NCBI RefSeq assembly: GCF_003977615.1
Contig: NZ_RYZR01000008.1
Location: forward strand, 186,001-250,000
Reading direction: 5' to 3'
DNA length: 64,000 bases
Source: Dyella dinghuensis
Lineage (GTDB): Bacteria; Pseudomonadota; Gammaproteobacteria; Xanthomonadales; Rhodanobacteraceae
This document shows, one piece after another, positions 1-64,000 of this stretch (position 1 is its first letter; every line of letters begins with the position of its first letter). The notes beneath the pieces are model-generated. The model did not search any database, had not been told where the DNA came from, and was given only the letters and a program-made list of their open reading frames with translations. The translations under genes were made by a program, and so were the position numbers.

Positions 1-881
1 CCCGCCAGCAGCAATTCGAGTGCATTGTCGAGACTTTCGGAATCCGAGCCGGTTTGTCGCACCAATGGGCCAATGTCGCCTAACTCAACCAAGGGCGAAC
101 GCCAGATTTCCGAACGGGTCTGCATCCAGCGTCGGTTGGCGCGAATGGTGTTGATCTCGCCGTTGTGTGCCAGTACCCGGAAAGGCTGCGCCAGCCGCCA
201 CTGCGGCATGGTGTTGGTCGAAAAGCGCTGATGGAAAACCACCGCATCCGCAATCAGTGCGCGATGCCGCAAATCCTCGAACACATCACGCAGGCGTCCC
301 GGCGCAGCCATCGCCTTGTAGCCGATCACCTGTGCGGAAAGCGAAACGACATAGAACTGCGCATCGTCCGACAACAGATTCTCGGCACGACGGCGTGCAT
401 GGAACAACGCACGCTCGAACGCCGCATCATCCATCTCTGCCGCAGCGTTGACGAAAATCTGTCGAATCCGCGGCTGTGCCGAGGCTGCCAAAGGACCACA
501 CGCTTCCGCATTCACCGCCACGTCGCGCCAACCGGCGACGCGCATGCCTTCTTCCGTGATATGGCGCTCCAGCACCTTCGCGGCCTCGTCGTCCGCATGG
601 TCGAGAAAGACCAACCCAGCCGCAAATCGCTCGCCCAGGGCGATCCCGGCTTCGACCGCCAGGGCGCGCAGCCACGATTGGGGGTGATGAATCAGCACGC
701 CGCAGCCATCGCCGCTGACGCCATCGGCATTCACGCCACCGCGATGGGAAAGTTTGGCCAGTGCCTCGAACGCGGTATCGACGACCCATTTGCTCGCGCG
801 GCCATCGATCTGGGCGACCAGACCGAAGCCACAGCTGTCGTGCTCAAAACCAGGGTCGTATAAACGCGGCTCGACCGACAT
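1..881 (-). CDS. gltB: Glutamate synthase large subunit, N-terminal part (cut by window edge)
   Basis: The first 293 codons of the large NADPH-glutamate synthase subunit, which transfers the amide nitrogen of glutamine to 2-oxoglutarate in ammonia assimilation. What is visible is the class II glutamine amidotransferase domain. After a 16-residue propeptide comes Cys17 in the motif DSCGFG; in this family that cysteine becomes the N-terminal nucleophile after autocleavage. Also seen are SHRGG, the GDGCG/LIHHPQ segment, and the HQRFSTNT...PFRVLAHNGEINT block typical of GltB. The ATG at 881 is chosen because it gives the normal short propeptide. The 3' end lies beyond position 1, so the FMN and Fe-S domains and gltD cannot be seen. 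It is divergent from envC across 272 bp. Identification is firm. Confidence 0.95.
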   Translation of the reverse strand, partial: MSVEPRLYDPGFEHDSCGFGLVAQIDGRASKWVVDTAFEALAKLSHRGGVNADGVSGDGCGVLIHHPQSWLRALAVEAGIALGERFAAGLVFLDHADDEAAKVLERHITEEGMRVAGWRDVAVNAEACGPLAASAQPRIRQIFVNAAAEMDDAAFERALFHARRRAENLLSDDAQFYVVSLSAQVIGYKAMAAPGRLRDVFEDLRHRALIADAVVFHQRFSTNTMPQWRLAQPFRVLAHNGEINTIRANRRWMQTRSEIWRSPLVELGDIGPLVRQTGSDSESLDNALELLLA

Positions 882-1153
882 GACCAAAACCCTCTTCCGA
901 TTTTTCGACTCGCTAGGGCGCAAAACGCTTACCGCCGTAAGGCAGTAAGCAGATGCGATAAAGGCGTGCAGCCCGACTTTACGCACATCTTGTGCGTCGC
1001 GTCAAAGCCTTCTAGACGTCCAAATGAAAAACAAACGCGACCGCATAACAGCGTGCGCTAACAGACCAATTTCTACTCGATGCCTGTGAGGGCGCGCCAC
1101 GGCGCCATTCGGGGCGTCTCGCCGGATGAGTCCAGCTCGGACATAATCCGCGC
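882..1153. other. Divergent intergenic region gltB / envC
   Basis: A 272-base gap between two divergently transcribed genes that must hold both promoters. It contains short overlapping dyads around 929-950 (cttac/gtaag). No clear -35/-10 pair or known operator could be assigned with confidence. Confidence 0.5.
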
Positions 1154-2359
1154 ATGCCGACACTTTCACGCGCCCTCCGCCCGCTCCTTTCCGCCTCGAT
1201 CGCCTGCGCGATCGCACTCGCAGGCCTGCCCGCTGTGCCCGTTCACGCGGCGCAGGACAGCAAGACCGAAGCCGAGCAAGCCCAGACACGGCAACAACTG
1301 GCCGATCTGCGCGCCAAGATGCAGGCATTGGCCAAGGAGGAGGCCGATACCGCTTCCAAGCGAGATAGTGCGAATGCCACGCTGGCGAAGCAGTCCGATG
1401 CTGTCGCGGCGGCCGCAAAGGCCATTCGCGACACCGACGCGCAGATCGCCGCCAAGCAACAACAGCTGGATCAGTTACAAACGCAACGAACGGCGCTCGA
1501 ACAAAACCTGGATGGCCAGCGCGCAGCGATTGCCGATCTATTGCGCGCGACCTACGCCGTCGGTTCGGGATCGGACCTTCGCCTTTTGCTGGGCGACGAG
1601 GACATCGCGCGCATCTCGCGCTCGCTCGCCTACTCCAAATATTTCCAGCAAGACCGGTTGCAGAAAGTACAGCAGCTGATGACCGAGCTGGCCAAGCTGC
1701 AGGATCTGGAAACGCAGATCACCACCGAGCAGCAAGCCTTGCAGGCCACCCGCGCCCAACGTCAGCAGCAGGCCGCCGCCCTGGAAGACCAGCGCAAGGC
1801 GCAACAGAAACTCGCCGGCCAGATCGACGCGCAATATAAGAATGAAGCCCAACGCCTGTCGGCCCTGAAGCAGAACGAGCAGTCGCTGGACGAGCTGTTG
1901 GGCAAATTGCAGAAAGCCATCGACGAAGCCGAACGCGAAGCCGCGCGCCGCTCGCGCCCGAACCCGACGTTGCCGTCGGGAGCACCCGGCAAGGCCCTGG
2001 CCAATATCCGCGGCAACCTGCCCTGGCCGGCGCCCGGTTCGGTGCACAACTTTGGCAATGGCGTGTTGATCGCCTCGCCGCGCGGCAGCGAAGTGCATGC
2101 CGTGGCGGCAGGACGGGTGGTCTATGCCCACTTCATGCGCGGATACGGCCAGCTGATCATCCTCAACCACGGCAACGGCTGGTTGAGCATGTACGGCAAC
2201 AACGAAACCCTGCTGCACGGGGTCGGCGACGACATTGCCGAAGGCGAAGCACTCGGCACCGCCTCCCTTGCCACCAGCGACAGCACCGGCGTGTATTTCG
2301 AGCTGCGCCAGAACGGCAAGCCGGTCGATCCACGCACCTGGCTGAGTCAGCGGCGCTGA
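1154..2359 (+). CDS. envC: Murein hydrolase activator EnvC (degenerate LytM protein)
   Basis: A 401-residue secreted protein. It has a signal peptide (about residues 1-33, cleaved after VHAA), a long coiled coil rich in Gln/Ala/Lys/Glu (about 36-265), a short linker, and a C-terminal LytM/M23 domain (about 285-400). The M23 metal ligands are missing. The usual HxH near the end is replaced by VYFEL, and the first-ligand region reads HNFGNGVL instead of HxxxD. Such domains do not cut peptidoglycan themselves. In EnvC they activate amidases AmiA/AmiB at the division septum under FtsEX control. The length and the coiled-coil plus dead-LytM layout match EnvC. The ATG at 1154 gives a sensible signal peptide, although its ribosome binding site is weak. 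It is followed 142 bases on by a C-terminal processing protease, a common neighbour. Confidence 0.92.
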   Translation: MPTLSRALRPLLSASIACAIALAGLPAVPVHAAQDSKTEAEQAQTRQQLADLRAKMQALAKEEADTASKRDSANATLAKQSDAVAAAAKAIRDTDAQIAAKQQQLDQLQTQRTALEQNLDGQRAAIADLLRATYAVGSGSDLRLLLGDEDIARISRSLAYSKYFQQDRLQKVQQLMTELAKLQDLETQITTEQQALQATRAQRQQQAAALEDQRKAQQKLAGQIDAQYKNEAQRLSALKQNEQSLDELLGKLQKAIDEAEREAARRSRPNPTLPSGAPGKALANIRGNLPWPAPGSVHNFGNGVLIASPRGSEVHAVAAGRVVYAHFMRGYGQLIILNHGNGWLSMYGNNETLLHGVGDDIAEGEALGTASLATSDSTGVYFELRQNGKPVDPRTWLSQRR

Positions 2360-2501
2360 CGGTATCTGCGTTTGAACGGGGTATCAGGCCCCGTTTCGAC
2401 ACGTTCAGGCAACACCGTTCGGCGTATTCTTGGACGCGAATTCCTGCGACGCGAAGCGGTCTCAACCACGTCGTCACATCTTTTTCCTGTGGAGTTGTCC
2501 C

Positions 2502-3866
2502 ATGCGTTTCCCCCGCCATTGCCTGTTCGCCCTGCTGTTGGCGGCGCCTTTGCTGCACGCGCAGAAGGCTCCTCCCCAGATAGCGCCAGACACTGACGTC
2601 CCGACGGCGCCGGCCAAGGCCAGCAGCAGTAGCGCTGCATCCTCCGACCAGATCGACATGGACGACGTTCGCAACTTCGCGCACGTCTACCAGATCATTC
2701 GCCAGGCTTACGTCGAGAAGGTCGACAACAAGACCCTGATGAACGATGCGATCAAGGGCATGCTCGCGGGCCTCGATCCGCACAGCGCCTACCTCGACAA
2801 GGACGGCCTGCAGGAACTCAACGAAGACACCACCGGTCAGTACGGCGGACTTGGTATCGAGGTGATGGAAGACAACGGCGCGCTGCGCATCGTCTCGCCG
2901 ATTGACGACACCCCCGCATCGCGCGCGGGTATCAAGCCGGGCGACATCATCACCTCGATCAACGGCAAAGCCGTCACCAGCGACAACATCGACGGCATGT
3001 TCGATGCGCTGCGCGGCGACCCGGGCACAAAGATCACGCTGGGCATCCTGCACGAAAAAGCCGATCAGCCTGTAACGCTGACGATGACGCGCGAACGTAT
3101 TTCTATGACCAGCGTGAAAGTGCGCGAATTGGAACCCGGTTATGCATACATCCGCATCAGCCAGTTTCAGGACGACACGGCCGGCGATCTGGAAAAGAAG
3201 CTGGGTGAATTGCTGAAGAAGAATGGCCCACAGAAAGGTGCTGTGCTTGACCTTCGTTCCAATCCGGGTGGCCTGCTGACTGCGGCGGTTGGCGTGAGCG
3301 ATGACTTCCTCGATTCCGGCACCATCGTCACCACACGTGGTCGCCTGCCCGATTCGAACCTCACCTTCGCTGCACACCCAGGCGATTTGCTCAACGGCGC
3401 GCCGATGGTGTTGCTGACGGACAACGGCACGGCCTCCGCCGCTGAAATCGTTGCTGGTGCATTGAAGGACAATCATCGCGCACTGATCGTCGGGCGTCGC
3501 ACCTTCGGTAAAGGCGTGGTGCAAACTGTCTTGCCGCTCGATGCTGATCACGCGGTGAAACTGACGACCGCACGCTATTACACGCCTAACGGCACGTCGA
3601 TTCAGGCAGAAGGTATCAAGCCGGATATCGCATTGGGCGATCTGACGGTGGCGAAGGTAGACGATACGTCGGAGCCGACGATCAGCTCCGAAGCAGATCT
3701 GCCGCATCACCTGGCGAATGAAACGACCCAGAGCAGCGACATCAACAACGATGGCAGTGTCGAGAATGAAAAGCTCGCGACGAGCGACTATGCGCTATCG
3801 CAGGCGTTGAACATTCTTAAAGGCTTGGCGCTTCGTCACGACTCCGGCGCCGCATCCGCGCAGTAG
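2502..3866 (+). CDS. S41 carboxy-terminal processing protease (CtpA-like)
   Basis: A 454-residue exported serine protease of the CtpA/Prc family that trims envelope proteins from their C-terminus. The start is ATG 2502, preceded by GGAG at 2490-2493, giving the signal peptide MRFPRHCLFALLLAAPLLHA; an upstream in-frame start at 2430 has no binding site. Domains in order: helical N-terminal cap (about 45-110), PDZ domain (about 115-200, with YGGLGIEV and AGIKPGDIITSING), and the S41 catalytic core. The nucleophile Ser lies in NGTASAAEI and the general-base Lys in TFGKGVVQT. A Ser/Asp/Asn-rich tail follows. It sits just after envC on the same strand, so the pair probably acts in cell-wall remodelling. 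Substrate unknown. Confidence 0.93.
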   Translation: MRFPRHCLFALLLAAPLLHAQKAPPQIAPDTDVPTAPAKASSSSAASSDQIDMDDVRNFAHVYQIIRQAYVEKVDNKTLMNDAIKGMLAGLDPHSAYLDKDGLQELNEDTTGQYGGLGIEVMEDNGALRIVSPIDDTPASRAGIKPGDIITSINGKAVTSDNIDGMFDALRGDPGTKITLGILHEKADQPVTLTMTRERISMTSVKVRELEPGYAYIRISQFQDDTAGDLEKKLGELLKKNGPQKGAVLDLRSNPGGLLTAAVGVSDDFLDSGTIVTTRGRLPDSNLTFAAHPGDLLNGAPMVLLTDNGTASAAEIVAGALKDNHRALIVGRRTFGKGVVQTVLPLDADHAVKLTTARYYTPNGTSIQAEGIKPDIALGDLTVAKVDDTSEPTISSEADLPHHLANETTQSSDINNDGSVENEKLATSDYALSQALNILKGLALRHDSGAASAQ

Positions 3867-3883
3867 GACTCTTTGCTTTCAAG

Positions 3884-4002
3884 CCCCTCTCCCTACGGGA
3901 GAGGGGTTGGGGTGAGGGTGCGACCCTTGCGACACGATTCAATGTTTCGCGCTGACCCGAACCCTCATCCGCCTGCCGGCACCTTCTCCCAAAGGGAGAA
4001 GG
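3884..4002. repeat. REP-like pair of palindromes (CTCTCCC/GGGAGAG family)
   Basis: Two perfect hairpins lie between the protease and the TonB receptor. The first has a 10-bp stem (3884-3893 with 3897-3906) and loop TAC. The second has a 9-bp stem (3982-3990 with 3994-4002) and loop AAA. The flanks GGTGAGGGTGCG and AACCCTCATCC are roughly inverse to each other, so this is one inverted composite element. Dispersed repeats of this type are common in proteobacteria. A related 11-bp-stem copy is at 24451-24474. It lies between two convergent genes and may also act as a terminator. Confidence 0.7.
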
Positions 4003-4026
4003 AATCAGCTATGTAGCCCGCGGCAA

Positions 4027-6261
4027 TCAGAAATCTTTCGACAGCGTCAGATACACGCCGCGACGCGGCCCAAACTGCGGCGCACCCACACCCACGCCCG
4101 TACCGCTGCGCAGTTCATACACGCGGTCCAGCGCATTGATCAACGCCAACGACGTGTGCAACTTACCAAAGCTGTCGAAGTCGAAATCGTGCGACACATC
4201 CAGATTGAGCTGGAAGTAATCCGGCAATGACACGCCATTCGGCGTCAGACCATCTTCGCGCAAGCCGCTGCCGAACAAAAAGTCAGTACCGACTTTCGTG
4301 CTGTCGTTGATCGCGTAATTGATACCACCCGACGACGTGTACTTCTGGTCGTGATCGAGGTGAATCCAGTTGTCCATGATGTAAGCCAGTTCATCCGGAC
4401 CGAAGTTGTACTGGCTCGTGATCACGTCCTTGCCCATCGCGCGATTGAACGAGAAGTTGAAGTACGCGGTGATGGGGCCGTTGTTGTAGTTAACGCTGAA
4501 TTCGTTACCGCGCACCTTGCCGTATTTGTAATTGAAGGTGGAATAAATCAACGCCGTACCGAACTGGCCTTCGTCCTGCAGACGACTCACCTGGCGGTAG
4601 TAATTATCCAGCCCGATCGTCCACGACGAACCGATATTCTGCGAAACGCCAAGATCGTAGTAATTGGAACGTTCCGTCAGCGGCGTGTTGTTGCCGTAAT
4701 TCTTCACCGCGTTTGTGGTATTGGCGAAGACCGCAAGATCTTCGCTGGAAATCAGTTCCGTCTGCGGCGGCGTGAAGTAACGCGAATAGCCGGCATGCAC
4801 AGTAGTGCTTTCGGTGGCCTGCCAGACCACACCGACGCGCGGGCTCAACTGGCTCTCTTCGCGGAATGCTTCGTAGCGATCGCCACGCAGACCGTAGTTC
4901 AGCGTCCAGTTGTCGCTGATGTTCCACTCGTCCTGCAGATACGCGGCATCCGTCTTGGCCAGAATGCGATCGCTGGTGAAGATGCCGAACGGCACGGTGC
5001 TGGTCTGGTTGCCAGCTGCATCGGCCGGGAAAACCAGCGACGCGGTGTTGGTATAGGCGCGATCGAATTCGCTGTACAAACCGTAACGAAGCGTGTGATC
5101 GCTCGCCCACGGCATCGAGAAGTCGGCCTGCAGGGTCGATGCGCGGTCGCCCTGATTGATCTGTCCCGCAACGCCGTTGAACATCAGATCGCCAATGTCG
5201 TCGGGGTAGTACTGCAGCGCGCTGTAACGCTGACCTACGGATATCTGATAAGCGGTTTCGCCGAACTTGCCTTGCAAGGCGATGTTTGCGAAACGCGTCT
5301 GTTCGTCCTGCCGCTCGTCCAAATCCGCGGAATTGAAATTGGTGATATCCAGATAGCCGAACTGCGGCGTCTTGCCCGGGTTGTTCGGAATCTGGAAGCG
5401 ATTGTTGGTGATGCCGGCCATCACGCTCAGGCGCGTGTCGTTGTTAATCAGATAAGACACGTCGCCAAACGCTTTGACCTGATTGGTGCGATCGTGGATC
5501 GGCGTGCGGCTAGCCGTCGGGTTCTCGATACCGACATTGTTTTCCACATAGTTGCCGGTGAAGAAATAACTCCACTTGCCGCTGCTGCCCCAGAACGAGG
5601 CGAACGGATTGAGCGTACCGAACGACCCGCCGGTAATGCCTACGTTGCCGCCGTTACCGAGATCCGAACCGGTTTTGGTCGTGATATCCACCACGGCCGC
5701 GGTGCGCTCGCCGTATTGCGCGGGCAATGCGCCGTCCAGCAGCGTCACGCTTTGAATCGTGCGCGGATCGAGCGTCTGACCGAAGCCAGAAATCGATTCC
5801 GGAATCATGATGCCGTTGATGCGGTACTGCAGATTGGCGTGATCGCCGCGCACATGCAGCTGACCGTACGAATCCTGCACCACACCCGGCGCCTGCAGAA
5901 TGACCTGATTCATCGGTGTGGAGTCGCCCAGCGGCAACGCCTCGATATCTTTGGCCGTAATCACGTACTGACTGCTGCCCGTATCCGGCGACAACGAATT
6001 GCGCGCTTGATCCAATGCTGCGTTGACGTTCACCGCACCCAGCTGCTTCACCTTGCCGGGATGCTTGTTGCGATTGCCGCTGGCATCGGTCGAGTCGTCG
6101 GTCGTGGTGTCGTCCGCCGTGCTGTCCGCGGGTTGCGCGGCTGCACTGGATGACGCGTTAGCCGGCGATGCGCTGGGAGTCGGTGTGGTTGTCGTACTGC
6201 CGTAGCTGGTGACGGCGTACAGCGCGAGGCCTAGACCTATGGCAAGCGGGGTCAATTTCAT
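4027..6261 (-). CDS. TonB-dependent receptor with Ser/Thr/Asp-rich N-terminal linker
   Basis: A 744-residue outer-membrane receptor. It has a signal peptide (about 1-21), a low-complexity Thr/Ser/Ala/Asp linker (about 22-70), a plug domain (about 75-195, with QLHVRGDHANLQYRINGI), and a 22-strand-type barrel ending in the terminal signature VYLTLSKDF. The plug motif 'DGALPAQYGERTAAVVDITTK' and the barrel segments are typical of TonB receptors whose substrate is not metal-siderophore-specific, but the ligand cannot be read from sequence. No transporter or regulator gene adjoins it, so it appears monocistronic. The ATG at 6261 is followed by a plausible signal peptide. A 600-codon open frame on the opposite strand is a shadow of this gene. 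Confidence 0.9.
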   Translation of the reverse strand: MKLTPLAIGLGLALYAVTSYGSTTTTPTPSASPANASSSAAAQPADSTADDTTTDDSTDASGNRNKHPGKVKQLGAVNVNAALDQARNSLSPDTGSSQYVITAKDIEALPLGDSTPMNQVILQAPGVVQDSYGQLHVRGDHANLQYRINGIMIPESISGFGQTLDPRTIQSVTLLDGALPAQYGERTAAVVDITTKTGSDLGNGGNVGITGGSFGTLNPFASFWGSSGKWSYFFTGNYVENNVGIENPTASRTPIHDRTNQVKAFGDVSYLINNDTRLSVMAGITNNRFQIPNNPGKTPQFGYLDITNFNSADLDERQDEQTRFANIALQGKFGETAYQISVGQRYSALQYYPDDIGDLMFNGVAGQINQGDRASTLQADFSMPWASDHTLRYGLYSEFDRAYTNTASLVFPADAAGNQTSTVPFGIFTSDRILAKTDAAYLQDEWNISDNWTLNYGLRGDRYEAFREESQLSPRVGVVWQATESTTVHAGYSRYFTPPQTELISSEDLAVFANTTNAVKNYGNNTPLTERSNYYDLGVSQNIGSSWTIGLDNYYRQVSRLQDEGQFGTALIYSTFNYKYGKVRGNEFSVNYNNGPITAYFNFSFNRAMGKDVITSQYNFGPDELAYIMDNWIHLDHDQKYTSSGGINYAINDSTKVGTDFLFGSGLREDGLTPNGVSLPDYFQLNLDVSHDFDFDSFGKLHTSLALINALDRVYELRSGTGVGVGAPQFGPRRGVYLTLSKDF

Positions 6262-6450
6262 GCGGGGTTCCGGTCAAACGTGGATCGGGGCGGTGAGTTC
6301 GATATGTTATAACATTTCCGTAACCGCCGCGCGCCCGTACCAGAAGTCATGCCTGCCACAGGTCATTGCGCATCCAAGAGGTTTGCGAGTTCATCTGGAG
6401 GTCGCCGGACGGGGTCTATGATCCCCAAGCGATCCTCAAAGGAGCACGGC

Positions 6451-7137
6451 ATGACCGAGCCCAGTCAGATCAATTCTGGTGCGACCAACCTGCCCGCCGT
6501 CGTCAGCCAGGACGACGCGAGCAATCGCGTCACGCGCGCCATCCTCGATTTCGTCAGCCAGATTCCGGGTAGCAAGGTGCATAGCGCTACCGATCCGGAA
6601 ACGAAGGCCCGTCAACTCGCGCATAGCGCGGCCAAGCGCGCGGCGCTTACCGCCGGCACGCTCGCGCTGCCACCCGGGCCGCTCGGCTGGCTCACCATTC
6701 TTCCGGAGCTGGTCGCCATCTGGAAAATCCAGGCGCAGTTGGTCAGCGATATCGCAGCTGCGTACGGCAAGCATGCCGAGCTGGGGCGCGAGCAGATGCT
6801 GTGGTGTCTGTTCCGGCATACCTCGGCACAGGCTTTCCGCGATCTGGTGGTGCGGCTGGGCGATCGTCTGATTTTCCGGCGCGTGTCGTATAGCGTGATT
6901 GAACGTGTGGCCAAGCAGATTGGCGTGAAAGTGACTCAGCGCGCGCTGGGCGAAGGCCTCTCGCGCTGGATGCCAGTCATTGGCGCGATTGGCGTTGGCG
7001 GCTACGCGTATTACGACACACGTAAAGTCGCCACCACCACGATTGCCATGCTGAAGAGCCAGATCGAAACCGCCGAAGAGAGCATGCCCATCGTTTCGGC
7101 CTCGCAGGAAGTTCAAACTATCCGTCTGAACGGCTGA
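6451..7137 (+). CDS. EcsC family protein
   Basis: A 228-residue protein resembling the EcsC family, named after a Bacillus ABC-transporter operon protein of unclear biochemical role. Visible features: a charged N-terminal third, a hydrophobic stretch around LALPPGPLGWLTILPELVAIWKIQAQLV (about 70-97) typical of the family, and a second hydrophobic glycine-rich segment (WMPVIGAIGVGGYAYY, about 170-186). No signal peptide is evident. ATG 6451 is chosen because AAAGGAG sits at 6438-6444; an upstream in-frame ATG at 6349 lacks one. It is transcribed divergently from the TonB receptor and followed 60 bases later by the pteridine reductase gene. Function unknown. Confidence 0.8.
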   Translation: MTEPSQINSGATNLPAVVSQDDASNRVTRAILDFVSQIPGSKVHSATDPETKARQLAHSAAKRAALTAGTLALPPGPLGWLTILPELVAIWKIQAQLVSDIAAAYGKHAELGREQMLWCLFRHTSAQAFRDLVVRLGDRLIFRRVSYSVIERVAKQIGVKVTQRALGEGLSRWMPVIGAIGVGGYAYYDTRKVATTTIAMLKSQIETAEESMPIVSASQEVQTIRLNG

Positions 7138-7197
7138 CGCAGACGCAGGTTTGCGTCAAGCTGCGCGCCATCGTCGCTTTCGTGCCGGAGCCATTGC

Positions 7198-7944
7198 ATG
7201 AGTTCGTTCAACGAGCGCCCGGTGGCGCTGATTACGGGCGGTGCCAAACGCGTCGGCGCGGTGATTGCACGCACCCTGCACGCGGCCGGCTACGACCTCG
7301 CGCTGCACTGCCGTCGTTCGATGGCCGAAGCGGAAGCGCTTGCAGCCGAACTCTCTGAACAACGTGCAGACAGTGTGCTGGTGTTGCAAGCCGAACTCGC
7401 CGATACGCGGCGCTTGCAGCAACTCGTCGATGCCACGCTGGCTCGCTACGGACGATTGGATGCACTGATCAACAATGCGTCGGCGTTTTACGAAACGCCG
7501 ATCGACACCGCCAGCATCGAGCAATGGAATGATCTGTTCGCATCGAATGCACAGGCGCCGTTCTTTCTTACCCAAGCGGCGTTACCAGCACTACGCGCTG
7601 CGCATGGCGCGATCGTGAATCTCGTGGATATCTACGCGGAACGCTCGATCGCCAATTATCCGATCTATGTGATGGCCAAAGGTGCGCTCGCGGCGATGAC
7701 GCGCACGCTTGCGCTGGATCTCGCACCGGATGTTCGCGTCAACGGTGTAGCACCGGGTGCGGTGATGTGGCCGAGCGACGGCAAGTCCTACGACGATCAG
7801 CAAGCGATGATGGCGCGCACACCGCTTGGGCGCGCTGGCACACCAGAAGATGTTGCTGCCACGGTGCTATGGCTGTTGCGCGATGCGCCGTTTGTCACCG
7901 GCCAGATCATCCGCGTCGATGGCGGTCGCAGCATCTCGATTTGA
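7198..7944 (+). CDS. Pteridine reductase (SDR family, PTR1/FolM type)
   Basis: A 248-residue short-chain dehydrogenase. The cofactor motif is TGGAKRVG, where the Arg favours NADPH; NNASAFYETP follows; the catalytic Tyr and Lys lie in YPIYVMAKGAL. The serine usual in SDR enzymes is replaced by Asp in NLVDIYAERS, which is characteristic of pteridine reductases. Such enzymes reduce dihydrobiopterin or dihydrofolate to the tetrahydro form. The genes facing it on the other strand, folK and folB, belong to the same folate/pterin pathway, which supports the assignment. The C-terminus IRVDGGRSISI is complete for the family. Whether dihydrofolate or dihydromonapterin is the main substrate cannot be decided. 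Confidence 0.88.
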   Translation: MSSFNERPVALITGGAKRVGAVIARTLHAAGYDLALHCRRSMAEAEALAAELSEQRADSVLVLQAELADTRRLQQLVDATLARYGRLDALINNASAFYETPIDTASIEQWNDLFASNAQAPFFLTQAALPALRAAHGAIVNLVDIYAERSIANYPIYVMAKGALAAMTRTLALDLAPDVRVNGVAPGAVMWPSDGKSYDDQQAMMARTPLGRAGTPEDVAATVLWLLRDAPFVTGQIIRVDGGRSISI

Positions 7945-7958
7945 TCGAGCTGTTTTAT

Positions 7959-7980
7959 CGAGCCGTTTTAAAGCGGCTCG
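7959..7980. terminator. Hairpin between convergent pteridine reductase and folK
   Basis: A 7-bp perfect stem CGAGCCG/CGGCTCG (7959-7965 with 7974-7980) with a T/A-rich loop. It overlaps the last codons of folK and lies 15 bases after the pteridine reductase stop. It is a plausible terminator for the plus-strand gene, but there is no clear T-tract. Confidence 0.45.
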
Positions 7981-8450
7981 ACCGCGAGCGGTTCGCTTTC
8001 TGCGGGAAACGCGGCCCACAACTCGGCCATCGTGTGCCCACTCACTGGATGCCGCAATTGCGGCGCAATGTCGGTGATCGGTTTAAGCACAAAAGCATGC
8101 TTGAGCTCTTTGCGCGGGATATCCAGGTGTCCTGGCCCCTGCGTCACCAGATCGTCGTAAAGCACGATATCCACGTCGAGCGTGCGGTCGGCGTAGCGCG
8201 GTACATCGCGGCGGCGGCCGTTGCGGTCTTCCAGTGCATGCAACCAATCGTTGAGTGCTTCCGGCGACAGATCCGTATCCAAACCCACGGCGAGATTGAT
8301 GAAGTCGGCCCCGTCGAATCCCACCGCCGCGCTTCGATACGCAGGCGAGATATCCAGCTCACCGAAGCGCTCACGCAATGCATCAAGCGCTGCGCGTAGA
8401 TAGCGGATCGGCTCCTCGTTGGAGCCAAGACTTAAATAAACGCGCGCCAT
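7968..8450 (-). CDS. folK: 2-amino-4-hydroxy-6-hydroxymethyldihydropteridine diphosphokinase
   Basis: A 160-residue cytoplasmic kinase that transfers pyrophosphate from ATP to 6-hydroxymethyl-dihydropterin in folate synthesis. The family signatures are clear: the start RVYLSLGSNE, SPAYRSAAVG, the central metal-binding motif RTLDVDIVLYDD (two aspartates bind Mg), and LDIPRKELKHAFVLKPITDIAP. The length is normal. Its ATG at 8450 overlaps the folB stop codon by one base (TGATG), so the two are translationally coupled in a tsaD-folB-folK unit. Confidence 0.97.
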   Translation of the reverse strand: MARVYLSLGSNEEPIRYLRAALDALRERFGELDISPAYRSAAVGFDGADFINLAVGLDTDLSPEALNDWLHALEDRNGRRRDVPRYADRTLDVDIVLYDDLVTQGPGHLDIPRKELKHAFVLKPITDIAPQLRHPVSGHTMAELWAAFPAESEPLAVEPL

Positions 8451-8809
8451 CAGCCGGGCCGTTTACCGCGCTCGATACAGACACCCACTGCTTTCGCGCC
8501 ACGCACGGCACCGGGCTTGGAGAGTTTCAATCGCACCCACGCCACCCCGAATTCCTCACGGATAATGCCGACGCAGCGTTCGGCCAGCGTTTCCACCAAG
8601 CCGAAGCTGGATTCACTGACGTAGGTGATCAGACGTTTGGACACTTCTTTGTAATTGAGCGTGTCCTTGATGTCATCCGACGCGGCCGGCACCGTGTTGT
8701 CGAACGCCATTTCGATGTCGAGCGACAAGGTCTGACGCACGCGACGTTCCCAGTCGTAAATGCCGATGACGGTGTCGATGCGCAGATCTTCGATAAAAAC
8801 GATATCCAT
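8450..8809 (-). CDS. folB: Dihydroneopterin aldolase
   Basis: A 119-residue enzyme that converts 7,8-dihydroneopterin to 6-hydroxymethyl-dihydropterin, the substrate of FolK encoded next. Motifs: DIVFIEDLRIDTVIGIYDWER at the N-terminus, a conserved glutamate in SSFGLVETLAER, and VRLKLSKPGAVRGA near the end. ATG 8809 (MDIVFIEDLR) matches the usual family start; a longer in-frame start at 8845 would overlap tsaD. The gene begins 32 bases after tsaD and ends overlapping folK. Confidence 0.96.
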   Translation of the reverse strand: MDIVFIEDLRIDTVIGIYDWERRVRQTLSLDIEMAFDNTVPAASDDIKDTLNYKEVSKRLITYVSESSFGLVETLAERCVGIIREEFGVAWVRLKLSKPGAVRGAKAVGVCIERGKRPG

Positions 8810-8841
8810 ACGTGCAAGGTTCCGCGAAGCGTGTGATGCGA

Positions 8842-9894
8842 TCAAGCGGCAGGAGGAAGGGTCTGCAAATCCCAGCGTGGAAACACCTGCACGGTTTCGT
8901 CCTGGTGTTGTCCGTGCGCAAGCCGAATGGCGCCGGCCAGCGCGATCATCGCGCCGTTGTCGGTGCAGAACTGCAAGCGCGGGAAGTAGGTTCGGAAGCC
9001 GTCTTTGACGCCCGCGGCAGCCAGTTCTTCGCGCAGTCTGCGATTAGCGCCTACGCCGCCGGCAATCACCAGACGCTTCGTGTTGGTCTGCGCCAGCGCG
9101 CGCCGGCATTTGATCAGCAGCGTGTCGACGATGGCTTCTTCAAACGCGCGCGCAATATCGGCACGCGTCTGCTCGCTCTTGTCCGAGTGCTGCCAGGCGA
9201 GCAGCACCTGCGTCTTCAGGCCGGAAAAACTGAAATCCAGACCGGGACGATCCGTCATCGGGCGCGAGAAACGAAACACACCCGGCCGCCCGCTTCCGGC
9301 CAAGGCGGCCAGCGCCGGGCCACCCGGATACGGCAGGCCCATCAATTTCGCTGTCTTGTCGAACGCTTCGCCGGCGGCATCGTCCAGCGTGTCGCCGAGA
9401 ATCCGGTAATGACCGACGCCCTGCACTTCCACCAGCATCGAATGACCGCCCGAGACGAGCAGCGCGACGAACGGCGGTTCGGGCGGGTCATCTTCCAGCA
9501 ACGGCGCGAGCAGATGCCCTTCCATATGATGGACGCCAATCGCCGGAACGCCGAGCGCCCAGGCCATTGCCCGCCCGGTGGCGGCTCCGACTAGAAGCGC
9601 CCCAACCAGGCCTGGGCCAGCTGTGTAAGCGACTCCGCCGAGATCGGCCGGCGTCATCCCCGCTTGCGACAAGGCTTCGCGCACCAGCGGCAGCAATTTT
9701 CGGACGTGATCGCGGCTGGCCAGTTCCGGCACCACGCCGCCATAATCGGCATGCAGCTTGATCTGGGTGTAGAGCGCATGCGCCAATAATCCGCTGCCCG
9801 GCGCCTGCGGCTCCCAGCGCAGCAGCGCCACGCCGGTTTCATCGCATGACGTTTCAATGCCCAGAACGGGGCGAGGGGCTGTGACAGGGCTCAT
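8842..9894 (-). CDS. tsaD: tRNA N6-adenosine threonylcarbamoyltransferase
   Basis: A 350-residue ASKHA-fold protein that, with TsaB and TsaE, transfers the threonylcarbamoyl group to A37 of ANN-decoding tRNAs. The N-terminal motif [12 protein letters not shown], the metal-binding HHMEGH (about residues 121-126), [32 protein letters not shown] and [11 protein letters not shown] are all present. It is divergent from rpsU, the classic gammaproteobacterial arrangement, and heads a unit with folB and folK. The shared intergenic region is 210 bases. Confidence 0.97.
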
Positions 9895-10026
9895 GGCTGC
9901 TAAATGGGGCGCCGCAAAGGGATTTCGACTCGGTCGGACATGGTATCGGCAAACGCCGAAAGCCGCATTCAGGCCTGAGGACAGCGCCGATCCTCATGCG
10001 GCAGCTCATTTTGCCGCCATACCACT

Positions 10027-10056
10027 TTGAAATCCGCACCCGCCTGAGGGTATACT
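10027..10056 (+). promoter_or_regulatory. Sigma70-type promoter of rpsU
   Basis: TTGAAA at 10027-10032 and TATACT at 10051-10056 are separated by 18 bases. Transcription would start near 10063, giving a leader of about 42 bases. That leader contains a short GC-rich dyad (cgccc/gggcg, about 10064-10082) just before the rpsU binding site GGAG at 10096-10099. Confidence 0.75.
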
Positions 10057-10104
10057 TTGCGGCTCGCCCGGTCCTGCGGGCGCGTTTACTATTCCGGAGT
10101 TTCC

Positions 10105-10320
10105 ATGCCCAGCGTAAAAGTTCGCGAGAACGAACCATTCGAACTCGCCCTGCGTCGCTTCAAGCGCACCTGTGAGAAGGCCGGCGTCCTCGCCGAGACC
10201 CGCAAGCGCGAGTTCTACGAAAAGCCGACCCAGGAGCGCAAGCGCAAGCGCGCTGCCGCCGTGAAGCGTCACCTGCGCCGTCTGTCGCGCGACGTTTCGC
10301 GCAAGACCCGCCTGTACTGA
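10105..10320 (+). CDS. rpsU: 30S ribosomal protein S21
   Basis: A 71-residue, very basic ribosomal protein needed for initiation on the 30S subunit. The sequence [20 protein letters not shown], the [18 protein letters not shown] segment and the Arg/Lys-rich tail ending RKTRLY are diagnostic. ATG 10105 is set by GGAG at 10096-10099 and by the family start. It is divergent from tsaD. In most gammaproteobacteria dnaG and rpoD follow directly; here yqeY follows after a terminator and a repeat element. Confidence 0.98.
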
Positions 10321-10430
10321 GCGCTGTCCGCCTCGGCGGACCCGGTTCGAGCGCGATGGCGCCGAACCCTCGCATTGCTCTCGGTTGGCGCGTCCATTCG
10401 CAGCCACCGATTGCCTAGGCACTTGCACTG

Positions 10431-10465
10431 GCCGACGTTGCCCCGCAACGTCGGCTTTGTGCTTT
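10431..10465 (+). terminator. Rho-independent terminator after rpsU
   Basis: A perfect 11-bp stem (10431-10441 with 10445-10455), loop CCC, then the T-rich tail TTTGTGCTTT. A smaller 7-bp hairpin (GTCCGCC/GGCGGAC, 10326-10341) lies directly after the rpsU stop. Together they suggest that most rpsU transcripts end before the downstream repeat element. Confidence 0.8.
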
Positions 10466-10493
10466 CCGAAGATTGGCTTTTCGAAGGAGTGAT

Positions 10494-10762
10494 GGGATGC
10501 TCCGCTCCATTCTGCGTAGGTGGCATGATGTCCAGAAGGCTCGCAGGATGTGTTGCGCGGCGCAGGCAAGACTGGCTGTCTTGGCAAGCTGCGCGGCGCA
10601 GCATGCGAGCCTTCTGGACATCACCCTTCGGGCCGGTTCTGTCCGTCCGCATTCCTTCGGCCCATCGCCTCAACAGACAGCCAGTCTGCCTTCGCCGATG
10701 CTCCTGCGGCCTGCGAACGGACAGAACCGGTGACACCCACGCAGAATGGAGCGGAGCATCCC
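10494..10762. repeat. Nested inverted-repeat element before yqeY (three-way-junction shape)
   Basis: A 269-base element with three levels of symmetry. Outer arms: 24 of 24 bases complementary (10494-10517 with 10739-10762), extending inward by 4 more after one mismatch. Inner hairpin A: 19-bp perfect stem (10527-10545 with 10604-10622) continuing imperfectly to a 6-bp apical stem (10567-10572 with 10578-10583) and loop TGGCT. Inner hairpin B: 13-bp perfect stem (10633-10645 with 10718-10730) and apical stem CAGAC/GTCTG around loop AGCCA (10679-10683). The apices of A and B (10569-10581 and 10675-10687) are exact inverted copies, so the two loops are complementary. TGCGCGGCGCAG occurs twice in A. 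The right outer arm contains the yqeY ribosome binding site. There is no transposase gene. The short open frames crossing it look non-coding. Confidence 0.85.
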
Positions 10763-10766
10763 CAGC

Positions 10767-11213
10767 ATGAGTCTCAAGCAACAGCTCACCGAAGACATGA
10801 AGACTGCGATGCGCGGTGGCGACAAGGAACGCCTCGGCGTCATCCGCCTGATCCTCGCCGCGATCAAGCAGCGCGAAGTGGACGAGCGTATCGAGCTGGA
10901 CGATGTCCAGACTCTCTCCGTACTGGAGAAAATGCTCAAGCAGCGTAAGGATTCCATCACCCAGTACGTCGCAGCCAGCCGCGAAGATCTGGCCAACGTC
11001 GAGCGGGCGGAAATGGTTGTGATCGAAGCCTACCTGCCGACCAAGCTCACCGACGCGGAACTCGAAGCACTGATCGTTGCCGCCATCGCCGAGACCGGCG
11101 CCACCAGCCAGCGCGATATGGGCAAGGTGGTTGCCGCCGTAAAGACCAAGGCCGCCGGTCGTGCCGACATGGGCCAGGTCTCCGCACGCATCAAGGCGCG
11201 CCTGGGCGGTTGA
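10767..11213 (+). CDS. yqeY: GatB/YqeY domain protein
   Basis: A 148-residue cytoplasmic protein of the YqeY family, related to the tail domain of the GatB subunit of tRNA-dependent amidotransferase, though its own role is uncertain. Features: SLKQQLTEDMKTAMRGGDKERLGVIRLILAAIKQREVDER, the lysine-rich middle, EAYLPTKLTDAELEALI, and the end QVSARIKARLGG. The start is ATG 10767 with GGAG at 10753-10756. That binding site lies inside the outer arm of the nested inverted repeat, so its access could depend on RNA folding. Finding it between rpsU and dnaG is usual in Xanthomonadales. Confidence 0.93.
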   Translation: MSLKQQLTEDMKTAMRGGDKERLGVIRLILAAIKQREVDERIELDDVQTLSVLEKMLKQRKDSITQYVAASREDLANVERAEMVVIEAYLPTKLTDAELEALIVAAIAETGATSQRDMGKVVAAVKTKAAGRADMGQVSARIKARLGG

Positions 11214-11329
11214 TGCTGGACCCGCAAAGACTGCGCCCGATACCATCGTGGCACAGTCTTCACATGTAGTCCGTTTAGATCGATCGCCGTCTGCCGCCAT
11301 TCGGTGGCGACCATTGGGAGAACCGACGC

Positions 11330-11500
11330 ATGCTCAAGTGGGCCATTATTTTCGCCATCGTCTCGCTGATCTCAGGTTGGCTGGGCTTTGGCACCTTGTC
11401 CGGTGTCGCCGGCACCATCGCCAAGATCCTGTTCGCCATCTTCGTGATCATTTTCCTGATCGCCGTGCTGGCGGTGATCGGCTTGATTCATATCCTGTAG
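11330..11500 (+). CDS. DUF1328 (YtjA-type) small membrane protein
   Basis: A 56-residue protein with two hydrophobic helices (about 2-22 and 28-54), beginning MLKWAIIFAIVSLISGWLGF and ending AVIGLIHIL. The glycine-rich turn FGTLSGVAGTIAKILF is typical of the DUF1328 family, small inner-membrane proteins of unknown function often linked to stress. ATG 11330 is preceded by GGGAG at 11316-11320. It is followed 31 bases later by a hairpin terminator. The only plus-strand companions are yqeY upstream and dnaG downstream. Confidence 0.9.
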   Translation: MLKWAIIFAIVSLISGWLGFGTLSGVAGTIAKILFAIFVIIFLIAVLAVIGLIHIL

Positions 11501-11529
11501 CGACATCGCTCGCACAAACCGCGAAAACC

Positions 11530-13275
11530 TCAACGCGATGCCGTCATGGCATCGCGTTTTCGCAACAGTTCGGTGGCGCCGTCGATGACGGGGTCGCGAT
11601 TATTGCGAACATCTTCCACCGTCGGCTTGATGATCATCGCGGGTGAAATGCCCTTGCCGACGAACACCCGGCCATCCGGGTAAGTGTCGTTCTTGCTGCA
11701 TATCCAACCTTTGCCACCGCCTGGAAGATCGATCGTCAGAGGCTGGCCCGTACTGCCGCCCGTTGCTTCTCCCAGCAATGTGCCGCGCTTCATGCTGTCG
11801 AAACTGACCACGAAATCTTCGGCTGCCGAAAATGTGTAGGGACCGATAAGCACGGCAACAGGCCCCTCATAGTGTTGCTTGCGCTCGACGCTATAGGGCT
11901 GCGCCGGTCCCACCGGTTTCCACAAAACGTACGGACCTTGCCACGCGCGAAAAACAGGCACGTAGTCCATGGAGACGGCAGCGGAAAGCGGAATCGGCTT
12001 CTTGTCCAGATAGCTCAAGATAGCCGCGCCGTTCTGAGTGGAACCGCCACCATTGCGACGCACGTCAATGATCAAACCTTTGGCGTGGAGGATCTCGGGC
12101 AAATGCTGCTCGAAGGCTTTGACGCCCGCGTCGTCTCCGAATTCGTTGACCGCCAGATACGCAATATCGCCGTCGAGCATCCGCCAGACAACCGGAGAAA
12201 GTGCATCGGCGTGCGGATCGCCCTCTCGCGACAACGTGACGGAATGCGAATGTCCTGCCGCATCGACGATGCCCAACGTCACAGGCTGACGATGATCGCC
12301 CGCCAGCAGGCGCCTGCCGTACATGGTTGCAATACGGTCCTGCGGCGATGAGCTATCGACGTAGGGATTGACCTTCGTCAACGCGTACGTGCGCACATCC
12401 TGCCCGTCGATGCTCACAATCTCATCTCCGACATGCAGACCACTGGCGCGTGTAGCAGGACTGCGAAGCGCCGTGACGATCACCTTTTCTTCGACAAGCG
12501 ACGTGCTGATGGCCGGGGTTGCCCAAAATTCGTTGACGATTGCACGTGGAGGAACCACGTGCGTATGACCGTCATGCAGCAGCGACGCAAATTGCATCAT
12601 GACGTCGTAGTAGTCGTGCGTTGTCTTGGCGGCGATAACGCGCGGCAAATAATCCAGATAAGCCTGGTTCCAGTCCAGGTCCGGAACATTGTCGAAATGC
12701 GCGAAGTTGTAGCGGGCCTCGGACCAGAATAACGATAATCCCGCGATGCGATGCGCCTCATCCAGATTTTCGGTTTGTCCGTTGAGCGCCGACGCATTCC
12801 AACGGCTTTCCATGTGCTTGTAGCGATCCATCAACGCCTTGAATCGCGGCTCATCGTGCAAACTCTTCAAGCCCGCGGACTGTTCCAATATCTTTTCGTG
12901 AAAAAGATAAAGGCCGCTCGATTGCATCGTTTCCAATGCATTGAGCGCAGCGTTCTTGTCGCCTTTGAGTGCGTAGGCTTCGGCCAGAAAAATCAAGCTT
13001 TCCGAGCGACGGCTGTCGGCCTGCGCCCAAAGATCCTCGGTCGCGGCTTGGGACGAGAGGAACTGGTCCGCCTGAGCGATCGCCTCTTGAAGTAACGTTT
13101 CGGCCTTCGCCAGATCGCCATGGCCGCCATGGGCGGAATGGACGAGCTCATAGCCCTGATTGCGCAGGTCCGAAATATGGTCGTAGCGTTTCTGTAAATC
13201 CGAATCCTGTCCGTGAATAGGCATAGCCACCATCCCGATAACAAAAAAAGCGCACACTCCCAGTACGAATCGCAT
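11530..13275 (-). CDS. S41 family peptidase with N-terminal helical domain
   Basis: A 581-residue exported protein. ATG 13275 is preceded by AGGAGG and gives the signal peptide MRFVLGVCAFFVIGMVAMPIHG; a longer frame upstream has no ATG. The N-terminal 200 residues look helical and TPR-like (EAIAQADQFL, AEAYALKGDKNAALNALE). Next come the S41-type motif LLHDGHTHV, a PDZ-like segment (SGLHVGDEIVSIDGQDV), and the catalytic core with GLIIDVRRNGGG and the probable nucleophile Ser in YTFSAAEDFV, followed by GEATGGSTGQP. The layout resembles the IRBP-like S41 branch rather than CtpA. It is divergent from dnaG with only 63 bases between the starts. Substrate unknown. Confidence 0.85.
   Translation of the reverse strand: MRFVLGVCAFFVIGMVAMPIHGQDSDLQKRYDHISDLRNQGYELVHSAHGGHGDLAKAETLLQEAIAQADQFLSSQAATEDLWAQADSRRSESLIFLAEAYALKGDKNAALNALETMQSSGLYLFHEKILEQSAGLKSLHDEPRFKALMDRYKHMESRWNASALNGQTENLDEAHRIAGLSLFWSEARYNFAHFDNVPDLDWNQAYLDYLPRVIAAKTTHDYYDVMMQFASLLHDGHTHVVPPRAIVNEFWATPAISTSLVEEKVIVTALRSPATRASGLHVGDEIVSIDGQDVRTYALTKVNPYVDSSSPQDRIATMYGRRLLAGDHRQPVTLGIVDAAGHSHSVTLSREGDPHADALSPVVWRMLDGDIAYLAVNEFGDDAGVKAFEQHLPEILHAKGLIIDVRRNGGGSTQNGAAILSYLDKKPIPLSAAVSMDYVPVFRAWQGPYVLWKPVGPAQPYSVERKQHYEGPVAVLIGPYTFSAAEDFVVSFDSMKRGTLLGEATGGSTGQPLTIDLPGGGKGWICSKNDTYPDGRVFVGKGISPAMIIKPTVEDVRNNRDPVIDGATELLRKRDAMTASR
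11532..11562 (+). terminator. Terminator of the DUF1328 gene
   Basis: An 11-bp perfect stem (11532-11542 with 11548-11558), loop GTCAT, ending in TTTT. It overlaps the last codons of the convergent S41 peptidase, whose C-terminal codons (AMTASR) form one arm. Confidence 0.75.
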
Positions 13276-13338
13276 CCAACCCTCCTGTTGTTGGCAAAAG
13301 CCCGACGACGGCCCGATCAACCGCTAGAATAGCTCCCC

Positions 13339-15075
13339 ATGCGCGGCCGCATCCCGGACAGCTTCATCGACGAACTGCTTGCCCGCGTCGACATCGTCGA
13401 CGTGATCGAGCGGCGCGTGCCGTTGAAAAAAGCCGGTCGCGAGTGGACCGCCTGCTGTCCATTCCATAACGAACGCAGTCCTTCGTTCTATGTGAGCCCG
13501 GCCAAGCAGTTTTTCCATTGCTTCGGCTGCGGTGCGCATGGCAGTGCGATCAAGTTCCTGATGGATTATGAGCGGCTGGAATTTCCGGACGCGATTGACG
13601 AACTGGCACAGGCCGTCGGGCTGAAAGTGCCCTACGAAAATTCGCGCGACAACGCGCCGCGCGAGGATAAGACCGACCTTTACGCGGTACTCGATGCAGC
13701 TGCACGCTGGTACGAAGGCGAGCTGCCCAAAAGCGCGGACGCCAAAGCGTACTGCGCCAAACGCGGGCTGGATGCGGAGACCATCGCGCGTTTTCGCATC
13801 GGCTGGGCGCCCGCCGGCTACGACGGCGTGATTCGTTCGCTCGGCACCAATGAGCGGCGCATGCAACTGCTTACCGAAGCGGGCATGGTCGCGAGCAGTG
13901 AACGCGGCAGCAAGTACGACCGCTTCCGCGAACGCCTGATGTTTCCAATCATGGATCGTCGCGGCCGCGTGATCGCTTTCGGCGGCCGCGTGCTGCAATC
14001 GGAACAAGGCCCCAAGTATCTCAATTCACCGGAAACGCCGCTGTTCCACAAAGGGCGCGAGTTGTTCGCGCTGTGGCAGGTAAAGCAAGCCAATAGCAAT
14101 CTCGCGCGCATCGTGGTGGTCGAAGGCTATATGGATGTCATCGCGTTGCATCAAGCGGGCCTGCCGATTGCGGTGGCGACGCTTGGCACGGCGACGACAC
14201 CCGACCACACCGAAGTGCTGTTCCGCGCCGCGCCGGATGTCGTATTTTGTTTCGACGGCGATCGCGCCGGTCGTGCCGCGGCATGGAAGGCGCTGGAATC
14301 CGCATTGCCGCGTTTGCGCGACGGTCGTCAGGCGTACTTCCTTTTCCTTCCCGATGGCGAAGATCCAGACAGTCTGGTGCGCAAGGAAGGCAAGGAAGGC
14401 TTTGAAAAACGTCTGCGCGAAGCGACGCCGCTATCCGAATACTTTTTCGGCGAGCTCTCGCACGACGTGGACATGACCAGCCTCGACGGCCGCGCGCGCC
14501 TTGCTGAGCGCGTACGCCCACTGATCGCGCGCTTGCCTGATGGCGCCTTCCGCGACCTGATGGCGCAAGAGCTGGAAAAGCGCAGCGGCGCTCGTGCCGT
14601 GCTGGAACAAGATTCGAATGCACGCCGCACCGTGCAACGGCCAGTCGCTGTGCAACGTTCACTCGTGCGTAGCGCCATCGCGCTATTGCTGGCTCAGCCC
14701 GGCATCGCCGACCAAGTGGACAAACCGTATGCCTTCCTTCGCCTCGATAAGCCCGGCGTGGAACTGCTTGCGGAATTGCTGGATACCGCGCGTGCGCGAC
14801 CAGGCATCAACCCGGCGATGCTGGTGGAACATTTCAGCGGACGCCCCGAATACGCCTCTCTTCAGAAACTCATGGCGGCGACCGTGGTCGGCGAGCCTGA
14901 AATCCAGCGCACGGAATTTTTCGATGCCTTGGTAAAAATGGAGCAACAGGCCATTACCCAGCGCCGCGATGCACTGGTTGCCAAGAACCGCGAAAGCGCA
15001 TTGACCGACGCCGAAAAAGCCGAGCTGCGCGAACTGCTGGCCGCACGTGCGCCTGCACCCACGGCGCCGACATGA
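13339..15075 (+). CDS. dnaG: DNA primase
   Basis: A 578-residue primase that lays the RNA primers for replication. Domains: CHC2 zinc finger (about 38-65, CPFHNERSPSF ... FHCFGCG), the DnaG core with TOPRIM motifs VVEGYMDVIALHQAG and FDGDRAGRAAAWKAL, and a C-terminal DnaB-interaction region (about 430-578). The length is usual for gammaproteobacteria. In the common macromolecular-synthesis operon rpoD follows. Here a DedA gene follows and no rpoD is seen in the window. A short divergent region of 63 bases separates it from the S41 peptidase. Confidence 0.97.
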   Translation: MRGRIPDSFIDELLARVDIVDVIERRVPLKKAGREWTACCPFHNERSPSFYVSPAKQFFHCFGCGAHGSAIKFLMDYERLEFPDAIDELAQAVGLKVPYENSRDNAPREDKTDLYAVLDAAARWYEGELPKSADAKAYCAKRGLDAETIARFRIGWAPAGYDGVIRSLGTNERRMQLLTEAGMVASSERGSKYDRFRERLMFPIMDRRGRVIAFGGRVLQSEQGPKYLNSPETPLFHKGRELFALWQVKQANSNLARIVVVEGYMDVIALHQAGLPIAVATLGTATTPDHTEVLFRAAPDVVFCFDGDRAGRAAAWKALESALPRLRDGRQAYFLFLPDGEDPDSLVRKEGKEGFEKRLREATPLSEYFFGELSHDVDMTSLDGRARLAERVRPLIARLPDGAFRDLMAQELEKRSGARAVLEQDSNARRTVQRPVAVQRSLVRSAIALLLAQPGIADQVDKPYAFLRLDKPGVELLAELLDTARARPGINPAMLVEHFSGRPEYASLQKLMAATVVGEPEIQRTEFFDALVKMEQQAITQRRDALVAKNRESALTDAEKAELRELLAARAPAPTAPT

Positions 15076-15144
15076 CATACCGACCGCGTTGTTCATGGCA
15101 GAATGCAATCCCGCGCGACGACACGTCGACAATAAGGAACGTCG

Positions 15145-15759
15145 ATGGACTTGCTTGAGCGTCTCGTCACCATCTTCGCCCACAACGGATACATCGCGGT
15201 CTTAATCGCACTTTTGCTTTGCGGCGCAGGTATACCCATTCCCGAGGACATTACGCTGGTCGCCGGCGGTGTGATTGCGGGCCTGGGCTACGCCAACGTG
15301 CATGTGATGGCCGTCGTTACGATCGCGGGTGTGCTGATTGGTGATGTGGCCATGTTCGGGCTAGGTCATCACTTCGGCGAACACATGCTGCGATGGCGCC
15401 CGATCGCGCTACTCATGCCACCACGCCGTTACGCAAAAATGCAGGATAAGTTCGAGCGCTACGGCAATCGACTGATGTTCTTCGCGCGCTTTCTGCCGGG
15501 CATGCGCACGGCCGTCTACATCACCGCAGGTGCGACGCGTCGCGTCACGTTCATGCGCTTTTTCATGCTCGATGGTCTGGCGGCGCTGATCAGCGTGCCG
15601 TTCTGGGTGTATCTGGGTTACTTCGGCGCGAACCGGCGCGAGTGGCTGGGCACGTGGATCCGCCGCGGACAAAGCAGCTTATGGGTTCTTGCTGGCCTGG
15701 TCGTACTGGGTGTGTTGGCGCTATGGTGGTACCGGCGCGCACGTAAATCGCAGTCTTAG
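15145..15759 (+). CDS. DedA family membrane protein
   Basis: A 204-residue inner-membrane protein of the DedA/VTT family, proposed lipid scramblases or flippases needed for envelope homeostasis. Family motifs: GAGIPIPEDITLVAGG (with the conserved Glu-Asp), GDVAMFGLGHHFGEHML, and FARFLPGMRTAVYITAGAT with the essential arginines. Four to five hydrophobic segments are visible, ending in a basic cytoplasmic tail. ATG 15145 follows AAGGAAC. It is convergent with the next gene, 16 bases away. Confidence 0.92.
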   Translation: MDLLERLVTIFAHNGYIAVLIALLLCGAGIPIPEDITLVAGGVIAGLGYANVHVMAVVTIAGVLIGDVAMFGLGHHFGEHMLRWRPIALLMPPRRYAKMQDKFERYGNRLMFFARFLPGMRTAVYITAGATRRVTFMRFFMLDGLAALISVPFWVYLGYFGANRREWLGTWIRRGQSSLWVLAGLVVLGVLALWWYRRARKSQS

Positions 15760-15775
15760 GGGTCCACCCACGGAT

Positions 15776-16558
15776 CTAGTGCGCGGTGTTCGACAGCTGC
15801 ATGTGCAAATCGTCGCTCAGACTTTGCACGCTTTGTTGATTGACCTGGATAAATCCACTTGCCGGTGTGTCCAGATCGGCAATCAGGCTGATCGCAATCG
15901 CGACCATCAACACAGGCACAAACGTCGCCATCCATGCACGGCGCCGCTGCCCATAACCCACGACCAACGATGTCGTGATCGACAAAAATGCCAGCAGCAC
16001 CCAGATATCTGCAGGAACACGATTGATCGTGGCCGCAACGCGCTTGCCATCCAGATCGATCATCTCGTTCAACGACGACTCGTAAAGCCCAACGATCGGC
16101 GTTGGCGTCTGCTTCGCTTCAGTGCTGACCTCGCTCCAGAGCTCATCCTGGATTTGCCTGGACCGCTTCGCAGCACTGTCGCGATCCGGCTCTTGTGCCT
16201 TGCTGCCGAAGATCAGCAGCCGCGCATCGGCATAGTCTCGCAGCAACGCTGGCGCACTGCTGCGTACAGGTTCCGCCTGTGTGGCCGTACGCAGGTAAAC
16301 CGTTCCGATCGCATTGGCTTCATCGACGACCAATTGCTTGCGCTCATCGAAGCGGCTCAGCGCCATGCTCATGGCAAAGCCGATGAGCAGGCTCAGCAAA
16401 AAGGCGATCTGATTGCGCGTGTCGTGGACCTGCTTCTGCCAGTCTTTATCATCGCGATCCTTCGCCAGCACGCGAAGACGAAAACCGATTTCGTGCGCGA
16501 GCAGCAACACGATAGTCGCGACGACAAACAGGTGAATCGGATGGTCCAGTAAGTACAT
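15776..16558 (-). CDS. DUF4239-like membrane protein
   Basis: A 260-residue membrane protein with two hydrophobic segments near the N-terminus (about 8-25 and 50-70), a polar middle (about 75-190) and two near the C-terminus (about 185-205 and 212-232). The motif FLLSLLIGFAMSMALSRFDERKQLVVDEANAIGTVYLR resembles DUF4239/bestrophin-like proteins, some of which are anion channels. That match is from memory of the family and should be treated as likely, not certain. ATG 16558 is chosen because AAGGGG precedes it; the longer open frame upstream begins with a non-standard start. It follows the RND outer-membrane gene by 86 bases, a spacing that allows read-through. Confidence 0.65.
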   Translation of the reverse strand: MYLLDHPIHLFVVATIVLLLAHEIGFRLRVLAKDRDDKDWQKQVHDTRNQIAFLLSLLIGFAMSMALSRFDERKQLVVDEANAIGTVYLRTATQAEPVRSSAPALLRDYADARLLIFGSKAQEPDRDSAAKRSRQIQDELWSEVSTEAKQTPTPIVGLYESSLNEMIDLDGKRVAATINRVPADIWVLLAFLSITTSLVVGYGQRRRAWMATFVPVLMVAIAISLIADLDTPASGFIQVNQQSVQSLSDDLHMQLSNTAH

Positions 16559-16644
16559 CGCCACCCCTTCTGCAGTTTGCCTGATTCTATCCCGGCTTAT
16601 GCCATGGATGACAAGCCATCCAGATGGCTGGATGGCATGCCCTT

Positions 16645-18147
16645 TTACTTCGACGTATCGGCCACATCGTGACGATTCCACCATCCGCCGCCAAGCGCCT
16701 GGAACAAGGCGACCGTGTCGGAGTAGCGGTTCGCACGCGCCTGAATCAAGGCGAGTTCGGCCTGGCGATACGTCACCTGCGCATTGAGCAGCGCGACCAT
16801 GCTGATGTCGCCCAGTGCGTATTGATGCTTCGCGATGTCCAGGCTGCGCGCCGCCGCGCGTTCGGCGCGTGCATCGGCCACCATTGCATCGGCATCGGCT
16901 TGCAGGGCGTGCAAGGAATCGGCGACGTTCTGCAAGGCGGACATCACCGTACTGCGGTATTGCTCGGCCGCCTGGCGATAATTCGCTTCGGCAGCGCGTT
17001 GGCGATGCAGCAACGTACCACCGCTGAAAAGCGGCGCCGTGATGTCGGCGCCGAGGTTCCAGAAGCCGGTACCGGAACCGAACAGGTTATGCATCTGATC
17101 GGCCGCGCTACCCCAGTTGGCGGTGATGTTGATGTTCGGCAGACGCGCCGCAAACGCGACACCGACCTGTGCACACGCCGCATGCAGATTCGCATCGGCC
17201 ATGCGCACATCCGGGCGCTGCTCTACCAGTCGTGCCGGCAGCGTCAATGGCAGATCTTGCGGCAATTGCAGTTCATCGAAATTGAACTGCGCCGGCACAT
17301 CCTGATCCGGTGAGCGGCCCGTCAGCACAGCGAGCAGATCACGTTGCTGCGCGAACTGCTTTTGCAATGGCGGCAGCGCAGCACGCGTTTGTTCCAGCGT
17401 GGCTTCCTGCGAGGCGATATCGGCGTCCGACATGTCGCCGAGTGCCATCTGTTTGCGATTGGTCTCCAGAATCTTCGACTGGCTATCGATCATGTCCTGC
17501 GTCGCAGTGATCTGCGCACGCAGCGATGCATCGCCAATCGCCGCGTTGACGACATTCGATGTCAGCGTGAGATACGTCGCTTCCAATTGAAAACGCTGCG
17601 CGTCGGCCTGTGCGACAAGCGATTCCACCTGACGCCGATTGGCACCCCACAAATCCGGCGTGTAGGAAATGCTCAATTGCGCAGTCGTGAGGTTGTAGAG
17701 CGTGCTGTTGGACGCAAGATTGCTGGACAGCACGTCACCGACTTTTTGCCGCGTCGGATCCACGCTGGTGCCAACTTGCGGATAGTACGCGCCACGCTGG
17801 GCTTTCACGCTTTCAACCGCCGACATCAACGCCTGCTGCGCAGCCGCCAGATCCGGATTGCGCTTGATCGAGTCGTCGATCAAACCATTCAACGGCTGGG
17901 AGTGGAACAGCGTCCACCACTGGCCGGGAATATCCATGCCCTGCACAAACTGCTGCGCGTCACCGCCCGGCCCCGGCACCGACGGTGTGGATTGCGCGAT
18001 CGGTGTAGGTGCGTACGTTTGCGCTGTTGGCGCTGCCGGACGATGGTAATTGGGCCCCACTGCGCAAGCGCTCAACGTGAGACCGATACCGATGGCGAGC
18101 GCAGTACGCCCAGCACGCCACGATGCGATGTTCTTGATGGCGTTCAT
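16645..18147 (-). CDS. RND efflux outer-membrane channel (OprM/NodT/CzcC type)
   Basis: A 500-residue lipoprotein channel that carries RND-pump substrates across the outer membrane. The lipobox LSAC (Cys28) follows a signal peptide, and the start CAVGPNYHRP is typical of the OprM/NodT group. Two outer-membrane efflux repeats are visible: YTPDLWGANRRQVESLVAQ in the first half and ADITAPLFSGGTLLHRQRAAEANYRQA in the second. The ATG at 18147 is 2 bases from the end of the pump gene and has GGAG before it, so the three genes form one operon: adaptor, pump, channel. Confidence 0.93.
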   Translation of the reverse strand: MNAIKNIASWRAGRTALAIGIGLTLSACAVGPNYHRPAAPTAQTYAPTPIAQSTPSVPGPGGDAQQFVQGMDIPGQWWTLFHSQPLNGLIDDSIKRNPDLAAAQQALMSAVESVKAQRGAYYPQVGTSVDPTRQKVGDVLSSNLASNSTLYNLTTAQLSISYTPDLWGANRRQVESLVAQADAQRFQLEATYLTLTSNVVNAAIGDASLRAQITATQDMIDSQSKILETNRKQMALGDMSDADIASQEATLEQTRAALPPLQKQFAQQRDLLAVLTGRSPDQDVPAQFNFDELQLPQDLPLTLPARLVEQRPDVRMADANLHAACAQVGVAFAARLPNINITANWGSAADQMHNLFGSGTGFWNLGADITAPLFSGGTLLHRQRAAEANYRQAAEQYRSTVMSALQNVADSLHALQADADAMVADARAERAAARSLDIAKHQYALGDISMVALLNAQVTYRQAELALIQARANRYSDTVALFQALGGGWWNRHDVADTSK

Positions 18148-18149
18148 GG

Positions 18150-21100
18150 TCAGATCTCCGCCGCCGATGGTGCGTGACCGAAACGCTTGTAGATGAAGTT
18201 CTCCAGCCCGTAATACAGCGCAGGAAGGATGAAAAGCGTTAACAGCGTAGCGATGGGCAAGCCACCTACCACGACCGTGGCCAGACCGCGCTGCACGTCG
18301 GTACCGACACCTGTTGCCAGCGCTGCGGGCAACATGCCGATGCTGGCGACAGTGGCTGTCATGAGCACCGGGCGGAATCGCTCGGTGGCACCTACTACCA
18401 CGGCTTCAAAGAGCGATAGGCCTTCTCGTCGAACGCGGTTGATGTTCGACACCATGATGATGCCGTTCTGTACTGCCACGCCAAATAGCGCAATGAAGCC
18501 CACCGCGGTCGCAATATTCAACGTTTCCCCGCGAAGATGCAGCGCGATCAGGCCACCCACTGTCGCGAGCGGCACGACGCCCAATACGAGCACGGCTTGA
18601 TGGAATTTGCCGAACTCGGCGAACAACAGCACAGCCATGATGGCCATCACCATGCCCATTACGACGGTCAGCCGCGCCTGCGCGCGTTGCTCGTTCTGAA
18701 AGTTACCGGCCCATTCAAGTTGGTATTTCGATTTGTCGTAGTGAACCTTCGCATCGATTTGCGCTTGCGCATCGGCGAGGTATTCCGACAAAGCGCGGCC
18801 GCTGTTTTCGATGCTGATCGTCAGTTCGCGCTGACCGTGTTCGTGTGCAATGGTGCTTTCGCCCATCGCCAATTTGACATGCGCCACCTCTTTCAGAGGA
18901 ACCTGCGCACCCGTGGTGGATGTCAACGGCGTCTCGCCAACGGCTTGCACGCTATTGGCGACTTCGTTGGCAACACGTGCGGTGACGTTATAGATGCGAT
19001 CCTCGACGTAGACCTGTGTGATCGGCGCGCCGCCAATAGCCGTCTGGATAAGGTTGGTGATGTCGCCGACGTTGACACCGTAGCGTGCTGCCGCATCGCG
19101 ATCGGCCGTGATCGTCAACTGGGGAATCGGCGGTTCCTGGAAGATCGCCGCATCTTCGGTGCCCCGCACACCCCTGATCACGTCGACCATCTGACCGGCG
19201 ACTTGACGCATTTCCTTGAAATCCTGCCCGTAGATGCGAAGCACCAACGGAGCATGCGCGCCGCCGATCATATCGTTCTCGCCGTCGATGATCGGCTGGC
19301 TGATACCGACGGTAATGCCTGGAATCTGCTGCAGACGCGCGTTGAACTTGCGCAGGAATTGCGCCTTGGTTTCCCCATGCCACGCGCTGTAAGGCGTCAA
19401 ACCCACACCGGCTTCAATGTGCGACGGCGTCCATGGATCCGAGCCCGTATCGTTGCGCCCCAGCTGCGTCACGATATACGACACCTCCGGGAACTCACGC
19501 ACAACCTTGCGCAATTGCGCGGCCATATCGCTAGCTTTATCCAGCGAGAGTCCCGTTGGCATCTGAACCTGCAACCAAAGCGCACCCTCATCCAGATCGG
19601 GCAGGAATTCACGGCCAATCGTTGCGCCGAGAATCAGCACGCCACAGAACGCGACGATGGCAATGCCGTAAGCAACCGGCAGGTTGTGCAGCAGTCTACC
19701 AAGAGTATGCGCAAAGCCTTCCTGCAGTCGTTTGAGCGGTTTGTTTTCGAATATCTTGCGAGGCTTGCGCAGGGCTAGGAATGCCAGCGCCGGCGTCAAT
19801 GTCACCGTACACAACAGCGCCGCCAGCAGCGCATAACTGACAGTGAACGCCATCGGCCGGAACAACTTTCCTTCCGCATGCTCGAAGGCGAACAGCGGGA
19901 AATACGCAGTGATAATGATCAAGGTCGCAAAGAAGATGGAGCGGCCGACGTGGCTCGTCACCAACATCACGTCCTTTTCGACCAGCACTTCCGTTGGTTT
20001 CATCTCGCGCTGCCGCAAGATCGCCTCGGTCACCACGATCGCACCGTCGACAATCACACCGAAATCGATCGCGCCCAGCGAAAAAAGATTCGCCGGCATG
20101 CGGGTGAATTGCATCAGGATGAACACCGTTACCAGCGACATCGGAATCGCGACGGCGGCAACAAGCGCGGATCGTGGACTGCCCAGAAAAAGGATCAGCA
20201 CGATGCAAACCAAACCGATGCCTTCCATCACGGTGTGGAACACTTTTTCTTTCGTGGCGACCACCAGATTGTCGCGATCGATATACGGCACGATCTTCAC
20301 GTCCTTCGATGCCAGCTGCTTGTTCAGCTCATCGACCTTGGTGTGAATCCCTTCCAGAACGCGTGATGCGTTTTCGTACTTCAGCAGATCACAGATGCCC
20401 TCGATCGTGTCGGGGTTGTTGTCCTTGCCGAGAATGCCCTCGCGCACCTGATGGCCGTAGCGCAACTTGCCAAGTTCGCGCACTAATACCGGCACGCCAT
20501 TATTTTGCGTGACGACAATGTCGCCAAGATCCTGCAACGAGTGCACCATGCCGATACCGCGCACGATGTAGGACTGCTCGCCGCGCGTAATGCGACCACC
20601 GCCCGCATTGGATGTGTTGTTGGATATCGCCGCGGTGACCTGACTGACGCTTACGCCGTAATGCAGCAGTTGTTGCGGGTCCAGCTCCAGCTGAAATTCC
20701 TTGGTAAAGCCGCCAAAATTATCGACGTTGATCACACCCGGAACCTGCTGCAATGCCGGAATGACGATCCAGTTCTGGATTTCGGACAGCTGCATCAGAT
20801 TTTGAGTCTTGGACTCCAGCGTGTAGCGATAGATTTCACCGGCCGGACCCGACACCGGATCAAGCCCTGGTGTCACGCCTGGCGGCAAGGTCACCTGGCT
20901 GATGTGCTCCAGCACGCGCTGGCGTTCCCAGTAATCGTCGGCGCCGTCCTTGAAAACCAGCGTGATGAGCGAGAGGCCGAACGTGCTGCTGGAGCGCATG
21001 CTGACCAGGCCCTGCGTATCGGCAAGGCCGCGTTCGAGCGGCGTGGTGATCTGCTGCTCGATTTCTTCGGCAGCCAGACCCGGCACCTGCGTGGTGACCT

Positions 21101-21242
21101 GCGCCGTCACGTCGCTCAATTCCGGATACGCCTCGATGGCCAACTGCGTCCACGAGTAATAACCGAAGATGAGAACGAGCACCGTCACCACGATAAACAA
21201 AATGCGCTTCTCGAAGCAGAAGCGAAAGAGTGCATTAATCAT
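18150..21242 (-). CDS. czcA: Heavy-metal efflux RND pump (CzcA/CusA family)
   Basis: A 1030-residue inner-membrane proton-driven transporter. Transmembrane segment 4 carries SLGAIDFGVIVDGAIVVTE: two Asp and one Glu in the DFG..VDG...E pattern of CzcA-type (Zn/Co/Cd/Ni) pumps, unlike the GAMVDAAIVMIEN pattern of the monovalent CusA. Other family landmarks are the start FRFCFEKRILFIVVTVLVLIFGYYSW, REFLPDLDEGALW, and GDGIND-free porter domains with RIYGQDFKEM. Its ATG overlaps the adaptor gene end by 8 bases. The exact metal cannot be fixed by reading. No cognate regulator or CzcD gene is seen nearby. Confidence 0.9.
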   Translation of the reverse strand: MINALFRFCFEKRILFIVVTVLVLIFGYYSWTQLAIEAYPELSDVTAQVTTQVPGLAAEEIEQQITTPLERGLADTQGLVSMRSSSTFGLSLITLVFKDGADDYWERQRVLEHISQVTLPPGVTPGLDPVSGPAGEIYRYTLESKTQNLMQLSEIQNWIVIPALQQVPGVINVDNFGGFTKEFQLELDPQQLLHYGVSVSQVTAAISNNTSNAGGGRITRGEQSYIVRGIGMVHSLQDLGDIVVTQNNGVPVLVRELGKLRYGHQVREGILGKDNNPDTIEGICDLLKYENASRVLEGIHTKVDELNKQLASKDVKIVPYIDRDNLVVATKEKVFHTVMEGIGLVCIVLILFLGSPRSALVAAVAIPMSLVTVFILMQFTRMPANLFSLGAIDFGVIVDGAIVVTEAILRQREMKPTEVLVEKDVMLVTSHVGRSIFFATLIIITAYFPLFAFEHAEGKLFRPMAFTVSYALLAALLCTVTLTPALAFLALRKPRKIFENKPLKRLQEGFAHTLGRLLHNLPVAYGIAIVAFCGVLILGATIGREFLPDLDEGALWLQVQMPTGLSLDKASDMAAQLRKVVREFPEVSYIVTQLGRNDTGSDPWTPSHIEAGVGLTPYSAWHGETKAQFLRKFNARLQQIPGITVGISQPIIDGENDMIGGAHAPLVLRIYGQDFKEMRQVAGQMVDVIRGVRGTEDAAIFQEPPIPQLTITADRDAAARYGVNVGDITNLIQTAIGGAPITQVYVEDRIYNVTARVANEVANSVQAVGETPLTSTTGAQVPLKEVAHVKLAMGESTIAHEHGQRELTISIENSGRALSEYLADAQAQIDAKVHYDKSKYQLEWAGNFQNEQRAQARLTVVMGMVMAIMAVLLFAEFGKFHQAVLVLGVVPLATVGGLIALHLRGETLNIATAVGFIALFGVAVQNGIIMVSNINRVRREGLSLFEAVVVGATERFRPVLMTATVASIGMLPAALATGVGTDVQRGLATVVVGGLPIATLLTLFILPALYYGLENFIYKRFGHAPSAAEI

Positions 21243-22359
21243 TGAGGAGCACTCCGCCCCGAACGATCACGCGATCACCTTGCTTTAGGCCCTTCAGCAC
21301 ACGCGTACCATCCGATTCGTCGTAGCTGATATCTACCGTGCGACGCTCGAACGTCCACGGCGAGACTTCGACGAACACAGTGACGCTGTCGTTGTTCATC
21401 AACAGCGCCGATTGCGGAATGAAGACTTGCTGCGGTTGCGGAATGTCGATGCTCGCGGTGGCGAACATGTTGGGTTTGAGCAATCCATCGGCGTTGGCAA
21501 ACGTTACGCGAACCAGATCGCGCCGCGTATCCGATTGCAGTACTGGATTGACGAAGCTGACGCTGCCATGGAATACCTTGTCCGGATAAGCCACCAGCGT
21601 GGCATCGACCTTTTGCCCTTTGGCGATCAGGCCCGAATCGCTTTCCGGCACATTCGCAGTGATCCAGACCAATTCGGTGTTCGAGATCGTCATCATCGAT
21701 GCCGTGGGATCGTTGACATACGTGCCCGGCGCGATCGTCAACGCCGTGATGTAACCCGTGATGGGTGCCGTCACTTGCATCGGTCGCGCTGTTTGCGCAT
21801 CGGGTTCACCGCCCACAGCAACCAATCGCGTGCGTGCACGGTCGTATTCGGCCTGCGCCTGGTTGTAACCGCTTTGTGCTGCTTCGAGATCCTTGACTGC
21901 ATTGCCGCCTGCAGCCTTCACGCCTAGCGCGCGATCGAGCGCCTTCTTCGCGAGATTCAATGCATCGCGTGCTTTGACGACATCGGAGTTCGCTTGCGCA
22001 AGATCGCCCGAGTCGATCACCGCGATCAGTTGTCCGCGCGTGACATGGTCGCCAAGCCCGACTTTCAGCTCGACCACTTTGCCCGTGAGCGCAGGAAGCA
22101 CATTGGCTGTGCGTGCGGGATCGGCTTCTACATTAGCGGGGAACGTCATCGTATGCGGCGCCTGATGCATTTCCACCGGCTGCACCACCAGCTCTTTGCG
22201 CAATGGCGAAGTGTCGGGAACTTTGTATTGATTGTTTTCGACGGTGAAGGCTGGCGGTGCTGCGCTTTCATCTGGACCATGTGAGCAGGCGGCCATGCTC
22301 AGAGCCATAGCGATCACGAGCGCGAGTCGCGTGGCTGATTTGTTCAATGGGTGAAGCAT
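21235..22359 (-). CDS. czcB: RND efflux periplasmic adaptor lipoprotein (CzcB type)
   Basis: A 374-residue membrane-fusion protein linking the RND pump to the outer-membrane channel. The lipobox MAAC is followed by SHGPDESAAPP. The lipoyl-like halves are VLPALTGKVVELKVGLGDHVTRGQLIAVIDSG and MQVTAPITGYITALTIAPGTYV, flanking an alpha-hairpin (about 125-185). Beta-barrel and membrane-proximal parts follow. Start ATG 22359 gives the lipoprotein signal; the longer frame to 22413 lacks a leader. It heads the czcB-czcA-channel operon. A 244-base upstream region contains GC-rich dyads. Confidence 0.9.
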   Translation of the reverse strand: MLHPLNKSATRLALVIAMALSMAACSHGPDESAAPPAFTVENNQYKVPDTSPLRKELVVQPVEMHQAPHTMTFPANVEADPARTANVLPALTGKVVELKVGLGDHVTRGQLIAVIDSGDLAQANSDVVKARDALNLAKKALDRALGVKAAGGNAVKDLEAAQSGYNQAQAEYDRARTRLVAVGGEPDAQTARPMQVTAPITGYITALTIAPGTYVNDPTASMMTISNTELVWITANVPESDSGLIAKGQKVDATLVAYPDKVFHGSVSFVNPVLQSDTRRDLVRVTFANADGLLKPNMFATASIDIPQPQQVFIPQSALLMNNDSVTVFVEVSPWTFERRTVDISYDESDGTRVLKGLKQGDRVIVRGGVLLND

Positions 22360-22443
22360 AGGTCTTCCCTTCGGCTGGGCGCTCGAACGCGTTTCCTGCG
22401 ACCACAAGGCCACAGAGCTGTTGCAAAACGGTGAAGGGGGAGC

Positions 22444-22535
22444 GGGCCGTTGTATTTCAACGACCCGGCGCGTCCCGGAACCGCGGTTTTTGGCCGCCTA
22501 TAGCTTCCGCTTCCGGGTAGGGCTCCTTCTGGAGC
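22444..22535. promoter_or_regulatory. GC-rich dyads in the czcB 5' region
   Basis: The region between the Na/Pi cotransporter stop and czcB holds several dyads: a stem GGGCCGTTG with CAACGACCC (22444-22452/22458-22466, one mismatch) around TATTT, and GCTCC/GGAGC around TTCT (22522-22535). On the czcB strand this could be a structured leader or a terminator of the upstream gene. No known riboswitch class was recognised. Confidence 0.35.
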
Positions 22536-22603
22536 ACACGCGTGGGCGGGTCAGTAAGGCGGGGTAATTGTCGGAGATTCTGCTTGCGTGTGACTGTCCA
22601 AGT

Positions 22604-24271
22604 TCAGGCTTTTCCTTCTGCGGTATTGGGTGCAATGGGTTCGCGCACTAACCGGGCCTGCAAAAGACCGGCTCTTTCCAGCGGCAGATAGGCAATGGCC
22701 GCAAGATGCGAATGAATGCGCCGGAGGTCGCGCAGGATGCGCAGGTAGACATCGCCACCCCCGCCGTCGCGTTGCTCACGCAGGGCGCGAATGTGCCTGT
22801 CGGAGGCATCGTTTTCCAAGCGCCATAACAGTTCTTTACGTTCAACCAGTTGCTGTGCGGCGCGTAGATCGCCACGCATGAAAACGGTAATGCCAAGGCG
22901 AAGGCTTTCCATCACTTGCTCGTGCATCGCCGCAAGATCCTGGATGTCGTCGGCGGAAAAATCCTGTCCGCTTTTGGCCTTCTTTGCGGCGAATTCCATC
23001 ATGTTGTTCGCCGTGATGTCGCCGATATGCTCAATGTTCATGACGAACGCATGGATCTCCTGACTGCGCTCGCCGTCTTCCTCGTTCAACGCTTCACCGC
23101 CAAGGTCGGCGAGGTACTGACGGATGGCGATACCGAGGCGATCCAGCGATGGGTCCATGCGGCTGATCACTGCGGCGCGCGCTGCATCGTCCTTGCCGAA
23201 AATTTCGACCAGGTTCGCGAGCATGCTTTGGACCGTGTCAGCCATGCGCATGGATTCGCGCGTGGCATTCACCAGCGCGACACCGGCGCTTTCCAGCACG
23301 GATTCGTCGAGGTAAAGCGGCTGGCCCGGATCGGCGGGACGCGGCGGATCCGGTAGCAAACGCTCCAGCAGTCGCGCAAAACGCTCTGCGGGCAGAATGA
23401 AGATCAGCGCCAATCCGAGATTGAAGGCCGTGTGGAAATTCACTGCGATACGCGCGGCCGAAGAACCCAACGGCTCCAGCCAATGCGCAATGGGATGCAG
23501 TAACGGCAGACAGATGAGGCAACCCAGCGCGCGCGCCAGCGTGTTACCGAGCGGCAGGCGGCGCGCCATGGGCGTTTGCGCTTCCAGCAGTGCGGGCATC
23601 GTGCCACCCAGGTTCGCACCCAATACGAGTGCCAGTGCACCGGGCGCATCGATCACGCCTGCCGTGGCGAACGACATGATCAGCAGCACGACCGCCACAC
23701 TGGAATGACAGATCCACGTAAGCAACGCGGCGGCCAACAGCGCCAATACCGGCTCATCCGAGAGTGCCTGCAATGCGTCGCGCAAGAGCTTTGCGTTTTC
23801 GATCGGCGCCATCGTCAGCACGAGCAGATGCAGCGCCAAGAGCATCAAGCCCAGACCGATGCCGACGCGGCCGAGATTCTTCAGGCGCACATCGTCGCTG
23901 CGACGATGCATCGCGAAACCAAGCAAAATCAGGATCGGCGCGACGATGGCAATGTTGAACGACATCACCTGCACGATCAGCGTCGTGCCGACGTTTGCGC
24001 CCAGCATCACGACTAAGCCCGGCGCCAGACCCAGGAAACCGCTCGCGGCGAACGACGTTGCCATCATGCCCGTGGCGGTGCTGCTCTGAAGTAGCGCGGT
24101 GATGCACAGGCCAAACGCAAATGCCGTCGGACGCCGCCCGAGAAAATGGCCGAGCCCACGGCGAAGTGTGCTGCCGTATCCGCGCAGCACGCCGCTGGTG
24201 ACCATGTGCGTACCCCACAACAACAGGGCGACATAGCCGAAGATGTCAAAGAAAGCGAATGTGCCTTTCAT
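22604..24271 (-). CDS. Na/Pi cotransporter family protein with PhoU-like tail
   Basis: A 555-residue inner-membrane protein. It has two Na/Pi-cotransport repeats: the first carries ALLQSSTATGMMATSFAASGFLG, the second LTWICHSSVAVVLLIMSFATAGV. About eight hydrophobic segments lie in residues 1-310. A C-terminal helical PhoU-like domain (about 335-540) contains FVMNIEHIGDITANNMMEFAAKKAKSG. Proteins of this layout import or export phosphate with sodium. ATG 24271 is preceded by AGGAG (24285 region on the minus strand). It lies 250 bases downstream of mgtA on the same strand. Phosphate and Mg transport genes side by side would fit a shared need for Mg-phosphate balance, which is inference. Confidence 0.88.
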   Translation of the reverse strand: MKGTFAFFDIFGYVALLLWGTHMVTSGVLRGYGSTLRRGLGHFLGRRPTAFAFGLCITALLQSSTATGMMATSFAASGFLGLAPGLVVMLGANVGTTLIVQVMSFNIAIVAPILILLGFAMHRRSDDVRLKNLGRVGIGLGLMLLALHLLVLTMAPIENAKLLRDALQALSDEPVLALLAAALLTWICHSSVAVVLLIMSFATAGVIDAPGALALVLGANLGGTMPALLEAQTPMARRLPLGNTLARALGCLICLPLLHPIAHWLEPLGSSAARIAVNFHTAFNLGLALIFILPAERFARLLERLLPDPPRPADPGQPLYLDESVLESAGVALVNATRESMRMADTVQSMLANLVEIFGKDDAARAAVISRMDPSLDRLGIAIRQYLADLGGEALNEEDGERSQEIHAFVMNIEHIGDITANNMMEFAAKKAKSGQDFSADDIQDLAAMHEQVMESLRLGITVFMRGDLRAAQQLVERKELLWRLENDASDRHIRALREQRDGGGGDVYLRILRDLRRIHSHLAAIAYLPLERAGLLQARLVREPIAPNTAEGKA

Positions 24272-24450
24272 CTCGGCAACTCCTAAAAATCCACAACCAT
24301 CGCTGCACTCCCGCTTCTTCCGACAGGTCGTAACAGCCCCTTTTTCCTTCCCGGCTCAGCGAGAAGGACGGATAAAAGACAAATACTGGAAGTGGCGATG
24401 CCCAGCACAACGCCAACCGTGTGCCATCGCCAGATCACGCCTCTATCCTG

Positions 24451-24474
24451 CTCCTCTCCCGGTCGGGAGAGGAG
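24451..24474. repeat. Palindrome between mgtA and the Na/Pi cotransporter gene
   Basis: A perfect 11-bp stem (24451-24461 with 24464-24474) with a 2-base loop, core CTCTCCCG/CGGGAGAG, related to the hairpins at 3884-4002. It lies 47 bases downstream of the mgtA stop. It may reduce read-through, but no T-tract is present on the mgtA strand. Confidence 0.6.
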
Positions 24475-24521
24475 TCTTGCTTATCTGCCTGCGTCGTTGC
24501 GCTGCTAGCCCAGCGAGAAGA

Positions 24522-27188
24522 TCAGAGCCAACGTCCGTAGCGTTTGATGTAGATCAACTTTACGACCTGGGTCAGTGCGCAGTACGCAAGGACGGTTGCC
24601 GCAAGCCACGCGTAATAGATATCGGGCACCTGGACCATGCCGATCTTGGTGCCAATCGCTGTGTACGGGATGATCATGCCGATCACGATGATGGCTGTGG
24701 TCAACCCGAGCACCGGCGCCGCTGCAACACTTTGCAGGAACGGAATCTTGCGCGTGCGGATCATGTGCACGACCAGCGTTTGCGTAAGCAGGCTCTCGAT
24801 GAACCAGCCAGACTGGAACAACGATTGATGCACATCGCTGTTGGCGCCGAACACCCACCACAGCAACGCAAACGTGGTCATGTCGAAGATCGAACTGGTC
24901 GGCCCGATCCAGACCATGAAGCGCCCAATGTCACTGGCATCCCACTTGCGCGGCTTGCGCAGGTATTCCGGATCCATGCGATCGAAGGGAATCGACAGCT
25001 GCGAAATGTCGTATAACAGATTCAGCACCAGCACCTGCAGCGGAAGCATCGGCAGGAACGGCAGGAAGAAGCTCGCCATCACCATGCTGAGCACGTTGCC
25101 GAAGTTCGAGCTGGCCGTCATCTTGATGTACTTGATGATATTGCCGAACGTGATGCGTCCTTCGATCACGCCCTCTTCGAGCACCATCAGATTTTTTTCG
25201 AGCAGAATGATATCGGCCGATTCCTTGGCGATATCGGTCGCGGTATCCACCGAGATGCCCACGTCCGCTTCGCGTAGCGCGGGCGCATCGTTGATGCCGT
25301 CGCCGAGGAAGCCGACGGTATGACCTTGGCGTTGCAGCGATTTCACCACGCGCGCTTTTTGCAGCGGCGACATCTTGGCGAAGACCGTCGTGCGCTTGAC
25401 CAGCTCATCCAGCGCAGCATCGTCCAGCGGTTCGATGTCGCGACCTTGTGCGGAGTGCTCCACATCGAGACCGACTTCGCGACAGATTTTGCGCGTCACG
25501 GCCTCGTTGTCGCCGGTGATGACCTTCACTTCGACACCGTGGTGATGAAGTGCGGAAATCGCCGTCGCCGCCGTATCTTTCGGCGGATCGAGGAACGCCA
25601 GGCAACCGACCGCAGTCAACTCCGCCTCATCCGCCACGCCGTACGGACCTGAGCGCGGCGTTTCTTCCTTGATGGCCACCACCAGCACGCGCAAACCATC
25701 TTCGTTGAGATGGCGCGTCATCGCCTTGATCTCGCGACGACGCTCATCCGTCATCGGCACAACCTCGTCGCCACGCCGCTCCTTGGTGGCGATGGCGAGC
25801 ATCTCCTCCACGGCGCCCTTGCAGACGATCAAGTGATGACCGTTGCCGTTGGCGAGAACTACCGACATGCGGCGACGCTGGAAGTCGAACGGAATTTCGT
25901 CGACGACGCGATAGCGCGACACGATCGGCTCCAGATCGCGATGCGCCAGCACGGCCTTGTCCATCAGGTTCTTCAAACCCGTCTGGAAGTGGCTGTTGAG
26001 ATAGCCGTATTCCAGCGCGTCTTCGGAATCTTCGCCGTCCAGATCGAGATGGCGTTCCAGCACGATCTTGTCGAGCGTGAGCGTGCCCGTCTTGTCGGTG
26101 CACAACACATCCATCGCGCCGAAGTTCTGGATCGCGTTCAGACGCTTTACCACGACCTTGCGATTGGACATCGCAATCGCGCCCTTGGCGAGATTTGCGG
26201 TGACGATCAGCGGCAGCATTTCCGGCGTCAGGCCGACCGCGACGGACAGCGCAAACATCAGCGCATCCAGGAATCCGTGCTTGTAAAACTGGATCAGGAA
26301 AACAATCGGCACCATCACCAGCATGAAGCGGATCAGCAGCCAGCTCACGCTGCTTACGCCACGATCGAAACTGGTCTGCACGCGTTCGCCGACAATGGAA
26401 CGTGCGAGCGAACCCAGGTAGGTGCGGCCACCCGTCGCCGCGACGACTGCTGTCGCCGTGCCGCTGACCACGTTCGTACCCATGTAGCACACGGTGGGCA
26501 GGTCCAGCGGGTTGCCTTGCTGTGCGCCATGCGCGCCGCTTTCGACCACATGTGCCTGCGCCGGTCCCGCTTTCTCCACCGGCAGCGATTCGCCAGTGAG
26601 AATGGCCTGGCTTATGAACAGATCTTTCGCCGTCAGCAAACGCAGGTCCGCGGGCACCATGTCACCCGCCGCCAGATGCACGATGTCACCGACCACCAGT
26701 TCGCCCACCGGCACTTCGATGCGCTCGCTGTGCTCATCGGAGGCACGGCGCGTCACTGTGGCGGTGTTGCGCACCATCGCCTTCAGCTTTTCTGCCGCGC
26801 GCGAGGACCGATATTCCTGGCTGAAGCTCAGGAACACGCTGATAGCGACCATGACCGCGATGATGATCGGGCCAGACAAATCGTCCGGCGTAACGAAAAC
26901 CTGCACCACCGCCAGAATCAGCAACACGATGATGAACGGGTTCTTGAAGGCGCGCAGCAGCTGGAACGTCCAGTGCGGCGGCTTTTCGTGGGATACCTCG
27001 TTCACACCGTCGCGATCGAGCCGGTCGGTGATCTGCTCTTCGTTGAGGCCCGCCAGGCTGGTGTCCAGCTGGGCGAGCAGTGCATCGTTTTCGCGGAATG
27101 CTTCCTGCGCGGCAGCCACAGTCGGATGCGCAGGCGCAGCCTTGCCCGTGGCCTTGGCCGTAGCAGCCTGGTTGGATCGGTTCATCAT
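24522..27188 (-). CDS. mgtA: Magnesium-translocating P-type ATPase
   Basis: An 888-residue P3B-type ATPase that imports Mg2+ at low external magnesium. Motifs in order: TGES actuator loop (about 200), CTDKTGTLT with the phosphorylated Asp near residue 365, the KGA nucleotide-binding motif in HLIVCKGAVEEML, TGDN, and GDGINDAPALR in the hinge. Ten hydrophobic segments fit the family. The start is ATG 27188 (MMNRSNQ) with GGAAG upstream; the frame extends to a TTG at 27209 that is unlikely to be used. It is preceded by an unusual leader: promoter, short ORFs, terminator-like hairpin and an 84-codon ORF. Confidence 0.95.
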   Translation of the reverse strand: MMNRSNQAATAKATGKAAPAHPTVAAAQEAFRENDALLAQLDTSLAGLNEEQITDRLDRDGVNEVSHEKPPHWTFQLLRAFKNPFIIVLLILAVVQVFVTPDDLSGPIIIAVMVAISVFLSFSQEYRSSRAAEKLKAMVRNTATVTRRASDEHSERIEVPVGELVVGDIVHLAAGDMVPADLRLLTAKDLFISQAILTGESLPVEKAGPAQAHVVESGAHGAQQGNPLDLPTVCYMGTNVVSGTATAVVAATGGRTYLGSLARSIVGERVQTSFDRGVSSVSWLLIRFMLVMVPIVFLIQFYKHGFLDALMFALSVAVGLTPEMLPLIVTANLAKGAIAMSNRKVVVKRLNAIQNFGAMDVLCTDKTGTLTLDKIVLERHLDLDGEDSEDALEYGYLNSHFQTGLKNLMDKAVLAHRDLEPIVSRYRVVDEIPFDFQRRRMSVVLANGNGHHLIVCKGAVEEMLAIATKERRGDEVVPMTDERRREIKAMTRHLNEDGLRVLVVAIKEETPRSGPYGVADEAELTAVGCLAFLDPPKDTAATAISALHHHGVEVKVITGDNEAVTRKICREVGLDVEHSAQGRDIEPLDDAALDELVKRTTVFAKMSPLQKARVVKSLQRQGHTVGFLGDGINDAPALREADVGISVDTATDIAKESADIILLEKNLMVLEEGVIEGRITFGNIIKYIKMTASSNFGNVLSMVMASFFLPFLPMLPLQVLVLNLLYDISQLSIPFDRMDPEYLRKPRKWDASDIGRFMVWIGPTSSIFDMTTFALLWWVFGANSDVHQSLFQSGWFIESLLTQTLVVHMIRTRKIPFLQSVAAAPVLGLTTAIIVIGMIIPYTAIGTKIGMVQVPDIYYAWLAATVLAYCALTQVVKLIYIKRYGRWL

Positions 27189-27278
27189 GTCTCGCTTCCG
27201 TGGAATCAAGTTGCTTGCGATGCGGGAGGCGAGCGATGGGAGCTGCTGCCTCCTACGGCAATCCGCGTCCAGGGTGAC

Positions 27279-27328
27279 GCTCCCCAGACCGGCTAACCGG
27301 TGCTGGTGGAGGCCAACCCTTAGGGAGC
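27279..27328 (-). promoter_or_regulatory. Structured segment between leader ORF and mgtA
   Basis: Between the 84-codon ORF and mgtA an outer stem GCTCCC/GGGAGC (27279-27284 with 27323-27328) encloses a perfect hairpin ACCGG/CCGGT with loop CTAA (27288-27301). An alternative CCC-TAA-GGG hairpin (27318-27326) would break the outer stem. Such mutually exclusive pairing is typical of leader switches. No M-box (ykoK) consensus was recognised. Confidence 0.45.
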
Positions 27329-27341
27329 CGGGAATGGCGCA

Positions 27342-27596
27342 TCAGTGGCTTGATACCAGATGAAGATGACGAGACGTGCGCGGCGACTCCGCCGAGGAAT
27401 GCTCGTGCCAGCGAGACAGGGGGCGACCCTGGGCGGCTTCGATCTGCCAATGCATATCGATCGGAGCCCGGTCGGCCGCATTATTCAGCGGCTGAGGAAC
27501 GGTAACGGTACGGGGTGCGCGCACGACATCGCGGCGGCCGGTCAGGGGAAACCGCGCAGCGGTGCGAAGACGAAAGAAATCGCGAAGGAGCTTCAT
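27342..27596 (-). CDS. 84-residue ORF in the mgtA leader
   Basis: A small basic protein, MKLLRDFFRLRTAARF at the start, rich in Arg, Pro and Ser, ending HLHLVSSH. No transmembrane segment or known domain is seen. The ATG at 27596 has an excellent binding site GAGGAG (27605-27610) with 8-base spacing, which argues for real translation. That site is paired inside a long hairpin (27598-27645). It ends 153 bases before mgtA on the same strand. In enterobacteria mgtA is controlled by the short leader peptide MgtL, so a regulatory role is reasonable inference. It could also be a small protein that acts on MgtA. Confidence 0.6.
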   Translation of the reverse strand: MKLLRDFFRLRTAARFPLTGRRDVVRAPRTVTVPQPLNNAADRAPIDMHWQIEAAQGRPLSRWHEHSSAESPRTSRHLHLVSSH

Positions 27597-27597
27597 T

Positions 27598-27645
27598 GGC
27601 CCATCTCCTCAAAAACGGTGCTCACGGCACCGTTAGGAGCGGGCC
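27598..27645 (-). terminator. Attenuator-like hairpin that also pairs the leader-ORF Shine-Dalgarno
   Basis: On the minus strand an 8-bp core AACGGTGC/GCACCGTT (27627-27634 with 27614-27621) with loop CGTGA is followed by a run of T: an intrinsic terminator in the mgtA leader. The stem extends outward across the T-run: CTCCT pairs with AGGAG (27635-27639 with 27605-27609) and GGCCC with GGGCC (27641-27645 with 27598-27602). The AGGAG is the Shine-Dalgarno of the 84-codon ORF, so the same structure could stop transcription and block translation. Confidence 0.7.
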
Positions 27646-27653
27646 GGACTTCC

Positions 27654-27770
27654 CTAGTCGAGGAAAGCGCCGGCCAACCGCTGGCGGTTGCCGCGAACGA
27701 TCAGCTTGTTATGCAATGCCGGCACCCGATGCTCGCGGATGTCGACGTTGCGACTAGGGTAAACGTCCAT
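27654..27770 (-). CDS. Possible 38-residue upstream ORF in the mgtA leader
   Basis: A short open frame (ATG 27770, TAG at 27654) encoding MDVYPSRNVDIREHRVPALH and on to AGAFLD. AAGG lies only 3 bases before the ATG, a weak site. It ends 9 bases before the start of the attenuator-like hairpin, the usual spacing for ribosome-controlled attenuation. An alternative 35-codon frame (27701-27808) overlaps it. Both lie between the predicted transcription start and the hairpin. Coding status is uncertain. Confidence 0.4.
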   Translation of the reverse strand: MDVYPSRNVDIREHRVPALHNKLIVRGNRQRLAGAFLD

Positions 27771-27830
27771 ATGCCTTGGTTAGTTCGGACAGAGGCCCGG
27801 TCGGCCATAAGTGCGCCGGTGGGCGCGTGC

Positions 27831-27859
27831 ATTGTCATGCTGCGGTGCAAGGCTGTCAA
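27831..27859 (-). promoter_or_regulatory. Sigma70-type promoter of the mgtA leader
   Basis: On the minus strand TTGACA (27854-27859) and GACAAT (27831-27836) are separated by exactly 17 bases. Transcription would begin near 27824 and give a leader of about 636 bases before mgtA. The promoter lies just downstream of the ctaB stop, so mgtA need not depend on the oxidase-assembly operon. Confidence 0.75.
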
Positions 27860-27879
27860 CCCTCGGAAATAAACCTTCC

Positions 27880-28782
27880 TTAAGCAGCCTGATGCAGCGC
27901 AGCGCCTTGCTGTGCGAGGGGGCCCATAAGCCAGTGATCGGCCAGTAGAAAAGCAAAAAGTGCCATCAAGTAGATGATCGAATACTTGAAAACGCGCATG
28001 GCGAAGAATTCGTCCGGCGGGTTCATCAGGCGAATGGCGTAATACAGAAACCCTACGCCGAGAACGGCAGCGCCACCGAAATAGATCAAGCCACTGTAGC
28101 CGGTGATGGCGGGCAGCAGGCTCACGATCACCAACAGGATTGTGTAAAGCAGAATCTGCCAGCGCGTGTAGCGCACGCCGTGCGTCACCGGCAGCATCGG
28201 AATTTGTGCGCGGGCGTAGTCGTCGCGGCGAAAGATGGCCAGCGCCCAGAAGTGCGGCGGCGTCCATACAAAAATGATGAGGCACATTTGCAGCGCAAAG
28301 GGATGAAGTGCCCCTGTTACAGCTGTCCATCCAAGCACCGGGGGAATCGCACCCGCGAGGCCGCCGATAACGATGTTCTGCGGCGTAGCGCGTTTCAGAT
28401 AGGCGGTGTAGACCAGTGCGTAGCCGATCAAGCCGCCAAACGTGAGTACAGCGGTCAGCATATTGACCAGCATGCCGAGTATCACCATCGACAAAATACC
28501 CAGCACAACGGCAAAAATCAGAACCTGATGCGCATTGAGTTTGCCGGTAGCCAGCGGACGACGCGCAGTGCGCGCCATCAGCTTGTCGATGCGTTCGTCG
28601 ATCAGATGATTGAACGCCGCCGCGGAGCCCGATGCCATCCAGATGCCGAGGGTGCCGAAAACAAGCGCGCGCCACGGCGGAATGCCCGGCACCGCGAGAA
28701 ACATGCCGATGACGGCGCAGAACACCAGTAGCGCCACAACGCGTGGCTTGGTGAGCTGCAGGTATTCACGAGCCAGACTCAT
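27880..28782 (-). CDS. ctaB: Protoheme IX farnesyltransferase (heme O synthase)
   Basis: A 300-residue UbiA-family membrane enzyme that adds a farnesyl group to heme B, giving heme O for the terminal oxidase. Motif [25 protein letters not shown] carries the first Asp-rich site; the second region reads [23 protein letters not shown]. About nine hydrophobic segments are visible. Its ATG overlaps the ctaA stop by 4 bases (ATGA), so the two heme A enzymes are coupled. Also named cyoE. Confidence 0.96.
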
Positions 28783-29936
28783 ACCACGGCTTCCATTTCA
28801 TCGGAACGCCACGGTTGCAGGCGCGCGAAATTCGCTAGCAATGTGAAAAGCAGAAGTGCCGCGCCGCCGTTATGCATCGTGGCGACCGGCAATGGCAAAC
28901 CGAAGTGGACGTTGCTGATGCCAAGCAACACTTGAAGCACAAGCACGACTGCGACACCGATACCGCCGAAGCGGAATCCACTTTTTGCGAGCCGGTACGA
29001 CAACCACCCCAGATAACAGAACACGACGAGCGCACCAATACGATGCGTGATCTGAATCGCGCTGCGCGCCGCCATATCCAGAATACCGCCCTCGTAGTTC
29101 ACACCAACCTCGCGCCAAAGCACGAAGCCTTGTTTGAAATCCGTCGGCGGCACCCATTGACCGAGACATGTTGGGAAATCGGTGCCGCACGCTAGCGCGG
29201 CATAATTGGCCGATGTCCAGCCACCCAGAGCAATCTGGCATGCAAGCAACACGATGCCGATGACGACGGCGCGACGCAGCGTGGCGTAGCGATCATCTTT
29301 TGTGCCAAGACCATTGCAACGAAGTGCCGAATACGCGAGCAATCCGAACGTCGTCATGCCGCCAATCAGGTGTCCCATCACAACAATGGGTTTGAGCAGT
29401 AGTGTCACCGTCCACATGCCAAGCATCGCCTGGAAAATGATGACAGCGAGTGCGAGCACGCTCATCTTCAACGAAGCACGTTCGCGCAACCAGCATGCAC
29501 CGGCTGTCGGTAACAGGATGGCGAGTAACGCCAATCCCGACGACACATCGCGCTCGCCGTGCAGATAAAGTGTCACGCCTATGGCGGCGAATATCGCGCT
29601 GATGACGATGCCCAACTGCGTGAGCCGATCGCGTTGTGCTGCCGCCAGCGCCAGTACAAGCACCAGTACACCGAGTGTTCCGGCCAGCATGCGATGCACT
29701 TGTTCGCGCCATGCCTTCGCCGCTTCATAGGGGCGATCCGGGAACGCGGCATCGGCTGTCGCCACCGCTTGCGCATGATGCGGCCACGTAGCCTGCCCGT
29801 AGCATGTCGGCCAATCCGGACAAGACAGGCCCGCATTGGAAAGACGAACAAATGCACCGAACATCACCAGACCGAAGGCGAACACGGCCGCCAGAATGGC
29901 CAGATAAGGCACGATTTTGCGGGTACGCAGCAACAT
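28779..29936 (-). CDS. ctaA: Heme A synthase (COX15/CtaA)
   Basis: A 385-residue inner-membrane enzyme that oxidises the C8 methyl of heme O to give heme A. Eight hydrophobic segments and family motifs are visible: [26 protein letters not shown] with the periplasmic cysteines, [26 protein letters not shown], and [11 protein letters not shown] with the conserved heme-binding histidines. The ATG at 29936 overlaps the stop of the upstream Sco-like gene (TGATG). It lies in a tightly packed unit SURF1, Sco-like, ctaA, ctaB. Confidence 0.95.
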
Positions 29937-30505
29937 CAACGGATAACCTTCTGCAGATCCTTGCGCAGGCCGCTCGGATCGAAGCCCGCAGGATACAGCG
30001 TTAAGGCCGTACCGTCGGATTCCACAAGTAATGCGCTCACGCTATCGGGCGTGGAGGGCTGGAATTTGGCGAGGGCATTGTTCACGTCCGTCCCAATTTG
30101 CCAATAGTTCTCCATGCCGTTGGTCGCAGCGTCCACCGGCGGCTGGCCGACGTAAAGCAGCCGCAATCGCGATGCATTGTTGTTGAGCGTGATGCGTGCT
30201 GCGGCCATCTTGGTCAAGGTATCCACGCAATTTGCCGCGCAGTTTGGCCCCGCCAGTGCGATGAGCGTCAGGCGCGGAGAGCTATCGCGCCATGCCCACA
30301 GCTGTCCACTGGCAAGCCGCATCTGCACATGTTCCTGCTCGAAATTCCGCTGTGGAAAAATCGGTTCGCCAAAACCTTTGCCGGTCGGCTGCCAACCACT
30401 GAGGTTCAGCAAACCCGCGGCAATGATCGGCGCAGCAAATACCAGAATGATCAGCAGGAATTTCAGACGGCTGGTGCGTAACGCTTTTGGATTGGGTTGA
30501 TTCAT
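29936..30505 (-). CDS. Membrane-anchored Sco-like protein of the oxidase assembly unit
   Basis: A 189-residue protein with a short basic N-terminus, one membrane anchor (about 15-35) and a periplasmic domain. The segment LIALAGPNCAANCVDTL carries CxxxC (Cys89, Cys93), placed as in the copper chaperone Sco1 or thioredoxin-fold proteins, with a plausible SALLVESDGTALTLYPAG strand near the end. The histidine that completes the Sco copper site is absent: no His follows the cysteines. It may act as a thiol-disulfide protein for CuA rather than a copper carrier, which is inference. The ATG at 30505 overlaps the SURF1 stop, and the stop overlaps the ctaA start. Confidence 0.75.
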   Translation of the reverse strand: MNQPNPKALRTSRLKFLLIILVFAAPIIAAGLLNLSGWQPTGKGFGEPIFPQRNFEQEHVQMRLASGQLWAWRDSSPRLTLIALAGPNCAANCVDTLTKMAAARITLNNNASRLRLLYVGQPPVDAATNGMENYWQIGTDVNNALAKFQPSTPDSVSALLVESDGTALTLYPAGFDPSGLRKDLQKVIR

Positions 30506-31239
30506 GACTTGCTCTTGGTCGGACGCTTCTTCCGATGCAGCACCAGGAAAATCACCACTGCCGCCAGGGCAAAGGTGAACCATTGAAAAGCATACGCGCG
30601 ATGCCGTGCCGGAGGCATCGATGAAAGATCGAGTGTGTGCACGCGCACGTAGATCGACGCCGGATCGGCGTCCAGCGCCAGCACGCGTGGATAGAGCTGC
30701 GCATGAAGATCTGTGGCGACCTGATCGAGTTCCAGATAGATCGACGTTTTCGGCCACTGCGCTTGCTGAGCCAGCGCATTGCCGCCCATTTCGAATCCGG
30801 TCCCGGGCGGCGGTTCGTAGAGACCTTGCAGGGTTTGCTCGCCGGATGGCAGCGGCGGCAGCTGAGGCGCTTTATCCGTGCCGTTGCCCGGCAAAAAACC
30901 GAGATCGACCATCAGCAGCCGAGGTTGTCCATCCAGCTGAAACGGTGCGAAAACTTCGACGCCACCGAGATTGTCGTGCTTGGGGTTGTCGAGCAGATAC
31001 AGGCGATCGGCCCTATACGTGCCCTGCACGCGCACGCGCGGATAAGCGTCTTGTGGAGGCTGTGCTGCAACCGCGTCGAAGGCTTGCACGGGTGCGCTTG
31101 CCGCTGCGGCATACCGTCGCAGAAGTTCGTCTTTGTAATCAGCGCGATGCAGCTGCCAGATGCCAAGACGCACGAAAACAAGGGCTCCGGCGATGGTGAG
31201 CAACACCGACCACCACGATGGCTTGCGCATCCAGCTCAC
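30502..31239 (-). CDS. SURF1 family oxidase assembly protein
   Basis: A 245-residue membrane protein with an anchor at each end (about 10-27 and 216-234) and a periplasmic domain between. Typical motifs: LGIWQLHRADYK, YLLDNPKHDNLGGVEVFAPF, LLMVDLGFLPG, and HRAYAFQWFTFALA. SURF1 helps insert heme A into subunit I of cytochrome aa3 oxidase. The likely start is GTG 31239, 6 bases after GGAGG; an ATG at 31230 is the alternative. It heads the unit with the Sco-like gene, ctaA and ctaB. Confidence 0.93.
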   Translation of the reverse strand: MSWMRKPSWWSVLLTIAGALVFVRLGIWQLHRADYKDELLRRYAAAASAPVQAFDAVAAQPPQDAYPRVRVQGTYRADRLYLLDNPKHDNLGGVEVFAPFQLDGQPRLLMVDLGFLPGNGTDKAPQLPPLPSGEQTLQGLYEPPPGTGFEMGGNALAQQAQWPKTSIYLELDQVATDLHAQLYPRVLALDADPASIYVRVHTLDLSSMPPARHRAYAFQWFTFALAAVVIFLVLHRKKRPTKSKS

Positions 31240-31298
31240 GCGGTGCCTCCGCGCTGGATAGCTATACTGACGATGTCGGATCTACTCAGGTCAATCAC

Positions 31299-31514
31299 GT
31301 GGAAACCATTTACAAAGTCGCGCTGGTGATCATGTTCCTGGTGGTGATATTCAACCTGGGCCAGGCGCTGTATTTCATGATGACCGACAAGGATCAGAGC
31401 AAACGCACCGCTTGGGCGTTGACGCGGCGCATTGGCTTTTCCTTGGTGCTCATCGCCATGGTGATCGTTGGTATCAAGCTTGGCTGGATTCACCCGCATG
31501 GGGTGGGTCAATAA
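31299..31514 (+). CDS. Twin transmembrane protein (DUF2909-like)
   Basis: A 71-residue protein with two hydrophobic helices (about 6-26 and 44-64) separated by a charged loop, MTDKDQSKRTAWALTRRIGF. Small proteins of this form are regularly found between cox structural genes and SURF1 in gammaproteobacteria; their role in the oxidase is not established. The start is probably GTG 31299, giving METIYKVALVIMF; upstream in-frame codons lack a binding site. TATACT at 31263-31268 could be the -10 element. It is divergent from SURF1 and convergent with coxC. Confidence 0.8.
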   Translation: METIYKVALVIMFLVVIFNLGQALYFMMTDKDQSKRTAWALTRRIGFSLVLIAMVIVGIKLGWIHPHGVGQ

Positions 31515-31522
31515 GCCGCCTC

Positions 31523-31630
31523 GCTCGTCATTCCGGCGCAGGCCGGAATCCAGTGTCCGCTGACTTCACTCATTCCTGAAATTACCGGCGTTGTCGTCAC
31601 TGGATTCCGGCCTGCGCCGGAATGACGAGC
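31523..31630. repeat. Inverted GTCATTCCGGCGCAGGCCGGAATCC repeat, copy 1
   Basis: Two 33-base arms (31523-31555 and 31598-31630) are perfect inverse copies, 42 bases apart. Each arm itself contains a small palindrome (TTCCGGCGCAGGCCGGAA). Two related pairs occur at 36278-36383 and 39703-39819. This is a REP/MITE-like family of the widespread GTCATTCC type, with no encoded protein. It lies between convergent genes. Confidence 0.85.
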
Positions 31631-31721
31631 CAAGAAAAGCCATTGTAACGAGACGCTTGCTTCGACGCCCGGCCCGCGACATTTAGCGCCCGCGTTTGCT
31701 GCGTGTAGGAAGGCAAGACAC

Positions 31722-31750
31722 AAAAAAGCCCGCCAATGGCGGGCTTTTTT
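31722..31750. terminator. Bidirectional terminator after coxC
   Basis: A perfect palindrome (AAAAAAGCCCGCC, ATG-centred loop, GGCGGGCTTTTTT) gives T-runs on both strands. It ends the coxB-coxA-coxC transcript on the minus strand and stops transcripts from the plus-strand DUF2909 gene. Confidence 0.9.
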
Positions 31751-31766
31751 GCTGAGCACCGAGCGC

Positions 31767-32654
31767 TCAGAGAATGTAGACGAACATGAAGAGCCCCAGC
31801 CAAACCACGTCCACAAAGTGCCAGTACCAGGCAACCGCTTCGAACCCGAAGTGGTGCTCTTTGCTGAAGTGGCCAGCCAATACACGCAGCCAGATGATCG
31901 CCAGCATGATCGTACCCAGCGTCACGTGCAGACCGTGGAAGCCGGTAAGCATGAAGAACGTGCAGCCATACACGCCACTACCGAGCGTGAGGTTCAGTTC
32001 CTTATAGGCCTCCATGTACTCGTGCGCCTGGCAGTACAGGAACGAGGCGCCCAGCAGCACAGTGGCCCCCAGGAACAGCAACACCTTCTTGCGATGACCG
32101 GCGATAAGCGCATGGTGCGCAATGGTCACCGTGACGCTTGAGCTAAGCAGAATCAGCGTATTGAGCAGCGGGAGACCCCACGGCCCCACCGTTTCGAACG
32201 CACCGCCGACATGCGCCGGGCCGTTACCGCCGCCCGAGCCCCACGATGCAGCGTAGTCGCTCCAGATGTATTGATGCGTCAGCACGCCATGGCCGTAACC
32301 ACCCAGCCACGGCACCGAGAACATGCGGATGTAAAACAGTGCACCGAAGAACGCGCCGAAGAACATCACCTCGGAGAAGATGAACCACATCATGCCCATG
32401 CGGAACGAGCGATCCACCTGCGTGTTGTAGCTGCCGGCCATCGACTCGTGAATCACCGAGCGGAACCAGCCGAAGAACATCAGCAGGATGCCAATGAAAC
32501 CGATCATCAACACCGTCTTGCCGAAGCCGGTATCGCCCGGTTCCGCATTGAGCCAATGTGCGGCGCCGAACACGGTGAGGAACATGACCACCGCAGCCAC
32601 AATCGGCCACTGGCTCTTGCTCGGTACGTAGTAAATGTCTTGCTGCTGACCCAT
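31767..32654 (-). CDS. coxC: Cytochrome c oxidase subunit III
   Basis: A 295-residue integral membrane subunit of the aa3 oxidase with seven hydrophobic segments. Signatures: SEVMFFGAFFGALFYIR, WPPGG-like turn replaced by the PWGLPLLNTLILLSSSVTVTIAHHAL segment, GFHGLHVTLGTIMLAIIWLRVL, and a C-terminal WYWHFVDVVWLGLFMFVYIL. It follows coxA and a 60-residue membrane protein on the same strand and is followed by a strong terminator. The gene ends at the last oxidase structural subunit of this operon. Confidence 0.97.
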   Translation of the reverse strand: MGQQQDIYYVPSKSQWPIVAAVVMFLTVFGAAHWLNAEPGDTGFGKTVLMIGFIGILLMFFGWFRSVIHESMAGSYNTQVDRSFRMGMMWFIFSEVMFFGAFFGALFYIRMFSVPWLGGYGHGVLTHQYIWSDYAASWGSGGGNGPAHVGGAFETVGPWGLPLLNTLILLSSSVTVTIAHHALIAGHRKKVLLFLGATVLLGASFLYCQAHEYMEAYKELNLTLGSGVYGCTFFMLTGFHGLHVTLGTIMLAIIWLRVLAGHFSKEHHFGFEAVAWYWHFVDVVWLGLFMFVYIL

Positions 32655-32693
32655 GGTGTGTTTCCCGTAGACGTTCCAGGTTACCTACGTGCC

Positions 32694-32876
32694 TTACTGC
32701 ATGAGTGAATCGATTTGGTGCTGATGAATCTGCGGATGATGCTGTAGCCAGAGCATCTGTCCGATGGAGAAGACGAACACGGCGAAGGCAATGATGCCGA
32801 TGATTGCCGCGGTGCGTCGCGCGCGACGCAACCGTTGTTCCTGTCCCGTTTCCAGCGAGCGATGATCGAGCTTCAT
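32694..32876 (-). CDS. 60-residue single-pass membrane protein in the ctaG position
   Basis: A 60-residue protein (start ATG 32876, MKLDHRSLETGQEQRLRR) with a basic cytoplasmic head, one hydrophobic helix (about 23-43) and a His/Gln-rich periplasmic tail (QHHPQIHQHQIDSLMQ). It sits 4 bases after coxA and 39 before coxC, where most aa3 operons carry ctaG, the roughly 190-residue CuB chaperone. It is too short to be CtaG and lacks its cysteines. It resembles in size the small assembly or subunit IV proteins of bacterial oxidases. The four histidines in the tail could bind metal, which is speculation. Confidence 0.65.
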   Translation of the reverse strand: MKLDHRSLETGQEQRLRRARRTAAIIGIIAFAVFVFSIGQMLWLQHHPQIHQHQIDSLMQ

Positions 32877-32880
32877 GCGA

Positions 32881-34503
32881 TCAATCCTCAACGTGGCCAT
32901 GCGCGAGTTCGTCGTCGTGAATCACCGGCGCGATCGTGAAGCTGTGATGCGGAGGCGGCGAGGACAACGTCCACTCCAGACCCTTGGCACCTTCCCACAC
33001 GCGATCGGTCGCTTTCTTCTTCGAGAACCACACGCAATGGATGATGACGCCTAGGAAGATCAGCTGCGACGCACCGAACAGGAAACCGCCGATGGAGCTG
33101 ATCATGTTGAAGTTGGCGAACGCGACGTTGTAATCCGGAATACGGCGCGGCATGCCGGCCAGACCCAGGAAGTGCTGCGGGAAGAACAACACGTTCACCC
33201 AGATCACCGAATTCCAGAAGTGCACCTTGCCCCAGAACTCGCTGTACATATGACCGGTCCACTTCGGAATCCAGTAATACGTCGCGGCCATGATTGCGAA
33301 GATGGCACCGGTCACCAACACGTAGTGGAAGTGTGCCACCACGAAGTACGTGTCGTGATACTGGAAGTCCGCCGGTACCAGCGCGAGCATCAGGCCGGAG
33401 AAACCGCCGATGGTGAACAGGATGACGAACGCCACCGCAAACAGCATCGGCGTTTCGAAGGTCATCGAGCCGCCCCACATCGTGGCGACCCAGTTGAACA
33501 CCTTCACGCCCGTCGGCACCGCGATCAGCATCGTCGCGTACATAAAGAAGATTTCGGCGCCCAGCGGCAGACCCACCGCGAACATGTGGTGCGCCCACAC
33601 GATGAAGGAGAGGAACGCGATCGACGCAATCGCGAACACCATCGCCTTGTAACCGAAGATCGGCTTGCGCGAGAAGGTCGGAATGATTTCCGAAATGATC
33701 CCGAACGCCGGCAGGATCATGATGTACACCTCGGGGTGACCGAAGAACCAGAACACGTGCTGGAACAGCACGGGGTCACCGCCACCGGCGGCGTCGAAGA
33801 AGTGCGTGTTGAAGTACTTGTCGGTGAGTAGCATCGTCACCGCACCCGCGAGCACCGGCATCACCGCGATCAGCAGGAAGGCGGTAATCAGCCAGCTCCA
33901 CACGAACACCGGCATCTTCAGCAGATCCATGCCCGGCGCGCGCATGTTGAGGATGGTCGCGATGATGTTGATCGCACCCATGATGGAGCTGATACCCATC
34001 AAGTGGACGGCGAACACCACATAAGCAAGCGATGCACTCTGTAGCGACAGCGGCGGATACATCGTCCAGCCGCCGGCAGGGCCACCGCCCGGCAGGAACA
34101 GCGTGGAGAGCAGCAGCGCGAAGGCGAACGGCAGAATCCAGAACGACAGGTTGTTCATGCGCGGCAACGCCATGTCCGGCGCGCCGACCATCATCGGGAT
34201 CATCCAGTTGCCGAGACCCACGAACGCAGGCATCACCGCACCGAAGATCATGACCAGCGCATGCATCGTAGTCATTTCGTTGAAGAAGTACGGCTGCACC
34301 AGCTGCATGCCCGGCTTGAACAACTCCGCGCGAATCACCATCGCGAAGCTGCCGCCGATGAAGAACATCAGCAGCGAGAACACCAGGTACAGCGTACCGA
34401 TGTCCTTATGGTTGGTGGACATCACCCAACGCTGGAAAAAACTCTGGTGCTCATGATGATCGTGATGCTCATCGTGGTGGTCGTGGGCGGCTTCGTGGGC
34501 CAT
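32881..34503 (-). CDS. coxA: Cytochrome c oxidase subunit I (aa3 type)
   Basis: A 540-residue catalytic subunit with about twelve transmembrane segments, holding heme a and the heme a3/CuB centre. The His-Tyr cross-link motif WFFGHPEVYIMILPAFG, the CuB histidines in WAHHMFAVG, and the two heme ligands in VVAHFHYVLVTGA are present. The N-terminal extension is His/Asp-rich (HDHHDEHHDHHEHQ), as in many proteobacterial CoxA proteins. It lies between coxB and the 60-residue protein. The signature set indicates a cytochrome c oxidase of the A-type, consistent with the heme A genes nearby. Confidence 0.98.
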   Translation of the reverse strand: MAHEAAHDHHDEHHDHHEHQSFFQRWVMSTNHKDIGTLYLVFSLLMFFIGGSFAMVIRAELFKPGMQLVQPYFFNEMTTMHALVMIFGAVMPAFVGLGNWMIPMMVGAPDMALPRMNNLSFWILPFAFALLLSTLFLPGGGPAGGWTMYPPLSLQSASLAYVVFAVHLMGISSIMGAINIIATILNMRAPGMDLLKMPVFVWSWLITAFLLIAVMPVLAGAVTMLLTDKYFNTHFFDAAGGGDPVLFQHVFWFFGHPEVYIMILPAFGIISEIIPTFSRKPIFGYKAMVFAIASIAFLSFIVWAHHMFAVGLPLGAEIFFMYATMLIAVPTGVKVFNWVATMWGGSMTFETPMLFAVAFVILFTIGGFSGLMLALVPADFQYHDTYFVVAHFHYVLVTGAIFAIMAATYYWIPKWTGHMYSEFWGKVHFWNSVIWVNVLFFPQHFLGLAGMPRRIPDYNVAFANFNMISSIGGFLFGASQLIFLGVIIHCVWFSKKKATDRVWEGAKGLEWTLSSPPPHHSFTIAPVIHDDELAHGHVED

Positions 34504-34563
34504 AACCTTGAACCTCTACCTAAATGAATGCGTTGTCGTGAACTGCACGTAGCAGCCGGTGAA

Positions 34564-35529
34564 TCAACCTTGTGCGCCGTGCGCTGGAGCGACCTGCGCC
34601 GTTGCCTGCGCAGGCGCGGCAGCGGTAGACGCTGGCGCCGGTGCTGCGGGCGTAGCGGGCTTCTGCTGATCGGCCAGCCACTTGGCGAAGTCTTCCTTCG
34701 AGACAGCCTTCACCACGATCGGCATGAAGCCATGATCCTGACCGCACAACTCCGCGCACTGGCCGCGATACACGCCAGGCACCTTGATGTTGGTCCACGT
34801 CGCGTTCACCACGCCCGGGATCGCATCCATCTTCCAGCCCAGTGCAGGAATGAACCACGAGTGGATCACGTCGTCGGCCGTGATGACGAAGCGGATCTTG
34901 GTGTCGACCGGCACCACCAGCGGCTTGTCGACATTCAAGAGATAGACGTTCTCATCGCCCACCTTGACCGCATACGGATCGAGGCCGGAATTGAGCTGGC
35001 GGGTGGCGTTGCTCTGATCGTCGAGCTTGGACAGGAAACCAACGTTGCTGATCGCCTTGCCCTGGTAGTCGACGTAGTCGTAACGCCACTTCCACTGATA
35101 ACCGGTGACTTTCACCGTCATCTGCGCGCCGGTCGTATCGGAGAACTGGCGCAAGCCATCGGTCGCCAGCCACGCCAGCGTGATGAGGATGATGATCGGG
35201 ATGACGGTCCAGATGATTTCGACCGTGGTGTTGTGCGCCCACTTCTCCGCCACCGCGCCGCGCGATTTGCGGAAGCGGAACATGGCGATGAACATCGCGC
35301 CGAAGACCAGGATGCCGATGACAACGCAGACGCCCAGCGCCACGTTGTTGAGCATGTACGGCACGTTGGAATACGTGGTCACGCCCGGTGTGAGATTCAG
35401 CTGCCCGGGCTCTGGGTTGGCCAGGACGGTGCTTCCGAACAACCCCATGCCGATCAAACTCAGGGCCCCCACTCCCAACGCCCTGACTATGCCTTTACTA
35501 CCTTTAGGCTTGATGCCGCCAGATATCAT
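34564..35529 (-). CDS. coxB: Cytochrome c oxidase subunit II
   Basis: A 321-residue subunit carrying the CuA site that accepts electrons from cytochrome c. It has a signal peptide, two transmembrane helices (about 60-85 and 105-125, with TTVEIIWTVIPIIILITLAWLATDG), the aromatic motif GYQWKWRYDYVDY, and the CuA ligands in VIHSWFIPALG and RGQCAELCGQDHGFM. The C-terminus is an Ala/Pro-rich tail with no fused cytochrome c domain. It is the first structural subunit of the operon, after the DUF2244 gene. Confidence 0.97.
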   Translation of the reverse strand: MISGGIKPKGSKGIVRALGVGALSLIGMGLFGSTVLANPEPGQLNLTPGVTTYSNVPYMLNNVALGVCVVIGILVFGAMFIAMFRFRKSRGAVAEKWAHNTTVEIIWTVIPIIILITLAWLATDGLRQFSDTTGAQMTVKVTGYQWKWRYDYVDYQGKAISNVGFLSKLDDQSNATRQLNSGLDPYAVKVGDENVYLLNVDKPLVVPVDTKIRFVITADDVIHSWFIPALGWKMDAIPGVVNATWTNIKVPGVYRGQCAELCGQDHGFMPIVVKAVSKEDFAKWLADQQKPATPAAPAPASTAAAPAQATAQVAPAHGAQG

Positions 35530-35548
35530 GTTTGCACCTTTGTTGAAC

Positions 35549-36031
35549 CTACCTGCGCGCCTGGGACTGGAAATCCGTCAGCAGCACCTTGAGTTTCCGG
35601 AATAGCTCGTTGCGCTCCTCATCCCCGAGGAAAGCCCCGACTTCCAGCCTGCGTCCGTGCGACGACAACAACAATCGGTTACGCCCCTCCCCTGATTCCA
35701 GCAGCACGCGCACCCAATAGGGTTGGAAGCGCGTGCAGCGGCGACCTGGCAGGGTTTGCACCTCCAGCGACTCAGTGTCGAGGGTGATGCGTTCGCTGCG
35801 GTCGCCGGCTCGCCAGGCCACGCTAAGTGCGATAGCCACAGCGGAAGCCTCGATCAGGGCGAACAGCGGCGCGAACACATCGCCCTGCCACGCTCCCAGA
35901 CCTGCCGTTATCAACGCCAGCGCAGCCAACACCATGATGAGGCGACGCAGGCCGCGTCGGCTGAGTACGCGGTTGGGCCGAAGCCACAACACGTACGGCA
36001 GGCCGCCGAGGGCTGGTCGAAGCACGATCAT
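35549..36031 (-). CDS. DUF2244 membrane protein
   Basis: A 160-residue protein with a hydrophobic hairpin (about 28-50 and 53-70) and a C-terminal soluble part containing RITLDTESLEVQTLPGRRCTRFQPYWVRVLLE and EVGAFLGDEERNELFRKLKVLL, typical of DUF2244. Such genes often precede coxB in proteobacteria, and their role is unknown. ATG 36031 (MIVLRPALGG) fits the family; ATG 36064 in frame is possible. It ends 20 bases before coxB and probably opens the oxidase operon. Confidence 0.82.
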   Translation of the reverse strand: MIVLRPALGGLPYVLWLRPNRVLSRRGLRRLIMVLAALALITAGLGAWQGDVFAPLFALIEASAVAIALSVAWRAGDRSERITLDTESLEVQTLPGRRCTRFQPYWVRVLLESGEGRNRLLLSSHGRRLEVGAFLGDEERNELFRKLKVLLTDFQSQARR

Positions 36032-36500
36032 GGTAGTCCGGCGTGCCTGGAACGTTCCGATCATAGGCCGCGACGCACATCCCGGCAAGGATGGGTGCAG
36101 CGCTGAGCACTCGTTGCGCAAGCATTGAAAAAGCCCTTTCTGCGCGAAGATTTGCGAATACGCGCGCACGTGCTGACGCTGTCACGGATTTGCGATGTGA
36201 GAAGTGTGTTGTGTGACGGGTTGCTACAAATTGTCGCGGCCGCCGATTTGGAAGTGCCACACCGTTCCGCGGCTCTTGCTCGTCATTCCGGCGCAGGCTG
36301 GAATCCAGTGGCGAAAGCATATGGGCGAAGACGTATCACCGACCGTGAGGACACTGGATTCCGGCCTGCGCCGGAATGACGACGGCTAAAGAGCCTCCGT
36401 TCTGGCAAATTCACCCTTCCTGGCAGTACGGATGCACCCCAGCGCCCCCGGCCTTACAATTCGCAATTCCCCCAAAAGCCCTACAGCGCGCCACGCCATC
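36032..36500. other. Divergent region DUF2244-cox / putA
   Basis: A 469-base gap that must contain the promoters of the cox operon and of putA. It holds one copy of the inverted GTCATTCC repeat. TTACAAT at 36455-36461 is a possible putA -10 element and would favour the GTG start at 36501. No other gene is recognised in it. Confidence 0.5.
36278..36383. repeat. Inverted GTCATTCCGGCGCAGG repeat, copy 2
   Basis: Arms at 36278-36310 and 36352-36383 are near-perfect inverse copies of each other and of the arms at 31523-31630; the left arm has one change (GGCTGG instead of GGCCGG). They are separated by 41 bases. It lies between the divergent DUF2244 and putA genes, so it is not a terminator here. 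Confidence 0.85.
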
Positions 36501-39500
36501 GTGACCCAGCCCATTCTTACCCCCGAATTGCCCACCGGCGCCGACGCCGCCCGCGCGCGCATTACCGCCGCCTGGCTTCGCGACGAAACGGAAGCAGTCA
36601 ACGACCTGCTCGCCCAGGCGACCTTGCCGCCGGCCGACCGCGAGAAAGTGATCGACGTTGCCGCCGATCTCGTCACCCGCGTTCGCGCGCGCGCGAAAGA
36701 TCAAAGCGCCGTCGAATCCTTCATGCGCCAGTACGACCTGTCGAGCGAAGAAGGCGTGCTGCTGATGTGCGTGGCCGAAGCCCTGCTGCGCATTCCGGAC
36801 AAGGCCACGGCGGACAAACTCATCCGCGACAAACTCGGCGATGCAAACTGGAAGAAGCATCTGGGCCAAAGCGAGTCGCTGTTCGTCAACGCATCCACCT
36901 GGGGTTTGATGCTCACCGGCAAGCTGGTGAATCTCACCGAAGACACGCGCCACGATTTTTCCGGCGCGCTGCGCCGTCTTGTCGGCCGCGCGGGTGAACC
37001 GGCGATTCGCCTGGCCGTGCGTCAGGCGATGCGCATCATGGGCCATCAGTTCGTGATGGGGCAGACCATCGGCGATGCACTCGACCGCTGCGCCAAGCCC
37101 GAATACGCGGTGTATCGCTATTCGTACGACATGCTCGGCGAATCGGCGCTCACCAGCGAAACCGCCGAACGCTATCAGCAGGATTACCGCAAGGCCATCG
37201 CGGCCATCGGTTCGCGCGGGCCGTTCGCCAATCACACCGATGCGCCGTCAATCTCGGTAAAACTTTCCGCGCTGCATCCGCGCTATGAAGTGGCCAATCG
37301 CGAACGCGCACGCCGCGATCTTACCGCCAAGCTGCTGGAACTTTCCCAGCTGGCGATGAAGCAAGGCATCGCGCTCTCGGTCGACGCCGAAGAAGCAGAC
37401 CGTCTTGAGCTCTCGCTCGACATCATCGGCGATGTGTTCGCGCATCCGTCGCTGCAAGGCTGGAATGGTCTCGGCATCGTGGTGCAGGCGTATTCCAAGC
37501 GCACACCGTTCGTCATCGATTGGCTGATCGAAACCGCACGCGCCAGCGGCCGCCGCTGGTACGTGCGCCTGGTGAAAGGCGCGTATTGGGATGCCGAAAT
37601 CAAGCGCGCCCAGGAAACCGGCCTTTCCGGTTATCCTCTCTACACGCGCAAGCCCAATACCGACGTGTCGTATCTGGCCTGCGCGCACAAACTGTTCGAC
37701 GCGGGCAGCGACCTGATCTATCCGCAGTTCGCGACGCACAACGCGCACTCGATTGCAGCCGTGCATCACATCGCACGTGGACGTCCGTTCGAATTCCAGC
37801 GCTTGCACGGCATGGGTACGGATCTGTATGCCGAAGTGATCGGCAAACAGAATTTGAATGTGCCGTGCCGCGTGTATGCGCCCGTCGGCACGCATGAAGA
37901 CCTGCTGCCGTACCTCGTGCGACGACTGCTTGAGAACGGCGCCAACACCAGCTTCGTCAATCGCGTGGTCGACGAAACGCTGCCGGTGCGCGAGCTTGTC
38001 GCCGATCCGTGCGAAACGGTCCGCCGTTACGCAGCGGTCAATCATGGTAGCTATGCGCATCCGCGCATTCCGCAACCCGTCAATTTATTTGGTGAACTTC
38101 GGAAGAATTCCATGGGCGTCAACTTCTCCAACGACAACGAACTGAAGGCCCTCGCCGAGGCAGTCAACGCAAACGCCGGTCCGTGGACCGCCGGTCCGTT
38201 GGTGCCAAACGCGCAAGGTAATGGTCCGACCGTGCAGGTCACCAATCCAGCGGATCGCCGTCAAGTCATCGGCAGCTACGTCAGCGCCGATGCTGCGCTG
38301 GTCGACAAAGCGCTCGCCAACGCCGTTGCCGCACAACCGGCATGGGATCGTCTGCCTGCCGCCAGCCGCGCGGCGATTCTCGAGCACGCCGCCGAACAAC
38401 TCGAAGCGCGCCGCGCCGAATTCATCGCGCTGTGCGTGCGTGAAGCGGGCAAGAGCCTGCCGGATGCGATCGCTGAAATCCGCGAAGCCGCCGATTTCCT
38501 GCGTTACTACGCAGCGATGGCGCGTCGCCTGTTTGGCCATCCGGAACAGTTGCCGGGCCCGACGGGTGAGAGCAATCAGCTGTTCCTCAACGGCCGTGGC
38601 GTGTTCGTCTGCATCAGCCCGTGGAACTTCCCACTTGCGATCTTCCTCGGTCAGATTTCCGCGGCGCTGGCTGCGGGCAACAGCGTGATTGCGAAACCGG
38701 CCGAGCAAACCAGCCTGATCGGCTACGCGGCCGTGAAGTTGCTGCAAGACGCCGGCGTTCCCGCCGATGTGCTGCAGTACTTGCCGGGTGATGGTGCCGT
38801 CGTTGGTGCCGCGCTTACGAAAGATCCGCGCGTAGCAGGCGTTGCGTTCACCGGCTCGACTGAAACCGCATGGGCTATCAATCGTGCGCTCGCGGCACGT
38901 AATGCGCCGATCGCTGCACTGATCGCCGAAACCGGCGGCCAGAACGCCATGATTGCCGACTCGTCCGCGTTGCCGGAGCAGATCGTAAAGGACGTGATCG
39001 CCTCTGCGTTCCAGTCCGCCGGCCAGCGCTGCTCGGCCGCACGCGTGCTGTTTGTGCAGGAAGACATCGCCGACAAAGTCGTCGGCATGCTTGCCGGCGC
39101 GATGGCGGAATTGAAAGTCGGCGATCCCGGCCAGCTTTCCACCGACGTGGGCCCGGTGATCGATAACGACGCGCTGAAGATCCTCAATGACCACGCCGCA
39201 CGCATGGACAAGGAAGCGAAGAAAATCGCCGAAGCCAAGCTCGATCCGGCGGCCACCGCAAACGGCACGTTCTTCGCGCCGCGTGCGTATGAAATTCCTT
39301 CACTCGATACGCTCAAGCGCGAAGTGTTCGGCCCGGTGTTGCATGTGATTCGCTGGAAAGGCAGCGATCTGCCGAAGGTTGTCGACGCGATCAACGCTAC
39401 CGGCTACGGCCTGACGCTGGGTGTGCATAGCCGTATCGACGATACCGTTGAATACATCCGTAGTCATGCACGCGTTGGCAACTGCTACGTCAACCGCAAC

Positions 39501-39671
39501 CAGATCGGTGCGGTGGTTGGTGTGCAGCCATTTGGTGGCGAAAGCCTTTCGGGTACGGGTCCGAAGGCGGGCGGTCCGCACTATCTGCTTCGCTTTGCGG
39601 GTGAGCGCACGCTGACGATCAATACTACGGCTGCAGGTGGTAACGCGTCGTTGCTGACCATCGGCGAGTAG
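36501..39671 (+). CDS. putA: Bifunctional proline dehydrogenase / P5C dehydrogenase
   Basis: A PutA protein of about 1056 residues that oxidises proline to glutamate in two steps. The N-terminal half is the FAD-linked proline dehydrogenase barrel (about 60-470; motifs SVKLSALHPRYE, VDAEEADRLELSLDI, RLVKGAYWDAEIKRAQ, TRKPNTDVSYLACA). The C-terminal half is the NAD-linked aldehyde dehydrogenase, with PWNFPLAIFLGQ, IAETGGQNAMI (general-base Glu), and SAGQRCSAARVL (catalytic Cys). There is no N-terminal ribbon-helix-helix DNA-binding domain, so this PutA should not repress its own gene. GTG 36501 (MTQPILTPELP) matches the usual Xanthomonadales start; an in-frame ATG at 36432 is the alternative. 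Confidence 0.95.
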   Translation: MTQPILTPELPTGADAARARITAAWLRDETEAVNDLLAQATLPPADREKVIDVAADLVTRVRARAKDQSAVESFMRQYDLSSEEGVLLMCVAEALLRIPDKATADKLIRDKLGDANWKKHLGQSESLFVNASTWGLMLTGKLVNLTEDTRHDFSGALRRLVGRAGEPAIRLAVRQAMRIMGHQFVMGQTIGDALDRCAKPEYAVYRYSYDMLGESALTSETAERYQQDYRKAIAAIGSRGPFANHTDAPSISVKLSALHPRYEVANRERARRDLTAKLLELSQLAMKQGIALSVDAEEADRLELSLDIIGDVFAHPSLQGWNGLGIVVQAYSKRTPFVIDWLIETARASGRRWYVRLVKGAYWDAEIKRAQETGLSGYPLYTRKPNTDVSYLACAHKLFDAGSDLIYPQFATHNAHSIAAVHHIARGRPFEFQRLHGMGTDLYAEVIGKQNLNVPCRVYAPVGTHEDLLPYLVRRLLENGANTSFVNRVVDETLPVRELVADPCETVRRYAAVNHGSYAHPRIPQPVNLFGELRKNSMGVNFSNDNELKALAEAVNANAGPWTAGPLVPNAQGNGPTVQVTNPADRRQVIGSYVSADAALVDKALANAVAAQPAWDRLPAASRAAILEHAAEQLEARRAEFIALCVREAGKSLPDAIAEIREAADFLRYYAAMARRLFGHPEQLPGPTGESNQLFLNGRGVFVCISPWNFPLAIFLGQISAALAAGNSVIAKPAEQTSLIGYAAVKLLQDAGVPADVLQYLPGDGAVVGAALTKDPRVAGVAFTGSTETAWAINRALAARNAPIAALIAETGGQNAMIADSSALPEQIVKDVIASAFQSAGQRCSAARVLFVQEDIADKVVGMLAGAMAELKVGDPGQLSTDVGPVIDNDALKILNDHAARMDKEAKKIAEAKLDPAATANGTFFAPRAYEIPSLDTLKREVFGPVLHVIRWKGSDLPKVVDAINATGYGLTLGVHSRIDDTVEYIRSHARVGNCYVNRNQIGAVVGVQPFGGESLSGTGPKAGGPHYLLRFAGERTLTINTTAAGGNASLLTIGE

Positions 39672-39702
39672 ATCCTCTCCGGACCGTTGAAAATTACCTC
39701 AC

Positions 39703-39819
39703 CGTCATTCCCGCGTAGGCGGGAATCCAGTCTCAATATGTTGTGCGAAGCACACTCAATAGGTTTTGTGCGCTTCGCGCGGTGTACTTAACTGGATTCC
39801 GGCCTGCGCCGGAATGACG
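39703..39819. repeat. Inverted GTCATTCC repeat, copy 3 (mixed arms)
   Basis: The left arm (39703-39731) has the CCCGCGTAGGCGGG form, while the right arm (39791-39819) has the CCGGCCTGCGCCGG form, so the two arms come from different subfamilies. The 59-base centre contains a second dyad, GTGCGAAGCACAC and GTGCGCTTCGCGC. It lies 32 bases after putA. Confidence 0.8.
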
Positions 39820-39847
39820 ATGAGGCAGGACAGAGGGTGTGGCGAGA

Positions 39848-40588
39848 ATGTCCATGCAACGCATAGCGATCCTGCTTTCATTGATATGCATGAGTGCGTC
39901 GGCACTCGCCGCCAGCCCCACTGCCGACGAACAACACTTCATCGCAACGCTGCAACTCGGCACATCGCCACACGTTCGTTATCTCGACGCCAACGGCAGA
40001 CCACTCGACTACGCCACCTTCGCGCAGACACTGCACGAACGCCGCTCCTACAGCCTGACCCGCGATACGCAAACCGACACGGCCGTGCTGCGTTTGCGAC
40101 CTGCCGGCGCCCATGCCGGCGAACCGGGACGCTTCGCATTCGGTCGCGGCGACGCGTTCCCACCCTTCGAATTACCCTCACTACACGGTGATGTACAACG
40201 GCTCGGCAACTTCCATGGCCGCTACACACTGATCAGCTTCTTCTTCGCCGATTGCGAACCCTGCAACGCGGAAGTACCCACGCTCAATGCCTACGCGAAC
40301 GCGCACGGCGACATGAACTTCGTGGCGATCACTTTTGATGATGCCGAGACCGCGCGCGGGTTCGTGAGCAGCCGCGGCCTGAACTGGAACGTGCTGTACG
40401 GTGGCCAGTCGCTTACCGACACGCTCGGCGTGGGCATCTATCCCACGCTGATGCTGATCGACCCCTCCGGCCACATAGCAGGCGCTGCCGTGGGCATGAC
40501 GATGAGCGACGATCCCGCCAAGCGTCTGGCCGATCTCGACAGCTGGATCGCGCAGTGGAAGCGCGCTTCATCCGCTGCCGCACCCTGA
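39848..40588 (+). CDS. Exported thioredoxin-fold (TlpA/redoxin-like) protein
   Basis: A 246-residue protein with a signal peptide (MQRIAILLSLICMSASALA within the start region) and an N-terminal unassigned part (about 25-105). A TlpA-type domain (about 108-240) carries FFFADCEPCNAEVPTLNAYA, where the active-site pair is CEPC, followed by GVGIYPTLMLIDPSGHIAG with the cis-Pro of the thioredoxin fold. It is likely a periplasmic thiol-disulfide oxidoreductase. ATG 39848 or 39854 both give a signal peptide. It lies between the copy-3 repeat and an AraC regulator gene. Partner unknown. Confidence 0.82.
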   Translation: MSMQRIAILLSLICMSASALAASPTADEQHFIATLQLGTSPHVRYLDANGRPLDYATFAQTLHERRSYSLTRDTQTDTAVLRLRPAGAHAGEPGRFAFGRGDAFPPFELPSLHGDVQRLGNFHGRYTLISFFFADCEPCNAEVPTLNAYANAHGDMNFVAITFDDAETARGFVSSRGLNWNVLYGGQSLTDTLGVGIYPTLMLIDPSGHIAGAAVGMTMSDDPAKRLADLDSWIAQWKRASSAAAP

Positions 40589-40717
40589 ATTCAGGTAAAC
40601 GATTTCGCTTTGATGAGGCGAAGACGGGCGCTTGTGCGCCGCGCCAACCATGTGAGCCGCACCCGTGTTAGAACACACCTCTGTGCCGCAGAGGGGCGGC
40701 CCGGGAGAAAGGCCCAC

Positions 40718-41833
40718 ATGTCGCAGGCAGTGTTCGAAGCACCGCGTCCACGGCGTATGCCGTCGTTCGCGGCGGAGCCCGATCCGCGCGCGCTGACGGC
40801 CGATATTCCGCCTAACGTATTGGTCCACCTTAGCGAGCTGGCAGCGCGACGCGGAATTTCCTGCGATGCATGGTTCGCGGGGCTGGGCATCACGCCCCAG
40901 CAAGTCAACGATCCCAGCGTTCGCGTGTCCTATCGCCAGGCGCGCACGGTCGTCGCTCGCGCTTTGAAATCGATCTGCGATCCCGGACTGGGCCTGATCG
41001 TCGGCCGCAACCAGACCGTTGGCAGCTTTGGCTTGCTCGGCCTGGCGATGATGACCTCGCGCAATTTTGGCGAGGCCATGAAAGTGGGCATCGACAATCA
41101 CAAAGTCAGCGGCAGCCTGCTCGATGTGGATCTGGACATCCTCGACGAACAAACCGTCGCTGTGCAGGCGTGGCCGCGCTTCGGCGAATCGGATTTGATG
41201 CCGTTTCTGTGCGAGGAACTTTTTTCCAGTTGCCTCTCGTTTGCGCGCGAACTGGTCGGGCCGAAGCTGATACCTGTGCGCCTGGAACTCACCTATCCGG
41301 CGCCGTCCTATGCCAGCGAATACAACGCGGTATTCCAATGCGAGGTTCGCTTCGGCGCACAGCACAATCGCATTCTGGTCGACACCAGTTGGCTTGAACA
41401 TCCGCTACCGGGCTACAACGCGTTGACATCGAAACAGGCGCTCGCCCTGTGTCATCAGCAACTGCGCGGCGCCGATCGGTCGGATGAAATTGTCGGGTCG
41501 GTGGAGCGCCTGCTACGCAGCCGACTGCGCGAGCACCCTCGATTGACCGAAGTCGCCCGCACGCTTCATCTCAGTGAGCGTTCGCTACGCCGGAAACTCG
41601 CCGACAGCGGACGTATCTTCCGTGAGATTCATGATCGCGTGCGAGCCGAACGTGCACTGGAATTGCTGCACGCTGGTCAACTCAGCGTGGCTGAGATAGG
41701 TATCGAACTGGGTTTCAGCGATCCGCGCGAATTTCGTCGCGCGTTCAAGCGCTGGACGGGCATGCCACCACAGCTCGCACGCCGCAGTCTGCCCAATACA
41801 TCTGCCGAGAATTGGGACGACACCACGCGCTGA
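40718..41833 (+). CDS. AraC family regulator with arabinose-binding-type N-domain
   Basis: A 371-residue regulator. The N-terminal half (about 30-230) fits the Arabinose_bd-like domain (PF12625 type): GISCDAWFAGLGITPQQVNDPSVRVSYRQ and GLLGLAMMTSRNFGEAM. The C-terminal HTH_18 domain (about 265-355) carries LTEVARTLHLSERSLRRKLADSGRIFREIHDRVRAERALELL and IGIELGFSDPREFRRAFKRWTG. Start ATG 40718 follows GGGAGAAAGG. The inducer cannot be read. Neighbours (the thioredoxin-fold protein, a GAF kinase) do not form an obvious target operon. Confidence 0.9.
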   Translation: MSQAVFEAPRPRRMPSFAAEPDPRALTADIPPNVLVHLSELAARRGISCDAWFAGLGITPQQVNDPSVRVSYRQARTVVARALKSICDPGLGLIVGRNQTVGSFGLLGLAMMTSRNFGEAMKVGIDNHKVSGSLLDVDLDILDEQTVAVQAWPRFGESDLMPFLCEELFSSCLSFARELVGPKLIPVRLELTYPAPSYASEYNAVFQCEVRFGAQHNRILVDTSWLEHPLPGYNALTSKQALALCHQQLRGADRSDEIVGSVERLLRSRLREHPRLTEVARTLHLSERSLRRKLADSGRIFREIHDRVRAERALELLHAGQLSVAEIGIELGFSDPREFRRAFKRWTGMPPQLARRSLPNTSAENWDDTTR

Positions 41834-41957
41834 GGCTTCACCAGGCAAAGACGGCACTTACGTGCAATGATGGTTGTTGCGCAACGTGTCGGGCACAACC
41901 AGCCACGCCACCCGCCCGATGCGGAACGGCTATATCGCGTGCTGAGGTTTTTTGATC

Positions 41958-43151
41958 ATGAGCTCCCCCGCTTCAGACGTCCAATCGATCAGCCGCATTC
42001 GGGCGATTCCGATGATTCTGCAGGTGGTCACACGTATCACCGGCATGCGTTTTGCCGCGGTGGCGCGGGTAACCGAGACAACCTGGACGTGTTGCGCGGC
42101 CTACGACCTCATCGACTTCGGCCTAAAACCGGGCGATGAACTGAAGCTTGAAACGACCATATGCAATGAGATTCGCGAGCATCATCAACCCGTAGTGTTC
42201 GGGCACGCCAGCGATCACCCCACGTTTTCCTCTCATCCAACGCCAAAGATGTACGGGTTCGAGAGTTACATCTCCATCCCCATCATGCTGTCGAACGGCG
42301 AGTTTTTTGGAACGCTGTGTGCACTGGATCCGCACGCAGCCGATCTGGATGCTCCCGAAATCGTGGAAAGTATGGAGTTGTTTGCACAATTGATCGCGTT
42401 GAACCTGGATACGGAAGAACGCCTTATCAGCAGCCGCACGGCACTTATTGCTGCGCACGAACGCGCGAAGCTGCGAGAGCATTTCATTGCGGTGCTGGGT
42501 CATGACCTTCGCAATCCTCTGGCTTCCATATCGATCGCCGCTGAGGTGCTCGAGTCGGATTTAAACGATCCGCGGGACCTGCGAAAGGTCGGTCTTATTC
42601 GTGGCAGCTGCAAACGCATGCTTGGATTGATTTCGGACGTCCTGGATTTCGCGCGAGGCGCGTTAGGCGGCGGCATCGATCTTTCGATGGACGAGGCCGA
42701 CGATCTCGCCGACGAATTGCGGCAGGTTGCCTACGAAGTCGACACGGCGCATCCAGGCCATGCAGTAAACATGTCAATGGAACTGACGGAACTGGTGGTA
42801 TGCGATCGCCGCCGCATCGGCCAGCTATTCAGTAACTTGCTGATCAACGCGATAACCCACGGCAACCCCGATACGCCGGTCGATGTTTCGATCCGCAGCG
42901 ACAAGCATCATTTCGAATTGAGCGTCGCCAATAGCGGACCGGCGATCCCGAAGGACATCGCCAAGAAGTTATTCGAGCCCTTCAGTCGCGGCGAGCGCGA
43001 ATCGTCAAGCAAGAAAAGTCTTGGCCTGGGCCTGTACATCGCAGCAGAAATTGCCAAGGCACACGATGGCAAGATCACGGTGTCGTCCAACCAAAGCGAA
43101 GGCACTCGCTTTGTTTTCACGATGCCCAACAAAGCTTCGAAGAAGCGTTGA
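41958..43151 (+). CDS. GAF-domain sensor histidine kinase
   Basis: A 397-residue soluble kinase without transmembrane segments. The GAF domain (about 15-155) contains GMRFAAVARVTETTWTCCAAYD and SYISIPIMLSNGEFFGTLCALD. The dimerisation/phosphoacceptor domain has GHDLRNPLASISIAAEVL (His in the H-box). The ATP domain has NLLINAITHGN (N-box), VANSGPAIP (G1) and SLGLGLYIAAEIAKAHDGKI (G2). No receiver domain or adjacent response-regulator gene is seen, so it is an orphan in this window. ATG 41958 is used; a TTG two codons upstream is unlikely. A small-molecule or bilin ligand for the GAF domain is not predictable. Confidence 0.9.
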   Translation: MSSPASDVQSISRIRAIPMILQVVTRITGMRFAAVARVTETTWTCCAAYDLIDFGLKPGDELKLETTICNEIREHHQPVVFGHASDHPTFSSHPTPKMYGFESYISIPIMLSNGEFFGTLCALDPHAADLDAPEIVESMELFAQLIALNLDTEERLISSRTALIAAHERAKLREHFIAVLGHDLRNPLASISIAAEVLESDLNDPRDLRKVGLIRGSCKRMLGLISDVLDFARGALGGGIDLSMDEADDLADELRQVAYEVDTAHPGHAVNMSMELTELVVCDRRRIGQLFSNLLINAITHGNPDTPVDVSIRSDKHHFELSVANSGPAIPKDIAKKLFEPFSRGERESSSKKSLGLGLYIAAEIAKAHDGKITVSSNQSEGTRFVFTMPNKASKKR

Positions 43152-43214
43152 TCGGCCTGGCAAGTACGCAGGCATGTCGCGTCGTTGTTCGACATGCCTC
43201 CTGCCGCAAACGAC

Positions 43215-44324
43215 TCAGCGTTTGCTCGTGCTCGATGCCGGCGTAGGTCCCGTTGCCGACATATCTTTGACCGCAGGTTTCTTCTCGCCGGTGCCAGGCC
43301 GTGTCCACACCGCCACATAGTCCACCATCATGGGGTGTCCCGGTTCGGTGTCCGCCGTAGGCGTTGGGCGCCCCGACATCGCAAATGAGAAACCGCCGCC
43401 GATGGCAAGATCGAGTATCAGAAAGTAACCGCGCTGATCGGTCAGCTCGCGCCAGGTACTGGCGGGAAGTTGATTTTCACCCACCTGGTTGACCAGCTGA
43501 CCGTCGACGAACCAGCGCAGGCGCTCGGGCGTGATGCTGCGATCCCACTCAAAGGTGTACGTGTGAAACGACACCGTGCATGCCTCATGCGGACACGGCA
43601 GGTGACTGCCGATGCCGAACGGTTCGCCGCAGGGGCCGCCCGGATTCGTGCCGCAGTGAAGAATGCCCCAGACATTGTCCAGTCCGTTGACGTTCTCCAT
43701 GATGTCGAACTCGCCCGCGAGCGGCCACGCGCCATTGGTCCGGTAATTGCTGCCCAGCGCCCAGAACGCAGGCCAATAACCAAGCGCCTTTTGCCCGATC
43801 ACGTCCGGCATTTGTACGCGTGCTTCCAGTCGCAATGCGCCGCCATCGGGCGCCATGAAATTGTCCCTGATCGTTTCGACGCGTCCGGACGTCCACTGAC
43901 CGTTTGCATCGCGCAACGGAATAATCAACAGATGACCCTGCCCATCCAGATGCAGATTGCTTGCATCGGCCGTGAAGCTTTCGATTTCGCTGGTGCCCCA
44001 ATTGACCGGACCGTTCGGATACGAATGGCCCAGGTCGATACGCCAGTTATCGCTCGACGGCGCCGAGCCGGCCGGACCGGAAAAATCGTCGCCCCATACC
44101 AGGTTCCACCCCTGCGGTGTCGGAATGCTGCCGGCGAATACGGTGGTCGATAGCCCCATCAGTGCTGCGACCAGTGCGATCACACGCGCGTCGATGACAC
44201 GACGGTGGCGGCGCTCTAAGCGCTCAGTGGCCGGATGTTTGACGGAAAACGCCTTGATGACATCGAAAAATGACAGCGCGCGGCTGGTAACGACATCGGG
44301 GATTCTTATTTTCTTCTTCTGCAT
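43215..44324 (-). CDS. Glycoside hydrolase family 16 (beta-glucanase type)
   Basis: A 369-residue secreted enzyme. A basic N-terminal extension precedes a hydrophobic segment (RVIALVAALMGLSTTVFA, cleavage near residue 65). The GH16 jelly-roll then follows, with the catalytic motif GEFDIMEN (nucleophile and acid/base Glu flanking Asp), YWPAFWALG upstream, and HTYTFEWDRSITPERLRWFVDGQLV downstream. It would hydrolyse beta-1,3 or mixed-linked glucans or related polysaccharides; the exact substrate is not readable. The long N-terminus before the signal segment is unusual, and a later start is possible. It is convergent with the kinase gene. Confidence 0.88.
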   Translation of the reverse strand: MQKKKIRIPDVVTSRALSFFDVIKAFSVKHPATERLERRHRRVIDARVIALVAALMGLSTTVFAGSIPTPQGWNLVWGDDFSGPAGSAPSSDNWRIDLGHSYPNGPVNWGTSEIESFTADASNLHLDGQGHLLIIPLRDANGQWTSGRVETIRDNFMAPDGGALRLEARVQMPDVIGQKALGYWPAFWALGSNYRTNGAWPLAGEFDIMENVNGLDNVWGILHCGTNPGGPCGEPFGIGSHLPCPHEACTVSFHTYTFEWDRSITPERLRWFVDGQLVNQVGENQLPASTWRELTDQRGYFLILDLAIGGGFSFAMSGRPTPTADTEPGHPMMVDYVAVWTRPGTGEKKPAVKDMSATGPTPASSTSKR

Positions 44325-44622
44325 GAGCACTCGGACCTGTACAGGCGTCACTAACCGCCGACTGCCATTAATACAGGAAAACGGCGGCAAATGGGCTTAT
44401 TCACTGCTTCGGCCCGCCGTCGCAAATCTGTAGGAAAGTCTCAAATTCGAAGATGGACCGGGGCTCGATCGCATTTGACACGTCTAAATCGCGCCGCGTC
44501 ACATTCGTGAAGACAGGCCCCTATGGATCAGCGATCGACGCCCTAACAAGGTTCATGGACGCACTGACACCGCGATAACGGCGAGAGGTGTTGAATGCGC
44601 ACACCAATGGGAGGGTTTGCTC

Positions 44623-45066
44623 ATGAAGATGCGACTCAGCAATGTGGCAGCAAGTGGTGTGGCGATCGTCTTCTGTCTTGCCTGCACTGCAGGCCATGCA
44701 CAGGATATCGGCGGCCTCGGTAACAAGCTTGGCGGCATGATGCCCGGCAGTTCCATGCAATCGGGAAGCATGGGCAATGTTGCGGGTCTTCTGCAGTACT
44801 GCGTAAAGAATAACTACCTCGGCGGCGCTTCCGGCGCGTCGGGTATCCAGAGCCAATTGCTCGGAAAGATGCACGGTCAATCCAGCACCCCACCCACCAG
44901 TGATCCGGGTTACACGAGTGGTGCGAACGGCATCCTTCAGGGCGGCAACGGCAAGACCATGGACCTGTCCAGCGTCGGCGGCGGATCGAGCGACATGAAG
45001 TCGAAGATCACCACCAAGGTGTGCGATTCCGTGTTGAAGCAAGGCAAGTCGTTTGCGGGTATGTAG
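44623..45066 (+). CDS. DUF2501 exported small protein
   Basis: A 147-residue protein with a signal peptide (about 1-27, cleaved after GHAQ) and a glycine/serine/methionine-rich mature part beginning DIGGLGNKLGGMMPGSSMQSGSMGN. LLQYCVKNNYLGG and TTKVCDSVLKQGKSFAGM carry two cysteines that could form a disulfide. The layout matches the DUF2501 (YjjA-like) periplasmic family of unknown function. ATG 44623 follows GGGAGGG; a rho-independent terminator follows the gene. Confidence 0.82.
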   Translation: MKMRLSNVAASGVAIVFCLACTAGHAQDIGGLGNKLGGMMPGSSMQSGSMGNVAGLLQYCVKNNYLGGASGASGIQSQLLGKMHGQSSTPPTSDPGYTSGANGILQGGNGKTMDLSSVGGGSSDMKSKITTKVCDSVLKQGKSFAGM

Positions 45067-45081
45067 TCGACTATCGATGCA

Positions 45082-45118
45082 AAGAATGGCAGCTCCCTGT
45101 GCGCTGCCATTCTTGTTT
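45082..45118 (+). terminator. Terminator of the DUF2501 gene
   Basis: A 12-bp perfect stem (45082-45093 with 45103-45114) with loop TCCCTGTGC and a GTTT tail, 16 bases after the stop codon. Confidence 0.8.
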
Positions 45119-45168
45119 ACATGGGTTGGATGAATCAGCGTCCGTCTTGAAGACATCGCACATGCTGG

Positions 45169-45210
45169 TTGATTCTAAGTTCAATAGTTCATATAATTAG
45201 AACTATTGAA
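45169..45210 (+). promoter_or_regulatory. Promoter and operator 1 of the SDR/monooxygenase unit
   Basis: TTGATT (45169-45174), 17-base spacer, TATAAT (45192-45197). A perfect 11-bp inverted repeat TTCAATAGTTC/GAACTATTGAA (45180-45190 with 45200-45210, 9-base centre) covers the spacer and the -10 element. A closely similar repeat lies over the promoter of the second SDR gene at the same register, so a repressor bound here would block RNA polymerase. Confidence 0.85.
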
Positions 45211-45240
45211 TAGCCCCACATTCACTCAGGAAAGACATCC

Positions 45241-45990
45241 ATGGATAGGTTGATAGGCAAAGTCGCCGTCGTCACTGGCGGATCGCGCGGCATTGGCGCC
45301 GTTGTTGCCAGCACGCTCGCTTCTCAGGGCGCTGCGGTGGCGATCGTTTACAAAAGCAACGCCGAACAGGCACAAGCGGTAGTCGACAAGATCGCGACTG
45401 CCGGAGGCAGCGCTGTTTCCTTCGCTGCTGACGTGACAGACCGCTCGGCGGTGGATAGCGTTATCGAGGCGATCGTGAAGCGCTTCGGCCATATCGACAT
45501 TCTCGTCAACAATGCCGGCATCTTCGAATCCAGCCCTTTTGGAAATATCGATGCAGCGCTGGTGCAGCGTGTTTTCAGCGCAAACATGGATAGCGTGCTG
45601 AACATGACGCAAGCATGCGTGCCGCATTTTCCGGCGTCCGGCGGACGCATCGTCAATGTGTCTACCAACCTGATCTATTCGCCACGCCCGGGCACCAGCA
45701 TCTACTCGGCGAGCAAGGCGGCCGTTTCAGTACTCACACACGCTTTCGCCAAGGAATTGGGTGCGCGCGGTATTACGGTCAATGCCGTCGCTCCATCCAT
45801 GACCGACACCGATATGGCAGCCGCGACGCCTGAAGCACGTCGCCAGCAAGTGATCGCCAACACGCCTGCTGGACGCATCGGCGTGCCGGCCGATATTGCA
45901 GACGTGATCGCCTTCCTTGCATCTGACGAGTCCCGCTGGATAACTGGGCGCACACTGCTGACGGATGGCGGCCTGACCGACGCTCTTTGA
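45241..45990 (+). CDS. SDR family oxidoreductase 1
   Basis: A 249-residue short-chain dehydrogenase. Cofactor motif TGGSRGIG, NNAG motif in DILVNNAGIFESS, catalytic Ser in IVNVSTNLIYSPRPG, and Tyr/Lys in SIYSASKAAVSVLTHAFAKELG. The C-terminal segment WITGRTLLTDGGLTDAL is complete. The role is probably NAD(P)H-linked reduction or oxidation of a small carbonyl or alcohol; substrate unknown. AGGAAAG precedes ATG 45241. A monooxygenase-like gene follows after 14 bases, making a two-gene unit under operator 1. Confidence 0.9.
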   Translation: MDRLIGKVAVVTGGSRGIGAVVASTLASQGAAVAIVYKSNAEQAQAVVDKIATAGGSAVSFAADVTDRSAVDSVIEAIVKRFGHIDILVNNAGIFESSPFGNIDAALVQRVFSANMDSVLNMTQACVPHFPASGGRIVNVSTNLIYSPRPGTSIYSASKAAVSVLTHAFAKELGARGITVNAVAPSMTDTDMAAATPEARRQQVIANTPAGRIGVPADIADVIAFLASDESRWITGRTLLTDGGLTDAL

Positions 45991-46004
45991 GCAGGTGCAT
46001 CGCC

Positions 46005-46295
46005 GTGTATGTTCTTACCGTGCAACTGAGCATCAAGCGTGAACAGGTCGAAGACTTCCTGCGCGAACTGTCTGCGCTACGTGCCTTGATCGAACGCGAA
46101 CCCGACTGCCTGCGTTTTGATGTCCTGCAGGACGCCGCATGCCCCGAGTCCATCATGTTGGTCGAGGCGTGGACCAGTCGCGACTACTTCGAGCAGGTGC
46201 AGCTGAAACGCCCCTACTACACGCCCTATCTGGCGCGCGTGCAGCCCACGTGGGCGAAAGATCGCCGCATGCAGCATTGGCATGCCATCACTTGA
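46005..46295 (+). CDS. Antibiotic biosynthesis monooxygenase (ABM) domain protein
   Basis: A 96-residue protein, probable start GTG 46005 (MYVLTVQLSIK), with a single ABM ferredoxin-like fold: VEDFLRELSALRALIEREPDCLRFDVLQDAACPESIMLVEAWTSRDYFEQVQ. Family members act as cofactor-free monooxygenases on quinone or heme-like substrates, or as YgiN-type quinol oxygenases. It follows SDR 1 by 14 bases and shares its promoter. It is convergent with the ArsR-type regulator gene. Confidence 0.82.
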   Translation: MYVLTVQLSIKREQVEDFLRELSALRALIEREPDCLRFDVLQDAACPESIMLVEAWTSRDYFEQVQLKRPYYTPYLARVQPTWAKDRRMQHWHAIT

Positions 46296-46346
46296 ACGAA
46301 CCCATCGGCGCTGCTCGTGCAGCGGTGATTTTCTTGGCTGAAACGC

Positions 46347-46724
46347 TCAGCTCGCCTTTCTGCCCGCCGACTTCTTCAGCTTGGCTTCGCGAACGCGGCC
46401 GGCCGCCTGCAGCTGATGCGCCTTCATGATGGTGGAAATCAGATCTGGGAAACGCTGCTCGATCTCCGCGCAGCGCGTGGTATTGCGCATCTCCACGCCC
46501 TGCCGCTCGCTTCGAATCAATCCCGCCTCGCGCAGTGCCCGGAAGTGCTGGGAAAGCGTAGATTTGGGAATGTCCCGATCGCTGATCTTCAGGAAGTTGG
46601 AGCAGGTGGCGCCGCTTGAAATCGCCAACTCGGCATAAATGGCAGCACGCACCGGATCGGAGAGGGCGTGCAGGATGCCTTCGACGGTGATGTCTTCGAT
46701 GGATGGATGGATCAGCGGCCTCAT
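46347..46724 (-). CDS. ArsR-type winged-helix repressor
   Basis: A 125-residue regulator with a compact winged-helix domain: GILHALSDPVRAAIYAEL, then the recognition helix region PKSTLSQHFRALREAGLIRSERQGVEMRN, and a Lys/Arg-rich tail. The metal-binding ELCVCD motif of ArsR is absent, so it probably senses an organic ligand or thiol state. It is divergent from SDR 2 across 110 bases that contain operator 2, which is also placed to affect its own promoter. With operator 1 upstream of SDR 1 this gives a local regulon. Confidence 0.85.
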   Translation of the reverse strand: MRPLIHPSIEDITVEGILHALSDPVRAAIYAELAISSGATCSNFLKISDRDIPKSTLSQHFRALREAGLIRSERQGVEMRNTTRCAEIEQRFPDLISTIMKAHQLQAAGRVREAKLKKSAGRKAS

Positions 46725-46744
46725 GGCGCCATTTTAGCAGCCCC

Positions 46745-46786
46745 TTGACAATTAGTTCTATAGTTCATATGTTGCGAACTACGGAA
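46745..46786 (+). promoter_or_regulatory. Promoter and operator 2 (SDR 2 / ArsR-type regulator)
   Basis: TTGACA (46745-46750), 17-base spacer, TATGTT (46768-46773). The dyad TTCTATAGTTC ... GAACTACGGAA (46756-46766 and 46776-46786, 9-base centre) matches operator 1 at 10 of 11 and 9 of 11 arm positions and lies at exactly the same distance from the -10 element. Confidence 0.82.
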
Positions 46787-46834
46787 GTTTAGAACCGATT
46801 CAGCCCACCCATCCCTCAAAAGTCAGGAATCGTC

Positions 46835-47581
46835 ATGAGTAAGCTCAAAGGTAAAGTCGCCCTCGTTACCGGCGCATCCAAAGGCATCGGCGCCGCTATC
46901 GCCAAGTCCCTCGCTGCGGAAGGCGCATCCGTGGTCGTAAATTACGCCTCCAGCAAAGCCGGTGCCGAAGCCGTCGTGGCCGAAATCGAGAAGGCTGGCG
47001 GTAAAGCCATCGCCGTGGGCGGCAGCGTCGCCAAAGCGGCGGAAGCCCAGGCGCTGGTCGATACCGCCGTCAAGCATTTCGGCCGCCTCGATATTCTCGT
47101 GAACAACTCCGGTGTCTATGAATTTGCACCGCTGGAAGAGATCACCGAGGAGCATTTCAACAAGCAGTTCAACGTCAACGTGCTTGGTCTTCTGCTGACG
47201 ACCAAGGCCGCCGCGAAGCATCTTGGCGAAGGCGCCAGCATCATCAATATCGGTTCGCTCGTATCGCGCATCACGCCTCCGGGCAGTGCCGTGTACACCG
47301 CGACGAAGGGCGCTGTCGATGCCATCACCGGTGTGCTGTCGCTGGAACTTGGCCCGCGCAAGATTCGCGTGAATGCCTTGAACCCCGGCATGGTGGAAAC
47401 CGAAGGCACACACACTGCCGGTTTTATCGGCTCGGATTTTCATACCCACGCTACAGCGCAAACTCCGCTGGGACGCATCGGCCAACCGAATGACATCGCA
47501 TCGATCGCTGTGTTCCTGGCCTCCGATGACTCCTACTGGTTGAGCGGCCAACAGTTATACGCGAGCGGCGGTATGCGCTGA
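46835..47581 (+). CDS. SDR family oxidoreductase 2
   Basis: A 248-residue short-chain dehydrogenase: TGASKGIG cofactor motif, DILVNNSGVYEF, catalytic Ser in INIGSLVSRITPPG, Tyr/Lys in AVYTATKGAVDAITGVLSLELG, and a C-terminal SGQQLYASGGMR. It is about as related to SDR 1 as typical SDR paralogues, and resembles glucose-1-dehydrogenase/FabG-like enzymes. CAGGAAT precedes ATG 46835. It is under operator 2 and ends at a terminator. Substrate unknown. Confidence 0.9.
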   Translation: MSKLKGKVALVTGASKGIGAAIAKSLAAEGASVVVNYASSKAGAEAVVAEIEKAGGKAIAVGGSVAKAAEAQALVDTAVKHFGRLDILVNNSGVYEFAPLEEITEEHFNKQFNVNVLGLLLTTKAAAKHLGEGASIINIGSLVSRITPPGSAVYTATKGAVDAITGVLSLELGPRKIRVNALNPGMVETEGTHTAGFIGSDFHTHATAQTPLGRIGQPNDIASIAVFLASDDSYWLSGQQLYASGGMR

Positions 47582-47604
47582 TCGATTTGCTTGCTTGATG
47601 CAAT

Positions 47605-47638
47605 GAAGCGCATTCGCCAGCGAATGCGCTTCTCTCTT
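47605..47638 (+). terminator. Terminator of SDR 2
   Basis: A 12-bp perfect stem (47605-47616 with 47621-47632), 4-base loop CCAG, and a T/C-rich tail TCTCTT, 24 bases after the stop. Confidence 0.8.
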
Positions 47639-47676
47639 ATACGGTAAATGGTTTTCCGCCGACGCCGATTTCACCA

Positions 47677-48639
47677 TCAGGCAGAAGATGTCGAACGGTG
47701 ATGCGTCGATTGCCTGATCAAATCCGCAACGTGATCGGGCTGTGTCACAAGAATCATGTGACCGCCACCTTCCATCACATGCAAATTTCCATTCGGTAAA
47801 GCGGCGACGAGTTGTTCGCCATGCGTTTCATGGTTCAACACGGCGTCTTGCCGCCCGAATATCACGCTCACAGGGATCGTCAGTGTTGGATAAGAAGGCG
47901 GAATCGCAGCCATCTCGCGCGAAATGGCAACCATGTCCTTGCACGCAGCAGAGAACGCCCAGGGTCGAAGTCCGAGCACAGCACCGCCTGACGTATCGAA
48001 GCTTTCCACGGCGGCTTCCGGTGCGAACACCGCCTTGAGTGACTCGCGATGAATCAGCTTGCCGATCGGTGCACTGAACATCCACGCGACCATCCATTGC
48101 ACCAGCGGCGACTTGATGCGCAGGATCTTCAATCCGTTCGGCGGTGCGCGCTCTACGTTGCTCAGTGGTGCGATAAGAGCAAGCGCGCGCACGCAGTCCG
48201 GGTGATCGATGGCTAACGCCAACGACAGCGCACCGCCCATGGAATGCCCAACCACGGTCGGTTGCCCAAGATGTAGTTTGCGGATGAGTTGTGCGATAAG
48301 CGCGGCCTGCGCACGCATGCTCGGGTGTTCACCCGAACGCATAGTCGAATAACCGCAGCCGGGCCGATCCACCGCAACGACACGATGATCGACCGACAAT
48401 CGTTCGATCAATGCGTAGAAGTTGCGCAAATTGCCCGCCAGACCGTGCACCATGACGATGACGGGTCCCGCGCCGCGATCCACGAAATGCAATCGCGCGC
48501 CGTCGACGTCCACGAACGTGCCGATGGGCGGCACCAGCTTTTCCGCATATCGTGCCGCCAACAGCGTGAAAAACATCAGCCCTGCACTCAGCAAAACCAA
48601 CGCGCCAATAACCGCGACAACGACCCATCCGATGATCAT
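47677..48639 (-). CDS. Membrane-anchored alpha/beta hydrolase
   Basis: A 320-residue protein with an N-terminal membrane anchor (about 4-28) and an alpha/beta-hydrolase fold. The oxyanion region is VMVHGLAGNLRNF, the nucleophile elbow GHSMGGALSLALA, the acid Asp in IFGRQDAVLN, and the His in MEGGGHMILVTQP. Such proteins include esterases, lipases and related hydrolases; the substrate is not readable. It is convergent with SDR 2 and is followed upstream by a gene-poor stretch. Confidence 0.88.
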   Translation of the reverse strand: MIIGWVVVAVIGALVLLSAGLMFFTLLAARYAEKLVPPIGTFVDVDGARLHFVDRGAGPVIVMVHGLAGNLRNFYALIERLSVDHRVVAVDRPGCGYSTMRSGEHPSMRAQAALIAQLIRKLHLGQPTVVGHSMGGALSLALAIDHPDCVRALALIAPLSNVERAPPNGLKILRIKSPLVQWMVAWMFSAPIGKLIHRESLKAVFAPEAAVESFDTSGGAVLGLRPWAFSAACKDMVAISREMAAIPPSYPTLTIPVSVIFGRQDAVLNHETHGEQLVAALPNGNLHVMEGGGHMILVTQPDHVADLIRQSTHHRSTSSA

Positions 48640-49232
48640 CCCGCTCTCTTCGTTTTTCTACTGATATCAGTGGAAAAGTTTAGAGCACGGATCTTTCTTC
48701 GCGTGACGTCGTGCCTGCATGCGCAGGACACCACGCCCCCAAGCATTCAATGCGACTTCTATTGGCGACGCATCGTGCCGTCGCCAATACCTAGGCAGAG
48801 CCGGGGATGGGTCGGCGATATCTGCGCCCGGACATGCAACGGACTAGCGCCCTTCTCTCGCGGCGACAAAACAGTCTGAACACCCTGCGGCGAGTGGGCA
48901 ATCAGGCCACCCATCGCCGTCCGATGAAGGAATGGAAGAACCCAGGACGAGCGCATAGCAATCTCCGAAGGCACTTGATGTGAGCTCAAGATAGGAGCGT
49001 TGGATCGCTTGGAAAAGCGACATATCTGCAAGCCAGACTTGAGCTTTATTCAACCAAAATCGTCATAAACCAACCCTTCAAAGCGTGCCAGGCCCGACCT
49101 GCGCCGCTGTCACAACTCCTACACACTGGCCGCTTTGCCCCCCATATTCGGCCCGCTTGCCCTCCCCGCCACACGCCGCTTGCGGGACAGTGCCTGCATA
49201 CGGCACCGCAGGGTGCGAGGGGAGGGTTCAAC
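48640..49232. other. Gene-poor stretch before the beta-helix cluster
   Basis: A 593-base gap between divergent genes. On the minus strand a 65-codon frame (48759-48956) has GGAG 7 bases before its ATG, and an overlapping frame 48844-49053 also exists. Neither shows a known domain, membrane segment or clear codon pattern, so neither is called. The last 150 bases should hold the promoter of the beta-helix gene; no consensus pair was found. Confidence 0.4.
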
Positions 49233-50468
49233 ATGCGCAAGACCACCACGCTGATCGCTGCGGCGTTGCTCCTGGCCGGCTGCGGCCACCAGGAAGCGGC
49301 TCAGCAAAGCCAGACCGATCAGTCGTTCGAGAGCAAGCTCGAGCAACAACTGCTCGATGCGAAGCCGGGCAGCGTCATCGACATTCCCGCCGGCCATTAC
49401 TCGTTGAAGCGCGGCCTCAGCTTGCGCACCGATGGCGTCACCATTCGCGGCGCCGGTATGGACAAGACCGTGTTGTCGTTCAAGGGTCAGGTGGTCGGCC
49501 CCGAAGGTTTGCTGGTGAATGCGAACGACTTCACCATCGAAAACCTCGCCATCGAAGACACAATGGGCGATGCGCTGAAGATCAATCAGGGCAAGAACAT
49601 CACCATCCATGGTGTTCGCGTCGAATGGACCGGCGGCCCGAGCAGCACCAACGGTGCGTACGGTCTCTATCCGGTAAAGACGCAGAACACGCTGATCGAA
49701 GACTCCGTGGTGATCGGCGCGTCGGATGCCGGCATCTATGTCGGGCAATCCAACAACATCGTGGTGCGCCGCAACCGCGCCGAGCAGAACGTGGCCGGCA
49801 TCGAAATCGAAAACTCGGTAAATGCAGACGTTTACGACAACACCGCCACGAAGAACACCGGTGGCATTCTCGTTTTCAACATGCCGAATTTGTCGCAGGC
49901 CGGACACGCGTCGCGCGTTTTCCATAACAAAGTGGTGGCCAACAACACCGCCAACTTCGCCAAGAAAGGCGCTGCCGTGGCGAGCGTTCCGGCGGGCTCG
50001 GGCGTGGTCATCAACTCCAACGACAAGGTGGAGATTTTCGACAACGACATCAGCGACAGCCAGACCGCCAGCATCATCATTTCCAGCTACTTCTCGACGA
50101 ACTACTACAACACGCGCGGTGTAGCGGCAGACTACAACCCGTATCCGAAAGGCATCTTCGTATACGGCAACCGCATTACGGGCGGCGGCGATTCCCCGGA
50201 CGGTTTGAAGCTCAAGACGCTGAAAACAGCCGTTTACGGTCTAAGCGGGAAATTCCCGGACGTGCTGTGGGATGGCTACGCCGATCCGAAGGATCTGGTG
50301 AATGGCCTGCCGCCAGCCGACGATCGCATCTGTCTGCAGGACGTCAACGGCGTCATCAACGCGGACGGGCCGAACGAATACAAGAATCCGAGTACGGACA
50401 TGAAACCCTTCCAGTGCACCTTGCCGAAGCTGCCGCCGGTTGTGCTGAATCCGGAACCGAAAGTCTGA
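49233..50468 (+). CDS. Parallel beta-helix repeat lipoprotein
   Basis: A 411-residue lipoprotein with lipobox LAGC (Cys17) after a short signal peptide. The mature part is a right-handed parallel beta-helix, with repeated short strands such as VTIRGAGMDKTVLSF, FTIENLAIEDT, ITIHGVRVEW, TLIEDSVVIGASDAGIYVGQS, IVVRRNRAEQNVAGIEIENS and DVYDNTATKNTGGILVFN (about residues 65-245). It ends with a Pro-rich tail. From memory, this matches a TIGRFAM-type family that regularly pairs with the next gene. Beta-helix proteins often bind or cleave polymers, but no catalytic residues are evident. RBS GGGGAGGG precedes ATG 49233. It is the first gene of a four-gene co-directional cluster. Confidence 0.85.
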   Translation: MRKTTTLIAAALLLAGCGHQEAAQQSQTDQSFESKLEQQLLDAKPGSVIDIPAGHYSLKRGLSLRTDGVTIRGAGMDKTVLSFKGQVVGPEGLLVNANDFTIENLAIEDTMGDALKINQGKNITIHGVRVEWTGGPSSTNGAYGLYPVKTQNTLIEDSVVIGASDAGIYVGQSNNIVVRRNRAEQNVAGIEIENSVNADVYDNTATKNTGGILVFNMPNLSQAGHASRVFHNKVVANNTANFAKKGAAVASVPAGSGVVINSNDKVEIFDNDISDSQTASIIISSYFSTNYYNTRGVAADYNPYPKGIFVYGNRITGGGDSPDGLKLKTLKTAVYGLSGKFPDVLWDGYADPKDLVNGLPPADDRICLQDVNGVINADGPNEYKNPSTDMKPFQCTLPKLPPVVLNPEPKV

Positions 50469-50478
50469 GAATGTGCTG

Positions 50479-51633
50479 ATGCCGATGAAGATGTGGATGC
50501 GCGGGCTGATGTTGCTCGCGCTCGTTTGCTTGACAGCCTGTCATCGCGGGATGGACCCGGTGACGTTTCACGACGATGGCTATCCGCCGAAGCTGGGCGA
50601 CTGGCACGTGGTCGAGGCGCGTGACGGCACCTTGCAGTTGAATAACGGCGTGGTGCCTTACGAACTCAACACACCGTTGTTTACCGACTACGCGCACAAG
50701 CTGCGCACGATCTGGATGCCCAAGGGTGTCTCGGCGAAGTACAACCCGACAGAGACATTCGATTTCCCGGTCGGCACGATTATCAGCAAGACGTTCTTCT
50801 ATCCGTTGCCAAAAGGCGAGGCGCGCAATGCCACCGATGTGGCGCGCACATACGACACCAGTCGTGATTTCGCCGGACAGGGATTGAATCTCAATAACGT
50901 GCATCTGGTCGAAACGCGTTTGCTCGTTCGCCGCAAAGAAGGCTGGGTCGCGATTCCTTATGTGTGGAATGCCGACCAGACCGAGGCGATACTTGCCCGC
51001 ACGGGAGACGTTCAAGCGCTGACACTAGTCAGCGATAACGGCCAACGCGAGAACTTCAATTACGTTGTGCCCGATCAAAGCCAGTGCGTCAGCTGTCATG
51101 CCCACGACTGGACGACGCGCGCATTGCAACCGATAGGTCCCAAGGCGCGCCATCTGAATCGCGATTATCACTATCCCGATGGCGACGAAAACGAGCTGAC
51201 ATACCTCACACAGGTGGGCTACCTCACCGGCGCGCCGGCGCCCACGGATGCACCGCGCAACGCCAACTGGATGGACCAGAAAGCACCGCTCGACGCCCGC
51301 GCACGCGCTTACCTCGATATCAACTGCGGCCATTGCCACAATCCGAAAGGCGCGGCGAATACGACGGGGCTGACGCTGGATATCAACACGCCCGAAGATC
51401 GCCACATCGGCTTCTGCAAACCACCGACCGCTGCCGGCCAGGGCACTGGCGATCACATGTTCGACATCGTGCCGGGACACCCGGACGATTCGATTCTGCC
51501 TTACCGGCTTAGCTCTACCGAACCGGGCACGATGATGCCCGAGATCGGACGCAGCACCGTGCACCAGGAAGGTGTTGCGTTGATCAAGGCATGGATTGCG
51601 GCGCAGCCGGGAGACTGCGTGGTACTTCATTAA
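50479..51633 (+). CDS. Di-haem c-type cytochrome lipoprotein (SO2930-like)
   Basis: A 384-residue exported protein with lipobox LTAC (Cys21). Two covalent haem motifs are clear: CVSCH (near residue 210) and CGHCH (near residue 285), each followed by plausible Met or His ligands (PGTMMPEIG near the end). The domain FKxL-like segment VPYELNTPLFTDYAHKLRTIWMPKG resembles the uncharacterised family that neighbours the beta-helix protein. It would pass electrons in the periplasm or at the outer membrane. ATG 50479 is used; two upstream or downstream in-frame starts exist. It lies 10 bases after the beta-helix gene. Confidence 0.85.
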   Translation: MPMKMWMRGLMLLALVCLTACHRGMDPVTFHDDGYPPKLGDWHVVEARDGTLQLNNGVVPYELNTPLFTDYAHKLRTIWMPKGVSAKYNPTETFDFPVGTIISKTFFYPLPKGEARNATDVARTYDTSRDFAGQGLNLNNVHLVETRLLVRRKEGWVAIPYVWNADQTEAILARTGDVQALTLVSDNGQRENFNYVVPDQSQCVSCHAHDWTTRALQPIGPKARHLNRDYHYPDGDENELTYLTQVGYLTGAPAPTDAPRNANWMDQKAPLDARARAYLDINCGHCHNPKGAANTTGLTLDINTPEDRHIGFCKPPTAAGQGTGDHMFDIVPGHPDDSILPYRLSSTEPGTMMPEIGRSTVHQEGVALIKAWIAAQPGDCVVLH

Positions 51634-51695
51634 AAACCAGGGGACGCAGCGGTTGAAACAAAACCGCGCGATTGACGACCGAGGGGAGACATTGC

Positions 51696-54161
51696 ATGAC
51701 CATGCGCCAACAACCGCTGCCTGCCTACATACGCCACCTGTTGCTGGGTGGCGTTGCCATGTTGATGTGGGCGCCGATGCCGGCTCTCGCCGATACACCG
51801 GCGCAAAGCACAACCAACAACGGCAATGCGCAGAACGCACCCGATGCGAGCAAGGCCAAGCAGCTGGGCAACATCACGGTGACGGCGCAGAGCCGCACGC
51901 AGCAGATGGAACAGGTGCCGATTCCGCTGCAGATCATTACGGCGGCGCAGATCGACACGCAGGCTGCTACCGATCTCAGCAAGATCTCCCTGTTCGTCCC
52001 TGGCCTGGTGGTGGATGGCTCGCAACCAACGCAACCGAACTATTCGCTGCGCGGTATCACGACCAGCGACTTCGGCATCGGTACCGAATCGGCGGTGGGT
52101 GTGTATGTGGACGGCGTTTACGCTGCGCGCACCGGTGGCGCATTGCTGGCCTTCAACGACATCGATCGCATCGAAGTGCTGAAAGGCCCGCAAGGCACGC
52201 TGTTTGGTCGCAATGCTGCAGGTGGCGCCATTTCGATTGTCACGAAAGAACCCACCGACAAGTTCGAAGGCAAAGTCGTCGTGCGCTTCGGCAACGAAGG
52301 CGAGAAGTACACCAATGCGCTGCTGAACATTCCGATCAACAAGGACATGGCACTGCGCATCAGCGTGGTGGACAACCAGAGCGACGGCTGGATCAAGGAT
52401 CAGGCCAATGGCCAGCATTACGGCAAGAACGATGACTGGGGTAGCCGCATGGTCTACCGCTGGAACATCACGCCCGACACGCGCCTGCTGTGGTCGTTCG
52501 ATCACGAGCGGCTGAATCAGCCGCCGCGCCCGGCTTTCGGCTTGGTTGCGCTGTCCAACGATACGAACGAGCGCCCACCGTTTCCGCCGAACCCGCAGAC
52601 GTATATCAATCCGCTGAACTCGCCGCTGTACAACGATGCGATCACCGCCGACGAACGCCGCGAGTTCAACGACTCGACGCTGATCATCGATCATTCGTTC
52701 TCCTGGGGAAGCTTCACGTCGACGACGGCGTGGCGGTACTTCAACACCTATAACGACGAAGACGACGATGGCACCAATCACATCGTCTCGTATCTCGACA
52801 CCGCCAACATCGAGCACAACAACAGTTACTACCAGGAATTCAAACTGTCGGGCGACAACGACCTGATGGACTGGGTGTCGGGCGTGAGCTTCTATTCCGA
52901 GCAGGCGCGTCAGACGAGTCAGGTTAATACCAACACCAGCAGCCTCGATACGCTTGCGCAAAATGTAGATGGACTCGGCCTGCCGCTAACGGAAATTACC
53001 GAAGGGTTGCAGGCACAAGGGCTGCCCTTCAGCCTGCTTAATGATCCATGGCGCGAACAGATCAGCAACGACGGCAACTTCAAGGCGTATGCCGCATTCG
53101 GTGACGTGATCTGGCACCTGAACGAACAATGGGACCTGACCACGGGCCTGCGCTACACCGAGGATCAGAAGCAATTCACGTGGTACACGCCGCCGCGCAC
53201 GGCAGCGGCGTTCGATCAAACCATCGCCGAGCTGATGGCCACTGGCATCTACGGCATGTTGCCGCCTGATGCACAGGGAGCGCTGCAGGCATTCGGCGGC
53301 AATATCATTTTTCCCAACGCTGTCGGCCAGTGGGTGCAGGCGAAAAACAGCTGGCACGACTTCAGCCCGCGCGCAGTGCTGAGCTACAAAGCCACGCCGA
53401 ACGTCATGGGCTATCTGTCGGTCACCAAGGGCTACAAGGCCGGCGGTTACAACAGCCTGCAAGTCGGTTCGTTGTACGCGCCGGAAAAAGTTTGGAACTA
53501 CGAAACCGGCATCAAGATGGTGGTGCCCGATTACAACCTGCTGTTCAACGCATCGGCGTACTACTACCGCTATTCGAATCTGCAATCGTCGGTGCTCAAT
53601 CCGAACTCGTCGGGTTCCGGCGTGCCGTTCTATACGGTGATGACGAGCGACCAGCATGCGCACGGTCTTGAAACCGAAGTGCAGTGGCAGCCGGCCGATG
53701 CGCTGCGCTTGAATTTCACCAGCGCCTATATCGACAGCACGTATATCGAGGGCATTTCCACGTCCGGTGCCAATCTCGCGGGCGAGCCCACCGGCGAACC
53801 GTTCTTCTCGGCGACCGCAGGTCTCGATTACACCTGGCACGAGGTCTACAACGGCGATCTGGAATTCAACATGCAGTACGCGTACCGCGGCCCCACGCGC
53901 TGCAATGCGGATTCGGGTTTCCAGGGCACCTGTCTCACCACGCCGCTGTTCAGCGTTGGCACCTCGTCGAACCGTACGGACGCACGCCTTGACTGGCATA
54001 CCCCGGACGAGCGTTGGGGCGTAGGCTTGTACGTGAACAATATGTTCAACAAGCGCTACGTGGTGAGTATCGGCAACGACAGCACCAACGATTTCGGCAC
54101 ACCGTATGCGGTCGTGACGCCACCACGCGTGTATGGTGTGGAACTACGGACCAAATTCTGA
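51696..54161 (+). CDS. TonB-dependent receptor of the beta-helix/cytochrome cluster
   Basis: An 821-residue outer-membrane receptor. It has a signal peptide (about 1-33, APMPALA), the TonB-box-like region NITVTAQSRTQQMEQVPI, a plug domain (about 65-175: LRGITTSDFGIGTESAVGVYVDGVYAARTGG, IEVLKGPQGTLFGRNAAGGAISIVTKEP), and a barrel ending VYGVELRTKF. The form resembles receptors for large organic compounds rather than siderophores. GGGGAG precedes ATG 51696. It lies 62 bases after the di-haem gene and 6 before the aldehyde dehydrogenase gene, so the four genes probably form one operon. Confidence 0.9.
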   Translation: MTMRQQPLPAYIRHLLLGGVAMLMWAPMPALADTPAQSTTNNGNAQNAPDASKAKQLGNITVTAQSRTQQMEQVPIPLQIITAAQIDTQAATDLSKISLFVPGLVVDGSQPTQPNYSLRGITTSDFGIGTESAVGVYVDGVYAARTGGALLAFNDIDRIEVLKGPQGTLFGRNAAGGAISIVTKEPTDKFEGKVVVRFGNEGEKYTNALLNIPINKDMALRISVVDNQSDGWIKDQANGQHYGKNDDWGSRMVYRWNITPDTRLLWSFDHERLNQPPRPAFGLVALSNDTNERPPFPPNPQTYINPLNSPLYNDAITADERREFNDSTLIIDHSFSWGSFTSTTAWRYFNTYNDEDDDGTNHIVSYLDTANIEHNNSYYQEFKLSGDNDLMDWVSGVSFYSEQARQTSQVNTNTSSLDTLAQNVDGLGLPLTEITEGLQAQGLPFSLLNDPWREQISNDGNFKAYAAFGDVIWHLNEQWDLTTGLRYTEDQKQFTWYTPPRTAAAFDQTIAELMATGIYGMLPPDAQGALQAFGGNIIFPNAVGQWVQAKNSWHDFSPRAVLSYKATPNVMGYLSVTKGYKAGGYNSLQVGSLYAPEKVWNYETGIKMVVPDYNLLFNASAYYYRYSNLQSSVLNPNSSGSGVPFYTVMTSDQHAHGLETEVQWQPADALRLNFTSAYIDSTYIEGISTSGANLAGEPTGEPFFSATAGLDYTWHEVYNGDLEFNMQYAYRGPTRCNADSGFQGTCLTTPLFSVGTSSNRTDARLDWHTPDERWGVGLYVNNMFNKRYVVSIGNDSTNDFGTPYAVVTPPRVYGVELRTKF

Positions 54162-54167
54162 GCCGCC

Positions 54168-55583
54168 ATGAACCTGCCCGATCGCCCTGATCTGTCTCTC
54201 GAACTGCAGCGATTGCGCGCCGCGCAGTCGCGCGATCCGCTACCCGGCTGGGTGACGCGTGCGCGACGTCTGCATGCCCTTGAAGCGCTGGTACGCGATC
54301 ACCGCAAGGAGATCGCCGATGCGATCAATGCCGACTTCGGTTGTCGCCCTGCTGAAGAAACCGACATGCTGGAAGTGTTTCCCAGCCTGTCGGCGGTTCG
54401 TCACGCGCTTCGCCATGGCAAGCGCTGGATGAGACCGCAGCGTGGCCTGGCCGACATCGCGTTTCTGCCAGGGCGCACCGAAATGCTGCCGCAGCCGCTG
54501 GGTGTCGTGGGCATCATCGTGCCGTGGAATTACCCGCTGTTTCTCGCCGTGGGTCCGATGGTGGATGCGCTTGCTGCTGGCAATCGCGTGATGGTCAAGA
54601 TGAGCGAGTACACGCCACGGTTCTCGCAGCTGTTCGCCGAACTTGTCGCTCGTCACTTCCAGCCGGATGAAGTGTTGGTGGTCAATGGCGACGCTTCCGT
54701 CGGTCAGGCCTTTGCCGGTTTGCCGTTCGATCATTTGCTGTTTACGGGCTCGACGGCGGTTGGGCATCACGTCATGCGTTCGGCCGCTGCACATCTCACA
54801 CCGGTGACGCTGGAACTGGGCGGCAAATCGCCGGCCATCATCGGCCCTGGCGCGCGCTTCGGTCATGCGGTGGAACGCATTGTGTTCGGCAAGATGGTCA
54901 ACGCCGGCCAGACCTGCATCGCACCGGATTATGTGTTGGTGCCGCGTGCGGATGTCGCACGCTTCACCACGGCCGCGCGCGAAGCGATGGCGCGGTTGTA
55001 TCCGGATCTGGCGAATAACAAACAATATGCGAGCGTCGCCACCGAGCGGCACTACCAACGACTGACCGGCATGCGCGACAACGCTGTCGCCGCGGGTGCG
55101 CGCGCCGAACCGCTCAGCGACACGGCTGACCGGCCCGCGCAACGCTTGCTGACACCGGTCATGCTTACCGATGTGCCCGACAACTTGCCGGTGATGCAGG
55201 AAGAGATTTTCGGTCCCCTGCTACCGATTGTTGCGTACAACAGCTTTGACGATGCGATCGATTACGTCGTCAATCGCCCTCGCCCACTCGCGCTGTATCT
55301 CTTCGAGGAAGACCAGGCGCGCATCGACGACGTGCTGACGCGCACGCATGCCGGCGGCGTGACACTCAACGACACGCTCTATCACATCGCCCAGCATGGC
55401 CTGCCGTTTGGCGGCGTAGGGCCGTCCGGCATGGGCGGGTATCACGGCGAAGCGGGTTTTCGCACGTTCTCGCACATGAAACCGGTATTCCGGCAGGCAC
55501 GGTTAAATGGCACGGGCTTGCTCAATCCACCATACGGCAAACGCTTCAAGCAGATGGTGGAAATACTGCTGCGCAGAGGTTGA
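54168..55583 (+). CDS. Coniferyl-aldehyde-type aldehyde dehydrogenase
   Basis: A 471-residue NAD(P)-dependent aldehyde dehydrogenase. VVGIIVPWNYPLFLAVGPM, VTLELGGKSPAII with the general-base Glu, NAGQTCIAPDYVLVP with the catalytic Cys, and EEIFGPLLPIV are present. The short length, the early VRDHRKEIADAINADFGCRP segment and the C-terminal GFRTFSHMKPVFRQARLNG match the class that contains coniferyl aldehyde dehydrogenase and fatty aldehyde dehydrogenases. It would oxidise an aldehyde made by, or imported through, the cluster. It starts 6 bases after the TonB receptor stop. Confidence 0.9.
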   Translation: MNLPDRPDLSLELQRLRAAQSRDPLPGWVTRARRLHALEALVRDHRKEIADAINADFGCRPAEETDMLEVFPSLSAVRHALRHGKRWMRPQRGLADIAFLPGRTEMLPQPLGVVGIIVPWNYPLFLAVGPMVDALAAGNRVMVKMSEYTPRFSQLFAELVARHFQPDEVLVVNGDASVGQAFAGLPFDHLLFTGSTAVGHHVMRSAAAHLTPVTLELGGKSPAIIGPGARFGHAVERIVFGKMVNAGQTCIAPDYVLVPRADVARFTTAAREAMARLYPDLANNKQYASVATERHYQRLTGMRDNAVAAGARAEPLSDTADRPAQRLLTPVMLTDVPDNLPVMQEEIFGPLLPIVAYNSFDDAIDYVVNRPRPLALYLFEEDQARIDDVLTRTHAGGVTLNDTLYHIAQHGLPFGGVGPSGMGGYHGEAGFRTFSHMKPVFRQARLNGTGLLNPPYGKRFKQMVEILLRRG

Positions 55584-55619
55584 CGGAGAAACCTCTCGCT
55601 AAGCAGAAGTGATCTGTGA

Positions 55620-56264
55620 TTAGCGAGCCGGCTCGTTACTACTGTCGGCCCTGCGCAGGCCGATGGCGAGCAGCAATAAATCTTGTCCGTTTCTCGCCGC
55701 ACCCGTGTCTCGCCCAAAGATCGATCCAATATGATCGACATGCACACGCACGTGCCATTGACCATCGGCGACAAGCGATCGAGGCACCCGCACCTCAATG
55801 GGTTCGCGCGCATCGGCACCACCGCGCTGCCATGATCCCAGCGATGTACCGTTGATCGACACTTCGATCGTGTTGCGCGGCACCGCTTGCGTGGTGAGCA
55901 CGAGCGCGTCCAGCCGCAGCAGCATGTCGGTGTCGGGCCGACCCGTCACAAATACAATCCAACCGTCCTGGGTGAGCAATCGCACACCCGGGTAAGAAGG
56001 AGCAGCGAGCCAACCACTACCAAGGCGTGCATTGTCCGGACTGTTTTGCCCGAACTGCCACGTGATCGGCGACGTTGCCGGGTGCGTCTCGCCAAACGCC
56101 ATCGCCCTGCCGTTGCGTTGAACCACGAGAAAGTTCTGGCTGTGCGCAGAAAAAAACAGATAGGCAGCGATGTAGCCCACGCCAAGCGCCAGCAGCGCTG
56201 CGAATGACGTCCAACGCCGCGCAGCCGAAGGCTTCACAGCGCGATGATCGATCCCAGTGCCCAT
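55620..56264 (-). CDS. Accessory membrane protein next to the PIG-V-like gene
   Basis: A 214-residue protein with a short cytoplasmic N-terminus, one membrane anchor (about 18-40, FAALLALGVGYIAAYLFFS) and a periplasmic beta-rich domain (about 50-200: GWLAAPSYPGVRLLTQDGWIVFVTG, IEVSINGTSLGSWQRG, EVRVPRSLVADGQWHVRVHVDHIGS). ATG 56264 overlaps the end of the upstream glycosyltransferase gene by 31 bases, so they are coupled. No family is recognised. The beta-sandwich look suggests carbohydrate binding, which is inference. Confidence 0.6.
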   Translation of the reverse strand: MGTGIDHRAVKPSAARRWTSFAALLALGVGYIAAYLFFSAHSQNFLVVQRNGRAMAFGETHPATSPITWQFGQNSPDNARLGSGWLAAPSYPGVRLLTQDGWIVFVTGRPDTDMLLRLDALVLTTQAVPRNTIEVSINGTSLGSWQRGGADAREPIEVRVPRSLVADGQWHVRVHVDHIGSIFGRDTGAARNGQDLLLLAIGLRRADSSNEPAR

Positions 56265-57394
56265 GCGCAAGCTATCACTCCGCTGATCATGCCCAACAAC
56301 GCGCACAGCAGCGTTGCCCCCATAGGTCGAACCGCGACCGAACGTGCCACGGCGATCCAGATCGGAAACAGGATCATCCAGTAACGGAATAGCGACACCA
56401 CACCTTGACCACACCAGATAAGCAGAATGCTCGCGATACAGAATGCGAATTCCGCATACATTCCATACTGCAGCAGCAACAAAGAACACAGCGCAACGCT
56501 AATACTGATGGCGGCACACAACGCTAGCACGCTGCCACTGTGCAACTGCTCGAGCAAATTTTCCCATGGCGGGACGAAGGCCCAACCCCATCCGATCGAT
56601 TCGGTCGATTCATGCGCAAACGCGTCGCCCGTCGCTACATAGCAGTAGGTCAGGAAGAGAAACATACCTAGCGGCGCGAGCACGATGGGAACGAACTTCT
56701 CCGGCATGCGCCATGGGGCAAGCACCGCACGCAGACCGTGCTGCTGCACCAGCAATACGCCGGCAAAGACGATGAAGAGAATGCCATTGGGTCTTACCGC
56801 TGTTAACAGCGCGGCGGCGATACCGGCAACGAGATACTGCTCGCGCCGAAAGTGATACATCGCCGCAGCCATCAGCAACAGGAAGATGCTCTCGCTGAGT
56901 GGCGCACTAAAGACGATGCTTTGCGGAAACACGCACAACATGCATGCGGTCAGCAATCCTACCGAGCGATTGAGCCCGAGCTCGCGCACATACAGGTACA
57001 CATAGAAGAGCGCAGCCAAAAAACACAGGTTTGATACGAGTATGCCTGCGTGCAGCACATCGCCGCCCATCAGCGGCGTGAAGAAGCGAACGATGAGCGG
57101 GTACAGCGGATAGAACCCGAATGTCGTTTCACCGGGTGCGTGCCCGTAGGCGAGTCCCGGCTCGTAGGTCGAGTAACCATGCTGAGCGATGCCCAGGTAC
57201 CACTCGCAGTCCCATCGGCACAGCATGGGCGCCAATGAACTGTTCGCCCCATGCGCTCCGGAAAGCTGGAGAGTCATCGAGGCAAGTACCAGCAGCACGA
57301 GCCGCGACGCCAGAAACATCGCCACCAACGGGACTAGAACGTCGCGGATTTGATGACGTACGGAATCGTTCTGGGGCATCACATACGCCGTCAT
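56234..57394 (-). CDS. PIG-V-like membrane mannosyltransferase
   Basis: A 386-residue polytopic membrane protein with about ten hydrophobic segments. The periplasmic catalytic motif CRWDCEWYLGIAQHGY (Asp-Trp pattern) resembles the WDS..Y..IA..GY signature of the PIG-V/GPI mannosyltransferase II family. GETTFGFYPLYPLIVRFF and PNGILFIVFAGVLL follow as in bacterial homologues. It would transfer a sugar from a lipid-linked donor outside the membrane. ATG 57394 is preferred over 57403 because CCGGATG gives better spacing. It is coupled to the following accessory gene. Acceptor unknown. Confidence 0.78.
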   Translation of the reverse strand: MTAYVMPQNDSVRHQIRDVLVPLVAMFLASRLVLLVLASMTLQLSGAHGANSSLAPMLCRWDCEWYLGIAQHGYSTYEPGLAYGHAPGETTFGFYPLYPLIVRFFTPLMGGDVLHAGILVSNLCFLAALFYVYLYVRELGLNRSVGLLTACMLCVFPQSIVFSAPLSESIFLLLMAAAMYHFRREQYLVAGIAAALLTAVRPNGILFIVFAGVLLVQQHGLRAVLAPWRMPEKFVPIVLAPLGMFLFLTYCYVATGDAFAHESTESIGWGWAFVPPWENLLEQLHSGSVLALCAAISISVALCSLLLLQYGMYAEFAFCIASILLIWCGQGVVSLFRYWMILFPIWIAVARSVAVRPMGATLLCALLGMISGVIACAWALGSIIAL

Positions 57395-57504
57395 GGTTGG
57401 CATCCGGAAGTCGGTTTATATCAGAACGACCACACCCCGGTAGCGGTGCAAGGAATAACGACCGCGCATATGTGATGCATGCCGGCGTTTTTCGTAGCCA
57501 AATA

Positions 57505-57534
57505 AAAACCTCCCCGCCGAAGCGGGGAGGTTTT
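57505..57534. terminator. Bidirectional terminator after fadL
   Basis: A strong hairpin AAAACCTCCCCGC-CGAA-GCGGGGAGGTTTT (57505-57517 with 57522-57534) with A/T flanks on both sides. It ends fadL transcription 15 bases after its stop. Confidence 0.9.
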
Positions 57535-57548
57535 CAAACGTGGAACGC

Positions 57549-58988
57549 TTAGAATTTATAGACCGCCGACAGCGCGAACAGGTTGCCGTAGTCGTCGTAG
57601 GTGCCGGTCAGCGTGTCTTCCGTGGCACTTACGTCGTTGGAGATCACTGCACGGTTCACGAAAATGTGTGCATACGATGCGTTGATCGAGAAGTGCTCGG
57701 TCGCCTTGTAGCCGATACCGAACGAGAGCAGCTTGCGGGTTTCATCCGGCACGCGTGCATCGCGGGTGGGAGACGAGGTTGGCGTCGTGTCGAAACCGAT
57801 ACCGCCGCGCAGCGTCAGCTGATCGGTCAGGTAGTACTCGCCACCGAACGAGGTGTACCACGAGTTGTGCCAATTGAACGCCTGCGTGGTCGCGGGCTGT
57901 GCCGGGTTGGCGTAGTTCACCGTCAGGTTCTTGAAGACGTCCCATTCGGTGTAGTCAACGTCCGCGCCGAAACCGAACTTGTCTTCCTGATGCCAGTAGC
58001 TGATGGCAGCGGTGGCGGGGGTCGTGAAATCCGCCGTACCCTGGGTGTTCTGGAACAGCGAACTCTGACCCGTTGAAGCGAGCAGGTAAGCGAAGTTGGC
58101 GGGAATGGTGAAATCGGCCGAGCCGGTCAGGCGATGGCTGATCTTGGAGTGATAGTTGAAGTCGATGCGATCCTGCGAATCGATCGTCCACAGTGCACCC
58201 AGCTGGTAGCCCCACGCCCAGGAACTGCCCTGGATGTGCGCATAACCGTCGCTGCCCGGCGGAACGATCGGGTAGATCTGGGAAGTCAGCGTCGGCGCCA
58301 AGGCCTTCAGCAGCGCCGGCGTGAGCGGCACGCCCAATTGCCCGGCAGCTTGCTGGGCACCGGCGAGCACGGCGGCGCTGGAGGTGTTGATGGCGTTGGT
58401 CAGTGTGGCGCTGGTGCGCTGCGCGATGGCGCTGCCACCAATGGCCAGGTTGTCGGTGACGTTGTACGAAGCCGAGAGCGTGCCATCCAGCGATTCGAAC
58501 TTCGATTCGATCGCGTTGTAACGGCCCACCCAGTCATTGTCGTACTGTGTCTTGAAGCCGAACGGCACGGAGAAGCCCGCACCGACGTGCCACTTGTCGT
58601 TGACCTGGGTCTCGAAGAAGAACGCGGGCACCGGCATGGTGGTACCGGCGTTGCCGCCGTTGCCGCCGCTGATCGGCTGGCCCAGCACGTCATGCGCGCT
58701 GCCGTTGAAGGTCGCGCCGAAGTTGATGGCGGTGACGTCCGCTTCGAAATATGTACCCTGCAGCAGGCTCATGGCTGCCGGGGCGTTGGCCACCACGGCA
58801 ACGTCGCCGCCGGCGGCATCGGAACCTGCGTAAGCGCGGCCCATGGCCTGTGCGTCGTCTTCCTTCAGCTGGAAGGCGCTGGCGTGGGCGGTTTGCGGAG
58901 TAACTAGCGCGCTAGCGATGGCCAGACCGAGTCCAGCCAATGCGAGCGGACGGGCACCCCTGAAGGTGTTGCGGAAGAATGTATGCAT
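57549..58988 (-). CDS. fadL: FadL/TodX-type outer-membrane transporter
   Basis: A 479-residue outer-membrane protein that admits long-chain fatty acids or other hydrophobic compounds. It has a signal peptide (about 1-36, TAHASA). The mature N-terminus AFQLKEDDAQAMGRAYAGSDAAGGDVAVVANAPAAMSLL is the FadL hatch signature (NPA replaced by NAP). VPFGFKTQYDNDWVGRY follows, and the C-terminal strand is NLFALSAVYKF. CAGGAG precedes ATG 58988. It is divergent from ycgL. A hydrophobic-substrate porin fits with the TonB/ALDH cluster 2 kb away, but a shared pathway is not shown. Confidence 0.92.
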   Translation of the reverse strand: MHTFFRNTFRGARPLALAGLGLAIASALVTPQTAHASAFQLKEDDAQAMGRAYAGSDAAGGDVAVVANAPAAMSLLQGTYFEADVTAINFGATFNGSAHDVLGQPISGGNGGNAGTTMPVPAFFFETQVNDKWHVGAGFSVPFGFKTQYDNDWVGRYNAIESKFESLDGTLSASYNVTDNLAIGGSAIAQRTSATLTNAINTSSAAVLAGAQQAAGQLGVPLTPALLKALAPTLTSQIYPIVPPGSDGYAHIQGSSWAWGYQLGALWTIDSQDRIDFNYHSKISHRLTGSADFTIPANFAYLLASTGQSSLFQNTQGTADFTTPATAAISYWHQEDKFGFGADVDYTEWDVFKNLTVNYANPAQPATTQAFNWHNSWYTSFGGEYYLTDQLTLRGGIGFDTTPTSSPTRDARVPDETRKLLSFGIGYKATEHFSINASYAHIFVNRAVISNDVSATEDTLTGTYDDYGNLFALSAVYKF

Positions 58989-59235
58989 CGGTTGCTCCTG
59001 CTTTTTTGTTGACAGCTCGGGTCGTAGCCGGGGCAGCCTTCCGCCAGAATTTCATACGCGCGTTTGATACCCCAGGCGGGCACTGTGCCGACTCGGGTCG
59101 GGCCATGCAAGTGCGGTCGCAGCAATAGACACGCAGTACACGTGGATCGGGGCTTAACAGCGCAGCAAAATCCACGGGCGACGCTGGCTGCCGGTGCTGT
59201 TAACCTTCGAAATTACAGGTTACCCGGACACCCTC

Positions 59236-59520
59236 ATGCACTGTTTTGTCTACGCCAGCCAGCGCAAGGCCGACACCTACCTGTGGCTAGCCAAGCGGGA
59301 CAACTTCGAGCTACTTCCCTCCACGCTGGTGATGCTGCTGGGCGACCTTCGCTTCGTGCTCGAAGTGGAACTGGACCCAGGGCGGAGTCTTCCTCGCGAG
59401 AATGTCGAAGCGGTACTCGAAAATCTTCGCGCGCAAGGATGGCATCTGCAGCTGCCTGCGCAAGAGACGGTCGCTGTTGCAGGCGAACCGACATCCATGC
59501 CCACACGCCAGGACGAATAG
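59236..59520 (+). CDS. YcgL domain protein
   Basis: A 94-residue cytoplasmic protein with the YcgL fold: MHCFVYASQRKADTYLWLAKRDNFELLPSTLVMLLGDLRFVLEVEL, then VLENLRAQGWHLQLP. YcgL proteins are conserved in gammaproteobacteria with no firm biochemical role. ATG 59236 matches the family start; longer in-frame codons upstream are less likely. The ankyrin gene follows 66 bases later. Confidence 0.85.
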   Translation: MHCFVYASQRKADTYLWLAKRDNFELLPSTLVMLLGDLRFVLEVELDPGRSLPRENVEAVLENLRAQGWHLQLPAQETVAVAGEPTSMPTRQDE

Positions 59521-59586
59521 GCGATGACGAACGCTTGTTAACAAGTGATTACCGTCTAACGCGCTTCGGGTTTCTATACTGCTGAC

Positions 59587-62500
59587 ATGCCACCAATCAA
59601 ATCGCGCCGCTCATCGTCCTTTCTCACTTCTCTCATCTGGTTCGCACCTGGACTGATCATGGCGGGTATCTCCGCTGCGATCGGCGCGCATCCGTTGACG
59701 CTGATACCGCTGCTCCTGGCCAACACGCTGACAATGGCAGCGGTTTGTCATGCCATCGGTTTCGATCCTGAACCGGATTTCATAAGCACCGTGGTTCGCC
59801 GTGGCGGCGCGCATCTGGCGATGTTCACCTGCTACGCCGCGCTGGTGTTCCTGCTGATTGCGTGGCCGATGTTGCTCTTCAGTCAGCACCCGACGTTGGG
59901 CGCGAGCCTGCTGCTGGCGGCGGCGCTCGTCGTAGCGCTAATGGTGCTGTGGCGTTTGTGGCCTGCCTTTGCGCTGGCTTTTGTCTGGGACGACGCTTAC
60001 CCCGCACACGGCAAGCACGAAGGCTCATGGCTGTTTACGGCGACTGCGCGAAGCGTAGCGTTCGGACGTCACCTCTCGCGCGAAGAACATTTCTTCAGTC
60101 ATTTTCTGCCGAGCGCACTGTCGCTGCTCGTGCTTTCCTTTGCGGCGATCGCGCTGAGCGGCCTTTACGGCATTCTTCCCTCGGAAATGCGCACCGCCGC
60201 GCTGGTGCTGTACGCCGTGATCGTGATGCCTGTCGGTTGCCTGGTCATTGCCAACCGCACGTTGCGCGTGATGTTGAGCGAAGGCCGTCCGCGCCGCCAG
60301 AACGCGTCTCGCAAGACAGCTGCGCCGATCGTCGCAGCCGTCGCTCCCACCTTGAGTGAAAAAGAACGTATCGCAGGTACACCGGAACAAGCCGACGCGT
60401 TACTCGCTGCGACACGTCAAGGCGATATCGCGCGCGCGCTGGCATTGGTCGAGGCAGGCGCCAATCCGAATACCGGTCCCGAAGCCGACGACCGCGATCA
60501 GCGTCCCGTATTGATGCTGGCCGCGCTGCTGCCTGATCCACAGCTGTTACGTGCACTGATCATCAAAGGTGCAGACGTCAATCGCGCCAGCGGTGGCCTC
60601 ACCCCTTTGCTGGCCGCGACGCGCGACAGCTGGCACGGCCGTCCGGACGCGGTGATGACACTGCTCGCCAACGGCGCCAGCCCACTAGTGGCCGATGCAG
60701 ATGGCAATACACCGCTGCACGGCGCCGTACTCACGGGCGAACCTACCGTTGCAGCGATGCTGCTGGACGCAGGCGCCTCGGTGGATGCGGTCAACAGCAC
60801 CGGTGCTTCGCCGTTATCCATCGCATGCCGTGCGGCAAATTGGCCGCTGGTGGAATTCCTTCTGGAGCGTGGCGCGAAGACGTCGCCCGCACAGGGCGAG
60901 CCTGCATTGGTGGCTGCGTCAGGTATCACGGACGACGACAAGACCGGCGTAAAAATGCTGCTCAAGCATCGTGCCGCCGTGAACGGCGTCGATGCCAAGC
61001 AACGTAGTGCATTGATGGTCGCCGCCGCCGAAGGACACGAACACATCGCGCGCGCACTGCGCGCAGCCGGCGCCGATGTGAACCTGGCCGACCGTCACGG
61101 CAGCACGGCACTCATGGAAGCCGCGCGCGCGGGCGCCGACGGCATCGTGCAGCTGCTGGCCGAAGCGCACGTCAATGCGTTGGCGCGCGATCATCACGGT
61201 CGCGATGCGCTCACACTTGCTTGCCAGTCGCCGCACGCCAAGGCCGAAACGGTGCGCACACTGATCGCACTGGGCGCAGACCCGAAAACAGTAGGCACTG
61301 ATGAACGCAGCGCGCTGGATCATGCTGCAGCCAGCGGACGATGGGATCTCGTCGCGTTGCTCGATCCGAACACGCCACTGCCCGCCAGCCTCAACCTCGA
61401 CGCTATTTCCGAAGGCGCCGACACACCCGCACATCTGCTGGACGCACTGCGCTTCGGGCATTGGGCGGTCGTTTCCAGCTTTACCGCGCGCGTGCGCGAT
61501 TGGTCGCAGTCGCAGCTGGCACAGCTTTATCTGGAACTGGCCGAACCCGGATTGCGCTCTGCACGGCGCTGGTTGCTCGATCACGGCTTGCAGGCTGAAG
61601 CACGTTTGCAGCCGCAACTCATTGACGACCTCGACAGCGATCAGCCCACGCTGCCACCGCTGGGGCTTCGTCTGTTCGACGCCTTGCTTCCGCTGCTTCC
61701 GCAAAGCACGGAAGCGATCGACGATCTGCTCGACGCCGGCGCAAGCCCCGCCGGTGCGGGTCTGCTTGCGCAAGCGCTGGGCCGTTTGCATGGCGCGTCG
61801 TCATCCGCGTCGCTGCCGCTGGCGATGCTCGAACGTGGTGCCGATCCGTTTGGCACGGACGATCGCGAACGCACACCGCTGCACCTTGCCGCCACCAACA
61901 ATCAACCTGCGCTGCTGCAGGCGCTGCTCGCACGCGGATGCGATCCCAATGGCCGCGACAGCAGTGGCCGCACGCCCCTGTTCGCCGCACTTGAATACGG
62001 CGCAGCTGCGTTGCCGCTGGTCCGCGCACTCGTCGCGCATGGCGCGGATGCCGAAGTGGTCGATGCGAATGGCGAAACACCGCTGGGCCTTGCGCTTGAA
62101 CATCCGGAACTGGAACGCTGGCTGGACTGGAATGGCTGGGAACGTCCACGCCGTCCCTTGCGCGCAGACGATCTGATCCACGCCACCAAACACGGCGCCG
62201 GCGTAGCGGTGCAGCGTTTGCTCGAACTGGGTTTCGATGCCGATGCCCGCGATACGCAAGGCGCCACCGCACTATTGCACGCATGTGGCGCAGGTCACCG
62301 CGATATCGCTGTCGCGTTAATGGATGCGCACGCCGATGTCGGCATCAGTGCAAGCAACGGCATGACGGCGCTCGCTGCAGCGGTAGCGGCACGTCGCGAA
62401 CCGCTTGTCGCGTTGCTGCTTGAACGCGGCGCAGTGGTCGATCAGCGTTTGCCCGGCGATGCCACGGCACTCATGGTGGCTGCCGTGCAGGGCTATCCGG

Positions 62501-63042
62501 AGATTGCCGAGCAATTGCTCGAAGCCGGCGCCGATCCCAATGCGGTCGACGCACGCGGTCATAGCGCGCTGCACGCCGCCGCACAATTCGGCTTCGAGCA
62601 GAACGACAGCCTGCGCGCACGACGCCTTTTTGATGCATTGCTCAAGCGCAAGGCCGATCTGAATCTCGCCGACACGGAAGGCAAAACACCGCTGCTGTTG
62701 CTGCTTGGCGCACACCTGCGCCCGGGCAGTCCGTGCGATGCGACACATATCGGCGCTCTGCTACCCGTATTGCTCGATGCCGGTGCGCGCATCGAGCATG
62801 CCGATCAACGCGGTGTGACGGCGCTGCATGCCTGCGCCATGCACGCGTTGTTACCGCCTGCGCGCGTGTTGCTTGCGCGTGGCGCGGACCGTAATGCGGC
62901 CGACGCATTCGGCCGCACCGCGGCAGATGTGGCGCGGCACCTGGGCTTTATCGATATCGCACACGAATTGGCAGCGCGTGGCGGTGCGATTCCCAGCGTG
63001 CGGCAAACGCTGCGCCAACCGGCACAGCCGTCCGATCAATAA
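59587..63042 (+). CDS. Large membrane-anchored ankyrin repeat protein
   Basis: An 1151-residue protein. The first 230 residues hold about six hydrophobic helices (about 15-34, 41-60, 76-95, 101-120, 172-191, 203-222). After a basic linker, ankyrin repeats run from about 265 to 1130 in two blocks: roughly eight repeats to about 590, a spacer without clear repeats (about 600-720), then about nine repeats. Repeat signatures include DGNTPLHGAVLTGEPTVAAMLLDAGASVDAVNS and DARGHSALHAAAQFGFEQN. The anchor with a long cytoplasmic repeat rod suggests a scaffold that binds other proteins at the membrane. No catalytic domain is seen. Confidence 0.85.
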   Translation: MPPIKSRRSSSFLTSLIWFAPGLIMAGISAAIGAHPLTLIPLLLANTLTMAAVCHAIGFDPEPDFISTVVRRGGAHLAMFTCYAALVFLLIAWPMLLFSQHPTLGASLLLAAALVVALMVLWRLWPAFALAFVWDDAYPAHGKHEGSWLFTATARSVAFGRHLSREEHFFSHFLPSALSLLVLSFAAIALSGLYGILPSEMRTAALVLYAVIVMPVGCLVIANRTLRVMLSEGRPRRQNASRKTAAPIVAAVAPTLSEKERIAGTPEQADALLAATRQGDIARALALVEAGANPNTGPEADDRDQRPVLMLAALLPDPQLLRALIIKGADVNRASGGLTPLLAATRDSWHGRPDAVMTLLANGASPLVADADGNTPLHGAVLTGEPTVAAMLLDAGASVDAVNSTGASPLSIACRAANWPLVEFLLERGAKTSPAQGEPALVAASGITDDDKTGVKMLLKHRAAVNGVDAKQRSALMVAAAEGHEHIARALRAAGADVNLADRHGSTALMEAARAGADGIVQLLAEAHVNALARDHHGRDALTLACQSPHAKAETVRTLIALGADPKTVGTDERSALDHAAASGRWDLVALLDPNTPLPASLNLDAISEGADTPAHLLDALRFGHWAVVSSFTARVRDWSQSQLAQLYLELAEPGLRSARRWLLDHGLQAEARLQPQLIDDLDSDQPTLPPLGLRLFDALLPLLPQSTEAIDDLLDAGASPAGAGLLAQALGRLHGASSSASLPLAMLERGADPFGTDDRERTPLHLAATNNQPALLQALLARGCDPNGRDSSGRTPLFAALEYGAAALPLVRALVAHGADAEVVDANGETPLGLALEHPELERWLDWNGWERPRRPLRADDLIHATKHGAGVAVQRLLELGFDADARDTQGATALLHACGAGHRDIAVALMDAHADVGISASNGMTALAAAVAARREPLVALLLERGAVVDQRLPGDATALMVAAVQGYPEIAEQLLEAGADPNAVDARGHSALHAAAQFGFEQNDSLRARRLFDALLKRKADLNLADTEGKTPLLLLLGAHLRPGSPCDATHIGALLPVLLDAGARIEHADQRGVTALHACAMHALLPPARVLLARGADRNAADAFGRTAADVARHLGFIDIAHELAARGGAIPSVRQTLRQPAQPSDQ

Positions 63043-63058
63043 TCCGTGAACGCTTGCG

Positions 63059-64000
63059 TCATGCCGATGTATCGGCATGACGTATTGGCGATGCCGTAGC
63101 GATGCGCGACGGCAATCCACGCCACGCATCGATCACTTCGTCCGGCTTGATCGCATCGACACGCCGACTGCGCGGCGGACCGCCCAGCGCGTGCACAGCC
63201 TCGGGGAAACTTGCGCGCTGCATCCAATGGCTGGGCGCCACCGACCCGAACATTACGACCAGTGGGCAACCCATCGCAGCAGCCAGATGTGCGGGCCCCG
63301 TGTCGACGGAAATCATGCTGTGTGCGACAGCAAGCAACGCTCTCAACCGCGGTAGCGGCAAGTCTCTGGCGACGACTTCGACGTTCGGCTGCGCCATGTC
63401 GGTACGAATGCTTTCCAGATAGTTCGCTTCGGCAGGCGAACCGCACAGCAAAATGCGTGCATCCGGAAGCTTGGCTTGGATCGCAGCAACCACTTTCGCC
63501 CAATTCTCGATCGGCCACGACTTATCGTCGTCGCTTGCCTTGCGCACACCGTTCCAACGCATCGTGCGTTTGTTCGCAGGTTGCATCAACACGAGCGGAT
63601 GACCGGCCAATCCGCGCGCTGCCAACCATCGATCGCAATCGGCACGCTCCTGCGCCGTGATCTCGAAGGCGGGCACGTGACTGCTCGTCGAATTCACGTG
63701 TTCGAATCGGTCGCGAAAAGCGGGCGGCGTGGCATCCGCCAGCGTCAGCAGGTGTTCGATCCAATGCCCCGCTTCGGGTAGCGGAATGTCATTGAGGAAA
63801 ACGCAGTGGTCTTCCGGAATACCGGCGAGTTTCAGCAGCAGACGAATGCGCGCAAGCGAACCTGCCTGCGGCTCGCTGACATAGACGGGCACGTCGCGCA
63901 TCCGTCGCAACGCACGCACGACGCGCCATTGTTCAGGACTGAGCGCAAACGGGCGATGATGCGACAGCAGGCTCATCACACGCGCCACATCCGGCTGATC
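63059..64000 (-). CDS. Glycosyltransferase family 9 (heptosyltransferase-like), cut by window edge
   Basis: 314 codons of a GT9 protein, open to the window edge, so the N-terminus lies beyond 64000. The GT-B C-terminal half is clear: LVLMQPANKRTMRWNG, KSWPIENWAKVVAAIQAKLPDARILLCGSPAEANYLE, and the sugar-nucleotide pocket MISVDTGPAHLAAAMGCPLVVMFGSVAPSHW. These are typical of LPS heptosyltransferases and related transferases. The DTGPAHLAAAMG motif is intact. It is convergent with the ankyrin gene, 16 bases from its end. Acceptor cannot be assigned. Confidence 0.88.
   Translation of the reverse strand, partial: DQPDVARVMSLLSHHRPFALSPEQWRVVRALRRMRDVPVYVSEPQAGSLARIRLLLKLAGIPEDHCVFLNDIPLPEAGHWIEHLLTLADATPPAFRDRFEHVNSTSSHVPAFEITAQERADCDRWLAARGLAGHPLVLMQPANKRTMRWNGVRKASDDDKSWPIENWAKVVAAIQAKLPDARILLCGSPAEANYLESIRTDMAQPNVEVVARDLPLPRLRALLAVAHSMISVDTGPAHLAAAMGCPLVVMFGSVAPSHWMQRASFPEAVHALGGPPRSRRVDAIKPDEVIDAWRGLPSRIATASPIRHADTSA

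Follow-up and report, generated by a model that had tools for sequence, protein, structure and literature searches.

Organization of the locus

The window, a 64,000-nt stretch of Dyella dinghuensis DNA, carries on its minus strand the magnesium transporter gene mgtA, which is preceded by a promoter and a leader with two upstream ORFs (uORF1 and uORF2) and followed by further transport genes.

27831-27859, minus strand: promoter, with the -35 box TTGACA at 27854-27859, a 17-nt spacer and the -10 box GACAAT at 27831-27836 (promoter scan)
27641-27781, minus strand: conserved leader element, 141 nt (covariance models CM R1/R2 and leader alignment)
27654-27770, minus strand: uORF1, 38 codons, MDVYPSRNVDIREHRVPALHNKLIVRGNRQRLAGAFLD, with its stop TAG inside the P1 3' strand/ALT loop (ORF list and relatives)
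27342-27596, minus strand: uORF2, 84 codons, MKLLRDFF...TVTVPQPL...SRHLHLVSSH (ORF and protein-level selection)
27303-27321, minus strand: conserved motif AAGGGTTGGCCTCCACCAG between uORF2 and mgtA (spacer alignment)
24522-27188, minus strand: mgtA, Mg2+ P-type ATPase, with a probable ATG at 27188 (TIGR01524, 1259 bits; cut-off 611)
22604-24271, minus strand: Na/Pi cotransporter with PhoU domain (profile matches; has its own element in other genomes)
21235-22413, minus strand: CusB/CzcB-type adaptor (within the 16645-22413 set; own element elsewhere)
18150-21242, minus strand: RND pump (within the 16645-22413 set; own element elsewhere)
16645-18147, minus strand: outer membrane factor (behind the adaptor and RND genes)

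The TTGACA-17-GACAAT promoter was found where the original prediction had placed it (27859-27831), as were the 38-codon ORF, a hairpin at 27598-27645 with its proposed stems, the 84-codon ORF and mgtA. The promoter was the sole promoter-like site in 26800-28400, for which shuffled sequence gave a mean of 0.5. The exact TTGACA-N17-GACAAT pattern was present in 51 of 115 distinct upstream regions and a looser pattern in 88 of 115, and the ATG of uORF1 lay 57-61 nt behind the -10 box in 66 of the 68 copies with the exact pattern. The promoter spacer (27837-27853, GCANCGCAGCA) was itself conserved, and TTTAT recurred upstream of the -35 box in close relatives as a possible activator site. A 35-codon ORF had also been proposed; its ATG at 27808 does exist, but the start is missing in several relatives, L006, L007, L012, L013 and L015 among them, which leaves a role for this ORF unsupported. 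L008 carries TTG at this start.

Distribution of the leader element

The element was first seen as a near-invariant stretch of about 141 nt when the leaders of relatives were aligned. Using the broader covariance model R2, it was detected in 157 of 233 family genomes and in 21 of 26 genera, with up to four copies per genome; the BLAST count was 158 of 233, a few of them marginal. Identity was 97-100% within the genus among the matches listed and about 75-97% in other genera. The named-genome scan yielded 96 stretches, and the 80 listed came from Dyella, Rhodanobacter, Luteibacter, Frateuria and Fulvimonas as well as from less precisely named or mislabelled records. One contig labelled Candidatus Eremiobacteraeota (L264) carried an element of the window's genus and is probably a mislabelled or contaminated bin.

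In an order-wide scan, 102 of 398 genomes matched at E 0.1, three of them outside the family and all three weak. The latter (G354, G409 and G496; E 0.057-0.09; L188-L190) lay in unrelated-looking DNA and were taken as chance. A class-wide sample of 369 genomes gave the element only in the genome of the window (E 0.05, strict filters), and the exact element pattern was present in no viral contig scanned. At the gathering threshold, Rfam gave no match in the whole window or in six diverse relatives, and a search of 27180-27900 at E up to 10 gave a single unrelated hit, which was neither the enterobacterial Mg sensor nor the M-box. The leader had been predicted to differ from the enterobacterial Mg leader, and the lack of a match to that Rfam family agrees with this. 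The element was also not described in the titles and abstracts of the literature searched on mgtA leaders, riboswitches and RNA motifs in Xanthomonadales/Rhodanobacteraceae.

Because element identity is high and the arms of its hairpin co-vary, the leader is, judged from its sequence, real and far beyond chance. The family-wide alignment that had been proposed with the original prediction recovered both the covariation of the hairpin and the conservation of the 38-codon frame. The long-range P1 helix between the start and stop regions of uORF1, the ALT hairpin that competes with it, the regulon of several genes and the standing of uORF2 as a conserved small protein, all described below, were absent from that prediction.

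Translation of uORF1

Of the 96 distinct copies of type 1, 93 kept the frame of uORF1, starting at ATGGAC and closing at a shared TAG. Among the divergent loci (L162-L187), 25 of 26 ended near the same place, 19 with TAG and 6 with TGA, and the TGA stop in L168, L174 and L175 came with a matching P1 change (by eye). When length changes were placed on the tree, 11 of 14 in uORF1 were multiples of three, compared to 5 of 45 in the adjacent control stretch from the uORF1 stop to uORF2 (Fisher p 4e-6); one of the three uORF1 changes that were not is an artefact, since L050 was mis-measured at a second TAGG. Lengths of the control stretch fell in all three classes (48, 34 and 29 of 111). The kept frame and the excess of threefold changes indicate a leader ORF under selection for being translated, and the conserved frame rules out a view of uORF1 as structure only. 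Control by upstream translation had been proposed for this locus, and the conserved start, frame and stop bear it out.

The MDxxP start was almost invariant, with ATGGAC in 161 of 161 elements and Pro5 in 160 of 161. Many type-1 copies shared the ending R-S-A-G-A-F (each residue in 79 to 92 of 93), and the body of the peptide differed between subtypes. No synonymous excess was found in 93 copies of uORF1 (119 changes, 124 +/- 9 expected), and selection on the peptide was rejected on this count. Since the frame and stop are kept, yet the peptide is without synonymous excess, translation of uORF1 seems to matter more than its product. By eye, its Shine-Dalgarno sequence (SD) is weak and closely spaced (AAGG, 3 nt). 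Between the uORF1 stop and the GGCCC of the SD hairpin there are 8 nt.

Four exceptions were all counted as misses. The frame was lost in L075 and L087, where the leaders remain. The copy at L078:1681-1826, which comes from genome bin G227 (1.5 Mb), has lost Pro5 and the two strands of P1, and P2 (by eye) and uORF2 remain. In L176:3001-3148 the uORF1 stop was lost, and the frame reads 58 codons into an overlap with the uORF2 start (TCATGA).

Alternative RNA structures

A long-range helix, P1, and a competing hairpin, ALT, were identified together with three other hairpins.

27751-27759, minus strand: P1 5' strand (region 1), CCCTAGTCG, uORF1 codons 4-7, pairing with 27652-27660 (RNAalifold)
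27652-27660, minus strand: P1 3' strand (region 2), CGACTAGGG, holding the uORF1 stop codon (covariation counts)
27718-27747, minus strand: P2 hairpin, CGTCGACATCCG / CGGGTGCCGGC (covariation counts)
27672-27694, minus strand: P3 hairpin, GCGGCAACCG / CGGTTGGCC (RNAalifold and covariation counts)
27642-27675, minus strand: ALT hairpin, GGCCGG-CGC-TTTCC / GGGAA-GT-CCGGCC (covariation and arm swap)
27598-27645, minus strand: SD-masking hairpin, GGCCC/GGGCC, CTCCT/AGGAG and core ACGGTGC/GCACCGT (covariation and arm swap)

ALT cannot form together with P1 or with the outer part of the SD hairpin. RNAalifold run on 70 diverse copies returned P1 (CCCUAG.. with ..CUAGG), P2 and P3 unprompted. In an alignment of 97 copies drawn from two subtypes, pairing held in 97.1% of cells and 15 of 23 pairs had changes on both sides, compared to 5.2 +/- 1.5 in shuffles and at most 8 in slid versions; this alignment was fitted to the structure model, and its counts lean towards it. 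In alignment A1, which was not fitted, both-side changes were seen in 8 of 26 pairs of the P1 structure (shuffles 1.8, slid at most 6). The count for the ALT structure was 11 of 26 (shuffles 2.3, slid at most 6), and both structures were read off the same sequences that were used for testing.

In P1, UA had become CG at two pairs, at one of them in 6 and at the other in 2 of 97 copies, and no double change on a single branch was found for it in type 1. P2 had both-side changes in 4 of 10 pairs (70 copies), and both of its half-helices were 97.6-99.5% paired (97 copies), with one inner position (A/C) mostly unpaired. P3 had both-side changes in 3 of 9 pairs in the 70 copies and 7 of 9 in the 97 copies. 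ALT occurred in variant forms, GGCCCG/CGGGCC in L168 and L174, GGCTGG/CCAGCC in L163 and AGCCGG/CCGGTT in L164. Compensatory changes were present in the core and outer stem of the SD hairpin, and its middle CTCCT/AGGAG pairs were kept in 51-98% of copies.

RNAalifold run on the 3' part of both subtypes (75 of 104 stretches) misaligned the SD hairpin and gave 7 pairs only, and an arm-swap test was used instead. In all four subgroups the arms of this hairpin co-varied, with a mean of -18.8 kcal/mol for the own duplex compared to -11.3 to -14.0 for swapped arms. For P1, own arms were modestly better in three of four subgroups and no better in the Luteibacter-like subgroup. For ALT, the result was clear in one subgroup (own -20.3, swapped -16.9 kcal/mol); two of the other three were about equal and one was slightly reversed.

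Strict covariation was assessed by a G-test with APC and a tree-based phylogenetic null. Only columns 202-212, the core of the SD hairpin, clearly passed (E below 0.025); the next pair had E 2.6, and most of the remaining top pairs were clade differences. Double changes on single branches numbered 16 in 62 tested pairs, which include flanking, partly unpaired ones, and none of the 16 was in P1. Random controls gave 128 in 3864 column pairs and 56 in 1010 pairs that were more than 80% paired. On these sequence comparisons, the SD hairpin is the best supported helix, and covariation backs P2, P3 and ALT, and P1 more weakly. The compensatory changes and co-varying arms also uphold the proposal that a hairpin masks the SD of the 84-codon ORF. 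In several copies the ALT loop is 3 nt shorter (e.g., TTTCC-ACTA-GGGAAA in L109 and L113), and because of this cut P1 and ALT are probably alternatives in the short-loop copies and not a pseudoknot.

uORF2 and the spacer to mgtA

uORF2 accumulated 1053 synonymous changes where 754 +/- 22 were expected and kept an invariant TVP; for this count, 87 copies had been selected out of 116 on the basis of their first residues. A match to uORF2 at E 0.01 or better was found in 26 of 60 other genomes, and in G023 and G050 it was found without MgtA in the fetched stretch. No Pfam or NCBIfam family matched it. By its codon changes, uORF2 is a conserved small basic protein. The second subtype was accompanied by a different-looking uORF2.

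A second structured segment had been predicted at 27279-27328. Its clearest conserved part is the short motif at 27303-27321, with the consensus cgcAa.Gg.TGGCCtCCgCCa in 57 aligned spacers of 107; the other 50 were dropped because GGAAGC..ATG was not found. A motif like GCAAGGGnTGGCCTCCGCCAG at the same position is conserved across genera and could form a small hairpin whose loop holds CTCC. A hairpin masking the SD of mgtA itself is suggested by the presence of 7 or more pairs in 70% of the 57 spacers, compared to 31% of shuffles.

Genes behind the element

mgtA lay behind the element in 100 of the 106 type-1 loci fetched, some of which overlap (e.g., L028 and L136). One of the remainder was at a contig edge, and five (L065, L067, L069, L071 and L143) led to an RND-adaptor-like gene, assigned by resemblance only. 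Genes of the 26 divergent loci were assigned from downstream ORFs and motifs, with Pfam run on ten representative proteins. Eight of these loci led to NRAMP genes, five to an RND adaptor and pump (L168, L174, L175, L177 and L178; by motif, L168 by Pfam), four to a Na/Pi-PhoU gene (L171, L180, L181 and L187; by motif, L171 by Pfam), four to mgtA (L185 by resemblance), three to a TonB receptor about 1-1.6 kb away, one to a speD-like gene with no NRAMP gene seen and one to a Na/H exchanger. Behind mgtA, the window itself has Na/Pi-PhoU, adaptor and RND genes that resemble those with their own element elsewhere. A link to Mg2+ is not obvious for the TonB receptors, the RND pumps and the Na/H exchanger.

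A single NRAMP protein was tested, that of L164, and its closest solved relative was EleNRMT, which transports Mg2+ (E 4e-54, against 8e-20 for the next). The TxxA of helix 6 was present, and helix 1 read DAGA where EleNRMT has DAGG (the NRMT criterion is DxxG plus TxxA/T). Because the element precedes both mgtA and NRAMP genes, the tested one being nearest to a Mg2+ transporter, Mg2+ is the likely signal, in line with the original prediction. Since the copies precede two different kinds of Mg2+ importer and the RNA is folded and translated, the element is probably a low-magnesium switch worked by the ribosome.

In L180:401-600 and L181:401-600 the element occurred without uORF2, and the SD hairpin sat directly on the start of the Na/Pi-PhoU transporter gene. 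Going by this placement, the hairpin serves to gate whichever ORF comes next. A strong MgtA match was present in 154 of 157 genomes with the element and in 41 of 76 without it (listings compared by eye), so mgtA also occurs without the element. This by-eye comparison left three genomes, G021, G176 and G205, with the element but no MgtA match; the G205 contig breaks off within the gene. At L164:1267-1746 and L165:797-1297 the element is followed by an AdoMet decarboxylase-like gene (Pfam AdoMet_dc), which in L164 precedes the NRAMP importer. In Salmonella, polyamines are reported to substitute for Mg2+.

Proposed mechanism

We consider it reasonably probable that the element acts in cis as a leader RNA and that the position of the ribosome on uORF1 sets how strongly Mg2+-starvation genes are translated. 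The parts, their conservation and covariation, the frame and stop of uORF1 and the genes behind the copies are read from the sequence; from these we infer Mg2+ as the signal, ribosome drop-off as the sensor, the direction of the switch and the step from uORF2 to mgtA. Region 1 (CCCUAGUCG, codons 4-7) would pair with region 2 (CGACUAGGG, the uORF1 stop) to form P1, leaving region 3 (CCGGCC) free for region 4 (GGGCC plus the SD) so that uORF2 is shut. At low Mg2+, ribosomes that start uORF1 would slow or drop off at the acidic/proline start MDxxP and cover region 1, and ALT (2:3) would form during RNA synthesis, removing the outer clamp of the SD hairpin and allowing uORF2 to be expressed. A ribosome that completes uORF1 would end inside the ALT loop and break it. 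Expression of mgtA, about 150 nt on, may follow that of uORF2 by translational coupling, by protection from premature termination, in the way that the M-box leader of M. tuberculosis is protected from Rho, or through the uORF2 protein itself.

Folding calculations agreed with this model in part. Mutually exclusive structures coupled to an ORF were found, with P1 only weakly covarying and no release of the SD at equilibrium. In 129 copies, masking region 1, which rules out P1 by construction, took the mean ALT pairing index from 0.12 up to 0.62. When ALT was forced, opening the SD cost 3.2 kcal/mol less on average and less in 123 of 128 copies, which partly follows from topology by construction. 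In equilibrium folding the SD was about 83% paired in every state, region 1 masked included, and the P1 state was about 11 kcal/mol better than ALT. With the SD paired at equilibrium and P1 favoured, switching would have to come from folding kinetics or from the ribosome. Against the ribosome model, MDxxP has one acidic residue, and both codons lie in an RNA-constrained stretch.

A bolder reading, which we hold only tentatively and think rather doubtful, is that the element represents a novel class of RNAs that sense Mg2+, with an aptamer-like fold laid over the nucleotides of a translated frame and one family serving a whole Mg2+-starvation regulon. The start region and stop codon of the uORF would then be the two strands of the switch helix, and Mg2+ could have two readouts, one through the folding of the RNA and one through the stability of the ribosome. 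The regulon would take in two importer classes, polyamine synthesis, and phosphate and metal export.

Comparison with known systems

The enterobacterial mgtA leader with MgtL combines a translated leader ORF with alternative stems before mgtA. The leader described here also has a translated ORF and alternative stems before mgtA, but it has no Rfam match, its uORF1 is not proline-rich, and its output appears to be translational, on a second uORF.

As outlined in PMC4072509, M-box RNAs before NRMT genes are a case of one RNA family serving classical and NRAMP-type Mg2+ importers, as the element seems to do; unlike them, the element is without an Rfam M-box match and overlaps a conserved reading frame. 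The pe20 M-box of M. tuberculosis, in the description given in PMC12810186, is a Mg2+-linked leader with two uORFs in which the RNA gates a conserved small uORF2 by alternative SD/anti-SD pairing and translation protects from Rho. The present leader resembles it in the two uORFs, the gating of a conserved small uORF2 and the alternative SD/anti-SD pairing, and probably in the link to Mg2+; it differs in having no Rfam M-box match.

A likeness to mgtQ, the sORF between mgtC and mgtB of Salmonella, is drawn from the description in PMC8092293, not from a sequence comparison. Both are short ORFs with Asp2 and an early proline, a Mg2+ transporter downstream, and 1:2 plus 3:4 pairing set against 2:3, where 3:4 hides the ribosome binding site of the next gene (PMC8092293). 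According to the same account, which established this logic experimentally, mgtQ needs Asp2 and Glu5: they lower mgtQ translation and raise mgtB, an effect attributed to region 1 staying covered when the ribosome is destabilised. By that description the present ORF differs in being mostly 33-41 codons long, lying 5' of the operon and having its stop in region 2; in addition, its immediate target is a second uORF, and several operons have a copy of the element in front of them. The best reading of the analysis is that a low-Mg2+ regulon is controlled by the ribosome on uORF1, which would choose between P1 and ALT as in mgtQ. The regulatory logic is of a known kind; what appears to be new is the RNA family, its regulon and the way a reading frame overlaps the switch helix.

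Alternative explanations

It is unlikely, though worth weighing, that the element is instead a Mg2+-binding riboswitch in which a P1-P2-P3 aptamer closes P1 on Mg2+ and shuts the SD hairpin, with translation of uORF1 being secondary. Near-invariant stretches outside the helices (GGCAUAUGGACGU), the multibranch P1/P2/P3 fold and the likeness of the P1/ALT/SD arrangement to riboswitch platforms would fit, and M-box riboswitches control NRMT genes elsewhere (as reported in PMC4072509). The kept frame and stop of uORF1, with the TGA stop in 6 divergent copies, are left unexplained.

Classical attenuation by nascent peptide or codon supply, in which a stall on uORF1 opens the SD hairpin, is improbable. 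A stop 8 nt before the hairpin and the common R-S-A-G-A-F ending in type 1 would suit it, but there is no synonymous excess (119 changes, 124 expected), no run of a single codon, and the peptide body is subtype-specific. We give very little credence to a conserved uORF2 gene that merely has a structured 5' UTR and is constitutive or controlled by its promoter alone: uORF2 is under protein selection and the promoter pattern recurs (88/115), but the alternative structures, the element without uORF2 in L180/L181 and the kept frame of uORF1 speak against it. The same holds for the proposal that the hairpin at 27598-27645 and a T-run stop RNA polymerase as a terminator/antiterminator leader, since the TTTTT behind the core hairpin in the window has a counterpart of 4 or more T in just 8 of 111 distinct copies and the scanner did not call the site terminator-like, so that the original claim of an intrinsic terminator fails as a general output.

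If the favoured account of ribosome-controlled switching is true, much of one bacterial family controls Mg2+ uptake by an RNA without a match to either the M-box or the enterobacterial leader, and ribosome-based Mg2+ control would have been invented independently. The 157 genomes would form a natural series for separating coding from structural constraint on the same nucleotides. A Mg-type NRAMP importer, a speD-like gene, a Na/Pi-PhoU transporter and RND efflux would be candidate members of the Mg2+ regulon, and in uORF2 an uncharacterised conserved small protein would be brought to light.

Elsewhere in the window, at 31500-31900, ORF translations with recurring HSGAGRNP / RRRPESS were observed; the stretch is intergenic and looks like a dispersed palindromic DNA repeat.
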